Assembly: GCF_026210795.1 (NCBI RefSeq)
Contig: NC_089447.1
Coordinates: forward strand, 1,614,501 to 1,678,500
Source: Rhizophagus irregularis
Taxonomy: Eukaryota > Glomeromycota > Glomeromycetes > Glomerales > Glomeraceae
DNA length: 64,000 nt
Reading direction: 5' to 3'
Part shown: positions 1-64,000 of the stretch, one piece after another
Position numbering within the stretch: the stretch's first letter is position 1
Layout: each line of letters opens with the position of its first letter
The notes under the pieces: generated by a model
What the model saw: only the letters and a program-made list of their open reading frames with translations
What the model was told of the DNA's origin: nothing
The model's database searches: none
Position numbers and translations under genes: made by a program

Positions 1-1783
1 CTTTTTTTTTTTTAAGAAAAATTTATAATGAACTAATTTTCTTTTACATCAGGTAATTAATGCATTTTTTTTTAAAAAAAAAAGAAAAAAGGAAAGAAAA
101 TTAAAAATTCATTATTTATATGTTTAAAATAAAGATTTTCGCGGGATATTTTTTTTTACAATGAATGAATATAATTATCTCGCGATTTTTAACCCATAAA
201 ATAAGTGTAAACTTGGATTTATATATACGGACATTTTATCCAAATTGGAAATTATTTGCCTAATATACGGGAAAATAGGTGATTTTCTCGTAGGTGATAA
301 TTAAGATAATTAGATACGTAAAGATTTCTCAGATAGATTGTCAAGAAAATTCTTTATGGATGGACATTTTACATTTAAATGGATTATAATATATAAAAAT
401 TTGGTAATTTTAGTAATTTAGTAATTCTTTAAAATTATTTTAATTGTTTCTTTTTTTTTAAAAAAATAAAGATTTAATTGATATAAAAGATATAAAAATT
501 TAAAACAATAAGTTTGGAATAAAAACAGTTGCATTGATTGGTTCACATAAATCCATTTAACATAATAAGTTATCGATGAAGATCAATGAAACATCGCGTG
601 ATGAATATCTTACGCCATAAAGAACTTTTGCGATTGTTTGATATTTAAGTAGAATTTTTAATTCGTGAAAATAAATTAAATGATAAATCATTACCAGAAT
701 TTCAGGGACTGTTACCTGACTTTAAAGGCAATAATTTTACAACACGTACAAATAAAGTTTTATATTGTATGTGATATATTCTTTATTTTTCAAATAATCT
801 TTTTTTTCAAAGAACAAAATTTTTATATATATAATATAATTATTTTTTTTAGTAATTCATCTCTTTAAATATAATTTCTACTTTTTTTAAATAAATGTCA
901 AAACTCTGGAAAAATTCATTATTTTTTATATTAAAAAATTATTATATATTTAAAATAACACGCATTATCACTGTGATTAATTAGTGATTTCGATTCTCCT
1001 TTTTTTTTAAGAGACTTTCACATTTTGTTAATCTCAAAAAGAATAATTCCGTACCATCGGTCCGAAAAATTCGGAACTTAATATTTGAACTAGATCATCG
1101 GCCGCTGATCATTAAATGTCGGCTGAACTATGAGTTTTCCATCAGATATTGAATTTGCACATGAACATATGAATCGTTTTATTTCAGATTATCAAATACT
1201 TAATCTTTTTCATATGAATGAGATAAAATATTCTGCATAATATGTAAATGCTAAGCCCTTGAAATTACTATTATAATACGTATTTAATTGGCTATTATAA
1301 TCGTTTTTATCAGAATTCGGATTGATTTAATAATATTTTCCCCCAGAGAAATGATTTTTAGGAGATGGAATTTTCTAAACTAAAAAGTATGTTTATATTC
1401 CTTCTTACAAAAATGTTGAACATAAGGGTTATAATCCTTTGATTATAAAGCAAAAGTTACTAACTAATTCCAAATTATGATTATGCGATAGAGATTTTCC
1501 AAATTACCCCAATTTGACAATCTTTTAGTAATTCGTGACGTCATATTGTTAGGGTATTATCCGCCGACGGGGAATCGGGTAATTCAAATAATCCATTAAT
1601 CATCTTATGTAATTATAGATGTTAATTAAATTATCCATAATTAGTAATTAAATTTATTTTCTTGCAGCATTTGTTTTACTGAAATAAAATTATTATAAAG
1701 ATTTTTTATTTTTAAAAAATGAACCAAATTTTCTTTTCTCTTACTTTTTATTACTTAGAGGTCACTTTTATACAATTTTATAA
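1..1783. other. AT-rich non-coding flank, no gene seen
   Basis: This stretch lies upstream of the lipase gene. It is AT-rich with many T and A runs and has no open frame with protein-like composition; the one 62-codon frame at 680-868 is low complexity and F/I-rich. A slightly GC-richer patch near 1050-1130 contains a small imperfect palindrome (GATCATCGGCCGCTGATC). It may be a promoter or a decayed repeat, but I cannot assign it. Confidence 0.5.
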
Positions 1784-3640
1784 ATGAGTTCGTCAAAGGA
1801 AATTCATCTAGTCGTATTTTCTCATGGGTAAAATTTATGATACTCTTTTTACTAAATCCCTTTATCGATTTACAATTCAATTAATTTGATGAATTTTCTT
1901 TTGATTTAGTTTATGGGGAAATCCTGGCCATTTACAATATCTTGTTGAACAATTCGAAGCAAAACATGGTGATTATGTTCAAATTGTAAGTCAATTCTTT
2001 CCCCTCTTGTAAAAGTCCTTGTTTGACATGTTTTTAATATTCAATAATTTTTCTTTAGTTAAACGCAAAGAGCAACTCATCAAAATATACTTATGATGGT
2101 ATAAACGTATGTGGGGATAGACTTGTAGAAGAAGTATGTTGAATTTTATTTTTTTTTAAAAAAAAAAACTATCAATTCATTATATCAGAGATTTTTTAAA
2201 AATTAAAACTTTTTTTTGTTTCTTTAAAAATCTGAATAATAGATTCTTGCTGAAGTTAAATCCCTCCAAGACAATACCTCAAATAAAGTCACAAAATTTA
2301 GTATTATTGGATATTCTCTTGGTGGTTTAATATCAAGATATACGATTGGAATACTTTATCAACAAGGATTTTTTAAAAATATTGAACCAATTGTACATGT
2401 TTACTTTTTTTCTTATAAATTTCTCGATTATATCTAATTTTAATTCGAGTTAATTTTTTTTAATTTATTGGTAGTTATTCGCAACATTTGCAACTCCACA
2501 TTTAGGTATTCGACGTGAAGACAGTAAACTATTAGCAAAACTTGTTAATTGGATATCATCAACTTTATTATCACAAACTGGTAATATAAATTGTTTCATC
2601 ATTTTAAATTTCACAATTTTTTTTTTAAATCTAATCTAAATTTAAAAATTTTCAGGAGAACAACTTACATTTGTGGATAAATATGAAGGAAATGAACCGA
2701 TTTTATTGACAATGTCTCGTCCAGGTAAAAATTAATCTTTATTATCTATTATTCAATTCATCCAAAGTTATTTATATTTCTTTTTATATTTCGAAAAGAT
2801 CAAATTTTTTTTAAGGCTCTTTCTGAGTTTAAATATAGAAAAATATATGCAAACTCCAGAAATGATAGGACAGTTCCTTTTTGGACGGCTGCAATATCTG
2901 AAATCGATCCATTTGAAAATTTTGATGAATTGGAAATGTAAATTATTTTATCATCCTTATTTAATATTTTCATGTTATTATATTACTCAAACTATATTAT
3001 TAATTTTAGTGTAACGAATGAGAAATTTCAAGATATAATAGAATCAATATCAAAACTTGAAAATATACCAAAAATTTCTTTTAATCAAAAGTTAACAAAT
3101 ACGATCAAAGGAGTCTTACGTTATATGTTGGTTGTTATAGCTACTCCTATCCTTTTACCTTTATGGATTATTCTTGTACTTAGTACTATAACATTTCAAG
3201 GAATAATGTCAAGACGAAGAGTGCGAAAAATTTTAGCAATGAAGGTTAAGAATTCAAATAATGGTTTGTCAAATGATTTTGGAACTGTTGGATCTACAAG
3301 CTTAGAAGAAGATGCTGTGGAAACTGCTATGAATATAAAAAATTTTCTTGCACCAAGTTCGCCTACAACACAAAAATCACTGTCAAATTCAAATCTATTT
3401 GAAGATGCTTCTGCTTCTACACCGATGTCTGAATTTACTACGTCTTCACAATTTCCTTGTGTTCGTGTCTGTCAAGCTCAATGTGAAGCATTTTCAAATT
3501 TAAATAAATTAAAGTGGGAGAAAATTGTCGTGTTTCTTGATGCATTTAACGCTCATGCGGCAATCGTTATGAGAAATAGGCTTCAAACAAAGGGAAAAGA
3601 AATCATAAAACATTTTGTAGAAGAAGCGTTTATTGTTTAA
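1784..3640 (+). CDS. DUF676 serine-esterase/lipase (LPL1/ROG1-like), 8 exons
   Basis: Predicted alpha/beta-hydrolase lipase of the DUF676 family, known in yeast as the lipid-droplet phospholipase Lpl1 and Rog1. Exons read as 1784-1827, 1910-1985, 2059-2133, 2243-2398, 2475-2580, 2656-2724, 2799-2937 and 3010-3640; they sum to 431 codons plus stop. Key signatures are the N-terminal LVVFSHGLWGNPGHLQYL oxyanion/first-strand motif, the nucleophile elbow GYSLGG (Ser) in exon 4, the FATPHLG strand in exon 5, and NSRNDRTVPFWTA with the likely catalytic Asp. The catalytic His is probably in the last exon, which also carries a hydrophobic segment (MLVVIATPILLPLWIILVL) that likely anchors the protein to a membrane or droplet. 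The start is the first ATG in frame with the HG motif. It is convergent with the stomatin-like gene, 54 bp apart. An open frame starting at 2972 is only the last exon plus intron sequence. Confidence 0.88.
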
Positions 3641-3694
3641 TTATTTTAGAATTAGAAAAATATTATTTTTATATTAGTTAATAGAGAAAATTAA

Positions 3695-5487
3695 TTAAAT
3701 ATTTTTATTGTCTTGCCCCCTTGTGTCGTTAATTTTGCTTGGTTGTTCTGTTTGCTTTTTTACATTATTATAGATGGATAAGGCCTGAAAATTCGAATGA
3801 TTAATTTAATATATTTATCAACTTATAAATACTTTTTTTTACATACCTGTGCAATCATAGATCCAGCGTCACTAGTAGATGCGGGAACTATAATAGAGTT
3901 GCCTTCTTTAGCAAGATTTCCGAATGCTTCCATATATTTCTCAGCAATTGTAAGTGTGACGGCGTCTTTACCATAAGGATTCTCAATAGCTTGAGCAATC
4001 TTTATAATTCCTTCAGCCGTGGCTCTCGCACGAAGAACAATGGCTTCAGACTCACCTAATAACATAAATTTAATATATGAATTACGCAATTATATAATTG
4101 TATAATTGTGACAATCTACCTGATGCTTTGTTAATTTGTTCGGATTTTTCAGCCTCTGATGCTAAAATAACAGATTGTTTGTTTCCCTCAGCAACGTTTA
4201 TTGCAGCTTGTCTTTGACCTGAAATAAATAAGAAATTGAAGTTAAAATATCATAATATAGTATACAAATTTAACTAGTATGTAATAATCATGAAACCTTC
4301 TGACTCAAGAATAGATGCTCTTTTGGATCGTTCAGCAGATACTTGTTGATGCATAGATTCAACAACCTTAGTTGGTGGATGAATATCACCTTATCAAAAA
4401 AAAAAAAGGTCAAACAATTATAATACAACAGATAATGAAAATATTAATAAGACTCACGAATTTCATATCTTAAACATCGAATTCCCCACGCATCAGCAGC
4501 ACTGTTAATTGCGTCAACAATGTTGGCATTCAAATGTGCACGCTCCGCTAAGGTTCTATCTAATGTCATTTGACCAATTTCAGCACGCATTGTTGTTTGA
4601 GCTAATTGCGCAACAGCATATTCGGCATCTTCGACGCCATAAGAGGCCTATCGTAAATTAAAAAGTAAATAAAAAAAAATATTTTTTTTTCTTTTCATAG
4701 AAAATTAAACAATTACCTTATATGGGTCAACTACTTTAATATACAATACGCCATCCAAAACTAAAGTGACGTTATCTGCAAAAATTTTAGGCAAACCATT
4801 TTTTAAATTAGAAATTCTATTATTAACTTTATTTACAAGAATCAAATTAAGAAAAGCATAAATTCTGGCCTTGTGTAATTGCACTTTGAGCTGGAATGTT
4901 TAAACAAATTTCTTTAAGACTTTTAACATATTTAATTCGCTCTAAAAACGGAATCACAACTGATAAACCAGGTTGTAGAAGTCGGTCAAACTAAAAGGAA
5001 AGATGATAAAATTTAAATTGAACGTGCTAATCGAGTCAGAATAAAGTGTCAGTATGAAAAAAAACCTTTCCAAATCGTTCTACAATCCAGGCTTCTTGTT
5101 GCGGAACGAAATTTATAATCTAATAACAAAGTCCTTGATTAACGATTAAACCTATAAATTTTATAAAATTACGATATAATTTACAGACCGTATTTCTCGG
5201 CAACCTTGCGCGATTACGAAATTCGGCCGGCGGTGAAGAAAATGCTGCAAACTCTTCGGGAGAGTTTAAATATGAATTATAAGCTTTTTGATTCAAATTG
5301 ATAAATCGTGATGTTGACTAAACAAAAAAAAGGTATAATCCCGATTAAACTTATCGTATAACGTAAATGACAGAAATGTTCAATAGTTGCAAACCAAAAG
5401 TGCATTTCTTCTTGCATATTTTGACAGTAAAGTATTTTGATTATAAGTCACCAAGGTTAGTAAACGAGAACTTCTACTTGAAGCCAT
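3695..5487 (-). CDS. Mitochondrial stomatin-like protein 2 (SPFH/band 7)
   Basis: Homologue of STOML2/SLP-2, an inner-membrane scaffold that organises cardiolipin-rich domains and prohibitin/protease complexes. The N-terminus ([12 protein letters not shown] then [10 protein letters not shown]) is Ser/Arg-rich with no acid, as in a mitochondrial presequence. It is followed by [23 protein letters not shown], split over two exons and diagnostic of the family. Further exons give the SPFH core and the coiled-coil ASEAE-type segment, ending in [18 protein letters not shown]. About eight to nine small exons can be traced. The 3'-terminal exon is easy to miss: the donor lies after SMIAQ at 3847 and the acceptor at 3785-3786. 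The last exon is 3695-3784 and reads [14 protein letters not shown]..., ending at TAA 3695-3697. An unspliced reading would end wrongly in CKKKYL at 3823. Confidence 0.88.
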
Positions 5488-6470
5488 TACTAGTTTAAAA
5501 ATTATTATTAAAACTTGACGCGTTAACAAATGAAAAAATTTTTTGATAATCTATAATACATATTTGTGATACATTCAGATTATCCGATTTTTTCCTTTAT
5601 AGGTAATTGGTAATTGGTGTGTATGTAGTAATAAAAAATTCGGATCAAACATTAGTTTTTTCTCGTAACACCGGTTATAAGTAAGCAATGACGAACCTAG
5701 CGCCGGTTCTTTAGAATTAGGGTTAGGACAAGTTAGTAAGGGATTAGGATTAAGATTAGGTAATTTATTTGAATTTTTATATGTAAAAACTCTAATCGGC
5801 GCCCATTAATTGTCACATCCATAAATCCATAATAATATATGTAACCCGGCAAAATGAATCCGGCTACCATAGAACACAACGACCACTACTCTTCATTAAC
5901 AAAGTCATTCCCTGCTCTATTTTGACGCAATGTACATGTCATGTGATTTGTAATTGTTTAATTTCCTGAAATTATCTTAAAAGAAATGTTTAAAACTAAT
6001 AATAAATTTTCTTAGATGTATCTTATCTATATAAGGACTTTTTCAAAGTTTTATTATAATTGTACTAATTGTACAAATATAATTTTTTTTAAAATAAATT
6101 ATTTACAATCTTTTATAATATATTTTACATTATGGTATTCAATACCATAGTTATATGATTTATACATTTTTTTATTTATTACTTAACTTTTTATTCTATA
6201 TTATTAATAATCTAGTTAATATTATTAATATAATAAGAGAAAATTTAAACTGACAATTATATCATATCAATCAATCAGTTATTTGTTTATGCGTCTGGTG
6301 TTTTTTTCTTTTCTTTGGTTTTTTAGTTTCATTTCATGTCAAAACTCAAAAGTATGCAAATATTAGGTATTTCATTTTGTTATTTTTTTTTCTTTATATT
6401 TTTTGTTTTTTATTTTCTTTTAGGTTTTTAAAAACTTCCAGTTTCAAGGTCAAAGATTTATGTTAGAGGA
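5488..6470. other. Stomatin upstream region and AT-rich spacer
   Basis: No gene seen. Positions 5500-5960 probably contain the promoter of the stomatin-like gene and include CCGG-containing patches (CACCGGTTATAAG, GCGCCGGTTC). A G-rich stretch of degenerate TTAGGG/TTAGGA words lies at 5711-5760. From about 6350, T-rich sequence starts with the word TATGCAAATAT(T/C)AGGTATTTCATTTT. This word recurs at about 6697, so the MITE at 6471-6691 sits between two direct copies of it. Confidence 0.4.
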
Positions 6471-6691
6471 AAACTCCACCTACTATTAAGATAAATTACC
6501 CTATAGTCTAAAGTAAAGTTTACACTTTGAAAATCTTACTATAAAAGAAAATTTTATATCATATCAGATATTGTTATGATTTTTTTCCTTTTTAGTTAAT
6601 TAACCAAAAAATTTAAGCAAATTTTAAGGTAAGGTTTCATATGATAGTGAAATTTCTACCAGTGGTATATCTTAGTAGTAGGTGAAGTCTT
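6471..6691. mobile_element. MITE copy 1, AGGAYYC family (~225 bp)
   Basis: First of five copies in the window. The ends are inverted repeats: CTCCACCTACTATTAAGATA at the left, and the reverse complement of the right end reads CTTCACCTACTACTAAGATA. The inside matches the other copies: ATCTTACTATAAAAGAAAATTTT, then TTGTTATGATTTTTTTCC and TTTTTAGTTAATTAACCA. No clear 8-bp target duplication remains. It has no coding capacity. Confidence 0.75.
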
Positions 6692-7019
6692 GTCAAATAT
6701 GCAAATATCAGGTATTTCATTTTTTCATTTTTTTCTTCTTTTATATTTTCATTTCTTTTTTGTCTCTAATTTTTTTATCATTTTCTTTTAGATTTTTAGA
6801 ATCTTTTAGTTTTATAATCAAAGGTATATTTTTTTCATTTTTCTAATTTTTTCACATATATTATATAAAATATATTACAAAGCACAAATAAGTATATAAA
6901 ATGTACATATACAGTTTCAGAACTCTTTAATATAACAATTATTTTGTATTATGAATATTGAAAAAATAAATAAAGAATATTTTCTTTGTTATTCTGTGCC
7001 TTAGCATGATTATATTAAT

Positions 7020-7236
7020 ATCTATTATCTCTTTTTCTTTTTTATTTTTATTTTATTTTTACTAACTTTATTTCATTTTTTTTTTATAATTTATCAGTTT
7101 GCTTACATTTATTTTTACCTTTTTTTTCTTTTACTTTATTCTATTTTTCTTTTTATTTTTATTTATTTTTATTTTTGTTTTTCTTTCATTTTTATTTTCA
7201 TCTTTTTTATTTTTATTTTTTCTTTTATTTTTATTT
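7020..7236. repeat. Pyrimidine-rich low-complexity DNA
   Basis: Almost pure T/C with A on the + strand. It leads into the perfect 21-bp array and looks like degenerate versions of the same TTTTATTTTTATTTTCAT unit. Confidence 0.6.
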
Positions 7237-7532
7237 TCATCTCTTTTATTTTTATTTTCATCTCTTTTATTTTTATTTTCATCTCTTTTATTTTTATTTT
7301 CATCTCTTTTATTTTTATTTTCATCTCTTTTATTTTTATTTTCATCTCTTTTATTTTTATTTTCATCTCTTTTATTTTTATTTTCATCTCTTTTATTTTT
7401 ATTTTCATCTCTTTTATTTTTATTTTCATCTCTTTTATTTTTATTTTCATCTCTTTTATTTTTATTTTCATCTCTTTTATTTTTATTTTCATCTCTTTTA
7501 TTTTTATTTTCATCTCTTTTATTTTTATTTTT
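7237..7532. repeat. Minisatellite, 21-bp unit, about 14 near-perfect copies
   Basis: The unit is CTTTTATTTTTATTTTCATCT, repeated head to tail without visible divergence. Because 21 is divisible by 3, and because the unit lacks stop codons in several frames, long open frames arise on both strands: SSLLFLF repeats forward and KIKIKEM repeats in reverse. These are artefacts of the array and not genes. The uniformity suggests recent expansion or homogenisation. Confidence 0.92.
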
Positions 7533-7587
7533 ATAGATAAACCTGTCAAATATTTTAAATATTTAAAAAAATTCATACTATTAAATA

Positions 7588-9609
7588 CAGTCAATTCCCT
7601 CCATAGTCACTTCCGTTATAATTACATTCTACTATATAATCATACCAGTTGAATGTTCAAAACACTTTATTATTAAAATCTATCCTATATAATCACAATC
7701 TATTTATAGTTACTATCACACCTATCTTCAAAAATCTTATATTAAAAAGAACCGTTTATAATCACAGTTATATAAAGATATATTAAATAACTTGACATCT
7801 AATAATCGTACAAAGATGTACCATAGCTTGTTAGAATTGTCTCATTGAGATAAATCGAATGGTGGTAGTTTTATCCTTTATGATCTCTGGCTGATGAGTT
7901 ATTTAACAAAATGTTTAACATCAGCATTATAATATTTCTTAATTTATGTTTACTGTGCCATTTAACATTTTACTAAATTTCTCAGTACCTAGTGATTTTA
8001 AAAAGACAATTAATAGCTCGTTGGAATCGCCTCATCAAGGTGAATTGAATGGTGATAAACTCATCTCTCTGTGATCATCAATATTAACGAAGTTATTACT
8101 TAAAAACTATTTAATATTTTTTAATTTTAGAAATTGATTTGGTGATTGGATTTCGTTATATTTTATACCATTAGAACCGTTTCATCAAGACGAATCAAAT
8201 GGCAGTAAAATCATCTCTCTACAATTAATATTGGCAGAGTTACAATACAATAAAGTTTTAAGTATAATTCTGACTAAAGCTCCGAACGGTTCGGGCTAAA
8301 CCGGGGAACCAATCCGAAACCGGCTCAAAATTCGGTTCAGTTTGGTTCGGGTATTAGAACCAAAAAACCAGCGGTTCGGTTCAGTTTAATCCGATTTTTT
8401 ATAAAAATGCGAAAAATCGAATAGCCGGCCATCTAGTAATCATACAAAGTCGAGCCATATATCATTGGATTCGTCTCGACGAGACGCGTCGAATGGTGGT
8501 AAGATCATGTCTCTAGCATCGATAGATCACACATTAACCCACGCTAAATGATTTATAAATAATTGGAATTAGCAAGCTATCTATCGGTGCTAGAGACATG
8601 ATCTTAGCACCATTTGACGCGTCTCAGTGAGACGAATCCAATGAATATAAATTCGTTCGTGTACGACTACTGGATTGCGAATAATATCAAGTTTCGCATT
8701 TTTTAAAATTTTCGAGCGTTAAAAATTAAAAATTCCGATACATGAATTTATTCGTCGTCCAATGGTCATACAAATATGAATTAGGACTCATTGGATTCGT
8801 CTCAATGAGACGAGTCAAATGGTGGTAAGATCACGTCTCTAGCACTGATAGATAGCTTGCTAATGCCAATTTTTTATAAATCATTTAGCGTGAATTAACT
8901 TATGATCTATTGATGCTAGAGACATGATCTCACCACCATTCGACTCGTCTCATTGAGACGAATCCAATGAGTCCTAATCCATATTTGTATGACCATTGGA
9001 CGACGAATAAATTCATGTATCAGAATTTTTAATTTTTAACGCTCGAAATTTTTAAAAAAATGCGAAACTTGATATTATTCGCAATCCAGTGGTCGTACAC
9101 AAACGAATTTATATTCATTGGATTCGTCTTACTGAGACGCGTCGAATGGGTCTAAGATCATGTCTCTAGCACCGATAGATAGCTTGCTAATTCCAATTAT
9201 TTATAAATCATTTAGCGTGGGTTAACGTGTGATATATCGATGCTAGAGACATAATCTTACCGCCATTCGACGCGTCTCGTCGAGACGAATCCAATGATAT
9301 ATGGCACGAATTTATACGATCACTAGATGGCCGGCTATTCGATTTTTCGCATTTTTATAAAAATCGGATTAAACTGAACCGAACTGCCGGTTTTTCGGTT
9401 CGGTTCTTACGGATTTCGGCTCTAATCCGAACTGTCTATAATCCGGACCAAACCGACTCATTCGGAGCTTTAATTCTGACCAAAATTATGTTAAATTTTT
9501 GGCCAGAATTATGATATACAAATATAAGAAATTTTTTATATAGTCACATCTCTTCATAATTATCAGATATAAATTGTCCCAAATGTGTAACTATAAAGAG
9601 AGTTGACTG
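7588..9609. mobile_element. Non-autonomous mariner/pogo-like element, copy 1 (TA target site)
   Basis: It starts CAGTCAATTCCCTCCATAGTCAC, and the right end reverse-complements to CAGTCAACTCTCTTTATAG. It is flanked by TA at 7586-7587 and 9610-9611, as for Tc1/mariner/pogo elements. There is no transposase. The body contains divergent tandem units with the motif GAATCGCCTCATCAAGG...GAATTGAATGG. It is interrupted at 8275-9472 by a hAT-type palindrome; without that, the element is about 0.8 kb. It is the sister of the element at 22644-30696, to which it aligns along both ends. Confidence 0.88.
8275..9472. mobile_element. hAT-type foldback element: 1.2-kb palindrome with 8-bp TSD
   Basis: Two ~590-bp arms are inverted copies of each other around about 8873, near-identical by eye except close to the outer ends. 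The termini TAAAGCTCCGAA...TTCGGAGCTTTA fit the hAT consensus (Y-A-R-N-G). An exact 8-bp duplication, ATTCTGAC, lies at 8267-8274 and 9473-9480. The sister mariner copy at about 30559-30577 shows the unoccupied site (TAATTCGGCTAAAATTATG). Each arm contains a smaller palindrome (centres near 8548 and 9195) with TTCGTCTC...GAGACG and TCTCTAGCA...TGCTAGAGA, so the structure is hierarchical. No ORF. It is far richer in CpG than its surroundings. Confidence 0.92.
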
Positions 9610-9669
9610 TATTCAAGATTATTCATATTTAATTCCTATTTTTCTTTTAATACGAAAGTGCATAAGTGT

Positions 9670-9882
9670 AGGACCCCGAAATATACATAAAAGGGTCAGG
9701 TCAGAGTTTGCGTATAATGAGTCAAAAAAATCATGTAGATCATTCTTTTTATGGATAATCCCAGCCAAAATAATATTTCCTAATTTAGATAATGGCTGAA
9801 ATTATCGTAATTCCGGCCCTGAAAGAATGCGTATTTTGGACCACTTCTGGACCTGACCTCTACATATATATTTCGGGGTCCT
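9670..9882. mobile_element. 213-bp MITE with exact 8-bp TSD
   Basis: Inverted ends: AGGACCCCGAAATATA at the left and its complement at the right. Homology continues inward to GGTCAGGTC on both sides. The 8-bp duplication ATAAGTGT lies at 9662-9669 and 9883-9890. A 62-codon open frame starting at 9792 runs through the right end of the element and is not a gene. The terminal AGGA and the 8-bp target are shared with the ~225-bp MITE family in this window, but the internal sequence differs. Confidence 0.92.
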
Positions 9883-9899
9883 ATAAGTGTATAGCATGT

Positions 9900-10640
9900 T
9901 CAATATATTTTTCTACAATTGATACAAAATTCTCTTCTATTCTTATTCTTTTCATTTTCATTTTTTTTAAAAATCTTTAGCTTTTAGATCTTTCCAATTT
10001 CATAATCAGAATATGTTTCTTTTTTTTTTATTTATTCTTTTTATTTTAAAGTTTATTTGATTCTATTTCATTATTTAGTCTTAATCTTAATTTTTTCTTT
10101 TATTTTTATAAATATTAGACTTTCAAGTTTTTTTTTTACTTTAAATTTCAGTAATTTCTGAATTTTTTTTTGATTATAAGATAAATGATTAATTTTTCCT
10201 TTTTTTCCTTCTCTTTCATTTTTTTATGTTCATTTTTTTTCCTTTATTTTTTCTTTTATTTTTTTTATTTTTCTCTTTTTTGTATTTCTTTTATTTCATA
10301 TTTCCTTTTTCTTTTATTTTCTTTTATTTTTTTTTATTTTAACCTTCTTCTCTTTTATTTATTATTTTATTTTAATTTTAATTTCTTTTTCTTTTGTCTT
10401 TATTTTTTCTTTATTATTTTTTTATTACTCTTTATTATATTTTTTTTATATTTTTATTTTCTAATTTTTTTTATCATTAAAGTTTTTTTTTTCTTATATT
10501 ATGATTGTTATTAGTTATATTAGAATCCTATTTATTTATAATATAGATAAGAAAAAAAGTAAAAAAAAAGGTATAAAAAAAGGGAAAAATGAAAGGGGAA
10601 AAAAAGGACAAAAAGGAAAAAGAAAGAAGATCATTTCTAA
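9900..10640. repeat. T-rich low-complexity block
   Basis: Long polypyrimidine stretches with A on the + strand, including an F-rich open frame at 10185-10514 that is compositional and not a gene. From about 10550 the strand turns purine-rich (AAAAAGTAAAAAAAAAGG). The words CTTTTAGATCTTTCCAATTTCATAATCA near 9980 resemble TTTTAGAATCTTTTAGTTTTATAATCA near 6790, so this block and the one at 6350-6850 are probably old copies of one repeat. Confidence 0.5.
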
Positions 10641-10644
10641 ATTT

Positions 10645-10794
10645 AAGATAAAAATCATATATAAAAATTCTTTGCAAATCTTACTATAAAAAAAAAATTT
10701 TATATTACATTATTATGATTTTTTCCTTTTTAGTTAATTAACCATAAAATTTAAAAAAAAAATAAGATAAAAATAATTAGTAAAGAGTTAATTT
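10645..10794. mobile_element. Truncated MITE of the AGGAYYC family
   Basis: Matches the middle and right parts of the copy at 35364 (ATAAAAATCATATATAAAAA, TACATTATTATGATTTTTTCC, AATTAGTAAAG). It is cut off where another copy of the same family begins at 10795, which indicates insertion of one family member into another. Confidence 0.65.
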
Positions 10795-11019
10795 AGGACC
10801 CTGCCTACTATTAAGATAGGTCACCTTGTGGTCTAAAGTAAGGTTTACATATAAAACTCTTTGAAGATCCTATTATAAAAGAAAATTTTCTGTTACATTG
10901 TTATGATTTTTTTCCTTTTTAGTTAATTAACTAATAGAATTTAAGCAAATCCTAAGGTAAGGTTTTATATGAAGGTGAAATTTCTACCGGTAACATATCT
11001 TAGTAGTAGGCAGAATCCT
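10795..11019. mobile_element. MITE copy, AGGAYYC family, perfect 8-bp TSD
   Basis: 225 bp. The left terminus is AGGACCCTGCCTACTATTAA, and the right end reverse-complements to AGGATTCTGCCTACTACTAA; the inverted repeat extends about 31 bp with a few mismatches. The 8-bp duplication GTTAATTT lies at 10787-10794 and 11020-11027. No ORF. This is one of the two best-preserved copies in the window. Confidence 0.93.
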
Positions 11020-11027
11020 GTTAATTT

Positions 11028-12770
11028 TCTACAGTAACTTTATTATAAATAAGCAAGATTCTATTATGTCAGATAAATAATTATAAAATTTTAATTTGAA
11101 TAACTGTATTTATTTTTTTACTTAATAAAATAAAATTACAAATAAATTTCATTATTTTGCAAAAAAACTATTATTAACCAAAAAAATTCATCATATGATA
11201 AAGGTAAGTAATAATATTACTCATTTGAAATAAAGAATAACTTTATTTATATTTTATATTATTTCTTAAACTGTAAAATATTACAGATAAATTTTCCTGC
11301 AATTTTACTGAAAATTCTATTCTCATTTAATTTTATGAAATTATTTTAATGAAATTTTTTTTGCAAAAAACTTAAAAATCATTATTTATTAATTATATAT
11401 TATAAGATTGAAAATTAACTATTGGTCAAAAGTTGTATTTTTTAAATGACAAAAAATTTTGAAAAATTTTGCATTCAACCTTAATGATCTTATTGGGATT
11501 TAATTGTGGTTATATTAAAGTTTAATAAAATATGTGGGAAATAATATTTATTATTATGTATTTTAATATTTAGAAGTAGTATTTTGACTTTACATAAAAC
11601 CCTAAAAAATGAATTATTTTTGTGAACTTGTAAAAAATATATAACTGAAAGTTAAATTTTATTATCTCTATTTATTCATTAAAGTGTAAAGTTTTATAAT
11701 AAAAATAAAAATAATATATATATTAAAATACTTTGCAATAAAATAAAATATTATGATAAAGAAAATTAATTTATTATATAAAAATTCTGATATTATTTTT
11801 TTTAAAATTAATTTATATCTAATTTTAATGATTATTTACATATTAAATTATACAATTAATACTAAAAATGTAAATTAATATAGCTGCAGAATTATAGGAT
11901 AATTCAAATTATATTGACAAACTTTATATTTAAATATAATTTTTATTTAAAAAATTGCAAACAAATTTGCTTGCAAATCTGTTTAAATTTGAATAAAAAT
12001 ATTACTTTTTAAAATAGACTAACCAACTAACTTTAGAATTTTATGACTTAAATAAAATCAATTATAACCAATATAATTTTTAAGAACATTGTTATGATTT
12101 TTTTTTATAAATTTTATATGTTTTTAATTTATATTAAGTTAATATAAAATGACAAATAAAAAGAAAATCTTTAATGACTTTTTATATATTATTTTTAAAT
12201 AAAATGAATTTATTTCTCATTTCAGATGAAGAATATTATTACTCACCTGATAAATATATTTTTTAATTAGCTAATTTTTTTAACTTAATGGTTAAAAAAA
12301 ATATTATGTAACAAACCATTTTTTTTATAAAACATTTTATAAAATAATTGTTATTTATTCCTTTAAAAATTTATTATTTAAAATTTTATAAAACTTTACA
12401 ATTATTTATTTTTGACATAACTAGTAATAATAATGGTGTAAAACAAGAGAAATAATGCCAATAATAATAAAAAAATCATAGAAGACAAAAAGAAAAAAAA
12501 ATAGAAAGTAAAAGAAAACGAAAGGAAGAACAAAAAAGAAAAAAACAAAAATGAAAAGAAAGGAAATTTAAAAAGGGGAAAATGATAAAAAAAGGAAATG
12601 AAAACAAAGAGGAATAAAAATGAAATAAAGGAAATGAAAATAAAATGATAAAAAAGTGAAAAGAAAAGAAAATGGAAAATTTTTAATGTTTGTTTATTGT
12701 TTTCATCTTCATTACTAACAAACAATAAGATTAAACCTACTCACTTATCCCATTTTCAAAAAGAATCAGC
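11028..12770. other. AT-rich spacer with polypurine block
   Basis: Nothing gene-like. Mostly A/T sequence with scattered AAATTT words. Positions 12460-12680 are nearly all purine on the + strand (A/G runs) and produce a spurious F/S/L-rich reverse frame at 12402-12725. Confidence 0.5.
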
Positions 12771-12779
12771 AAACCTAAA

Positions 12780-13430
12780 AAAAGAGAAAATTTTGTGTCT
12801 AAACTGATACTCTACAAAAGAAACAATTAAAGAAATGTTAAATTGTTTCTTAAATTAAATAAAAAAAATAGCACACCTCTCTATTTTTTACCTTAAATTC
12901 CAGTTTTATGTTCAAACTGGCACCCTACAATTGTAAAAAAATAAATAAAAAAAATGTTAAAATGTTTCTTAATTAAAATTAAAAATAATACCTCCCTTTT
13001 ATTTTTTACTATAAAGTCTGATATTATGTTCAAACTGGCACCTTACAACTAAAAAGAAACAAATAAAAGAAATGTTAAAACATTTCTTAAATTAAAACAA
13101 AAAAAATAAAATAGTAATATCTCCTCCATTTCTCACCTTAAAGTCCAGTTTTGTGTTCAAGCTGGCACCCTACAATTGAAAAGAAACAAATAAAAGAAAC
13201 ATTAAAACATTTCTTAATTAAAATTAAAAAAACACCTCCTTTTCATTTCTTACCTTAAAATCCAATTCATACTCAAACCAGTACTTTACAAAAGAAACAA
13301 TTAAAAGGAATGTTAAAACATTTTTTAAATTAAAATAAAAAAAAATAACTCCTTCTCTTTTCCCATTTCTTATCTTAAAATCTATTACATATCCAAGCTA
13401 TCACTTTACAAAAGAAACAATGAAAACAAT
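12780..13430. repeat. Tandem array, ~118-bp unit, about 6 degenerate copies
   Basis: Anchor words such as TTCAAACTGGCACCCTACAA recur near 12797, 12914, 13032, 13158, 13275 and 13393, at roughly 117-126 bp intervals. Each unit also carries a small hairpin (GAAATGTTAAAACATTTC), an A-rich tract and a CTCC/TTTCTTACCTTAAA segment. Copies diverge towards the right edge. No coding potential; a small satellite. Confidence 0.85.
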
Positions 13431-13440
13431 GAAAATAAAG

Positions 13441-14045
13441 GCTTTGACATGAAACGCGTATAAATAAATAACTGATTAACTATTATGACATAATTGTAAA
13501 GTCTGATTAGCCAATCAGTGATATAGGGGTAAGTAATAATTGATCTCACTTTGGGAAGAGAAATAAATTTTCTCTTTTAAATATTTATAGAAAAGTTTTT
13601 AATATTTAATTTTATTATACTTAATGCTAATAGAATCCAAAATTTTTTCAGAATTTATTTAATTTACAATGTAATTAAAGTCTAGCTATATAACTCTATA
13701 ATTTAAAATTATATTTAAGTATGTTGGAATTATATATGTTTGAATTTAATATATTGTATTTATATCACTTTTTGAAATCTATCAAATTAATAAATATAAC
13801 AAAAATAGAAAATTAATTAATTATTTAAATATTTAAAGATTTATAATTGTTTTTTTCTTTATACTTATGAAAAATTTCTTTTTATCTTACTAAAAAAGTA
13901 TTAAAATATACATTTTATATATAACTTATCTACTTTACAAAAAATTACTAATTTTTTATAAATTAAATACAATAACTTTTAAAATAACTATGCAATTATT
14001 TTATAAAATTTAAAATATATTAAAATAATATTAAAGTTAATTACA
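13441..14045. other. AT-rich spacer, no feature seen
   Basis: No open frame, tandem repeat or inverted ends recognised. A short less AT-rich patch around 13490-13550 is unassigned. Confidence 0.4.
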
Positions 14046-14054
14046 TTACAATTA

Positions 14055-15045
14055 GAGTTTTGAACAGATTAGGTAATTTCAAAATTTCAGACCAGATTAA
14101 TAAATCTTGATTCAGTATTAGGTTAGGTTAAAGTTTAAATTGATCTGATTTACCTCAGCTATTGATCTAAAATAAAAATATTAAAATATAGTTTTTTTAA
14201 AAAAAATACTATTTTGGTATATTTATTATTTATATTTATAAAAAAATGCTAAAATAGCATTTTTTCATATTAATATAAGAGAAAAAAAATGCTATTTCAA
14301 TATTAATATATAAAAAAAATACTATAAAAATACTTTAATAAATAATTTGTTTGTATAAATATAAAACACAACTCATTCAATTCATCTTAATGAAATAAAT
14401 TAAATAGTACTAATTGTGCATTTTTAAATATGATAAATGATGAAATATTTGACAAAATGTTAATAAACTGAATTAGCATTTTTCATTTTCATTCACTAAA
14501 TATCTTGTTATCTATCATATCTAAAAATGTGAAACTAATATTATTTAACTTGTATTCTAGAGGCAATTGAATAAGCTGTATTTCATACTTTTATAATTAT
14601 TGGATGGCAAGATATTTAATAAAATATAAATGGTGCAGTAAATAAAAATGAAAAATACTGATTTGTTGATATTTCATTAAATATCTCATCATCTATTATA
14701 GTTAATAATATGAAATTAATACCATTTAATTTATCTTACTGTAATAAAATCAAATGAACTGTGTTTTATATTTTTATAATTACTGGATAACAAAATATTT
14801 AATAAAATATAGAATGACATAGTAAACGAAATGTAAATACTGATATATAATATAATTCAACATCTAGTATTATTTTTATTAAAATAAACTAAATAAGCTA
14901 TATTTTATATTTTTATAATCACTGAATGATAAAATAGTCAGTATTTTTCATAATTATTATAAATATTTTTAGATCAAACAGGTCAGATTAAATTAGAAAA
15001 GTTACTTGACCTAACCTGATCTGATCTAACCTATTTAGAACTCTA
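14055..15045. mobile_element. Decayed ~1-kb hAT-like foldback element
   Basis: Ends are TAGAGTTTTGAACAG at the left and a right end reverse-complementing to TAGAGTTCTAAATAGG; both fit the hAT terminal consensus. The near-duplicate flanks ATTACAAT / AATACAAT match at 7 of 8. The interior repeatedly shows AT-shifted versions (for example TTCATCTTAATGAAATAAAT) of the motif TTCGTCTCAATGAGACGAAT found in the palindrome at 8275-9472. It looks like an old relative in which most C/G has turned into T/A. Confidence 0.6.
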
Positions 15046-15049
15046 ATAC

Positions 15050-16005
15050 AATAATCAAATAATAATAAAAATATTATTTTTATAAAATCAGATATAGTAC
15101 AATTACAAAATAATAATAAAAGTATAATAAAAGTATTTTGATATATTAAATATATCTTTAAAATATTAAAAATTATTATAGTAAATCAGTTATTTTTTTA
15201 AATAATATTAATAAAATAAAATTAATTTAAATTAGTTAAAAAATTTCTCAGAAGGTTATTGAATTTTAAAACTTTATACAAAGTTTTCTCAAAAAATTTT
15301 TTAATAAAAAAAATCTTTTTAAACTGAAAAATTAAAGTTTAAATTATAACTTTTTAACCATATAAATTTATTTTTTTATATTAGATATTACAGAAGTTAG
15401 TATTATACAAAAAATTAGCAATATAAAAATCATTTTTTTAGACATTTTCTATAAATAATTTACAATATTAGGATTTTTATTATTCTCTATTTTTTAAAAC
15501 AAGTAGAATAAAATAAGATTAACTTAAAATTAGTTAAAAAATTTTTCAGATCATTTTCCTAGTAAAAAATTCAATTATAATGATAATTAGCATTATATTA
15601 ATAATTAATATTAAATAATATGTTAATTAATCTTGTTTTTGATGATTGCATCCTTCTGAATGGATATAGCTCATGATAATTTGTTTATATAGTATATAAA
15701 CTTAATATTAATAAAGCATATATAAATTATTAAAAAAAAAAAATTTATTTAACTTATAAAATAATATATCAATTAATTTAATAATTTTATAATTATATTA
15801 AATTTTACTACTAAAGATTTCTTTTTTTTATTACTATAAATAGGTAAAAGAAGTAGCAATAACTTACTTTAATATTATCAATTTTATTTATAACTTCCTT
15901 TAAAACTTTTGTAAAATTATTCAATTTTATTGCTTTTTATTTGACTATTATAACTTTATTTAATAATTTAAAGTATAAATTAACTAAAAAATTTGATATT
16001 ATATT
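15050..16005. other. AT-rich spacer
   Basis: No gene. Long A/T stretches with no clear repeat boundary. A slightly less AT-rich line near 15640-15680 (TTGATGATTGCATCC) is unassigned. Confidence 0.4.
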
Positions 16006-16239
16006 AGAATCCCACTTACTTATAAGATAGGTCATCGGAAATCTAAGGTAAAATTTATAATTGAGGATTTTTAAAGATCCTACTATATATAGATAAATTA
16101 CTTCTAAAAAAGGAAATATTACACTAAGTTGTTATGATTTTTTTCCTTTTTATATCAATTAACCAATAGGATCACTGCTAAAATTACTAGTAAATTTGAA
16201 ATTTTTTCTGGAAACCTCTATTAGGAGTAAGTGGAGTCT
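16006..16239. mobile_element. MITE copy, AGGAYYC family, older
   Basis: The left end AGAATCCCACTTACTTATAA pairs with a right end that reverse-complements to AGACTCCACTTACTCCTAAT. The core TTGTTATGATTTTTTTCC is conserved. Flanks ATTATATT / ATTATACT match at 7 of 8 if the right end is moved by one base, consistent with an eroded 8-bp duplication. Confidence 0.75.
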
Positions 16240-16240
16240 T

Positions 16241-17150
16241 ATTATACTATATTTTTAAAATTTGCAAATTTTTGGATAAAAATTGAAACTTACAAGCAAT
16301 ATGTATTTTATATTTTTATTATAATGAAAAACTTCAATTATATATTAACTTTCTTTAAATGTATTTTCAAATATATTTTCTTACTCAATTTCAAGTATAT
16401 AAAAATTATATATAATTTTTCTTTCTAAATGCATATTTTCAAATTTTTATTATAGTTTTAATTTTTAAGAAAAGTATATTTAGAAAAAATTAATTGTATA
16501 ACTATAAATAAGTTAATTATTAAAAAAAAATACCTTATTATTTAAAAGTACAATTATAATAGTAATTTACAGGTAAGTTAGATACTTTTTACTGAAAAGT
16601 GTAAATAGATATATTAATAAAGTTATTATATTTAATAATTATTTGCCATTTAATTGAATTATTTTATTTTGAATTTATTTTATTTTTTTTATTGTATATA
16701 TATACTAGTTGAATGGATAGTTATTGTATTAATAATGTTATTTTGATGTAATAGAAATTCTGTTAATAAATAGTATTATGCATACATTAAAAAAAAAATT
16801 GAATTTATTTTATCTGTTATTTTTCTATACAAATTAGTAATGTTTAAATAGTTATTGGCTATTACTAATATAAATAAGTTTGGAAATAATACTGAAGTCT
16901 TATGATCTTATATAAAATACATTTATTTAATAAATTTTAAACCTAAATTATAATTTAATTTTTGTTCTAAAGACTATTATATTTTAGTTTTATAGAAAAT
17001 CATATTAAAATAAAGTAATTGCCTTGTAGTATACACACACATATATAGGAAATTAAACTATATATTACATAATTTAAAATAAAATAATTCAGATTTGTAA
17101 TTGCCCTATTTAGGAAGTTCCAATAAAATACAATTTTTAAATTATTACTT
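16241..17150. other. AT-rich spacer
   Basis: No gene supported. The 65-codon frame at 16231-16428 begins inside the MITE and is F/I/Y/N-rich by composition. A short CACACACATATATA run lies near 17033. Confidence 0.4.
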
Positions 17151-17153
17151 GTT

Positions 17154-17322
17154 CAGTGTTGGGACAAGGATTTTTTGACCATTTGACCACGGCCAAAAAA
17201 CAGCCAAACGACCAAAACGGCCAAGGCCAAATTTTTTTGGCCAGAGTACTTATTAAGTGGTGATTAGCATTTTGGTCACGGTAACGGCCAAAGCTCCGGC
17301 CAAACGGCCAATAGCAAACACT
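17154..17322. mobile_element. Small hAT-like MITE with GGCCAAA repeats
   Basis: The left end CAGTGTTGGGACAAGG fits the hAT terminal pattern. The right end reverse-complements to AAGTGTTTGCTATTGGCC, giving imperfect inverted termini. The interior is dominated by GGCCAAA/TTTGGCC words in both orientations, so it can fold extensively. A clean 8-bp duplication is not visible. It stands out as a GC-rich island in AT-rich DNA. Confidence 0.55.
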
Positions 17323-17329
17323 TCTTATT

Positions 17330-18452
17330 AGTTAATCCAAATTGTTTAATAATATACTGACACAATTGATGTTCAGAAAACAATAGCATAATATATCAAT
17401 AGCAGTTTTCATGTGAAATTATAAAATAAAAAATGAATAATTTTTGAAGAGTTCTTCGATAATCGTATAATATGTATATGATCGGCGAATTGATCGGCGA
17501 GGTGAAAGATTATAATCAGATTATAATCAGATAAAACAACGTTAGCAATAAAAAGCAAACATTTTTAATTGAATTAAAAATTTCCCTAAAAAAGGTTTGT
17601 TACGTGGAATTAAATGTGGAGATAATTAGAAATAAATTAATAATTGTTATTAAATAAACTTACTTTAAAAGAGAAAGTCTTATGATAATAAGCACGTACT
17701 GCGAAAAAACCTTCCGCATTCATTTTTAAGTTAATATGCTGTATCAGTTAATATGCTGTATCACTTGTATTTTTAATAAAAATAAAGAACGAATAAATGA
17801 ACAATGCTAATACATGTGGTGTACCATTGTGTAACAAATAAATTTTAAATGAGATGGAAATCTACAGATGATCTTGAAATAGTTATAACAATTCAAAACA
17901 CGTGAAATATCATTTATTTTTAAGGTTTTTTTGGTCTATAAATGTACAAAGAGTTTATTACAAATTTAGTAATGTAATTAATATGTACAAGCAAAGAAAA
18001 AAAATATCGCGACGAAAGGCGAAAAGCAAAGGAATTAAATATCATTATTGAGTTTTAATTGATAAAAAGTTCAAAAAAAAGAGAAAAAACAAAAGGAAAA
18101 TGAAGAGGGGCTATTCCAAATTTTAACTGTTTCTAATTAAGAAAGTGTGTTTGCCTTTCTTTTTATTGCGTCACCGAGAAATCTTGAACAACGCGGTTCA
18201 ACATTAACTCGTCTTCAATTAGCAATCCTTTATCCACAACTTAATTCATCCATCCATTCATCATCATGCCTTGGTTATGATCTAATAATATCTAACACCA
18301 ATATAAGAAATTAGATAGAACAAATAATTATCTTTTTGCATATAAATTAAATGAGTAAGAGGGATATTTGTAATGATGTCTTTTTTTTTTCCTCAATATC
18401 ATGATCGATTTTCCCTGGGCACTTGTTGTTTTATCCGGTATTGTTTGTCATG
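17330..18452. other. Spacer and probable cyclin 3' region
   Basis: No ORF. Between 17500 and 17535 there is a short direct repeat (GATTATAATCA twice). The part nearest 18452 is likely the 3' UTR of the cyclin gene on the minus strand. Confidence 0.4.
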
Positions 18453-19206
18453 TTATTTAGTATTATTGTTAGTGTCTGTTCCTCCCATCGGCATAGCAGA
18501 CTCATAGTTGTCACATTCCGAGGCAGGAACAGCCCTCCGATATCTTGTACTTTGTTTGACTAGATTCGCGTAATATTGTTGTAATGTTTCCCCAGAGCAG
18601 ATCAACTGCCAATCGATAAGAAACATAAATTCTAATTCTAAGGTGTTTAGTTCCTGTATGGATATTCCGCCCACCCTTGCATAATGTGAATTTGTGCAAT
18701 ACGAATCACATAAAGCTTTGGAAGAGGCTGTAACTGCAGCTATGATAAAACGATGTACAGTCAAAGACGTTATTGTGAATGTCTTGTGGCGTTCACATAC
18801 TCTGTCTATATATATGAGAAGTATTAAGAGGCAGGCTTTCTCTATAGATGTGTATCTCACTATTCGACGAAGATAATCAGACACCGTTATAGCAGGTGGA
18901 GCTCTGGAATGAAATCGGGTTAAGTTAGCAGGCGTCAGAGGAATCCGATCATTATGATCAATTAGACGGCCCAACATATCAGCTGTAAAATTTTTTTTTC
19001 AAATAAACAAATAAATAAATAAATGAATAAATGAAACGAAAGAAACAAAAACAAGATAAACAAATAAGTCTATTTTTTTTTAATTTTATTCAATAAATTT
19101 TAATAAAACAAAACTCCGACTGACCAATCATATACATTAAATGATCTATGTCAACCTCGTCGAAATACTGGGGAACTTCAATCACGGTTTGAGGCGTGTG
19201 ATTCAT
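18453..19206 (-). CDS. PHO80/PCL-type cyclin
   Basis: Cyclin subunit for a PHO85-type (CDK5-like) kinase, a family used in phosphate and nutrient signalling. Two exons: 19125-19206, starting MNHTPQTVIEVPQYFDEV, and 18453-18982. The phase-1 junction reads IG-AD-MLGRLIDHND, and the total is 203 aa. The cyclin box shows FHSRAPPAITVSDYLRRI, then YIDRVC, SLTVHRFIIAAVTASSKALC, DSYCTNSHYARVGGI and LELEFMFLIDWQL, which is the Pho80/cyclin-U layout. The C-terminus is short and Asn/Thr-rich. A 174-codon frame alone (from M at 18977) would miss the first exon. The gene stands isolated between repeat blocks. A link to phosphate sensing, attractive in a mycorrhizal fungus, is inference from family only; Pcl cyclins have several roles. 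Confidence 0.88.
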
Positions 19207-21474
19207 ACTTATGCATCACAGCCGAAATATGCTGTCCAATAATGAACACTCGGAAGTATGCTAGGCTGTAGGAGGTGTAAAAAATTGTTTTATTCCTTAC
19301 TTTTGTTTCTTCTTTTTTTGCCCGAGTAAAATTTGGACAATATGTCCCCAAGACTTAGAATTAAAGAAGGTTGACTTCCAATGTGCCACGAAAAATTGGT
19401 ACAGACTGTACAGTGCTTACATATGGGTGAAAAAAATATTTACCGAGATGGCTTATTTCTTTAAAGAAAAGTTTCTAAAGAGTTGCGATAGAAAAAATTG
19501 TACACTTATATTTTACTTAATTTGCATTTTTCATTTATTTATTACGATTGGCGGACAAAAAATTCGTACAAAGGATGATGACATACCATCGTATAGATCA
19601 TCCATGATTAAAAAATTTAATTTGATAGGCTCAACCAACATGCACTTAAATATCAAATTTGACTAAACTTGGATAACGATAAATAAACAAACTTAACACT
19701 TGACCCACAACGTGTATTTCTTTCGTAAATATCCTTCCAGTAAAATATGCACGTTTAAATTTCGAAAATTTAGTTCGCTTGGATAACACAGAAATTCTTG
19801 TTCGGACTTCGGAAAGGATTTACAAAATGCCGTAATTATAATAATGTACTAATAATTAATATAATTAATATTTATTTTTGATTAGTTTGAAGTAAATAAA
19901 AACAACTTTCTGTAGCTCAAATCTAATATTAGGCCAAAGGACACCATATTAAATATGAATAGCATGTTTATTAAATTGGTGCATCCTAATTCCTCTTTCT
20001 TGTGAAAAGGTAGGCATATTTGTAATGAAGTTTCTACTTTAGCCAACCGCGTCACAGGGAGTTAGAGGACGCGAATAATTTGGGATTATGCGCAATATTT
20101 TCAGAAAAATTTGACATTTTCTTTTTGGTAAAAAACAAAAAGCAAGTTTGACTAATATGCTAAGTTTATGTAACTGAGATTATACTACCCAATGAACATT
20201 TCAATTTCAAAATCAAATATATCAAATATATAATCACGTGATTATCACTACTGCTTGTGATTTAGGCCAAGGCTATACCTCCCCGGTTTGGCCAAAATTA
20301 CGGGCGCCCGCACCTTGACTCGAAATTCTAAAATGACTTTTTTTGATAATTAATATAATTAGTAGTAAGGAAAATATTATATTGGAATTTTTGAATACTA
20401 GTATAGTGCATATATAAACTTTTGTCTTTAATATCCATAAGTAAAAAAATATATATACTTTAAATTTACTTTTTAGTGTATTATAAAAAGTTTATATATT
20501 TTAATAGTATATAAATAAAATTAAATTAATGTAAAATAAATTTATTGATAAATTAAATATATAATAAAGGAGAATTTTACTTATAATACTTATAATTCAT
20601 AAAAAATTTCAAATTTATTAGTAATTTTACTAGTAATTTTATTGATTAATTGGTCTTAAAAAAGAAGGAAAAATCATAATAATTTAGTGTAATATTTCCT
20701 TTTTATATGTAATTCATCTATATAGTAGGATTTTCAAAATTTTTTACATATAAATTTTATATTATAATTTCAATATTCTTTATTGAAAGTAAATGAAATT
20801 TTAATAAAGAAATATAAATTATTTATTAAATTAATAATTTTTTTCTTATTTGTTAAATTGTTTAAGTTTATAAAAATTTTCTACCAAAATTTTTTTTAAT
20901 AATAAATATAATTTTTTATTTTATTACCTGCAATACATTTAGTAGTTTATTAAAGAAAAATATGAAGAAAATAATACATAGTATTTATCTTATAACTAAT
21001 TTTAATATAATTATTACTTATTATATTAAAAAAAACACTTTATATATACATTATCAAGTAGGATTTAAATTCAGCAGTAGAGATATAGTTATAACTAAAT
21101 CTTATTAATTGTAACTTGTAATTTACAATCACAACTCTATTTTTATATAACTGTAATTACACAACTATTTGAAAAACAGTTGAAACATCAATTTTACTCA
21201 ATAAGTAAAATACATATAACAAATAATTTAATCTTAAAGCAATACTTCTTATTTTTATGCTAATTTGGAATTTTATAAGACCTACTATGCTGCTAAAAAA
21301 CAGAATAATGCTCTCCAATATCTTTATTAAAACCCTAAAATTTTAAACAATATTGTTAAAATTATTTTAATAACCTTTATTTTATTTAATATTGTAACAA
21401 TATCAAATCAATATCAAATAATTTTATTACAATATCATTACAATATCATTTATTATTACAACATTATTTTAATA
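19207..21474. other. Cyclin upstream region and repeat-rich spacer
   Basis: Positions 19207-19420 probably hold the cyclin promoter. A 79-codon frame at 19427-19666 has one hydrophobic stretch but no family resemblance, and I do not call it. An AATCACGTGATT palindrome lies at about 20232. A CpG-containing patch at 20275-20325 (CGGGCGCCCG with GGCCAAA on both sides) may be one end of a hAT-like MITE. From about 20575 to 20760 there is a reverse-oriented degenerate core of the AGGAYYC MITE (AAAAATCATAATAATTTAG). Confidence 0.45.
20575..20760. mobile_element. Degenerate MITE core, AGGAYYC family, reverse orientation
   Basis: The segment reverse-complements to TAAAAAGGAAATATTACACT followed by AAATTATTATGATTTTTCC, matching the core of the copy at 16006-16239. 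The terminal inverted repeats are no longer recognisable. Confidence 0.5.
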
Positions 21475-22417
21475 TGATCTGGTGCAAAAAGACATGTATC
21501 TTACTAAAAAAGAATAAGATTTACACTAAGGAAAAATTTTGTATAACTAAATATAACGGACTGAGATTTACATATTTATTAGAATATAATTGTTTGAATT
21601 TGCTGCTAAAATTTTTTTATTATATGATACTTCCTTCTTTCTTAAAACAAAGAGGTGGATCGCTAGTTGACAATAAAAAATTAATAATATTAAATGTGCA
21701 CAATTATTCTTCTAAGACTAATTTTACAGAAGAAAGCCATTTGAAACTTAAATTATGCAAGTGAGTTATTGAGACATTAGATGTACTAAGAATACAATTG
21801 GAAGCATTATATTAGACTTAAATAAATGCAGTAATGACACATTTATACCACATAAAACACTTAAATGGCTTATTTCAACTTCAATTACAGAAAAATAGGA
21901 AACTTTTCTAATGAATACAAAAGCCAGAATTATTGGACCTAGTTTTAAATATATATTAAAGAAAAAGTTATTATTTTTTTGTGTTAAAATAGCAAAATAA
22001 TATGATTATGAAGTTTTTTATATAACCTAACACTACAAATTCCAGCCAATTAAAGGTATTTGGACAATTGTAAACATAAAGTTGCAAAATTAAATTTGCA
22101 CTTAAATTTGTTGTCTATTTGAAATACATTTTTTAAAAATAAAATTAATTTAAAAAATATAATTAAATTTTAAAGTAAAGTGCTTAAAATACCAATGCAT
22201 ATTTTGAGGTTAACGAAGATAAATAATTAATTGATAAAAAACCTGATGATTATAGTAAATCTGATGATAATACAATGATGCATAATTTAGTATAATAATG
22301 GAATTATAATATTTCTGAATATGTACTGATGAAATTTATATAAAAAAAATAAGTTTATTAATAAAAAAAATTTTTATTGACGTTTTTTTGAGGTACAAAT
22401 CTTTTTGCATTAGACCA
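21475..22417 (+). pseudogene. Decayed, internally deleted Tc1/mariner element
   Basis: Shortened relative of the element at 38346-40058. The left end TGATCTGGTGCAAAAAG matches the right end, which reverse-complements to TGGTCTAATGCAAAAAG. Fragments of the transposase survive: FLKQRGGSLVDNKKLIIL with VHNY (compare FLKRNGAPLTDNEKSMII) and a degraded QPIKGIW block near 22043. Stops and frameshifts are frequent, and G/C has mostly been replaced by A/T. A TA remains on the left flank; the right flank is mutated. Confidence 0.78.
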
Positions 22418-22925
22418 TCATATCTTATAATAAATATCAAAACAAAATTATTAAAATAATTTTAACAATATCATATAACCATTAATAATATTATTATGAT
22501 ATAGTTTCAGATATTATTTAATATTATTTTAATAATATTATATAGTAGTTATATTATGGTGATATTATATAATAATATCAAAATAATATTATTTTAATAT
22601 TAAAATGATATTATTTAGAATAATGAAATTTCTATTATGATTACAGTCAACTCCCTCTATAGTCACTCCCGTTATAGTCACATTCTACTATATAGTCACA
22701 CCAGTTGAATGTTCAAAACACTTTATTATTAAAATCTATCCTATATAGTCACAATCTATCTATAGTCACTATCACACCTATCCTCAAAAATCTTATATTA
22801 AAAAGAACCGTTTATAATCACAGTTATATAAAGAATATATTAAATAACTTGGCATCTAATAATCGTACAAAGATGTATCATAGCTTATTAAGAATTCTCT
22901 ACTCGAGACGAATCGAATGGCGGTA

Positions 22926-24305
22926 GATTATTTCTATAACACGGCAAGTATTCTATCCCATTGCCTCTTATGAGACTAATCTCGGGTCTGCGTTCCTATC
23001 ATCTTCACCGCAACCATTATACCGATGTTTAATTATCAGGCAATCGCACCACTATAGAAGACATCCCCTATCGGGCCATTTTAGGCTGATCTGAAGCTGG
23101 GTACACGCCGCCTACTCATCCTATACCCATTGCATGATACTGATACTCAATTTATTTAACGACCTTTAGAGAGCATCTACTTTCAGGGATGGACTTTTGA
23201 CAGGTAACATCAACCATCTAAGCACTTTCCATACCACCATTTTAGGTACTAAGTCTCACTCAAAGCGCCACTACAGCCCGCGATTACCTAGCACTGATAG
23301 TACAGTTGTTTTTACCCCAAGTGGTATACTTTGTAAGTACACTGGACAGAAAAGTAGCAGGCTTCGGTCAGGATCACCCCTTATGGCGGGTATTAACCAC
23401 CAGGCATCACTAACCAAGATCCCAAGAAGTGTAATCGAACCCCATAACCATGCTACCTGTTCTGTCTGCAGAAACAGCGCTTGGATTTGATTGACAACAG
23501 AAGGTCGAAGGCTATCGTAAGAGCATTGCGCACCTCGAACTTTACCGTCAGGACGACCATCTAGCAAAAGTTACTGGACCCCAAGTGGTATCGTGGAGTG
23601 ACCACCCAGACAGGAAGTCCCCACCAGGTATAGTAGTGACGCAAAGACAGGGACTGCACGCATACAATGGCCTCGTAGGGAACGTTAGAAGGGCCAATTG
23701 TGACCGCTTAGTTGAAATGTGCGGCCTACAACGTACGCAATTCAACCGTGATGCAGTCCAACTACACTAATCCCTGTACCTTCACGCTATTGGTTGTAGC
23801 GTCCGCAGTAAAATTCTTTTTATTTCCGTGGTTATGGGAATAGTTTTATCCTTTTCTTGTGCAAACAGTCTTATGACTTTATTTTTATTTATATTTTAAC
23901 ATCGAAAATTCAAACGAACAATATTACAAAAATAAGAAAATAAACTAATAAAAATAAAAAGAGTAGCTTCACGACTCATACAAGTAAAGAAATCTAAACT
24001 AAAATAAAATTAAAGCAAAGAAAAACTAGACTATTACAGAATCGCATACCCCAACTTTACCCGAAGTGCCAGTGTAAGTCAACTATCCAACATCCAAAAA
24101 TCCAGTCCGTTACGTAAAGAAATCATAAGAGATTGAACTGTTAAGCGGCGCAGAAAATCCAAGTGCGAGATCCATGATCCACCCCGAATTATAGAAGAGG
24201 ATATCCAAGAAATCCAGGAATCCTGAGAAACTGTCGCCAAAGAAGAGTTATTTGTATGTGAAGAAGAAACAATAGGAGAAGAATTTATAGATGAGCCACG
24301 TAATT
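22926..24305 (-). mobile_element. 5'-truncated LINE-like retroelement (3' end), antisense
   Basis: Inserted in the mariner-like element: the host sequence in copy 1 runs uninterrupted as GGTGGTAGTTTTATCC. Read on the minus strand, it starts with the tail of an open frame (about 72 codons, Ser-rich, with SQDSWISWISSSIIRGGSW and HLDFLRRL) ending at a stop at 24079-24081. A ~1.1-kb 3' untranslated region follows. The last ~0.85 kb (22965-23815) is closely similar, in inverted orientation, to the body of the neighbouring SINE-like element. LINE identity is inferred from the 5' truncation and the shared 3' tail; the reverse transcriptase itself is not present. Several open frames in both orientations at 23197-23770 are incidental to the GC-richer composition. 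Confidence 0.55.
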
Positions 24306-24457
24306 TAGTTTTATCCTTTTCTGATCACTGGCTGATGAGTTATTCAACAAAATGTTAAACATCGGCATTATAATATTTTTTGATTTACGTTTACTGCGCC
24401 ATTTAACATTTTGCTAGATTTCTCAGTACCTAGTAATTGTAAAAAGACGATTTATAA

Positions 24458-24550
24458 GGGTTGATCACCCTATCTCAGTGGTTAGTCACTGAGACCCTCA
24501 TTAAGCCTCGAGTATGGTGAGGTCGCAGGTTCAATTCCACTGATCACTCG
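24458..24550 (+). promoter_or_regulatory. tRNA-like head with Pol III A and B boxes
   Basis: TATCTCAGTGGTTAGTCAC resembles the A box and GGTTCAATTCC the B box (consensus GGTTCRANTCC). Spacing is tRNA-like with a somewhat enlarged anticodon region. I do not assign it as a functional tRNA, because the cloverleaf is imperfect and it is joined to a retroelement body. Confidence 0.6.
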
Positions 24551-25254
24551 GAAATTAAACGAATTTTACTGCGGACGCTACAACCAATAGCGCAAGGACA
24601 GGATTAGCGTAGTGGACTGCATCAGGTGAATTAGGGCGCTGCACGGTTAGGCCGCACATTTCAACTAAGGTCATGGTGTCTTTCTAACGTTCCCTATGGA
24701 GGCTATTGGCATGTGCGCAGTCCTGTCCCTTGAGGTCACTACTATACCTCGAGGACTTCCCGTCCAGGTGGTCACTCCACGATACCACTTGGGGTCAGTA
24801 ATGGCTAGTTGGTCGTCCTAGATGGTAAAGTTGAGGGTGCAATGTCTTAGTGGTAGTTAGACCTTCTGTTAGGTCTTAGGCCAATCAAGGTGTTCGTGCG
24901 CAGAACAGGTAGCATGGTTATGGGGTTCGGTCCCTACTCTTTGGGTGGCGATTGGTGATCCCCGCGGTGGTTGATACCCACCATAAGGGGTGATTCTGGA
25001 CAGATGCCTGCTACTTCCTGTCTGAGTGGTCACTACAAAGTAGTGGTCCGATCCGTGGATGCATTATCCGGATATCTGTACGGATATCTGGATATCCGGA
25101 TGGCAGTTTTATATGACAGATAAAAAATTGCGGATGTGCAGATATCTATAGATATCTGCAGATATCCGTAATCTGCATATGTCATGTGAAATAATATGCA
25201 TAATCACCTATATATTGCATCATTTTTTTAAATAACCATAAAACACGTTACGCA

Positions 25255-28200
25255 TTGTCTATTTATCTTTGCGCGACTGCGACTAGAAAAAAATGTCTAG
25301 TGATAGGTTTGAAGAAATTCCGCAAGCTTAAGACCTTGAAGTTGAAGAAGCTTCGAGATAAGCATGGATCAAAGAGCTTACCATTAAAATGGAAAAAACC
25401 AATTTCACATGTAATTGAGTTAGAATCGGATACTGATACAAGTGGCCGGCAGCAGATAGCTAAGAGTAGAAAGTATAATAAAAATAATAAAAACTCAGAA
25501 AAAATTGAGTTAAATAAAATAACCAACCAGCTAGTATTAATTCCAAATGCAAAACCATTAGGGCAAAGTTGGATATGGGGATATTTCGATCACCCTATGA
25601 AAAAAGTCTGTGTGATTTTTGTTGAAAAATCATTCAATTAAATTCACTACGATTTCTGTATATTTGACCATACAATAATTGTGCTAAAAATTGCAATAAA
25701 TCACACAATTATTGCATGGTAATTCGTTCAATAACTATCCTATTTTTGACCTGAATTTATACAATTATTGTGTGATTTTTGAGCCAAATTTTAGGCCATA
25801 TTTTAGGAATTATAGGTTAAATTTTACAGTAATAACAGGCAATTTATAAAGTGAAATTATGAATTTTTATTGACTTAAAATATAAAAAATTACACAATAT
25901 TTCATAAATAAAATACTAAATTTGATATAATCATAAATATAAAAATTTGTAAGAAAATAAAATAAAATAAAGTATTTTGGTAACATCAAAGTAAATTAGT
26001 AGTATCAAAGAAGAAAGTAAATTATTAGTGTAAGTAAATTATTAGTATTAAATAAAAAAGTATGAAGTTAGTGAAGAAAGCAAATTAGTAGTGTTAAAAA
26101 GTAAATTATTAGTGTTAGTAATAAAAAAGTATGAAGTTGGTGAAGAAAGCAAATTAGTAGTGTTAAAAAGTAAATTATTAGTGTTAGTAATAAAAAAAAA
26201 AGTATGAAGTTAGTGAAGAAAGCAAGTTAGTAACATTAAAATGTAAAAAGTTAGGAAAATGAAAAGATAAAGAACACAAGTTTTTCTTACCTGATATTTT
26301 AAAAGAAAGTTGAAGAAAAGTTAAAAGGTTAAAAAAACATAAACAAAAACATTTCGCGTCGTCATATTTATTTTGACGATCAGATCACGTGATCAACATA
26401 TATAATGATTTTTACCGCATAATTCTGGCCAAATTATAATTCCGGTCAGAACTAATTGTGTAACCTAATAAAAAGTTTTTGACTTTTTTTTAGTTACAAG
26501 ATTATACAAAAATTTCACCAATAGGTCCAGAAGATGCCCGTTTATAAGCAAATATGCAGTTGAATTTTGTGTAACCTTACTGCATAAATCACTCTACTTA
26601 GGAAAATCCATTTGTAATGGTTAAAAGTGGTCTATTTGACCCTAAAAGTGGTCAAATGTAACCATACAGGTAAGATGGAAAGTAGTATAGTAGGATTACC
26701 CAAAAATTGCTTTCCGTATCCTAAATTTAAGTCTATTTTCAAGTTGTACAATAATCACAATTTTTATTGTACAAAAATTGAATGTTTTCTGTATCCTAAA
26801 TTTAAGTTGTATAAAGATCACACAAAAATTGAACATTTTCTATATCCTAAATTTAAGTTGTACAAAAATTGCATACTTTTAATATGCTATGAAAAACTTC
26901 ATAGCTATTTTTATCCAAAAATCTGCAATAATTGTACAATTTCCACACGGACTTGAACAAATATTGTACAAAAATTGGATGATTTTTTTTCATAGGGTCA
27001 GTATAAACCAGTTGGACAATACAAAAGAATAGTAAGGTGTTTAGCTCAAGTTTAACGAAAGAATGGTGCAAAACAATGTGGACATTTTATGGGTTCTGAT
27101 AATTCCACTGGCAATTTTATTGCCCATCTTGCTACACATCGAATTACTGAAGAAAGTCATAAAAGAAAGATGAATGAGGTACAAAATAATGGTCAGTTAT
27201 CACAACTTCGTATAGATGAAATAATACGGAATAATCCAGATATTAAAAATAACCGAGACCGAAAATTTGTTGGAATCTTGATTAAGGATAATCGACCAAT
27301 TAGTATATGCAATGACGAAGGGTTTAGCGAGTTCATTCATGAATTTGACCCAAATTATCGATTTCCAAGTGATAAAACAATTCAACAATTACTTGCTGAA
27401 GCATATAATCAAATTAAAACTGTCTTAACTAAAATATTTAGCGAAAATGTTATTTTCTGCTCTATAACAACAGACCTATAGACAGCCCGAAGTTGACTTG
27501 GATACATTGGCGTTACATGCTCTTTTATCAATAATAATTTTGAGTTTTGTGAAGTGATCTTATCAATTCAATATGTGCCTTACCCTCATACCGGTGATAA
27601 TATTTGTAATGTTTTACGTGATATTATCTCCAATTGGAATCTAACTGGCAAGGTACTTTCAATGACAACTGATAATGGATCAAATATGGTCTGCGCTGGG
27701 AAACTAATGGGTGAACTTACACGACTCCCATGTGCAGCTCACACCCTTCAACTAGTTGTGGGAAAAGGTTTACTCCTGCCGAAGTTTTAATTGCAAGGGC
27801 CAAAAGACTGATAAATTTTTTTACAACGCCCAAACAAACGGAAAAACTTCTAGAGATTCAAAAAAGCACCTATTGTTCCAATAATGAGGCGAGTAAATTG
27901 TTGAAATTTAATTTAGTATATCTATTTACACATATTTTTAATTACAACTGTAATAATTTCATCTTAATTTTCGTTAAATTTTATAAACTAAGTAATATTT
28001 ATTTTTAATTTTTTAATTTATAATTTATATCCCATAGTTTAAAATTATTATAGAATACTTTGTAACTTAAATAATTTTTTCTAAAAAAGAAATTAAATTA
28101 AACAATTTTATTTAATAAAATTAATTGTATTGGCTAATTACACAATTTACTAATAAAACTTAATGCGATTCTATACTATTATAGAATTTGGATAAAAATT

Positions 28201-29213
28201 ATGAGTACCTTCGAATTATTGCTGACGTGGAAACGTGTTGGAACTCCAGCTATCTTGCATGGAAACGCTTATTAAAAATTAAAGATCTTATTGATGTTTT
28301 GGCGTCTCACTTGATGATTGATCCTAATACGCGACGAGATGGAAAACGATTAAAAGATATAAATCTAACTGATGATGAATGGCAAGCAATGAATAAACTA
28401 GTAAATATCTTGGAGGATTTTGCTGGGGCAACTGAATATCTAGGTGGAAGCAATTATACAACAATTAGTCTAATGTATAGTCTTTTGGCAGTAATTAGTA
28501 ATAAAATGATACCTGATGACTCTAATGTGGAAGTTATAGATCTAACTAGCCCGAATACTGCCTTTGATGATGATGTTGGTTATGAGGATGCCCCGGAGGA
28601 TGAGATTACTCAGCAACCTAAACGCAGAAAAATTAACATTAATACTCCACAAAATTGTTTTGAACTCGAAAAACGTGTTAAAGCAGCATTATACCAATCT
28701 ATTAATCATTATTGGGAAGTTCCACAAGAGCGAGGGAATGCTGGCTGCTTTGTTAGATCCACGATTCAAGGATTTAGAATTTGCCTCTGAAACATTGCGT
28801 CTTCAAACTCATGAACAATTAAAAGATGCCTATAAAAATATGAAAATCTTAACTAATGAAAGCCAGGGAGGCTGAATCGAGCCAACTTCGTCAAATTCAT
28901 TGTTGGCAAGAATGTTTAAAAATAGTCACACTTACGTTGATGAAGTGACTAATTATTTGGCTCTGCCCAAGATTCATTCTTGATGATTGCCCTTTATTAT
29001 GGTGGAAAACTAATAAAGCCCGGTTTCCAATATTATCAAAGTTAGCAAGAAAGTACTTGGCGATTCCTGCCACTTCTACTCCAAGTGAGAGACTTTTTAG
29101 CGAAGCTGGTAATGTTGTGACCATAAAAAGAACACAATTATTGCCAAATACATTGGAAAATTTGGTTTTTTGTAAAAAAAATTGCAAACTTAGTTGGGGG
29201 AGTTTTTCCATTA
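25255..29213 (+). pseudogene. hAT transposase, BED finger plus hATC domain, broken
   Basis: Catalytic protein of the 4.45-kb hAT. The N-terminal basic region leads into a BED-type zinc-finger start (SWIWGYFD, 25567-25590). After the inserted element the finger resumes (QYKPVGQYKRIVRC..., QCGHFMG, NFIAHLATH). The RNase-H-like core follows: SITTDL before 27481, LSMTTDNGSNMV at 27657, LPCAAHTLQLVVGKGL near 27727 and VETCWNSSYLAWKRLL at 28229. Then come LLDPRFKDLEF and the hATC dimerisation domain (SKLARKYLAIPATSTPSERL, FSEAGNVV) up to the stop near 29213. Breaks: an in-frame stop in the finger, a stop at 27481, a frameshift near 28740, further stops around 28870-28980, and a ~290-nt AT-rich interruption at 27897-28186 that may be an intron. 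Not functional as it stands. Confidence 0.88.
25593..26997. mobile_element. 1.4-kb TIR element in the BED finger, 3-bp TSD
   Basis: Inverted ends CCCTATGAAAAAA on both sides, with TCA at 25590-25592 and 26998-27000. Removing the element plus one TCA restores an open reading from SWIWGYFD into QYKPVGQYKRIV, which shows the insertion point exactly. The interior has ~70-bp tandem units at about 26030-26230 (AAATTATTAGTGTTAGTAAT, GAAGTTAGTGAAGAAAGC). It also has a TATCCTAAATTTAAGTTGTA repeat at about 26705-26870. No transposase; the superfamily is uncertain, since a 3-bp target would suit PIF/Harbinger-like or CACTA-like elements. Confidence 0.82.
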
Positions 29214-29844
29214 AGTAATACTTCAGAATAGTTAATAAATAATAATTAATATGTAATTAAAGTATAATATACAAAGCTATAAATAAATAAAGTGACATTA
29301 AAGAAATTTAAAGCAAGTAAATAAGATTTTTATTAAATTTGTTTGAAAAATTTTTTTTATTTATATTATCCGTTATCTGTTACAGATTTATCCAGATTTG
29401 TTCAATTTTTCACGGATAGTCATCCGTATCCGTAACATGACTCACGGATTAACTGTTTACGGATAAACAGATATCCGGATCAGACCACTACTACAAAGTA
29501 TACCACTTGGGGTAAACAACTGTACTATCAGTTATACGCTAGGTATTCAGGCTGTAAGTGGCTTTGAATGAGACCTTGTACCTAAAATGGTGGTATGGAA
29601 GGGTACTAGATGGTTGATGTTACCTGTCGAAAGTCCTCTATGAAAGTAAGTACTCTCTAAAGGTCGTAAAATAAATTGAGTACCAGTATCATGCAATGGA
29701 TTAAGGATGAGTAGGCGGCGTGTACCTAGCTTCAGATCAGCCTATAAAGGCCCGATGGGGGATGTCTTCTATAGTGGTGCTGTTACCTAAGGAATTAAGT
29801 ACTCGGTATAATGGTTGCCCATTGAAGATGATAGGACACAGACC

Positions 29845-30088
29845 TAAGGTTGCTTGCTGAAACCTAGGGGTTTAGGCAAGATGGCGTTTCGCCGAAAAGC
29901 GAAATTCTGCCGAAACTATATTAAAGTTATATTAAAAAACTGGCGAAACTTTGGAGAAAGGCGAAACTGCCAAAACTTATTATAAATGCCGAAACTGCTG
30001 AAACTCTGGCAAAACTATAATAAATCTATAGTAAAATTTTGACAAAACTAATCGTAGGATTTTGAAGAGGTTTAGACAAGCAACCTTA
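29845..30088. mobile_element. 244-bp hAT MITE, exact 8-bp TSD
   Basis: Ends TAAGGTTGCTTG...CAAGCAACCTTA fit the hAT terminal consensus. The duplication CACAGACC lies at 29837-29844 and 30089-30096. The interior repeats GGCGAAACT/GCCGAAACT-type words about eight times. It interrupts the 3' part of the SINE-like element; the LINE-like copy shows the uninterrupted sequence (CGCAGACCCGAGATTAG, inverted). Confidence 0.92.
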
Positions 30089-30696
30089 CACAGACCCGAA
30101 ATTAGTCTCATAAGAGGCAATGGGTGGTCTGGCCGTAAACATAGCAAAGTAAAAAAATGATTTATAGCTCGTTAGAATCGCCTCATCGAGACGAATCGAA
30201 TGGTAGTATGCTTATCTCTCTGTGATCAATATTGACAGAGTTATTACTTAAAAACCATTTAATATTTTTTAATTTCGGAAATTGATCTAGTGATTGGATT
30301 TCGATGTATCTTATACCATTAGATTCGTCTCATCAAAACGAATCGAATGGTAGTAAGATCGTCTTTCTAGGATCAATATTGGCAGAGTTATTACACAAAA
30401 ACCATTAATATTTTTTTAATTTCGAAAATTAATCTAGTGATTGGATTTCGACGTATTTTATACCATTAGAACCGTCTCATCAAGACGAATCGAATGGCAG
30501 TAAGATCATCTCTCTACGATTAATATTGGCGAAGTTACGATACAATAAAGTTTTAAGTATAATTCGGCTAAAATTATGTTAATTTTTGGCCAGAATTATG
30601 ATATACAAATATAAGAAATTTTTTATATAGTCACATCTCTTTATAATCACCAAATATGGACTGTCCCAAATGTGTGACTATAAAGAGAGTTGACTG

Positions 30697-32090
30697 TATA
30701 TAGGATGTCAAGAAAATTCTTTCTGTTAATATTATATTCGGTGACTTATTTAAAGTTAATAATATTAGTGTATTTGGCCAGGTGTGCCATATTTTAGGCT
30801 ATAAAATAAAAAAAAAACAAAATTATTTTTCTGCTAAAAAATGGATATGTAGATCCGTCATTAAAAAGAATTACCTTTCTCTGAGATTAAAATATTAAAA
30901 TAATATTAAAGTTAATTATATTATAATAATAAAATAATAATAAAAACATTAAAAATTATTGTGATATTATTTTGAGTTATTTTTATAGATTTAAATACAA
31001 TATAATTACAAAATAATAACAAAAATATAATAAAAATATTTTGATGTATTAAATGTATTTTTGTAGTATTTTAAAATTATTACAAAATAATTTCAAAAAA
31101 TTGGCCATTTTTAGTAAAGTATTAGAATTAAATAAAAAAAATAATCTTTAAAGCTAATTACATTTTACAGTTACAAAAAGCTGGCCATTATAAACAAATC
31201 ATTTAAAAAAATAAATTCTCAAAATAAATTAGCAGTAAAATGCTAAAACTTGTTATTTTTATTGTTAAATATATTAATATAAAAAAAAAAGAAAAAAAAT
31301 TAAAAATTTATAGTACATATAATAAATTTATTTATCTTTCTAGTATTTTTTATGTTACTTTTTAATAATATAAAATAAACTTATAATAGGTAAAAGTCCT
31401 TATTTCAGACCTAAAAACTCAGTCTTAAGCATCGCTTGTTAATTCCTTAAATGAATCCCAGCCAATAAAAAGAATTTTACAATATATTACATGATAATAA
31501 TGATGGTTATTTTAATTTTTATTGTATAAACTTATAATAAGTTTAGATAATGTGTTCGATTTTATTGATTTGGAAAGTGATAATATTTTGGATAATATAT
31601 TATATACTTTATAAGGAAGTTCTTGAAAAATTTTGAATTATGTAAATTGCAAAAATCCAGCTTATTCAAAAGTACCTATATGCAAAAGGTGTAATTACAT
31701 ATTTTCTATTAAATCATGTAATATTATTATAGAATAGTATCTTTTAAATAAGCACAACATAATAATCCCAAAGGTCAAAAAGTAAACAACATTAAATGTC
31801 AAATATACAGATCCTTGGCTTGCAAAAGAAAATTGAAGCGAGACAAAGTAATTGTTATTTGGATTATTAATAACTAACAACTTTTTAGTGTTATGAAAAA
31901 TGAAAAATTTATTGAAATGATGCATATTTTCGATTTTTATTATAAAATTCCTGATTGATATCAAATAAAAAAAATAATTATTGATGAATTAATTATTCAA
32001 CATTATTCTAATATTGGCTATAATTTACAGCAAAGTTTTTTTTACTGCCAATATGTAGATATTAACTATAAGTAGTGAAATATACTTTAG
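30697..32090. other. AT-rich spacer
   Basis: No gene. The reverse frame at 31695-31964 is hydrophobic by composition. A TTGGCCA word occurs near 30775 and again near 31104, possibly from old elements. Confidence 0.4.
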
Positions 32091-32094
32091 CCTA

Positions 32095-35000
32095 ACAATT
32101 CACTATATTAACCAAAATTGAGTTCTTCAGCATTTTTTACTTGATATTATTCCTTTTAAAGTTCATTATTCAGGAATCAATATAGTAGTAATAATCACTA
32201 ATGTTCTTAATGAATTTAAGTTAGCAGATAAAGCATTAGTACTTACTACAGATAATGAATCTGCAATGTTAGTATATGAACATAAATTATTAGAAGAGTT
32301 TGAAAAAGAATTAAATAATCTTACCTTCAGCCATTATCATTGTTCAGTATATATACTTAGCCTTGCAGTTAAGTAAGGAATGGAAATAGTTGATCAAGAA
32401 ATAGTAAAAGTGCAATAATTAATATCAAAAACTAAAAATTTGGTCTTATTATGTAATGAATTATATGATTTATATGTTATAAGAAACTTGAGTATCTTCA
32501 ACTAGAAATAAATATAAAAATAAGGTGAAACTTCACCTAATATATGCTTTGTAAGTTATAGCGAATGAAAACAACATTAATAGTTAAATATGATAGTATA
32601 CATAAATTAATGCCAGATGCTGAAGCATGGATGAAAATAAAGTAAAAGTAAAATAATATTTTTTTTTTTAATAAATAGTTTCTGTTTTTTGTTATTATTA
32701 CTTACAAAATTAAATCCTTTTAATTATTAATCAAAGGAATCAGTGATCATTTTAGAACCTTTTGAAAGAGCAACAAAAACCTCTCAAGATCATTATACTC
32801 AATTATTGCTGATGTTCGATTTTACTTTAATGAAATTTGTAATTATCTAAAGTATTGTGTGGAAAGGAAGAATGAATTTGAACAATATATATATTAACTG
32901 CTTCAATAAATAAAAAACTTAAAGAATACTGGTTAATTATTAATAATACTATTACCATTTCATCAATATTATTAGACTTTCAAAATAAAATTTCTTTTTT
33001 TAAACTAGGTAAAATAACTGCTATTGTTACCTTACATAAACAATTTTTTTTCTATTTTTCTCAAAAGCTACAATCACAAGCTTTCCTTTCTTGTACATCA
33101 TCATGAGAATATTTTTGTTAACTAAAAAAATATCATATAGGAATAACTGCTGAAACAATATTACCACCATCACTTAACTCTGATTTTGCTAAAATAGAAA
33201 GATATTTAGTTTTACCATGCCTTATGAAGATTATTGTATTTGTTCTTGATGAGCTGTATACAACAGGCAATAAAATTAATAACCAAACAGATAGTAATTT
33301 ATATACTATTGCTTCATGTAAAAACTTTATTATATGTTATATTAAATTTATTAAGATGTATATTACGTCACGAAAAAAGAAATTTAATGAAGATGATTTA
33401 AAAATCTTTGAAGTATAATTATTTCTTTACATAATAATAGTATAATATTACATATAATTTTTTTACTAATTTGCTTTTATATAGCGTGAAATAATAGATT
33501 AGTCTAATGATTTTATAAATATATTTTGCGCAATTCTCTCCTAGTGAACTTCAGTTACCAAAGCTTCATATGTGAAGATATCATATCGGCTGATTGGAAA
33601 AATCAAGCCAATTAATATTTAAGCTCAGTTGATGGGTTCATTATATAACTGATGGGTTACTTATTGTCATTTAGCATATAAAATTATGGGAGGCTTTTCT
33701 GATCAGCCGATATGTTATACTATTCATACCATTCGGCAATATGGTGCATTAAATGGGCTGACAACTGAGACGTATGAAACGCTTCACAAAATTGGGTTAA
33801 AAATCCATATAGAATGTCTAATAAAAAAAATACACATAATCAAATGTTAAAGACAGTATGTTATAATGCAATTTTCAGCCAAATAAATGTAAAAGATTTT
33901 TTTAACAATTTAAATATATTATTAGATTTGACGACAAATAATTACAAATACCATTACGAAAAAAACTATAAGTTTAAAACTAAATTCTATGAAATCACTT
34001 CTTTGGGAATTGCCAATAAGTGAAATATATCTTTCTTCGAAAAGTTAAGCATAAAGAAAATATAAATGAATTGTGTATTGAAGGAATGGAACATTTAATT
34101 GCTTGTTTAGATATATACTTAAATGATATATCTAATGCATCGGCAAATGAAGAAATTTATTTAAAGATTTATGCTAACGAAACACTGTCAAATAGAGAAA
34201 TCGTATATGCAACAAGTAAATTTCATGGTTATGCAAGATTTAGTGATATTGCAATTGCAATGGGTGATACAAATTATTTAACTGACGGTAGATTATGTTA
34301 TGGCAAGGCAAGTATTTATATAATTTATTTTAATTAAAACTAAACACTATTTAATATTTTTATTTATTTTACAGGTATTAATGTTAATTGAAGTTTCGTT
34401 CCTTCCTAATCATTCTTATTTATCTCTTGTTTTAGTATATTGGTATGATTACTATTCTAAATGATATTCCATAATGTATAAATGTTCTCATATGAAATTT
34501 GTAAATCATTATAATTTAATATCATTTGAATCCATTGCAGGTTTAGTGCATATGGTAAAACGGTTTGATTTTAATAATGAATTTTTTGTAAATAAGTTTA
34601 TTTTTTGAAAATATAATAGTAAATAGTAATATCCAATATAATATATAACATTTAATAATAAAGTAATCATAATATTAATGATATTAACAATAATATTCAT
34701 ATTAAATTAATTGAAAAAGTTTTTAAAAAAATCCTTAGAGTTTTTTATTTAAGGATTTTTAAAGAATCTGACAATTAATAGATTCCTAAAAGATCCTTAA
34801 AAATTAGCAAAGAATTTTTAGAATTCCATGAATTTGTGAATCTTTAGGGATTCTATAGAAAATTATGGAATCCTTGTGGATCCTATTCTGAAAAATATTA
34901 CTGATGTGTGATGAAAATGTGAAAGTGCTTTTTTGGTAACAAGCCCATTCTACTGAATTTCTGGTACTCTTACTAATAGCAAAAAAAAATTATTTAGCAA

Positions 35001-35158
35001 TACAATCCACAAATATAGCCTGTGAATAAGTATTTTCTATTGCAGGCAATATAATTACTAAAGTTTAAAATCATTTATATTCAGAGACTGCAAGAGCATC
35101 GTTATATATAAAAAGTTGGATTGAGAATAGTATTGGTGAACAAATTCAGTTAAAGTAA
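32095..35158 (+). pseudogene. Decayed hAT transposase interrupted by another transposase gene
   Basis: Conceptual reading gives pieces of a hAT transposase. FLLDIIPFKVHYSGIN precedes LADKALVLTTDNESAMLVYE (about 32220) with SHYHCSVYILSLAVK. LEPFERATK follows at about 32755, then DVRFYFNEI (about 32812) and SILLDFQNKISFF (about 32968). The hATC block LAIQSTNIACE..FSIAGNII lies at about 34998-35070, ending ENSIGEQIQLK at the stop 35156-35158. Many TAA/TAG codons stand where CAA/CAG/TGG are expected, as if C had changed to T. The gap between the two parts (about 33160-34900) holds an unrelated transposase remnant. It differs from the hAT at 25041-29490. Confidence 0.72.
33505..34608 (+). pseudogene. 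Plavaka/KDZ-like transposase C-terminal remnant
   Basis: Fragments in shifting frames. LPKLHM with RYHI comes near 33555, a degraded TTETYETLHKI block near 33765, then MSNKKNTHNQMLKTV at 33814. Next comes an open frame with EIYLKIYANETLSNREIVYA and SKFHGYARFSDIAIAMG (34020-34300). It continues CYGK-VLMLIEVSFLPN across an apparent intron at about 34310-34375, whose donor now reads GC instead of GT. The end is GLVHMVKRFDFNNEFFVNKF up to the stop at 34606-34608. I recognise the C-terminal pattern from large fungal transposase-like proteins of the Plavaka/KDZ group; this is recollection of family style, not a search. It sits inside the hAT pseudogene. Confidence 0.5.
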
Positions 35159-35203
35159 TTTAAATATGTTTTATTTATTAAATACAGTATTTGTATAACA
35201 TAT

Positions 35204-36770
35204 TATTACCATTTTCAAAATTACTGACAAATTCTGATTTGTGAAGTTTGATATATGATTTTTCATATAATAAGAGTGAATCACATTTTTACGTGAATTT
35301 TTAATATTTTCATGTCAAATTTTTTTTGTGAATTATCAAATTCAAGATAAAATGTGTATCAACAGGACCCCGCTTACTTATAAGATAGGTCACCCCCAGG
35401 CCTAAGGTAAAAATCATATAAATTCTTTGCAGATCCTACTATAAAAGGAAATTTTATGTTACATTGTTATGATTTTTTTCTTTTTTAGCTAATTAACCAA
35501 TAGAATTTAAAAAAAAAGTAAGGTAAAAACTATTAGTAAAGGGCCAATTTTTTACAGTGACCTTTATTATAAGTAAGCGGAATCCTGTATCAACACAAAA
35601 TTTCAGCATATATTTAATATAAAAATTTTGGACTTTTACTATACAGATATTATTTATTATAGTTATTTATATATAAAAATATAGTGAATCACATTTCTGC
35701 ATGAATTTTTAATATTTTTGTGTCAAATTTTTTTTGTGAATTATCAAATTCAAGTCAAAATGTGTATCAACGCAAAATTTCAGTATATATTTCTTATAAA
35801 AATTTTGGACTTTTATTATGCAGATATCATTTATTATAGTTAGTTTTATATAAAAATAAAGTGAATCACATTTCTGCATGAATTTTTAATATTTTTGTAT
35901 CAAATTTTTTTTGTGAATCATCAAATTCAAGTCAAAATGTGTATCAACGCAAAATTTCAGTATATATTTCTTATAAAATTTTGGACTTTTATTATGCAGA
36001 TATCATTTATTACAGTTATTTATATATAAAAATAAAGTGAATCACATTTCTACATCAATTTTTATATTAAAATTTTTTTGTGAATCACCAAATTCAAGAT
36101 ATTATATATATCAAGGCAAAATTTCAATATATATTTCATTTAAAATTTGGACTTTTTTATGTCACTATTTTTATATGTAAATAATTGCAAGAAATAATAT
36201 TAATATAGTAAAAGTCCAAAATTTTTATATGAAATATATGCTGAAATTTTGCACTACTGATACTCATTTTGTTTCGAATTTAATGATTTACAAAAAAAAT
36301 TTGACATGAAAATATTAAAAATTTATGTAGAAATATGATTCACTTTATTTTTATATATAAATGATTATAATAAATGATATCTGCATAATAAAAGTCCAAA
36401 ATTTTTATAAGAAATATATACTAAAATTTTGCGTTGATACACATTTTGACTTGAATTTGATAATTCACAAAAAAAATTTGACACAAAAATATTAAAAATT
36501 CATGCAGAAATGTGATTCACTTTATTTTTAAATATAAATGATTATAATAAATGATATCTGCATAGTAAAAGTCCAAAATTTTTATATTAAATATATGCTG
36601 AAATTTTGCATTAATACATATTTTATCTTGAATTTGATAATTCACAAAAAAAAATTTGACATAAAAATATTAAAAATTCGTGTAAAAATGTGATTTACTT
36701 TTGTTATACGAAAAATCATATATTAAATCTTGCAAATCGGAATTTGTCAGTAATTTTGAAAATGGCAATA
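35204..36770. mobile_element. Foldback element with tandem-repeat arms (1.57 kb)
   Basis: The outer ends TATTACCATTTTCAAAATTA and the right end (complement of TATTGCCATTTTCAAAATTA) form long inverted repeats. ACATAT is duplicated at 35198-35203 and 36771-36776. Each arm consists of three to four ~165-bp tandem units in opposite orientation (AAAATTTTGGACTTTTA, GTGAATCACATTTCTGCATG, GTGAATTATCAAATTCAAG), with the centre near 36150. The left arm carries a MITE at 35364-35586 that is absent from the equivalent place in the right arm (about 36600-36625). No ORF. Confidence 0.85.
35364..35586. mobile_element. MITE copy, AGGAYYC family, perfect 8-bp TSD
   Basis: 223 bp. The left end is AGGACCCCGCTTACTTATAA; the right end reverse-complements to AGGATTCCGCTTACTTATAA. 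The duplication GTATCAAC lies at 35356-35363 and 35587-35594. The empty site is visible in the opposite arm of the host foldback (TGTATTAATGCAAAATTTC). Confidence 0.93.
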
Positions 36771-38345
36771 ACATATGATTATCATTTATACAATAAACAT
36801 TTAATATATTTTTTTGAAGTTTTTTTTTTATTTTTATGATAAGTTTTTATATTAATTTTAAAGAAAAAAATAAAAAAAAATAAATTTTGTTATTTTTTAT
36901 TATAAAATTTGATAAATAATATACATTAAACTGGTTTAGGACTGAATCTTAGGATCAAGTCCAAAACTGGACTTGATCAGACACAAGTTCTGGATATATA
37001 TGGACTTAGTTTGTAGGTTCATCAGATAGGATTTGCAAGTCTTAGGACTAAAACTAAACTAGAACTGATTTTACCAACTCTACTGGCATTTATATTATAA
37101 TTTTAAACCTAAAAAAATACATAGAACTAATAGTAATTTTTTTTTAGTTACACCTTACCTCTATATATATAATTTGAAGTTCTACTTTTAGTATATCATA
37201 ATAAAAAATATATTCAATTTTCTAATTCTTTAAATTTTATATATTTGGATATTATTCAGGTACTTTTACTTTTCAAGCATTAATCATTTTTTCTACAAAT
37301 AATACTTAATAAATAACATTAAGTAATATAAAAAATACTTTTAATACTTTTAAAATATTGCTTCAAACCTTAACTTTAAAATAAATATAAATTTATTACA
37401 CTAGAACTTGTAATTTATACTATAAATTTAATTTAAAGTTGGTACTTTCTTTTTGTAATTCACTGTATGTAAAATAATAGTAATAGAAATTGGATATATT
37501 TATTATATTAATTTTTGATTAATAAAATGTTTTTCTAATAAAATAATAATGTTATTATGTTTATAGTTTATAGTAGGTTATTTTGGTTTGCTTTTAATTA
37601 CTTTTATTCTTAATTCTACTAGTAGTATAATATCTAATGTTTGATCGGACTGGCCTGGTGCTGGAAGTATCATTCATAGAATATTTGTGATTATTATGTA
37701 ATCCGAATATATTCTAATAAAATGGTACGTGATTAGCAATTTAAAAAAAAAAAAAAAAAAATAATAAAATAATAATGTCGTCAGTATAAACTTTATTTAT
37801 TATAGTATCAGCTTCTTGTGATATCGTTTAATTATATTATTTTACTAGTAAATTAAATTTTTAATATAATATTAAAATTTTAAAGATAATATATACCTTT
37901 ATTTTAAAATGTTTTTCACAATTTATTTCACAATTTCTTTTAACTTTTATTTATATTACATATTAGAAAACAGTAGTCTTCAAAATTTAAAAACTTATTT
38001 TTAAATTTTAATTGGTCTCTTAAGATTAAATTATATATATATTCTGATAGAGTTAAGTATTCTATAACTTTATCAAAAATATGCTGCTTTTATATATTAA
38101 TAAGTGTTTTTTAACTTAACACTATATTATTATTCTAATAAAACAGTCATTCAACAAGTGATAGGTAATAATAAAGTTATCTGTATAATTATATTACAAA
38201 TAGCTGTTCTCTAACTCATTATAACCTATTATAAAACCTCTTTTCAAAGGTATTGGAATAAAAATATATTAAAGAGCCACCTGTATCACCTGTATTCAGT
38301 AACCTTCCCACAGCTAAGCTTCTGTTGTTATCTAATTACTAAATA
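36771..38345. other. AT-rich spacer with a possible hAT MITE end
   Basis: No gene. A patch at 36930-37085 has GGACTTGATC/AAGTCC inverted words and, read in reverse, a start TAGAGTTGGTAAAATCAG that fits a hAT terminus; only one end is clear. The retrocopy at 37554-37761 is listed separately. Confidence 0.4.
37554..37761 (+). mobile_element. Poly(A)-tailed retrocopy with exact 17-bp TSD
   Basis: About 208 nt ending in roughly 19 A residues (37743-37761). AATAAA sits shortly upstream of the tail (CTAATAAAATGG). TAATAAAATAATAATGT is present exactly on both sides (37537-37553 and 37762-37778). Poly(A) plus a target duplication of this length is the hallmark of LINE-driven retroposition. The body has no long ORF; it may be a 5'-truncated LINE tail or a fragment of a cellular mRNA 3' UTR. 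AT richness of the repeat lowers certainty a little. Confidence 0.75.
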
Positions 38346-40058
38346 TGGTCCGGTGTGAAAAGATTTGTACCTCACCAAAAAAGGGATGGATTTACGCCAA
38401 TAAAAATATCATACGACTTAAATAAGGTGGGCTGATATTCAAGAATTTGTTAGAACATATCCAAACACACATTCTCTCAAAAAATTTTTTCCATACCATG
38501 TATTCTCATTTCCTGAAACGAAATGGTGCACCATTAACAGATAACGAAAAATCAATGATAATTAACATTCACAACTATCTTTTGGGGGATAGCTCTACAA
38601 GTAATGATCATCATAAGCTAACATTACGCAAGCATATTGCTGAGATATTGGGTGTAGCTGAGGGTACAGTTGGAAGTGTGGTGTCGGACTGGTACAACCG
38701 CAGTGATGATACTTTTACACCACATAAAGTTCCTCTAAGACCTAAATTTCAACCCGATGAAAATGTTTCAGAACTTTTGCATACAAAAATTTTGGATGCC
38801 AACAAAAAGGCTGAGCAACTTTCCACAGTTATCCTACGACAGTATTTTCTAGAACAAGGATATAATTTTTCTAAATGGAAGCTTCTTCGAGTATTACATC
38901 GCTTGGGTTATTATTTTGGCCAGGGGAGAACGTAGAAACATTCTCCATGAGTCACCAAATAATGTTGCATACCGTTGCCGTTATCTTCGATTTCGTTTTG
39001 CTAATTTAAAAGGAAAAAATGATGTTCCACGTCGTCCAGAAGTCTTTCTTGATGAGTCTTACTGTCATTTACATCATACTTCACGCAATACATGGGTTCC
39101 CCATCAAGGTGTTGTTTTAGCACCTGGACATGGTCCATTAGTAGTAATTTTTGGAGCAATTATTGTATTCCGAAATGGATCTTCCAACAAACTACATGGC
39201 GAACTTGTTCCCAACTCTGTTCACATTTGGGACCCAACAATTAAACCTCCTGGAAACCGGGGACGAAAAAGAAATAATGCTGATGAATGGGATAACATTC
39301 CCGATGTTGTCAAAGATGCAAATATTATGCCAAATCAAGTAGATTATCATGGAAATTTTAATGCAGAAATTTTTGAAGACCTTTTTTCAACTCTTTGTAA
39401 AGCACTTTATGAAAAATATGGACCTGTAAATATTCATATGGATGGAGCAAGTTATCGTAAACGGCGGGTTGAAAATATTCCAACTTCAAATACAAAAAAG
39501 CAGGAAATAATTGATTGGCTAAATGCTCACAATATTGTTTTTTCTGATGAATTAAGAAGACCAGAACTTTTGGAGCTGGTTCAAATGAACAAAGAAAAGG
39601 TGACATTTGCTTGTGTTAAAATTGCAAAACAGTATGAACATGAAGTTTCATTTACCCCTCCATATCATTGTGAACTTCAGCCAATTGAAGGTATTTGGTC
39701 AGTTGTGAAGGGTGAAGTTGCACATTCAGGCCCACATCCAAACCTTTTATCTGTTCAAAATACACTTTTAAATGCTTTTAAAAAAAAAATTACATCACAG
39801 GTAATCATTGGGTTCTGGAGAAGAGCACTTAAAAATGCTAAGGAATACTTAGAATTTGATGATAACGCACGAATTAATGGATGAAGATTTTGACGAATAT
39901 GATAATTCTGATGAAGATTGCGTTATTTAATCTAATATTCATATTTTGATTTTCCCAACATGTTATTGATATAATTAAATAAATAAAAAAAATTTACATA
40001 ATAAAAAATTTTTTTTTCAGTCCTCTGTTTGAGGTACAAATCTTTTTGCACCGGACCA
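38346..40058 (+). mobile_element. Nearly intact Tc1/mariner-superfamily transposon
   Basis: 1.71 kb with TA on each side (38344-38345, 40059-40060). The left end TGGTCCGGTGTGAAAAGATT pairs with a right end that reverse-complements to TGGTCCGGTGCAAAAAGATT, and homology continues through TTGTACCTCA. It carries one transposase split over two frames. The right flank has a short tandem run of AACTGAAAAT. G and C are better preserved here than in the relative at 21475-22417, so this insertion is younger. Confidence 0.92.
38447..39884 (+). pseudogene. Tc1/mariner DDE transposase with one frameshift
   Basis: N-terminal part 38447-38935: helix-turn-helix region FLKRNGAPLTDNEKSMII, then LRKHIAEILGVAEGTVGSVV and a winged second helix ending HRLGYYFGQG. 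The catalytic part is in another frame, up to the stop at 39884. First Asp is in VFLDESYCHLHHTS. Second Asp is in VNIHMDGASYRKR. Third acid is Glu in PPYHCELQPIEGIW, 76 residues after the second Asp. The frames overlap around 38916-38935, where the GQG of the first should be followed directly by ERRNILHESP of the second. One surplus base there, or a programmed slip, explains the break. No other stop or shift is seen, and all three catalytic acids are present. Confidence 0.88.
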
Positions 40059-40060
40059 TA

Positions 40061-42496
40061 ACTGAAAATAACTGAAAATAACTGAAAATAACTTTATGTA
40101 ACATAGCTAAAATAAATAGATAAAAATAAATAAAAAAATAAAAAATATAGTAAAAAAATATCCCTATATTACCATAAATTATCCTGTTACAATGCAACAG
40201 GTTACAGCAGCTAGTTAATTAATAATATTTTATTTTAGTTATTACTCAGAATATTTTTTTTTATTATTAGCTATTGATGTTTAATGAGCCAAATTTAAAG
40301 TTCAATGAAAGGGTGGAAATAAAAATTCAATTTTGATGATAAAGTCTTAAGTTCAAAACTTATTATAAAAACTCAGTTTCCGAATTCTACCTATTGGAAC
40401 TTCACTGTAAAAAATCTGATCTGTGTTTTATCTTTCCATATTTTTTCTGTGAATGTATCATTTTAATGGAATTTATAGCCTTAAATCATAGAAATTTTCA
40501 TCTTGTTAATACGAAAGATCGTTAGAAAGAGTTTTGTTATTTATTTTATGCAATTTATAATAACATTTGTAAATTTTATTAATTTAATATACAGTATAAC
40601 CTGAGTTTAAAAAAACAAACCAGTTCCTTACTATATTTAGTTAACCATTTTTTTTTTAATTTTACTTAATTATTTTAATCTTACCTATTGTAAGAATTTA
40701 AATAAAAACCCTTAACGTTCCAGTTAACTTCGTTAAAATAAATAAATTTTTTAAAACTATTTTTTTCTTAAATAAAAGTATAAACAAATGTTGTTTTTTA
40801 TTTATAATGAGTAAATTAAGTATAGAGAAATAACAGATTTTGGTTTATTATAAGTTAAAATAGTGATATATACACAATTGTATGAAAATAGTTCTTATTA
40901 AATTTTTAAACCAATTAAATTAACTAATATAAGTCCTATAAATTTTCTTTTTTTTTACATTTTTTTTTTGTTTACTTATTTTGTATCTAATTACAACTAT
41001 TTTAATTTGCAGAAAAAGTATGGTAAGTTTGTTATTTTAAATTTTATAGCAAATATATTTTAACTATTATATAATTATATAAGATTCAATGCATAACAAT
41101 CTATTTTATGATCTAAGATCAGTTAAATTTTTCAGAAATATAACTTTCAAATATTTCAAAAATACAGATAATTTGTCAGTTTATTTTGTGAACAGTAATC
41201 TTAATGTTAAAGATTATTGTGTGAATATTATAATTTTTTTATTTCTTATATTAACAATAAAATAATAGCATTTTATATATAAGAATTATCAAAATTATAC
41301 ACTCTATTTGGATGATATATTTAATAAAGATCTATTCAAACCAATTTATTTTGAAAATTCTGATATTTTTATTGTCAGTTTTGTCTATTTTACTTTACTC
41401 ACAAGATTTCTGAAAACTGAAATGGAAGATATTAAAGTTGGAACAGATAATGTAGATAATATTATTTGTTTATCATTTTACAGTGTCAGCAATAGAATTG
41501 CAAAAGAATTATCATTAAAAGAGAAGGCAAATCATGAGAAAAAATTGAAAGAAAAGCTTTTTGATTGGTATAAATTAATTATTCATGAATATAATATGTA
41601 AATTTGTATTAAATTTACAGTATATTTTATTTTTCTAGCATTTTAATATCAGTTGGTATATTACTTGCTGATTACTAATTAAATAATTTTGTGTTCTATA
41701 ATTAGATATTTCGCTTTATCTGTTATAACTAAAAAAAAATTTCTAAGAAATTTAATAAACTATCTATTATATAGACTATCATATACTTAATTAATTTTAA
41801 GCAATAATTTTTCTTAAATAATTATTTGCTTCAAAAATAAGTTTTTTTTAGATTTTTTTGAGGTAGGAATAAATAAATATATTATTTTAAGAGTTAAAAT
41901 ATATCAGATATGTAATTTCATGTGAAAAAAAAGCTGAAAATTAGTTATTTAGATAGTTTTTGTATAAAATACAAAAAATTGATTTTATATGAAAAAATAA
42001 AATTTATATTTCTAGCTGCAGATCATCTTTAATTTTTTTTATGATTATAGGACCTGTAAAATTAAATAGTTAACTGAACAATACATATATATATTAGTTG
42101 ATTTTGACATGTAATTTATATTATTGCAAAAGAAAAAAAAAATAAAATTTCTTTATGTAATTTTATGTTAATTTAATGTATATAGTATAAAAAATATTTT
42201 TATTTGATAAAAAAGATAATTCGATAAAACAATAAATTTATAAAATATATAAAATATAAATAAAACTATAAATAATATAATGTTAAGTAATAAATAACAA
42301 AGTTATGTTTCTGACATGCAACATAAAATAAAATAATAGATATATATAAAAGCAACACCTTATATAAAGTCAAAATAAAAATATCTCAAAAATCTACTAA
42401 GAACATACGCAAATTTTCTATTTCACATAAATATATGTAAAATAGAAAAAAATTGTATATTTTTGGTATATTTTTGGGAGATTTTCTATTTTAACT
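40061..42496. other. AT-rich spacer with possible decayed elements
   Basis: Near 40595 the sequence TACAGTATAACCTGAG looks like a pogo-type left terminus after TA; no partner end was found. An open frame at 41308-41601 is listed separately. Otherwise long A/T runs; the last part is the probable 3' region of the HMG-box gene. Confidence 0.4.
41308..41601 (+). CDS. Hypothetical ORF, possible gene fragment
   Basis: 97 codons with more balanced composition than the surroundings: charged C-terminus (LSLKEKANHEKKLKEKLFDW) and an F/Y-rich first half. No motif recognised. The first codon may lie inside a longer old reading frame, because the upstream in-frame sequence also lacks strong signals. It could be a remnant of a decayed mobile element or an unspliced exon. 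Kept only because it is the most protein-like frame between 40.1 and 42.4 kb. Confidence 0.25.
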   Translation: MDDIFNKDLFKPIYFENSDIFIVSFVYFTLLTRFLKTEMEDIKVGTDNVDNIICLSFYSVSNRIAKELSLKEKANHEKKLKEKLFDWYKLIIHEYNM

Positions 42497-44176
42497 TTAT
42501 ACAAGGTGAGTAGCAAATTTTGGTGAATTGCTTGCTTCATTTTTTTCACGTTTTTCTGATTCAGTTATATTACTTAAATCAGATTCTTCCAACTCTAAGG
42601 ATGAGGAAATTGCTTCGGAATTAAAATTTTGTGCTGTTTGTTCTGTACTCATAAATTCTGATACCAATTTTTTAAATACAAGAAACGGAGTTGAGTTTAA
42701 TATTGCGGAAGATAAAGAATCTTGCTGTTCCATATTCATTGCTAATTTTGATAATGATTCTTCGATTTCAGAAGTTGAAGAAGTTGTAAGTAAAGATGCT
42801 ACGGAAGATGGAGAAAACTCTTCTTTATTTGTTGCATTTTTCATTATTTTAAGTGATAATTCTAATAATTCTTCATATTCAAAAGGTAAAGGAGTTATAG
42901 GTGAGGACATTTCAAAAGTTGGGTCTGTATTCATTGTTATTTCTTGTAATTTTTCTTCAAACTCGGAGGTTGCAGGTAAAAATGTTGGAGTTAGGAGAAA
43001 CTGATCTGCGCTCGTTAAATCTGGTAATAATTCTTCAGATAACGAAGAAGATATTTCAAGAGTTGGAAAAAAGTTTTGCTCTGCATTTATTAACAATTCC
43101 GATAATCGCTCAAATTCTAAAGGTGAGGGAGTTGTAGGTGAAAATGCAGTAGGAGTTAGAAGAAGTTGTTCTGTATCAATTTTATCAATTTCCAACTCTG
43201 GGGATGATTGTTCGAATTCCAAAGATGAAGGAGTTGAAGGTAAAGTCTGATCTGCACTCATTGCCAAATCCGGAATTAATTCTTCGGATAAAGGAGAAGG
43301 TATTGCAAGAGTTGGAAAAAAGTGTTGCTCAGCATTAATTATTAATTCCGGTAATTGCTCAAATTCCGAAAATGAGGAGGGAGTTGCGGGTACAAAAGTT
43401 GCAGGCGAAGGAGTTGCAGGCGAAGATGCTGCGGGAGTTGGAGGGAGTTGTCCTGCATTAATTTCCAATTTTAGTTCAAATTCCATATTCGTAGGAGTTG
43501 TAGGTGAGGATGTTAAAGGAGTTGGAGGAAACCGGTCTTCAATTATTGTAAATTCAGATAATGATTCTTTATTCTGATGATTTCTTGCTCGTTCTTCCAT
43601 AATTTTTTCTTTTTCATTCTTTCTTTGTGAGGATTTTACTTTCTTATTTTTGTACTTCATTTGCATATTTTTGATTCTTTCTTCCTTTCTTTGTATATTT
43701 ATTGATGATTTCTTTAAAATTCTTGGTTTATATTTATAATTTTCACCATATTTTTTCTTATGTATCTCAGCAGCCTTTCTTGATAAAGCTTCAAATAATT
43801 CTATTGTTTCTTTTTCTTCTTTATTCCACATTTTTGAAATTTCTTTTGAAATTAATGCGGATTTCAATCCAACAAATTCCGAGTTCAAACTTTTATCTCT
43901 ACGATAAAGAATCCACGCATTTTGACGACGTGGAATTTTTTTCATGCCATTTTTTTGATTTTTTTTTGCAAGTCGTGTGCTATTCGAATTATTTATAAGA
44001 ATTTCAATACTCTGATTAAATTTATATTTTGAACCGTAAATAATATCATCATCGGTCTTGAAGTTTTCATCAAAACATATAGGTCTATTAGGGTCTGGTT
44101 CTAAGATGACACTGTTATTAGTAGAATTATAATTATAATTATTGGAATTATGTAAATCAAAAACGTGTATATACAT
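42497..44176 (-). CDS. MATA-type HMG-box protein with repeated Ser/Pro-rich tail
   Basis: Single-exon gene of 559 aa. Residues ~81-152 form an HMG box of the MATA type (IPRRQNAWILYRRD, GLKSALISKEISKMW, EALSRKAAEIHKKKYG, ENYKYKPRI), the DNA-binding fold of fungal mating-type and related transcription factors. Residues ~153-205 are strongly basic (RKEERIKN, NKKVKSSQRKNEK), probably nuclear targeting or extra DNA contact. The rest is acidic and Ser/Thr/Pro-rich. It includes two long degenerate repeats with EFE-LPELIINAEQ-FFPTL and SPLSEELIPDLAMSADQ elements, and many (S/T)P sites that could be phosphorylated. The tail resembles a transactivation region. The start is the first ATG after an in-frame break. 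It is downstream of, and in the same orientation as, the PAS kinase. Arbuscular mycorrhizal fungi are known for large MATA-HMG families; a mating role is not shown. Confidence 0.85.
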   Translation of the reverse strand: MYIHVFDLHNSNNYNYNSTNNSVILEPDPNRPICFDENFKTDDDIIYGSKYKFNQSIEILINNSNSTRLAKKNQKNGMKKIPRRQNAWILYRRDKSLNSEFVGLKSALISKEISKMWNKEEKETIELFEALSRKAAEIHKKKYGENYKYKPRILKKSSINIQRKEERIKNMQMKYKNKKVKSSQRKNEKEKIMEERARNHQNKESLSEFTIIEDRFPPTPLTSSPTTPTNMEFELKLEINAGQLPPTPAASSPATPSPATFVPATPSSFSEFEQLPELIINAEQHFFPTLAIPSPLSEELIPDLAMSADQTLPSTPSSLEFEQSSPELEIDKIDTEQLLLTPTAFSPTTPSPLEFERLSELLINAEQNFFPTLEISSSLSEELLPDLTSADQFLLTPTFLPATSEFEEKLQEITMNTDPTFEMSSPITPLPFEYEELLELSLKIMKNATNKEEFSPSSVASLLTTSSTSEIEESLSKLAMNMEQQDSLSSAILNSTPFLVFKKLVSEFMSTEQTAQNFNSEAISSSLELEESDLSNITESEKREKNEASNSPKFATHLV

Positions 44177-44824
44177 CGAAGAAGAAAAAAAAGAGGAAAA
44201 AAAGTTTATTTTTGGAAAAGGAAGGATTTTTTTTTTTTTTCATAGAAAGTATTTTATTCCGGATGATTTTTTTTGTCTCTTATTTTGGTAATTTTTATTA
44301 TGGAATGATCGACACGTGTAACGTTCACTAAAAGTACGCTTATCCTATTTAATGTTAGATAATCTTTTTCGAACTAACTTATTTCATAAAGAAATGGTTA
44401 CTTTATTAAAGCCATGTTTATATTTATTAAAAGCCATGTTTATTAAAAAAAGAAAAAAAAAATGATTATCTACGATATGCAATATTCAAAAAAATAAAAT
44501 CTGTTTTTATGTACAAAATATCTTATGATAACATACTGTATATGTGTGTATATATAGAGAGAGAAAAGTTATATATATGTAGAGTGAATAATGTATATAT
44601 ATATATATATATATAAGGAATTATCGTGAATATTTGACGTCTAAAATAAGTTCTAATGTTAACATTTACTCATAAATCAAAAGCAAATTAAAAAAAAAAA
44701 ATTGTATAAATGTTTTATAATCTTTTGTATCCGTTATAATAAACTTGCAAGAAAAAATTACACGTGTAACAAAAATAAACATTATAATGAGCAAATGTTT
44801 TTAAGTTGATCCTTATATTGTTTT
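44177..44824. other. Intergenic region with AT microsatellite
   Basis: Upstream of the HMG-box gene and downstream of the PAS kinase. Contains GTATATATAGAGAGAGA near 44550 and a run of (TA) dinucleotides near 44592-44616. Confidence 0.6.
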
Positions 44825-47800
44825 TTAATCCTCTCTCAACCAAGGATGATTCAAAACATCGTCTATGGTCGGACGTTTTTCTACATCACGATCAAGCATA
44901 CGCTTAACTAGGTCAATCGATCCTTCTGATAATATATATGGGATTCTCAAATCTCTTGCAATTATCTCATCGATATTGTAGAAAGGATTTTCTTTGTAAA
45001 TAAGGGTGTATAATAAAATTCCTAATGCCCAAATATCTTGAGGTGGACCTTCATACTTTTTACCCGTTAAGACCTAATAAATATTAATTAATTAATAAAT
45101 AATAATATAATATTTCTTCGGAAATTATATTTCTACTATTATTATTACTAACCTCAGGTGCAGCGTAGTCTATAGTCCCACAGAAAGTATCAAATTTTCT
45201 ATTATTTTTAATATATGCGCTAGATCCAAAATCAATTAATTGAACATTTCCATCTTCATCAAGTATCACGTTTTCATCTTTAATGTCACGGTGTACAATC
45301 TTATTATGATGCAAATGCTGAATTGCTCGTGCAACTTGACGAAAAATTGACTTGATTTCTGCTTCAGGCATGGTAGTATTCAATTCAATATAATCGAAAA
45401 GATCCATACCTCCACCATGCAATCCCATTTCAATGTAATAACAATCATCATCTTCAAAGTAATCAACTATATAATAATAAGAAATTAAGTTAATAGATAA
45501 TTCAAATATTATAAATATTATCGAATATATTTCTATTAATGTTTACCCATTTGAACAATATTTGGATGTGGTATACGTCTTAAAGTGTGAAGAATGTGAA
45601 TTTCTAATGGGATAGTACCGAGTGTCTTATCACGAGTCCAACAATCCATTAAAATTCTTGATTTGTCAACAAACTTAATTACAACCTTTTTCTATATAAA
45701 AAAGAAGAAAAACGTTTTAAATAATGGTACTTAATTATGATAACCGTACACATACATCAATAACATATTATAAAGGTACCTTTTCAGGATCATTTTTGTT
45801 ATATGCTAAATTTACTTGACCATAAGCTCCTGAACCCATATTTTCCAAAATTACAAAATCATTAATAGTCTTCGCAAAAGTTAATGCTGAATATGACGAA
45901 GGGTCGAAAGATTCAGGTACAGGTAAAATTGAAGGTGGTGATGATATTCGTCTATTATCAGGAGATGGAGGTTTTCCACCGGCTGCAATAAATTTTGATC
46001 GAGTAAACTTTTCTTCTTCTTCTTCCTCATTTTTATCTTCTTGCTTAGATTGACCAAGAATTTCTTCTTGTCTCTCATAAATTGGAGTTATACCACCATA
46101 AGTATCAAATGATTGCTCTTTTCCGAAATTTACATTACGATCATAAGTAATCCATAATGCATGTAATGGTTCATCTGGGGATTCTACAACTCTCATTTGA
46201 ATATCTACATCAAATTCTGTACCATCACGATGTACGGCAATTATACCGGAGGGACCTTGCCCTGATATACTAACATTTGAAAAATCTTTACTATGACCAT
46301 GAGTGTAAATGAAAAGATTTGAAATGTATGCTGTAGCTCTACGGAAAGCATTTTCACTAATTACAATTCCTTCTACAAGAGCTCTTTCTGAAGCCAAATA
46401 TTCAATAAGTTTAGGAAATTGTGGTAGAAGAGATTCGATATGACGCTTTCCTATCAATTCATGAGCACCAACACCAAATAAGTATTTAACAAATTCGGTA
46501 TTACAAGATTGAATAATTCCGGTCTTGAATGTAGTTATAACACCAGCAATGGTAGGAATGGATATTATTTTTAATCGGTAATAGGTCTGATCGTCACGCG
46601 AATCTTCTTGAATCGTTTGTAAGGATATTTTACCAATTATTGGAAAATTACCACCATTCTTTGATTTACTACCATAAAATTTCGTTTTATCTATCTTGTC
46701 GATATCTAATTTTGATGATGAATTTGATTCAACTCTTTTATCAATTTCCATATCATCGTTTCCGTTGTCATTGTTAGATGTAGTTATTGTCTCGAGTGAT
46801 GGAATTAGTACTGTAATACACATTCCAATAAGTTCTTCAGGTGAATAACCGTACAAAGCCTTAACATCTCCCGAAGCTTTTCTTATTATACCCTAATTAT
46901 ATTAAATAAAATTAATTAATATAATAAAATAATTCCAATTACAAATAGTAGTTATATAGTTAAACTAATTACCTTGTTATCAATTTCTGTGGTCATCATT
47001 GTTTCAGTGATCTCTTCGAAAATCCAGATAAAAATAGTATTTCCAAATTCATCCTTTTTAACTTTTAACCATAATGAAGCAGCTGATGTTTCTTCATTTT
47101 TTCTTTTTATTGGTATCTGAATAAATAATAAGATTGAATTAAAAAAAATAAATAAATAAATAAATAAATAAAAAGCATCAATAAATGAAATAAAATAATA
47201 AATTAAAATTACATACCACTTTACCACAAGCCAACACAACTTCACAATTATCTTCATCATTTTGAGGTCTAGAGGCAAGGATTTTTTCCTGTTTTTCACG
47301 AAAAGGACTGGCGACCAAATCCAACGCTTTAATACTAAATAATTCATCTTTCGGATATCCAAAAATCAAACAAGCAATATCATTTGCACATAAAATATTA
47401 CTTTGATTATCGGTCGTAATGATTGCTTTGTTTTGAGGAGTGAATCTAGTAGGAGAGTGTAAACTTGTATTGTATAATGTTGTAATGTGGTCCAATGTTC
47501 GATGTTGACCTGATTCATTATCATCAGTTAATTCGGAAGGAAGTACAATATCAGTTGATTGAGAAGGAGAAGAATCAACTAATGAAAGTACAGCAGGTAT
47601 TTTCCATCCTTTTATTTTATTTTTCATGAAATCGATAGATTTTCGAAGAATATTTTGTCTATTTTCATACATTGAACCTTTATTTGTAACGAAACTAAAA
47701 CTGTGTAATGAATCCGTCGAAAATCGACGAAGATTGATATGTTGAATGGTCACATTTTGATCGTTTAAATTTGATCTGTCTTCTCGAATTCTTTGTAAAC

Positions 47801-48137
47801 CATTTGGAATAATGCTTGTATCATTTTTTATTAGGTCTTGTTTTGTATCTCTATTTTGTAAAAAATGAATATTTCTATTAGAACATATTCAATAGATATT
47901 TTATAAATTGGTTTAAAAATACTCTAATCATATAAAAAATGGAAACAATATAATAATAAATAAGTTATTATTACTCACTGAGAATCGTCCATCTCATGAA
48001 AATGAAGGCGTTTTTCTGTTTGATAAGGTAACTCTATAGAAACAAAAATTTTTTGTTTAAAAGTATGTAAGGGTGAAAAGTCAAGATGAAATCATAACTT
48101 TTGAGATGGCGAGGGAACTACCTGTGATTTGAGTCAT
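44825..48137 (-). CDS. PAS-domain serine/threonine kinase (PASK/Psk-like)
   Basis: Nutrient-responsive kinase family (yeast Psk1/Psk2, animal PASK) that links sugar status to glycogen/cell-wall partitioning and translation. Eight exons can be followed from ATG 48135-48137 (MTQIT-ELPYQTEKRLHFH) to TAA 44825-44827, about 900 aa. N-terminal PAS: NKAIITTDNQSNILCANDIA, CLIFGYPKDELF. A second PAS-like segment in the exon at 45782-46893: LYGYSPEELIG, then ITTFKTGIIQSCNTEFVKYL. The kinase domain starts at ENMGSGAYGQVNLAYNK; the ATP Lys is in VVIKFVDKSRIL, the catalytic loop is VHRDIKDENVIL, DFG in LIDFGSSAY and APE in YAAPEV. The last exon gives DIWALGILLYTL and ends NHPWLRED. Introns fall inside the glycine-loop/Lys interval and right after APE, so unspliced frames look like separate genes. 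Confidence 0.92.
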
Positions 48138-49526
48138 TTTTGAATTTAATGATAGTAGTTTTTTATTTGACTGAAATTTGAATAGATATTAAATTAATTG
48201 GACTTTGAAAAAAAAAAAAATTTATATATTTATATATATATAATATTAATCAAATTATGTAGATACTCTACAATTATAAATAATTTTTTTATAAATAATA
48301 TATAATATAATAGAAAAACAATTTAGATGATGATAAAAAAAATCTATTTTTTTTGTTGGAAAAAAGAATATTTATATCTTAATATTGTTTATATAGGTTT
48401 ATATAATAACAACGAGTTGAAAAAAAAAAAAAAAATCTTTTTTTTTACGGGACGCGCTATTATTGCCTAATATGGTAAACTTCCTAACAGCTGACCTATA
48501 TTATTAAACATAATTGGTTTTTAGAATCCGCAACAAATAAATTGAACATCATGAGACTTTTAATAGACATTATGCTGCACTATGTGGACTTATAAATGCG
48601 AGGGTCAGGTCAGCATAAAATTTTCTAATCCAATACTTTGTTTCAGAATTTAGGTAAAAAAAAGTAAAAAAAGAAACTAAGATGAAACCTTACGATAATA
48701 ACATAATAACACTTAATGTGTTAATGTGTTAAATGTGTGAATGTAATGTAGTAGTCACATGAACGTTTCAAAGAATTTAAAACTTGTTAGAATAAACATA
48801 AACAGGAAAATCAAAGTATACAACATAAGTTAGTAACATACGCAATAAATATTTATTGACATGTTTGTACGGGCAGTGTCAATGTTATTTTAGTTTAGTT
48901 TGATTTTATGTTTACTATGAATCATCAGGATCATGTGTTTGTCTGTCTATCTTTCAAAGTAACTTTCGTTTTTTAAAACAATGGGATTTAATAATGTATG
49001 AATTTTATAAATTTTGTCCATTCTATCCATTCTATTCATTTCATAATTTCATTCTCAACTAAATTAGTTCTCATTGTTTAATAGTAGTATCTAGGAATAG
49101 TATCTAATATTATCTATTCGAAAGTTATCGAAATTATCGAAAGCTAAATATAATTAATTTTTTTATCCAGTATATTCCGGTATATAACTAGAAAAGATAA
49201 ACAAGGATCAGGAAATCAATTCCCGATTCTTTTCTTTTTTTTTTTGTATGGTGTGTATGGTGTCATTGCCAATTTTCTATCATCCCTTTATCCCTTTCCC
49301 TTAACCATATTAATTTTTCATTTTTATTTAGCACCCAGGTTTATCAGGGTCTCATATTTTTCAGTCACGTTAAAAAAATCATAATTTTCATGTGATATAT
49401 CTTACTAGAAATTCTAGAAACTTCTTTAGCTTTCTTTCAGGTTATTTTTTAAAAATTATCACGAAAAGCTGATTGTTTTTAAATCTATATTCTTGAAGAA
49501 CCTTTTTTTATAAAATTGTACAGATC
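48138..49526. other. Divergent promoter region, PAS kinase / Hsp40
   Basis: No ORF. Contains A/T runs, a GGGTCAGGTCAG word near 48602 that also occurs at the inner end of the MITE at 9670, and the heat-shock element described separately. Confidence 0.6.
49412..49424 (+). promoter_or_regulatory. Heat-shock element upstream of the Hsp40 gene
   Basis: TTCTAGAAACTTC is an exact TTCnnGAAnnTTC element (three alternating units), the binding site of heat-shock factor trimers. A fourth GAA lies just upstream with a 1-nt gap, and more TTC units follow (CTTTCTTTC). It is about 103 bp before the start codon of the J-domain gene, which fits heat-inducible control. Confidence 0.75.
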
Positions 49527-51040
49527 ATGGGTGAAGGAACATATTACGAAATTTTAGGCATTGAGGCTAATGCCACAGAAGACGACATTCGTAAGGCTTA
49601 TAGAAAACAAGGTACGTTTATATGATTTATTAATCATATTTTATAAATTCGTTTAATTTCTCTAATTTTAAGTAGCTTTATTATGGCACCCTGATAAGAA
49701 TGTTCAGAGAAAAGAAGAAGCAGAAGCAAAATTTAAACTGATCGCTGAAGCATATGAAGTGTTGAGTGATCGTACGTATTTTATTATTTTTACTATACTT
49801 AGTTTTATTTGTATCATTTTTTTTATTAATATTTATATAATCAATAGCTGAAAAAAAACAAGTTTACGATTTATATGGTGAAGAAGGGCTTAAAAATAAT
49901 GGTTCTAGTCAAGATTATGATTTCAGACCAAATTTCGGTTTTCAGGTATGCATGTATTATATATTTATAAAATTTAATCAATTGTGATATTACTTTTTTA
50001 TTAATATTATTTTTTTTTTAGTTTCATGATCCTAGAGAAATATTTAATAGTTTCTTTAATGGAAGAGATCCATTTGCTGAAATGTTTGGTATGTATTAAA
50101 TTTTAATTTTAATTGAAATAATTTTTCCTTTTTATTTAAATTCCTCAACTATTTAATCAAAGGAAACCAATTCTTTGGTGGTGGTGGTGGTTTTGGACGC
50201 ATGCCTGGTTTCGGTACAAGATCTCCATTTGATGATGATGATGGTTTTTTTTCCAGCCCATTTGGTAATTTTGGACCGTCAGGATCATCATATTCATTCT
50301 CGTCGTCGTCATCATCATCGTCGTCTGGAGGAGGTCAAGGTGGATTCGTGAGTCGTTCAATAAGTACAAAAATTATTAATGGTGTTGCAACAACAGTCAC
50401 TAAAACAGTGGATGCACAGGTAAGCAGTAGCAATAGTAGCAATAGTAGCAATTCCTAGAAATTATTAAAAGTTTATTTTTATATCTAAATTATTTTATAT
50501 TATTTTTATAGGGTAATGAAACAGTTATCACGGAAACTTCTGATGGAAAACGACAAACTCTTGTGAATAATCAACCACGAGAACAACAACGAGCAATTGA
50601 TGATGGTCGAAGGACTACTAATATACCTATTCAAGATGTGAATTCATATTACGCACAACGTCAACAACCTCAATTTCAACAACCTCAATTTCAACAACCT
50701 CAACAATTTCAACAATTTCAACAATTTCAACAATATCAATATCCTCAGCATCCTCAACAATCTCAACAATATCAACAATATCAACAGCAACGATCAATGA
50801 ATCAGCAACAATATCGGCAATCACCATTTCAGCAACCACCATTTCAGCAACCACCATTTCAGCAACAAGAATATCAAGATTCAACTCACCCAAAGGGTAG
50901 ATATAATTATATTTTATTAAAAGAAAATAAATTTTTTTTTTTCGAAATTTTTTATACTAATTTACATTCTTTTTCACCAAAAAGAGGGAGATCATCATAA
51001 AAAACACGGTTTTTTTCCCTGGCCTCATCGAAAGCATTAG
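49527..51040 (+). CDS. Type II Hsp40 (DNAJB6-like) with Ser-rich and Gln-rich tail
   Basis: Co-chaperone that stimulates Hsp70. Seven exons (49527-49611, 49673-49771, 49848-49945, 50022-50088, 50163-50419, 50512-50896, 50985-51040) sum to 348 codons plus stop. J domain: [20 protein letters not shown], the HPD triad in LLWHPDKN, and [22 protein letters not shown] region: [18 protein letters not shown] run of nine Ser follows SSYSF, then [19 protein letters not shown], the DNAJB6/B2-type substrate region. Exon 6 encodes a Q-rich tract ([15 protein letters not shown]...) of about 70 residues. The end is basic and His-rich ([17 protein letters not shown]). There is no Cys-rich zinc domain, so it is class B. 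The last exon is tiny and easily missed. Confidence 0.93.
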
Positions 51041-53228
51041 TTTCCCTTAATTTCAGAATATGACAAAGTTGCTTTTATTTTATTTTATTTTATTTTTTTT
51101 GCTTTTTGCGTGAGCTTTTAATTTTCAAAAAAACTATTACAGTTCTTTGTTATACAAAATATTAGGAAAAAAATTCATTATTTTTTTTTTTCTTTGTTTT
51201 TCTGTAAATCTGTAAATTGCAATCATATAGAAGCAAGTTTAACCATATAATCTTATAGGTGCTCTTGTTAATCAAAAAAATAATTATTTAATATTTTTTT
51301 CTTTTTTTTTTTACCCGCATTAGCACATAATGCAAGCCAATTCATGTGAAATAAAAACATTAAACATATCTAATTTATGACGCAGCAAATTAGTAAATTA
51401 TTGGATTAAAATTTTTTCTATTTATACGTAAAAAAAAAATAAAAATGCAATGTACAAGTTAGTTATCACACCAATTTGATAAGCGGAAAGGAAATTGGAA
51501 GACAAAAAAAGAAAAAATTCTTTGTGTCAGTCCAACCAGCCTCATTTTACTATTAAAGTAAGATTTTATGTCGGTAAAATCCATTAATATTCTCATAAAC
51601 GCCACATATTAATTTAGCTAAGCTAAGAAAATTAAAAATTCAAATCCTTTTAAAAAGCCGAGAATTTTTTTCTTTTTTTATCGACGAAGTGATGTAATAA
51701 AAGAAAAAAAGAACTACGATATTAAAAAAAGGATTTGTAATCTAATTATCATCATATTTATTTTTTATTTTTTTTATTTTTTTTAAAAAAAAAAAATAAT
51801 TTTCGGAAATTCATATGTAGTAATTTCGGTAAATGAAATTCCGCATGATTTGAAATAATTTATAAATGGGTGTTCTGCTTATATACAGTACTTCTAATTA
51901 ATCATTGATTTGTACTAAATAAGATGACACAACATCATTAGACTTTTCTATTTATAAACAGACCGTGCACTGTGAGGTTGATAAGATATTCTAAGTTAAA
52001 TCATTGGATTGATCGAAAGATCGTAGAAAAATTGAGGCAAATTTTATTGTTTAATAAATTATTATAATTATATTATTATTATTTATACTATTTATATTAT
52101 TTATACTAATTTATACATTATAATTTGATTCCGCGTGCAAATTTTCATTTTAAATTGTATAAAAAAGTATTTTAAAAAAGTTTTATTTATAGATATTAAA
52201 TAAAAATCACATTGTCTAGATAGAACAAATCAAATTTAAACAATTATATTTTCATAAGCAAATCTGAGATTAAACAGTTGGTTAATCTTGGGAAATTTAT
52301 TATTTTTATTATCAAATATGATTAACAAAGTGTTTAAGAATGAAAAAATTATATAAATGCCAACTTCCCCAAATTTTAGCAATTTATTCTTTTCTTGTCT
52401 CGCGACTGAAAGAATTTATTTACGATATTTGTAAAATTATCCGAAACGATTTCTACTTCACTAAAAAAAACTACCAAATTTTTTAAATTACGCTAAAATA
52501 TAGAAAAACTTCTCTTTTTTTATGACTAAAATATTCAATTATAAGATATTCACGCAATTTTTTAACTTTTAAAAAATCTTTAAAATATTTACAAGCCAAA
52601 AAATTATATAAATTTTAAATTAAGAAAAAAAAATCATACTAAAAAGAAAAAAAAATCAAAAAAAAAACCAAAAAATAAATCTCTTTTCTCGTATTATTTT
52701 CTTCCTGGAGCAAAGTCTTGAAATTGAAAAATTTTCTTGACTTCTCTTAAGCTATTCACAGCGCTACTCTTTCCATCTACGGCAATATCCTACTACTTTT
52801 AAGGTTCATCAAAAAGGATATTTTAACCAAATATTTAGGTGAGTTAAAATAAATAATCTTTCTATTAGTTATATCATTACGGGCGCGCGCGTGCTTGCTT
52901 CCCTGTGCTTGACCGTAATACAAAATCCTACTTCCAGAATAACAAAAAACACACCTGTTTAAAGTACTCTTAAAACCCTTAATTGTTTCATATATTACTA
53001 AATAGTAAAAATGAAAAAAAAATTGATTGCATAAGATGAAATAAAAAAAAATAGATTTATATCATACTTACTTCATCTCCTTAAATTTTTTTTTTTTCCA
53101 TTTTATCCCCTTATACTTATCCCGTCCATCTATATATGAATATATAATATTCACGACTCCTACTTGCTACAAAATTTTCTTTTCACTATGCTTCAACAAT
53201 AAGGCCGTTGTAATTAATAATAGTAAAT
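51041..53228. other. Intergenic region, no gene seen
   Basis: Mostly A/T-rich, with the 3' end of the Hsp40 gene and a long leader for the ankyrin gene. A striking CpG-only patch, GGGCGCGCGCGTGC, lies at about 52880 and could be a promoter landmark. No transposon ends recognised. Confidence 0.5.
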
Positions 53229-54895
53229 ATGAGTCGATCAAAAACAATATCAACTGACCATAATAACTTAGGTTTACACTCTGGCGCTGCTGCAGGCAAT
53301 CTCGGTAAGTTAAATATTCTACGTAATGTGAAAAAATATTTGGAAATTGAGCGTAAATTGAGCTTCCATTTATATAGTATTTTTGGAAAACGATAGATAA
53401 AATTGATCATATTGTGAATTTATACTTATTAATTTATGATTTTCTTCTTGTCATTTAATATAGGATTAGTTAAATTTGCACTAGATCATGGTCAACCTAT
53501 CGATTCCGTATTAAATGGAGTCTTGCCAATCCATGTTGCGTGCATCAATGATCATGTATCTGTTGTACAGTATCTTATTGAACGAGGCGCAGACGTTAAT
53601 GCTCCAAGGTAAGATTGATATTTTCTCATCATGTAATTAATTTCTTTATGTATTAATATAATATATTTATTAATTATATTATTTCTTGTTGATTATGCAG
53701 ACTTTCACACAAATATAATGGTACAGAAAAAGGTAGATCAACGGATCAAACAGTAGGAACAACTGGATCAACCGCATTGCATTTTGCTGCCGCAAATGGA
53801 TGTACTCAAACAGTTGAATTATTATTGAAAAATGGTGCAATTGTGGATGTAACCGATAAATATGGTTCATCTCCATTATCGGTAGCAATGGCAAAAAATC
53901 ATGCTGATGTTGTTGAATTGTTGAAAACTTTTGGTGCTATACAAGCTGCTGAAAAACAAAAATTATTACAAGATGATTCAACACTCACAAAAATAACAAC
54001 AAATAATTTGAAATCTTCAAAACGACCAAAAGAAAAACCTTCGAAAATTATTAAGTCGAAGAAGAAACCTGCTCTTATAACGACAAAATTCACACCAAGG
54101 ACACGTCGCCCCAGTTTACCTGTTCAATTTGAAAAAAATGAATTAAATAACAATTCTATGGAAAATGTTTTATTAAAAAGACAACCTTCAAAGTCAATGG
54201 AATTACCTTCGCATTTGAAATCAAGAGAGGAAATTTTCAAGGATGATGAATTTATTAGCGACAACAATGAAACAATGACTATTGATTCATTAGATAAACC
54301 TTCTATAGATATATCTTACCATTCAATGGATGAATCTTCGCCCGATGTTAAAAAACTTAAATCGCCAACAAAGGAACTGTTTCGTAAGAGTTTAACTCTT
54401 ACAAGACAGTTAACTTCTACATCCTTAACTTCTTTAGCATCATCAAATAAAAGTCGTTCGCCTGATCGACGATTTTCATTTTCTTCTTCGCCTGTTACTC
54501 CACAATCAAATCCGTCTGCTATTTCTCTTCTAATGACACCTCCAGATATACCCGGTTCGCCCTCAACTGCTTCTACAGCACCCACGGAATATGGAGGAGA
54601 TCCTGATTATATTCCATTACCTCCCGTAATTGTAGAGAAAAAGAAGAGAAGATCAACAGATCCTTTACATGAATTAAAAGCGAAAAAATGGAATAATAAT
54701 GAGACAAATGATGATGGTAAAATGTCACGTTCAATGTCTGAAGGTAGTGGAGTGAACTTTTTTTTCGCTTCACCCAACAAAAAGCAACAAATTTCTTCGG
54801 AAAATTATCGACCTGTGGAAAATCGTAGAAAATCCTCCTTTTCTATGAAAGGGTTCTTTGGAAAATTAACGGACTTGATTTTGGGAAAATCTTAG
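53229..54895 (+). CDS. Ankyrin-repeat protein with Ser/Pro-rich tail
   Basis: Three exons (53229-53304, 53464-53608, 53701-54895), 471 aa. The ankyrin part (about residues 15-160) shows LHSGAAAGNL-GLVKFALDH, VLPIHVACINDHVSVVQYLI, ERGADVNAP, STALHFAAANGCTQTVELLL and PLSVAMAKNHADVVELLKTF. The remaining two thirds are low-complexity and basic/Ser-rich, with RRPSLPVQFEKNE, many SP sites (SPDRRFSFSSSPVTPQSNP), an RRSTDP motif and a C-terminal SSFSMKGFFGKLTDLILGKS that may be an amphipathic helix. The architecture (N-terminal ankyrins, disordered Ser-rich tail) recalls Avo2 of TORC2, but the resemblance is only in layout and I do not assert it. Probably a phosphorylated scaffold. Confidence 0.82.
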
Positions 54896-56089
54896 TCCAA
54901 TTATATTCTACATATTCTGTAGAAAATAACGAACATTTTTCTTTTTATATATATATATATATATATTTTTACATAGATTTGTTTTATCACCTTTTATTGC
55001 ATTTTTTTTCTTTTTTTTTTTGTGGATTATTTTTATCATTTGGACAATTTTTTTTTTTTTTGATTTCTAAAGAAAAGTTTTGTAAAGAAATTATTTGTCA
55101 TATTGTTATTGGACTTATCAACAGCAACAACATTTCATGATTTTTATCCTTTGTAAATAGCCCTTTTTTCATTTTTCTGTACCATGTTTTTTCTTTTCAT
55201 ATATATCATTTTTTTTTATATATATTTCTTCTTTTTTTTTACTGTGTATTATTAACATAAAATTGTTCTTTTTTTATAACCTTTTCTTTTTTTTCCTTTT
55301 TAAATAAATAAACTTGTGTTTTTCTTTTCTTTTTTTTATCATTTCCAAAATCATTTTTTCTTTTGTAAAAATTATTTTTTTTTTTGTTATGAATTCCTTC
55401 TATAGTGAACAGTTCGGAATTTTAACTTGTACAATATATATTTCTTAGCAATTTTTTTTTTTTCAATTTATTGACTTTAGCAAAGGTCTTTTGATAAGAA
55501 AAGTTATAGATATCTTGAGATACTAGACTTATTTTTTCATTTGGTACATTGAATGTAGTAAAGGAAATGGGTTTTTATTTTATTTTACTTTTTACTTTTT
55601 TTTTTTTTCTTGTTCTTTTCCTTCACCTTTTGTCTTTGGTATATTTACGTCTTGAAAGATTTTTATTTGATTTGAATAAAAAGTGAAGAATTGTGTCTTT
55701 CAGAATAAAGAATTATTTTGCAAGTGAAAACAAAAATTTATTGAATCAAATCGTATGTTAAACTTTTATTTATTATATAAATTTTTTAATCAGAAAAATA
55801 AATAAATAAATAAATAAAATAAATAAATAAAATAAATAAATAATAAAAAAAAGTAAAAAAAAAGTAAACATATTAATTAAATAATAACTACAATTAAGAG
55901 AAAAAATAAATAAAATACGGGTTAAAGCAAAATTTAAATAATATAAAATTATAATTTATTTTATATAATTATAACATATTTTGTGCTTTGACCACATAAT
56001 TCTCGTAGAGAATGTCCATAAAAGATGGGTCAGACTTTATATATATTAAAGTTAGTAAGTCGATTAGCTAGTAATAAGAAACTTCAATT
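54896..56089. other. 3' intergenic region, poly-T tracts and AAAT repeats
   Basis: Between two convergent genes (ankyrin + and Dcp1 -). Contains a (TA) run near 54946-54966, many T8-T12 tracts (54.98-55.63 kb) and an AATAAATAAATAA-type tetranucleotide run at 55795-55850. No ORF. Confidence 0.65.
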
Positions 56090-57587
56090 TTATTGATGAC
56101 GCACCTGAATTAATCGTAAGTATTGTTCTGTAAATTCTGATTTAGTCAATATTCTTTTATGGTTGATTCCTTCAAGAGCTGTGAGAGAAGAGATAGAAGC
56201 GTCCACCGCTTGTTTTCGTAACAACTGAGGATTTTCCATCCCAAATGAGGCATTTGAAGTTGTAATGTGTTCTTGAATAATTGAAGGTGTATTTATATTT
56301 CGACTTTGGAATAATTTGTTGTTAGGTCTAGTGTCATTGACGGATAATGACCTCTGTGGTGGTGTATGTGAGTTAAAAGGATAATTATTTGGAGAAGCAG
56401 TAGCTGTATTACTTGGACGAAGCATGTCTAAAAGCATCTTTCCATCTAAAAGGGTATGATTATTACTAGATGTAACGGGTGGATTCTATTATAATATAGG
56501 AAAAAAAATGGAAATTTTGTGATATCAGTTATTCATAAATCAATACTTTCAAAACTAATAACATTTTTTCAAAGGTTAAATTTAAGTATATTTACTACAG
56601 GAAGTGGATCAATACTAGATGCTTTTTGGAATAATTCTCCTAATATGTCTTTTTTCGGAGTTTCATATTGTAGAGTATCATGATAAGCAGGAGTTGAACT
56701 TCTACTGTTATTAGAAGTGGTAGGTTGGTTAATTTCTGCTTGTTGGAGAAGGTCCCCGATTTGAATTGGCCTTCCATAAAGACTCGAAGATGTTCCTTTG
56801 GATGAGGTCGGAGTGTTTGAGGAGTAGTAAGGTGGTTGTAAAGTTAATTGTGGTGGTGTAACAGCAGTTTTTGAAGATTCGCGACATCTAAATCCCAAAT
56901 AAAAAATAAATAATAAGTTTTATATTTCTTTACGTAATCAAAAATAATAAATTAACAATTTACTTACTCCAACAAAGTTTTTCCTATTCGTTCCCGATCC
57001 TTTGTTTCAAATACCCAAATGCCATGGATATTATCTACTATCCAAAGCAATACTCAATTACCATAATCCGGCTACTATTTGTGGGTTCTTCACATAACAA
57101 AATATTGGCGAACTTCAAAAAAGTCATCAACGATACCATCGTCTGTAGTACGATATATAATATATTCGTCTTTGAATTCTAGCTCCATACCGTCTGTCAA
57201 TGGTGCCATGAAGTTATCGATACCTAACCGATTCATCACTATAAATCCATACACAGGTTGTACACATCTATTTGAATAAAATAATTAATTTTTTTATATC
57301 AATAAAGGTAAAGAAACATAGTCAAAGACATACCTTTTGAACACGAACAATGTTCCCTCTACGCCCTTCTTTGTCTATGAAAACAAAAATACATTACCAT
57401 AATTACTATGCTTCAAAATACTTCGACGCGCGTCTAATTCATAACGTGTAAAATTCAAGCATACCCAAGCACCTTGGTCAAATTTGTATACAACAACATA
57501 ACTTGAACTATCAATTATTTCAACAATATTTTGGTCATGGCGACGCAAAACGTTCAAGTTGACAGCTTTCCTTGCAGTCGGATCCAT
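56090..57587 (-). CDS. DCP1: mRNA-decapping enzyme subunit 1 (Dcp1)
   Basis: EVH1-domain activator of the Dcp2 decapping enzyme in cytoplasmic mRNA decay. Start ATG 57585-57587: MDPTARKAVNLNVLRRHDQN, then SSYVVVYKFDQGAW. Spliced exons continue TKKGVEGTLFVFKR, CVQPVYGFIVMNRLGIDNFM, DGMELEFKDEYIIYRTTDD and, after an intron, DNIHGIWVFETKDRERIGKT, then LLECRESSKTAVTPP. The EVH1 aromatic residues (Y, W) and the NRLG motif are present. The second half is Ser/Pro/Asn-rich. The C-terminus contains the trimerisation-type helix (LTKSEFTEQYLRLIQVRHQ), as in animal Dcp1, absent from the short budding-yeast protein. A + strand frame at 57079-57279 is a shadow across an exon and intron. Divergent from eL32 with a ~490-bp shared promoter. 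Confidence 0.9.
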
Positions 57588-58079
57588 AAAGTGATAAATA
57601 ACCTTTAAGATGAAAACCAAAAGTTTCAAGTAATTTCATTTTCGAATTGTTTCGATGTTACAAAATTGGATTATCACATGATTAGTCTCACAAGCCACAA
57701 AAAAAAAATTTTTTCCACACAGGCCGGAATTATGATCAGATTTATTGACGTAAATCAAGTATAAAAATATTTCCTAATTTTTTTTTTGTTTCCTCCTCTT
57801 TGATTTTCCATCCGTTTTTCTAGGTGGGTTGTTTTACATTTTAAAGAATTAATATAATTAGTCACATGAAATTATTTTTTTTTTTTGGAAGTTTTTCATT
57901 TACTTCTGTTTAAGACAATAAATATAGAATTGAGAATTGTCAAATATTTGGTTAAAGTTTACTATTTCAATCTTATATAACTTCTGATTGATTGATTATT
58001 ATTAAATCAATGAAAAAAAATTATGTAGAATAAAGTTTGAATATTTTAAAAATTTTTTTCTTTTCTCTTTATAGCAAAA
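57588..58079. promoter_or_regulatory. Divergent promoter, DCP1 / eL32
   Basis: The eL32 ATG lies only 5 nt after TTTATAG, an intron-acceptor-like end, so a 5'-UTR intron is likely, as in many fungal ribosomal protein genes. TCACATGA-type words occur twice (near 57675 and 57862). No specific factor can be named. Confidence 0.45.
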
Positions 58080-58561
58080 ATGGTTAATCCTGTTAAGAAA
58101 GTCAAGATTGTCAAGAAACGCATTAAGCCTTTTATTAGGCATCAATCAGATCGATACAAATCTGTAAAGGTAAATTTTATAAAAGATTGTTTTTAAAATT
58201 TATTAAAGAATCTTTATTCACGTTTTTTTTTTAATTATGATGAAAATAGGAAGCATGGAGAAAACCTAAGGGTATTGACAATCGAGTTCGACGTAGATTT
58301 AAAGGTCAATTTCTAATGCCAAAAATTGGCTATGGTTCAAACAAGAAAACTCGCCATTTAATGCCTAATGGATTTAAAAAATTTCTTGTATCTAATACTA
58401 GAGAATTAGAATTATTACTTATGCATAACAAAACATATGCTGCTGAAATTGCTCATAATGTTAGTTCAAGGAATAGAATTGCGATTATTGATAGGGCTCA
58501 GCAATTAAATATTAGAGTTACTAATGCTAAAGCTCGTGTTAGATCTCAGGAAGTTGATTAA
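58080..58561 (+). CDS. RPL32: 60S ribosomal protein eL32
   Basis: Large-subunit ribosomal protein of 133 aa. Exons 58080-58169 and 58250-58561, joined at phase 0. Family signatures: [20 protein letters not shown], then [74 protein letters not shown] and [20 protein letters not shown]. Length and basicity are typical. Upstream splice acceptor TTTATAG suggests a further 5'-UTR exon. Starting at M58316, the longest unspliced frame gives only the C-terminal two thirds. Confidence 0.97.
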
Positions 58562-58942
58562 AAATTATTACACGAGGAGATTAGTGGAATTTCTCTCTCA
58601 ATATATATATATTTTTGATCTTTTTGATCTTTGACATTTCATTTTATTAACGTGCTTCTTTAAAATCTTCCTTCACCTGACTTTTTCATTGAATCTTGTA
58701 TACCTTTTTTCAATCAATTGATCCGTGATAACAAAAAAATTTTTTATTAACAAGTTACAAAAAAAAATACTGCAAAGCATCGCTTTTTTATGATAAGAAA
58801 ATCGGTAAATTGTAAAAATAATAATAATAAAAATGAGTGTAAATTTTATGCAACTTTCAAAAATTAAAAAATTTTTTTGAACTTTAGTTTCATGATTGTT
58901 TCTGCTAATTGTTTTCTATATATTACTATTATTGTTAACAAA

Positions 58943-59310
58943 TCAATGATGAGCCTCAGAATGGTGCCCATTATGACCATTTTCATGACCATGATGTTCC
59001 CAAGGATGCCTTAAACCCTATATAGTTTTAAATGATTAATCATAGTTTCGTTCAACTTTCACGAGATATTAATGTTTTAATAAAATGTTCACAAACCAGA
59101 ACTACGGGTAATTCTTTTTTACCACGATATAACATCCCTAAACAGCCCAAAGCAGAATATTTTATTTAAAATTATATATTTTAATCGAAAATCCTCAAGT
59201 CAAAAAAAGAATGCCTTACAGAATGCCATGCTACCGCCAAACAACTTGGATATAAATACATGTGCTCTTCCGGGCAGAGGAAAACCATGAGGACCTTTAG
59301 CACCTGCCAT
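58943..59310 (-). CDS. NDUFB2-like small complex I subunit, 68 aa
   Basis: Three exons (59220-59310, 59097-59137, 58943-59017) sum to 68 codons plus stop. The protein reads MAGAKGPHGFPLPGRAHVF, then SKLFGGSMAFWMLYRGKKEL, PVVLGLRHPWEHH and a His-rich end (GHENGHNGHHSEAHH). The single membrane-like segment with the FW-LYR pattern followed by P-VLG--HPWE matches my memory of fungal accessory subunits of NADH:ubiquinone oxidoreductase (AGGG/NDUFB2 type), a supernumerary membrane-arm component. The assignment is by pattern, not search. Too small and too split to appear as a long open frame. Confidence 0.62.
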
Positions 59311-59976
59311 TATAATTTATTATAGTATTAAATGAATAACTAGTTTTGAATGCCGAGTTTGTTTTCAAATCTTTGAACTAGATTTGGATGTATCACAAAA
59401 GTTCAATTTGATACACGTGTCTAACCACTCTTATATTATATATAAAAAAATATTCCTTTATTAAATCACTACTATTTTTAGTAAAAAATAATAAATAAAA
59501 AAATAATATTAAAAATGCGATAATAACAGCAAAAATTTTACACGCGATTTTAGATATATCTTGTAATTCATTTTTTTTTTTTTTTTTTAACCATTATCAA
59601 AATGAACTACAAAACTAGGATAAAATATTCTTAATTCATAAGAACTTCTATAAAAATAACAAGGAATATAATAAAGAAATGAATGTAAAAGACTTTTATA
59701 GACAAGGGCGGTGGTATCAATAGATGAATTAGGTGATCGGGATAGGCAATAGAGGATATGTGATTGTAAGCAAAATGATGATAGAACACCACGAATTTTC
59801 TTCTTTCCCCGTCTAAATTTTTCCTTCCGACCGCCTTTCCGATCAGTATTAATATACTGGAATCTACTACTTATACAATTTTGTTTGGAACCCCAACCCG
59901 TTGTCAAATACAAAATACTAAAATCTTTAAAGAAAAAAGAAAAAAATTCAAATAATAATATGGAAGGATCATGGAG
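59311..59976. other. Intergenic region
   Basis: Contains the upstream region of the NDUFB2-like gene and the 3' end of the PTP4A-like gene. A run of about 19 T lies near 59570-59588. The reverse frame at 59587-59913 has no family signature and is probably 3' UTR of the phosphatase gene. Confidence 0.5.
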
Positions 59977-60731
59977 TCAACATATAACACATTTGGCAGA
60001 CTTGGTTCTTCTTCTGTAATTTTCAATATACTTGAGTTGTCTGTTATTAATAGCACCTCTACGTCGTTGGCGAATAAATGCCACACTGTCGAGAGGGGAC
60101 ATACCAGACTCAATCAATGCAATCGCTACTAGTACAGGAGCACTAAGGGAAAAAAAGATCCAGTAGGGTTATAATGCTGTTTAACCATAAAAATTTGGAA
60201 ATTTATACATTTCTTACCGTCCAAGTCCAGCTACACAATGGCAAGCGATTGCAGGCCTATCATCATCGTCATTGCAACAGAATCGAGTTTGAACAAGATC
60301 AAGCCATTCATTTACTATTTGGGATGGTGGAGCATCGCCATCACCAAACACCCAGTCCTAATAACGATTTAAATTAGTAAATCACTAATGTAAATAGGTA
60401 AATTTAATGAATTATATTTACATGAACTTTGATTCCACGAGCTAAAAGAGGATCGGTGTTATAAGTAGGATCGCAAACACGGACAACATCAGTTACGTTG
60501 TATCGTTCAAATTCCTAAAAAATGCTCAAGCATTAAGGGCAATGAAAATAAATTAATAATAACTATATTTTTCGTCTTTACCTGCATATACAAGCTTAGG
60601 TTATTGTTTGATGGAGCGTCTGCGATCAAGAAACGAAGATGATTGTACTCGATGAGTGTTGGAGGATTAATGGGTGACCGTTGTCCGGCTAAAATTGGGC
60701 CGGAACCTCGATTACTTCGCATTGCTGGCAT
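59977..60731 (-). CDS. PRL/PTP4A-type protein phosphatase with CAAX box
   Basis: Prenylated dual-specificity-like phosphatase, known in animals for membrane location and binding of CNNM magnesium transporters. Four exons (60582-60731, 60422-60514, 60218-60357, 59977-60142) sum to 182 aa. N-terminal extension [20 protein letters not shown]; core [20 protein letters not shown], then [12 protein letters not shown], the WPD-loop region [13 protein letters not shown] and the P-loop [20 protein letters not shown], with the PRL-type Cys-x5-Arg (CVAGLGR). The C-terminus is basic (RRRTKSAK) followed by CVIC, a farnesylation box. An intron splits the catalytic Arg codon. PRL proteins usually have Ala after the Arg (as here) instead of Ser/Thr, which slows catalysis. 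Starts at ATG 60729-60731; a second Met follows three codons later. Confidence 0.92.
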
Positions 60732-62346
60732 GAGGCTGAAAATATTTCTTTTATTCTTTTGTAGTTTGGCTTTCTTTGAATGTTAAATCCGAAAATCGAG
60801 TGATATGTCTATGTAAATCTTGAATACGACCGAAGGTGATAAGTTGAATGAATCGTACTTCTTTTTCTCTGGATATAAGTAATCGTTCACATATTTCAAT
60901 GAAGGATGGTAGATAAGCGAATGACTGTTTAACAATCTATTTATTACAAAATTAATAATTTAACAAAATTTGTTCTTCCTCGAATTCTCTGATTCATAGG
61001 AAATACCCAAAAGGAACCCTTATGCTTACTATGATTTTTTATATTATATATATTTATATATCGCTTGTCCAATTCGCCGTAGGCGACTTATAAAATGGGT
61101 AAAAACAAAAGCTTTGCACCGGCTTTGAAAATATAAAAAAGCTTGCAAGCAAAAAAAAAAATTTTTTTACTAGATGCAAATGACTCACCTCAAATAAAAT
61201 AATAATATATTAACTCTATACAAGTTCAAGGGTAATTAAATAATCTACAGGTTAAAAAAGATGACAACCTAGGCGGGGAAGGAAAAAAACGCGACGACTA
61301 AGCAAGCGGCTGGCTCGAACGAAAAAGTTCTCAAAAGCTAGCCAGGGTCAAACATAGCAGTTGCAGAGGAAGCTGCGGGATTTCAACTTGGTGGCACAGA
61401 TTGGGTAAAGACGAGAAGTTTGATCAGTATAGTTAAAAGGATAAAGAGTATCTATCCTAAATCTATGCTTGACAAATTCCCTAGTAGCTTTAGATTGAGA
61501 AGAAAAACTATTAACTAGATAAAAATTTTAGGGGAAATTCAGAAAAAAATCTGGTTTGTATTGAAGTAAAAAGAACCCACGGAAAAAAAAAATTTTTTTT
61601 TTTTGCATTAAAAATTTTTTTGTATTTACTTGTTTGCTCATTTTCATCACGGTCCATCATATTATATGATTGGTGGCGTTTGAGTAAAATCCGCATATGC
61701 TATTTTAAAAAGGAGTTGTTTAAAAATATTCTGATATCACACAACTGGCGTTCTTTACTGTGTTCTCAGCCCAGATTTCACTCATGTAACAACAAATGTT
61801 TCCTCAAATTACCAAAATTATCATTCATATCACAAAATGACTGGTTTAGATTTACAGTATCATTAACAATAGTCATAGTGACTACCAAAACAGCCCTATT
61901 ATTGACCGTTTTATGCCGCTCGCTTTTTACATCAATATGAATATATATGATTGATAATCATAAAAAATACAATAGAATTGTGAAATACAATTATAAGATA
62001 AAAAAAATTCTTTTTGGAAAGATATTTAAAAATGATATCATAGATTTATAGATAAAGTTATAGAATAAAGAATAAAGAATATAAAAATATTTATACACTA
62101 GCCCATTTACCATTTCCTTTTGGGGTATTTTAAACGTGAACTAATAATTCTTAAAATGATGTGTCATTTTTTTTGTAGTGTTTGTTAAAAATTATATAAG
62201 AACGAGTCAATATTATCTAAATTACTCTTAATCAGGTCAGATGATTAAGTAATCCTTATATAGTAATGTATAATGGTCACACAAATTAAATTTTACGATT
62301 GGTCTTTATAAGTAAAAAATAATACTTTTCAGCAAAAAAAAAAAAA
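60732..62346. other. Intergenic region, PTP4A / PTH1 promoters
   Basis: Divergent upstream sequences. A hairpin TTCGCCGTAGGCGA lies near 61071. Positions 61250-61520 are more GC-balanced and include a coding-like stretch listed separately. The frame at 61620-61940 has no protein-like features that I recognise. Confidence 0.45.
61348..61512 (-). pseudogene. Coding-like fragment, possible retroelement remnant
   Basis: Reverse-strand reading of about 54 codons ending in TGA 61348-61350: SFSSQSKATREFVKHRFRID, then TLYPFNYTDQTSRLYPICAT and KLKSRSFLCNCYV. The composition is protein-like, and the pattern resembles the region just before a Cys-rich zinc-binding block in some LINE reverse-transcriptase proteins. 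This is weak recall only. No start, no splice context, and the preceding sequence is AT-rich. Confidence 0.3.
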
Positions 62347-63488
62347 ATGTCCAGACCGATTGACCTCGTCGTTGTGGGTCTTGGAAACCCAGAACCTGAA
62401 TACGCTACAACACGTCATAATGGTTGTGTTTCAAGTATTCCTTGAATGTTTGCAAGTTAGTAATACTTATTTTTCAGTTAAGTCGACTAATTAATCGAAT
62501 CTAACGTTTTTGGTCCACTTGCTTATTTCTTTAGCTGGATATATTTTTATTGACTATCTGGCAAATGCAATATCACTTGCTCAAGGACAAGCTGCTAGGG
62601 ATCTTCCTAAATTTTATCGGCGATTAGATCTATCTGGTAAATTTTTTATTATACGCAGTTAATTTTGAATTTTCTATTTTAGGGAATTACTTAAAGATAA
62701 TTAATATTCATTGATTGATATAGCTGATGTACGGGATACATTGTTTACCTCTACAAATGAAGACGGCTCCATCACAGTATGTGATTTGAAAAAAAAAAAT
62801 AATGTAAAAAAAGTATCCTATTCTAATTGTTTTTTTATAAATAGAATTCGTTCAGAATTATTCTGATAAAACCATTGACGGCCATGAACGAGTCAGGCTA
62901 TGCCGTGCAAAAAGTTTTACAACATTTTGGAGTTAATGACACTAAAAAACTTATAGTCGCGGCCGATGATTTAAATACTTTACCAGGAACATTAATGATT
63001 CAAAGTTTGTGATCTAAAATTTAATGTTATCGAATTGCTTATCGATCGTAATTCACAAAATTTACTTTATATCTTTAATATTAAAAGGTGGTGGTGATTT
63101 GTCAGCCATGAAAGGTCATAAGGGATTAGAAAACATTGTATCAGTAATTGGGACAGAATTTATTAGGTATAAATCAAAATTTGAAAGGATTTTAATATAA
63201 TTAATAATATTAACATTTAAAAATTCTAGGTTTAGATTGGGTATTGGTCGGCCAATTTCAAAAACAACAGAAATATCACAATGGGTTTTAACCCCTTTTG
63301 AGAAAGGAAATCGTGAAATGGATCTCTTCGGTCATCTCCTTCATTTAACAACTCAAGCTTTATATGATTATAGTATTCATAAAGATTTGAAGAGAATTAA
63401 AAAGAAATTTGCCCATAATCAAAAGTTACCAAATAAATTAACAGAAATGAATAGTTTAGTGTTTCCTGTTGATACTCATGGATTTTAA
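62347..63488 (+). CDS. PTH1: Peptidyl-tRNA hydrolase (Pth1, bacterial type)
   Basis: Releases tRNA from prematurely dropped peptidyl-tRNA; in fungi the Pth1 form usually acts in mitochondria. Six exons (62347-62422, 62535-62636, 62724-62776, 62845-63004, 63088-63166, 63230-63488) sum to 242 aa. Motifs in order: VVVGLGNPEPEY; TRHN-AGYIFIDYL with the catalytic His; ILIKPLTAMNESGYAV with the substrate-binding Asn; IVAADDLNTLPGT with the catalytic Asp; SGGDLSAMKGHKGLENIV; and FRLGIGRP. It ends DTHGF. The MNxSG motif has TAM where TYM is usual. No long presequence is obvious before MSRPIDL, so mitochondrial targeting is uncertain. Confidence 0.93.
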
Positions 63489-64000
63489 ATTCTTGTCGAA
63501 TGATACTTGAATAAAGAGAAAAAATTTACTAATAGTATTTGTCAATGTGGAGATTATCAAATTGTTTATTATGACCATGGTAAACTTGTATTATTCGTTC
63601 TGCGCAAAAAGCTAAATTTTAAACGACCTTAACAGTTATATTTTAAAGTACTTCCTTTTTTAACAAATTAAGTAAACCAATTTTTTCTCCGGCCCAACTC
63701 CGATTTATCTTTTGGTGATCTTAATATGTATTTGGTTTGAATTTGTAATACAGAAGTATTTTTTTCTGCGCCTGACGTTGAACAATACTAGAAAAGAACC
63801 CTTTTTTCAAAATCATGACTAATATTTTGTCAATAGTTTTTACTTGTAACCGCAGTCTAATAATCCAATTGGATTTGTTGAACTCTATTAGAAAAAGTCC
63901 CTAATTGCGAAAAAAAAGGTCACAAAAAGGGTATTATTGATATTATAAGATCTCACTGATCCGACCAAAGATCTGAAATTTGGGGAGTTACTTAGGGTAG
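63489..64000. other. 3' flank of PTH1, no further gene seen
   Basis: AT-rich with short GC-containing words (GGCCCAACTCCGATT, CTGCGCCTGACG). No complete ORF; a following gene may begin beyond the window. Confidence 0.5.

Follow-up and report, generated by a model that had tools for sequence, protein, structure and literature searches.

Organization of the locus

The window, a stretch of 64,000 nucleotides of the Rhizophagus irregularis genome, contains between positions 22639 and 30658 a TIR element interrupted by other mobile elements. This host element was compared with L047, a copy of it that is empty at the insertion site called site 1. Its ends are TACAGTCAACTC, and its right part (TR; 22639-22929, minus strand, 97% identity to L047) is the target sequence downstream of site 1. 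A 5'-truncated copy of a repeat named SINE-A follows (22957-23841, minus strand), covering positions 77-954 with 88% identity to the SINE-A consensus; it starts directly behind AAAAGGATAAAACTA and its final ~26 bases (22930-22956) are diverged. A site-1 target copy, GAAAAGGATAAAACTA (23842-23857, minus strand, bounds ±1-2 bp), lies between it and a 5'-truncated copy of a long element, LINE-A (23858-24306, minus strand), which corresponds to positions 7399-7845 of full-length LINE-A with 97% identity. This is the partner LINE that the initial annotation of this DNA had placed beside a SINE; the piece then taken for a LINE-like fragment (22965-23815) is in fact the headless SINE-A copy, not a LINE.

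The host core (24306-24456, minus strand, 97% identity to L047) runs from site 1 on the left to site 2 (TAAAAAGACGATTTATA, plus strand, 24440-24456) on the right. A second SINE-A copy, on the plus strand, begins at 24457 with a tRNA-like head (24457-24550), in which an A-box-like match and a B box were found as initially described. The range 24457-30158 had been read as a single element. It is a SINE-A split by two DNA elements: positions 1-585 (24457-25040, plus strand, 91% identity to the consensus) are followed by a 4.45-kb hAT-type DNA transposon (25041-29490, plus strand, ends TAGTGGTC) with a PF05699 match (E = 6.5e-20, 28949-29215) and an 8-bp duplication, CTACAAAG, at 25033-25040 and 29491-29498. 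The middle part of the SINE (about 575-926; 29491-29844, plus strand, 93% identity) is followed by a 243-bp TIR element (29845-30087, no strand assigned) with ends TAAGGTTGCTTG, read from the sequence, and probably with an 8-bp duplication, CACAGACC. The 3' end of the SINE (918-980; 30088-30149, plus strand, 97% identity) closes with GCAAAG.

On either side of this copy stand TAAAAAGACGATTTATA (24440-24456) and TAAAAAAATGATTTATA (30150-30166, plus strand), which form a duplication of site 2 with 15 of 17 bases equal; what had been described as related A-rich tails of two elements is this target sequence. The left part of the host (30149-30658, minus strand, 95% identity to L047) contains 147-bp tandem repeats and ends in an empty copy of a further site, site B (TAATCACCAAATAT, about 30644-30657). 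Sites 1 and 2 are present in every one of the host copies L047-L050, where one lies on each strand at a distance of 134 bp, a layout that explains the opposite orientation of the two SINE-A copies in the window.

SINE-A, a repeated element with a tRNA-like head

SINE-A is a repeated, non-coding, tRNA-headed SINE of 980 bp, of which 49 complete units were extracted. The longest open frame of the consensus, on the reverse strand, is 89 aa. A 24-mer search (≤2 mismatches) counted 297 SINE-A 3' ends genome-wide, and the reversed-pattern control none. The first looks scored 40 candidates each, of 527 for the body and 364 for the head; the body adjoined the head in 20/20 head-picked loci, and the head was present in 18/20 body-picked ones (all but L024 and L031), so that the two are joined elsewhere, as the initial annotation anticipated. 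Copies are dispersed, with target duplications on their flanks, as in tRNA-derived SINEs.

The putative internal Pol III boxes in the tRNA-related head also suit this class. An A-box-like match occurs in 46 of the 49 heads and a B box in 42; the A-box-like pattern applied to the body was built from the SINE-A head itself, which makes its count there post hoc. The arms of the head read GGTC/GACC in 35/49 copies and GATC/GATC in 8/49, and were unreadable in 6/49. SINE-A has two B boxes (positions 71 and 468); none of 2000 dinucleotide shuffles reached two, 10 having one and 1990 having none. ARAGORN called no tRNA in the window and, at default settings, none in the SINE head; 131 overlapping calls at a loosened threshold were disregarded. 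Rfam scores for tRNA-Sec were weak (17 and 16 bits, gathering threshold 47), and a single miRNA match on the window stretch was judged to be due to chance. Among 40 of the 60 tRNA matches listed, tRNA-Ser(GCT) compared best, but its score of 36.5 is barely above the 36.0 that 100 shuffles reached at best and does not single out a parent tRNA. Pol III terminators looked depleted against mononucleotide shuffles (mean 3.9) but not against dinucleotide shuffles, in which the observed single T run is the commonest value.

Of 86 SINE junctions, 28 showed a truncated 5' end, and the break points varied widely. Eight of the 28 truncated copies start between positions 77 and 125, two of them at or adjoining position 77, the equivalent of A58 if the head is read as a tRNA; this pattern, spotted post hoc, is suggestive of arrest of the reverse transcriptase at the T-loop.

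The initial annotation regarded a SINE of this size as unusually long. The size of about 1 kb, the tRNA-like head and the repetition were borne out, but fungi are known to have SINEs almost as long: PMC5063351 cites one of 900 bp, egh1/EGH24, from Erysiphe graminis, so that length by itself does not set SINE-A apart.

Target site and arrays

The insertion site of SINE-A is a short sequence, AAAAGGATAAAAC, within an abundant TIR element, and this site is duplicated on insertion. The longest exact flank match measured 14-16 bp in 34 of the 49 complete copies (range 8-18). Separate exact patterns found 248 SINE-A 3' ends genome-wide joined to AAAAGGATAAAA and 7 joined to AAAAGACGATT at site 2; 122 LINE-A 3' ends were joined to site 1, and 264 unoccupied sites were counted (≤3 mismatches), with no hit in the reversed control of any of these searches. 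When the two flanks were joined into one probe, all 40 scored candidates (of 954) matched at least 122 of 124 bases, with 99-100% identity.

The 7.85-kb LINE-A inserts at the same site as SINE-A, and copies of both are stacked head to tail with the target site between units. Among neighbours on the same strand at most 25 bp apart we counted 36 SINE-SINE, 20 LINE-SINE, 6 SINE-LINE and 1 LINE-LINE pairs. For 70 SINE 3' ends the flank was long enough to judge, and a recognisable target copy lies 3' of every one. Some arrays carry private variants of the target: GAAAAGAATAAAAC occurs three times within the L020 array and GAAAAGCATAAAAC three times within L023, and in L044, where four SINEs and two LINE 3' ends are lined up, 6 of the 7 joints carry GGAAAGGATAAAAC. 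The seventh joint of L044 reads differently, and 1.85 kb of this array is unassigned sequence. Some insertions stand alone, and empty sites were also found. The loci are best-scoring matches, so that proportions describe a sample.

LINE-A and LINE-B

LINE-A measures 7,845 bp in its C1 copy, to which copies C3, C17 and C31 align from position 1 or 15 to 7843-7845. Its copies match Exo_endo_phos (PF03372, APE endonuclease), RVT_1 (PF00078) and RNase_H (PF00075). A second element, LINE-B, is 8,006 bp long in the C26 copy; its C14 copy matches these three domains too, as well as an RRM in ORF1. Each thus has endonuclease and reverse transcriptase domains in one element, in keeping with a site-specific non-LTR retrotransposon. 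The reverse transcriptase matched PDB structures of both L1 (E 5e-18) and R2 (E 4e-17), which does not separate the clades. Each LINE has one defined target: the sampled 3' ends of LINE-A were at site 1 in 22/22 cases and those of LINE-B at site B in 3/3, a small sample.

A second SINE/LINE pair and its 3' module

SINE-B has ~720 bp in common with SINE-A and differs in the final ~250 bp. It occupies site B of the same TIR element, alongside LINE-B. Of 63 sampled SINE-A 3' ends, 56 were at site 1, 7 at site 2 and none at site B; all 45 sampled SINE-B 3' ends were at site B. Every sampled 3' module was thus paired with its site, and no cross-over occurred among the 108 classified SINE 3' ends. 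Site 2 had no LINE in the fetched loci, yet holds the 7 SINE-A ends. The two SINEs amount to a natural swap experiment: a single head and body comes with two 3' modules, and two LINEs go with two exact sites in one DNA transposon. Site specificity, nested arrays and the second pair go beyond the initial annotation.

Over their whole lengths, neither SINE had a significant match in the 7,845-bp LINE-A or the 8,006-bp LINE-B; the best (E 0.078) was between SINE-A and the reverse strand of LINE-A. The 3' tail common to stringent SINE/LINE pairs does not appear in either SINE by sequence comparison: the best tail match of SINE-A and LINE-A, the 8-mer TCATAAGA, was equalled by 90 of 500 shuffles, and that of SINE-B and LINE-B by 493 of 500. 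A common AUAA hairpin (GUCUC-AUAA-GAGGC in SINE-A, AGUC-AUAA-GACU in the LINE) was rejected, its 8-mer TCATAAGA being within the shuffle range; the hairpin is absent from the minimum-energy folds of both LINE ends.

Proposed mechanism and alternatives

In our opinion SINE-A is very probably a tRNA-derived SINE of Pol III type mobilised by the site-specific LINE-A, with SINE-B and LINE-B acting likewise at site B, elsewhere in the same TIR element. The endonuclease of LINE-A would cut one short site in this abundant element, and RNAs of LINE-A and of SINE-A, the latter presumably transcribed by Pol III, would both be reverse-transcribed there by target priming; the outcome would be a duplicated target of about 15 bp and, often, a truncated 5' end. 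Later insertions stack as head-to-tail arrays since the duplication restores the target site. LINE-B would mobilise SINE-B in the same manner. A SINE would be assigned to its LINE by its last ~250 nt or by target sequence read through just beyond them. The chances seem to us evenly balanced that these ~250 nt form an addressing module, which chooses the partner LINE and hence the target without similarity to the LINEs found.

Another explanation of the address, tentative but deserving attention, is that the SINE transcript continues past its 3' end and carries downstream target sequence, which pairs with the target once this is nicked. The flank of the source copy would then serve as the address, the LINE would take any annealing RNA and the 3' module would not be read. 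Read-through target sequence has a role in R1-type and SART1 elements. The lack of a significant common tail agrees with this explanation, and so does the stretch of 134 bases beginning at site 1, which has no T4 run and which a Pol III transcript could therefore traverse; moreover, the flank travels with the tail, and the distribution over sites fits equally well. Read-through alone, however, leaves unexplained why the 3' 250 bp of SINE-A and SINE-B are very different and the rest nearly the same, and in arrays such transcripts would probably enter the next unit.

Two other explanations concern the origin of the units. Their spread as a satellite by unequal exchange, or as passengers copied with the host TIR element rather than by retrotransposition, would account for units that recur every 993 bp or so in several arrays, and some arrays may owe their growth to exchange. 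It is nevertheless improbable as the general explanation, given the many different truncation points, the target copy after each of the 70 SINE 3' ends, the alternation of LINE and SINE copies within arrays and the occurrence of single insertions and empty sites. Hardly credible is the initial proposal that the SINE borrowed about 0.85 kb from a LINE 3' end. The body is indeed closely similar, in inverted orientation, to its neighbour at 22957-23841, but both pieces are SINE-A. Full LINEs encoding reverse transcriptase, which were expected to carry this 3' end, were found in LINE-A and LINE-B, and neither SINE significantly resembles either of them. This is among the outcomes that the initial annotation had itself listed as refuting, and it refutes the borrowing for the LINEs at these sites.

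Comparison with known systems

To our knowledge, recognition of foreign RNA by a LINE is understood for few pairs, mostly through common tails or poly(A). Two SINEs with nearly the same 5' three quarters are here split, in all the sampled cases, between two LINEs and two sites, which places the deciding sequence within about 250 nt and the flank, and template choice thereby becomes directly testable. The system also supplies non-autonomous RNAs about 1 kb long that nature itself directs to a site, and it shows clearly how LINE and SINE copies can pile up in arrays where a single target restores itself.

Tx1L in Tx1D of Xenopus is a site-specific non-LTR retrotransposon within a DNA transposon. 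As there, a LINE has one exact target in a repeated DNA transposon, here with two LINEs, each at its own site. Tx1-group elements, as far as we know, have no RNase H domain; LINE-A and LINE-B, in contrast, carry one, and each has a SINE at the same site.

A curated Rhizophagus irregularis library includes SINE and several LINE families, which the accessible part of PMC11075540 lists without sequence, target or pairing. We found no target-specific SINE in the open-access literature searched, subscription journals being outside its scope. Egh1/EGH24 is likewise a fungal SINE near 1 kb, but site-specific insertion is not mentioned for it in the available portion of PMC5063351. R2 of 28S rDNA, as presented in PMC5035012, is sequence-specific with a strict choice of target, which LINE-A and LINE-B share; target-primed reverse transcription is the accepted mechanism for R2-type elements (PMC5035012, PMC3747384, in excerpt). 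The present LINEs differ in their predicted APE-type endonuclease domain, in a target that is a TIR element rather than rDNA, and in having a tRNA-headed SINE as non-autonomous partner. Stringent-type SINE/LINE pairs, according to the excerpted PMC3747384, have 3' tail sequence in common; as in those pairs, a tRNA-headed SINE here appears to depend on a particular LINE, but with no detectable common tail it is the target site that the partners have exactly in common.

Structure of the window locus

The window (G000:C19:1614501-1678500) was compared with the whole genome, which comprises 146.7 Mb in 32 contigs. The initial annotation had described a LINE-like fragment and an inverted SINE-like element resembling each other; the inverted similarity is present, and both pieces are SINE-A, one of two tRNA-headed SINEs studied here. 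The minus-strand piece at 22957-23841 corresponds to SINE-A positions 77-954, i.e. a SINE minus its head, and it is adjoined by a genuine LINE fragment at 23858-24306. The plus-strand piece at 24457-30158, formerly taken as one element, is a SINE-A interrupted by a hAT-type transposon and by a 243-bp element with terminal inverted repeats (TIRs). The transposon matches PF05699 (E = 6.5e-20), has the ends TAGTGGTC and is flanked by the 8-bp duplication CTACAAAG. Within it, at 25580-26999, lies an apparent further insertion with inverted ends CCCTATGAAAAAA/TTTTTTCATAGGG and 69-bp tandem repeats, from which the locus seems to be nested at least three deep.

Repetition and anatomy of SINE-A

Genome searches yielded 40 matches for the SINE-A head (best 40 of 364 first-look candidates scored) and 46 for the body (best 40 of 527 scored), and 20 loci were fetched via each. 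The joining of head and body in the window recurs elsewhere, as the body adjoins the head in all 20 head-picked loci and 18 of the 20 body-picked ones include the head. From the fetched loci 49 complete units were extracted, 48 of which form one cluster with a mean pairwise identity of 0.933, the unit of locus L020 being more diverged. The consensus is 980 bp long, and its longest open frame, on the reverse strand, encodes 89 aa. The head arms that would make up an acceptor stem are GGTC/GACC in 35 units, GATC/GATC in 8 and unreadable in 6; this covariation represents a single change inherited by a subfamily, and so at most one event.

A second B box is found in the body at 468. A pattern modelled on the SINE-A head itself gave six A-box-like matches in total, with none on the minus strand. 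Two B boxes occurred in 0 of 2000 dinucleotide shuffles, and so did more than four A-box-like matches. The Rfam tRNA-Sec model spans both B-box regions with a weak match, and SINE-A is read here as a composite of tRNA-related modules. An internal duplication of roughly 42 bp (CTTCCTGTCCGRGTGGTCAC...ACCACTTGGGGT) lies at about 295-340 and 552-597 of the consensus.

Target sites and host element

The annotated loci contain 71 SINE-A 3' ends, of which 63 precede site 1 (AAAAGGATAAAAC, two mismatches at most) and 7 site 2 (AAAAGACGATTTA), the flank being too short in one. Site 2 insertions, several with the GATC head, include those of L001, L002, L003, L014, L015 and window 24440-24456. Complete copies have 14-16 exact bases common to both flanks in 34 of 49 cases (range 8-18). 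Rare target variants recurring within loci show that these bases are a target duplication and not a tail carried by the element: GAAAAGAATAAAAC is present three times in L020, GAAAAGCATAAAAC three times in L023, and GGAAAGGATAAAAC at six joints of the L044 array (composed of four SINEs and the 3' ends of two LINEs), the remaining seventh joint reading GGGAAAAGATAAAAC. In that array a stretch of 1.85 kb (L044 1218-3069), assigned to no element, separates the first SINE from the first LINE-A 3' fragment.

A probe joining both outer flanks matched all 40 candidates scored, of 954 first-look ones; at least 122 of its 124 bases aligned each time, and identity was 99-100%. The short empty site occurs at 264 genomic places with up to three mismatches. 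The host, a TIR element, has the ends TACAGTCAACTC and internal repeats of 147 bp; a second copy, broken up by other sequence, lies at window 7586-9570. Sites 1 and 2 are 134 bp apart (L047-L050) and point outward from the host core, which is why the window copies stand in opposite orientation.

SINE-B and the putative partner LINEs

SINE-B was first met in four loci (L006, L008, L011 and L049), where the first 720 bp or so are those of SINE-A and the 3' end differs. Compared in 60-bp windows, SINE-A and three SINE-B copies have identities of 0.82-1.00 as far as position 720, apart from 241-300 and 541-600 (0.67-0.89), and of 0.32-0.60 beyond it. Its insertion point, site B (TAATCACCAAATAT), is close to the host terminus. 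A strict pattern detected 65 SINE-B 3' ends, of which 46 were inspected (47 rows, one place being fetched twice); 43 rows fit the site-B pattern, the other four read AATCAACAAATA (three) or AATTACCAAATA (one), and none of the 47 has site 1.

The sequence upstream of many SINEs ends with AAGACTGTTTGCACAG followed by site 1, and tracing such sequences upstream led to LINE-A, 7,845 bp long in the C1 copy. Three further copies lie on contigs C3, C17 and C31, and their alignments with it begin at position 1 or 15 and reach 7843-7845. The C31 copy starts directly after another LINE-A 3' end, the other three copies in the host element. LINE-A proteins match Exo_endo_phos, RVT_1 and RNase_H, and RRM_1 is matched (E = 0.00023) by a part of ORF1 in the C3 copy. 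By exact pattern, 122 LINE-A 3' ends joined to site 1 were counted genome-wide; a looser pattern (up to two mismatches), into which LINE-B ends also fall, picks up 336 3' ends. In L020, L027 and L054 an extra AAAAGGATAAAAC copy stands at the LINE-A 5' junction, which could mean that the RNA began in target sequence lying upstream or that a duplication arose at the 5' side on integration.

Site B also holds LINE-B, whose C26 copy measures 8,006 bp. In the copy on C14, matches to EEP, RT and RNase H were found together with an RRM in ORF1. The C14 locus runs host, SINE-B, LINE-B, truncated SINE-B, host end, and every joint carries AATCACCAAATAT. Identity of the two LINEs amounts to about 70% in 3.3 kb of mostly coding sequence, 64% in a further stretch of 0.8 kb and 84% in the last 400 bp of both.

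Arrays and 5' truncation

Same-strand neighbours at most 25 bp apart are, 5' to 3', SINE-SINE (36), LINE-SINE (20), SINE-LINE (6) and LINE-LINE (1). Within the same distance, same-strand host junctions are left host-SINE (18), left host-LINE (6), SINE-right host (19) and LINE-right host (4), and host-host neighbours are left-right without insertion (6) and left-left (1). At target sites, 86 distinct 5' junctions of SINEs were recorded; the SINE is of full length in 58 and cut short, at varied positions, in 28. Together, arrays and truncations form the pattern that target-primed reverse transcription would leave if insertions repeatedly entered a site that each of them restores. Four truncated SINEs (L024, L044, L049 and window 23841) start at SINE positions 77-82. 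These starts coincide with the T-loop A (A58 of a tRNA) in the tRNA-like head or fall no more than five bases from it, which looks as though a structured or modified base had arrested reverse transcription.

Pairing of SINEs and LINEs

Pairing was counted on 3' ends matching search expressions in the fetched loci, chosen from best matches, rather than on every genomic copy. SINE-A ends (n = 63) are followed by site 1 in 56 cases, site 2 in 7 and site B in none; all 45 SINE-B ends are followed by site B, all 22 LINE-A ends by site 1 and all 3 LINE-B ends by site B. In an earlier count, which relied on alignment to LINE-A, 26 LINE ends fell at site 1 and one at site B; the latter is most likely the L008 end, only 84% identical to LINE-A and taken as LINE-B. 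No LINE was seen at site 2 in the fetched loci, and either LINE-A tolerates this site or a third LINE exists.

The 3' module and the read-through flank travel together, so that their roles are inseparable by sequence alone. The proposal that the SINE body is shared with a LINE 3' end had to be abandoned: neither SINE-A nor SINE-B significantly matches LINE-A or LINE-B, and scores of SINE/LINE tail alignments stay inside the shuffle range. What a SINE and the LINE beside it have in common is the site, not the tail.
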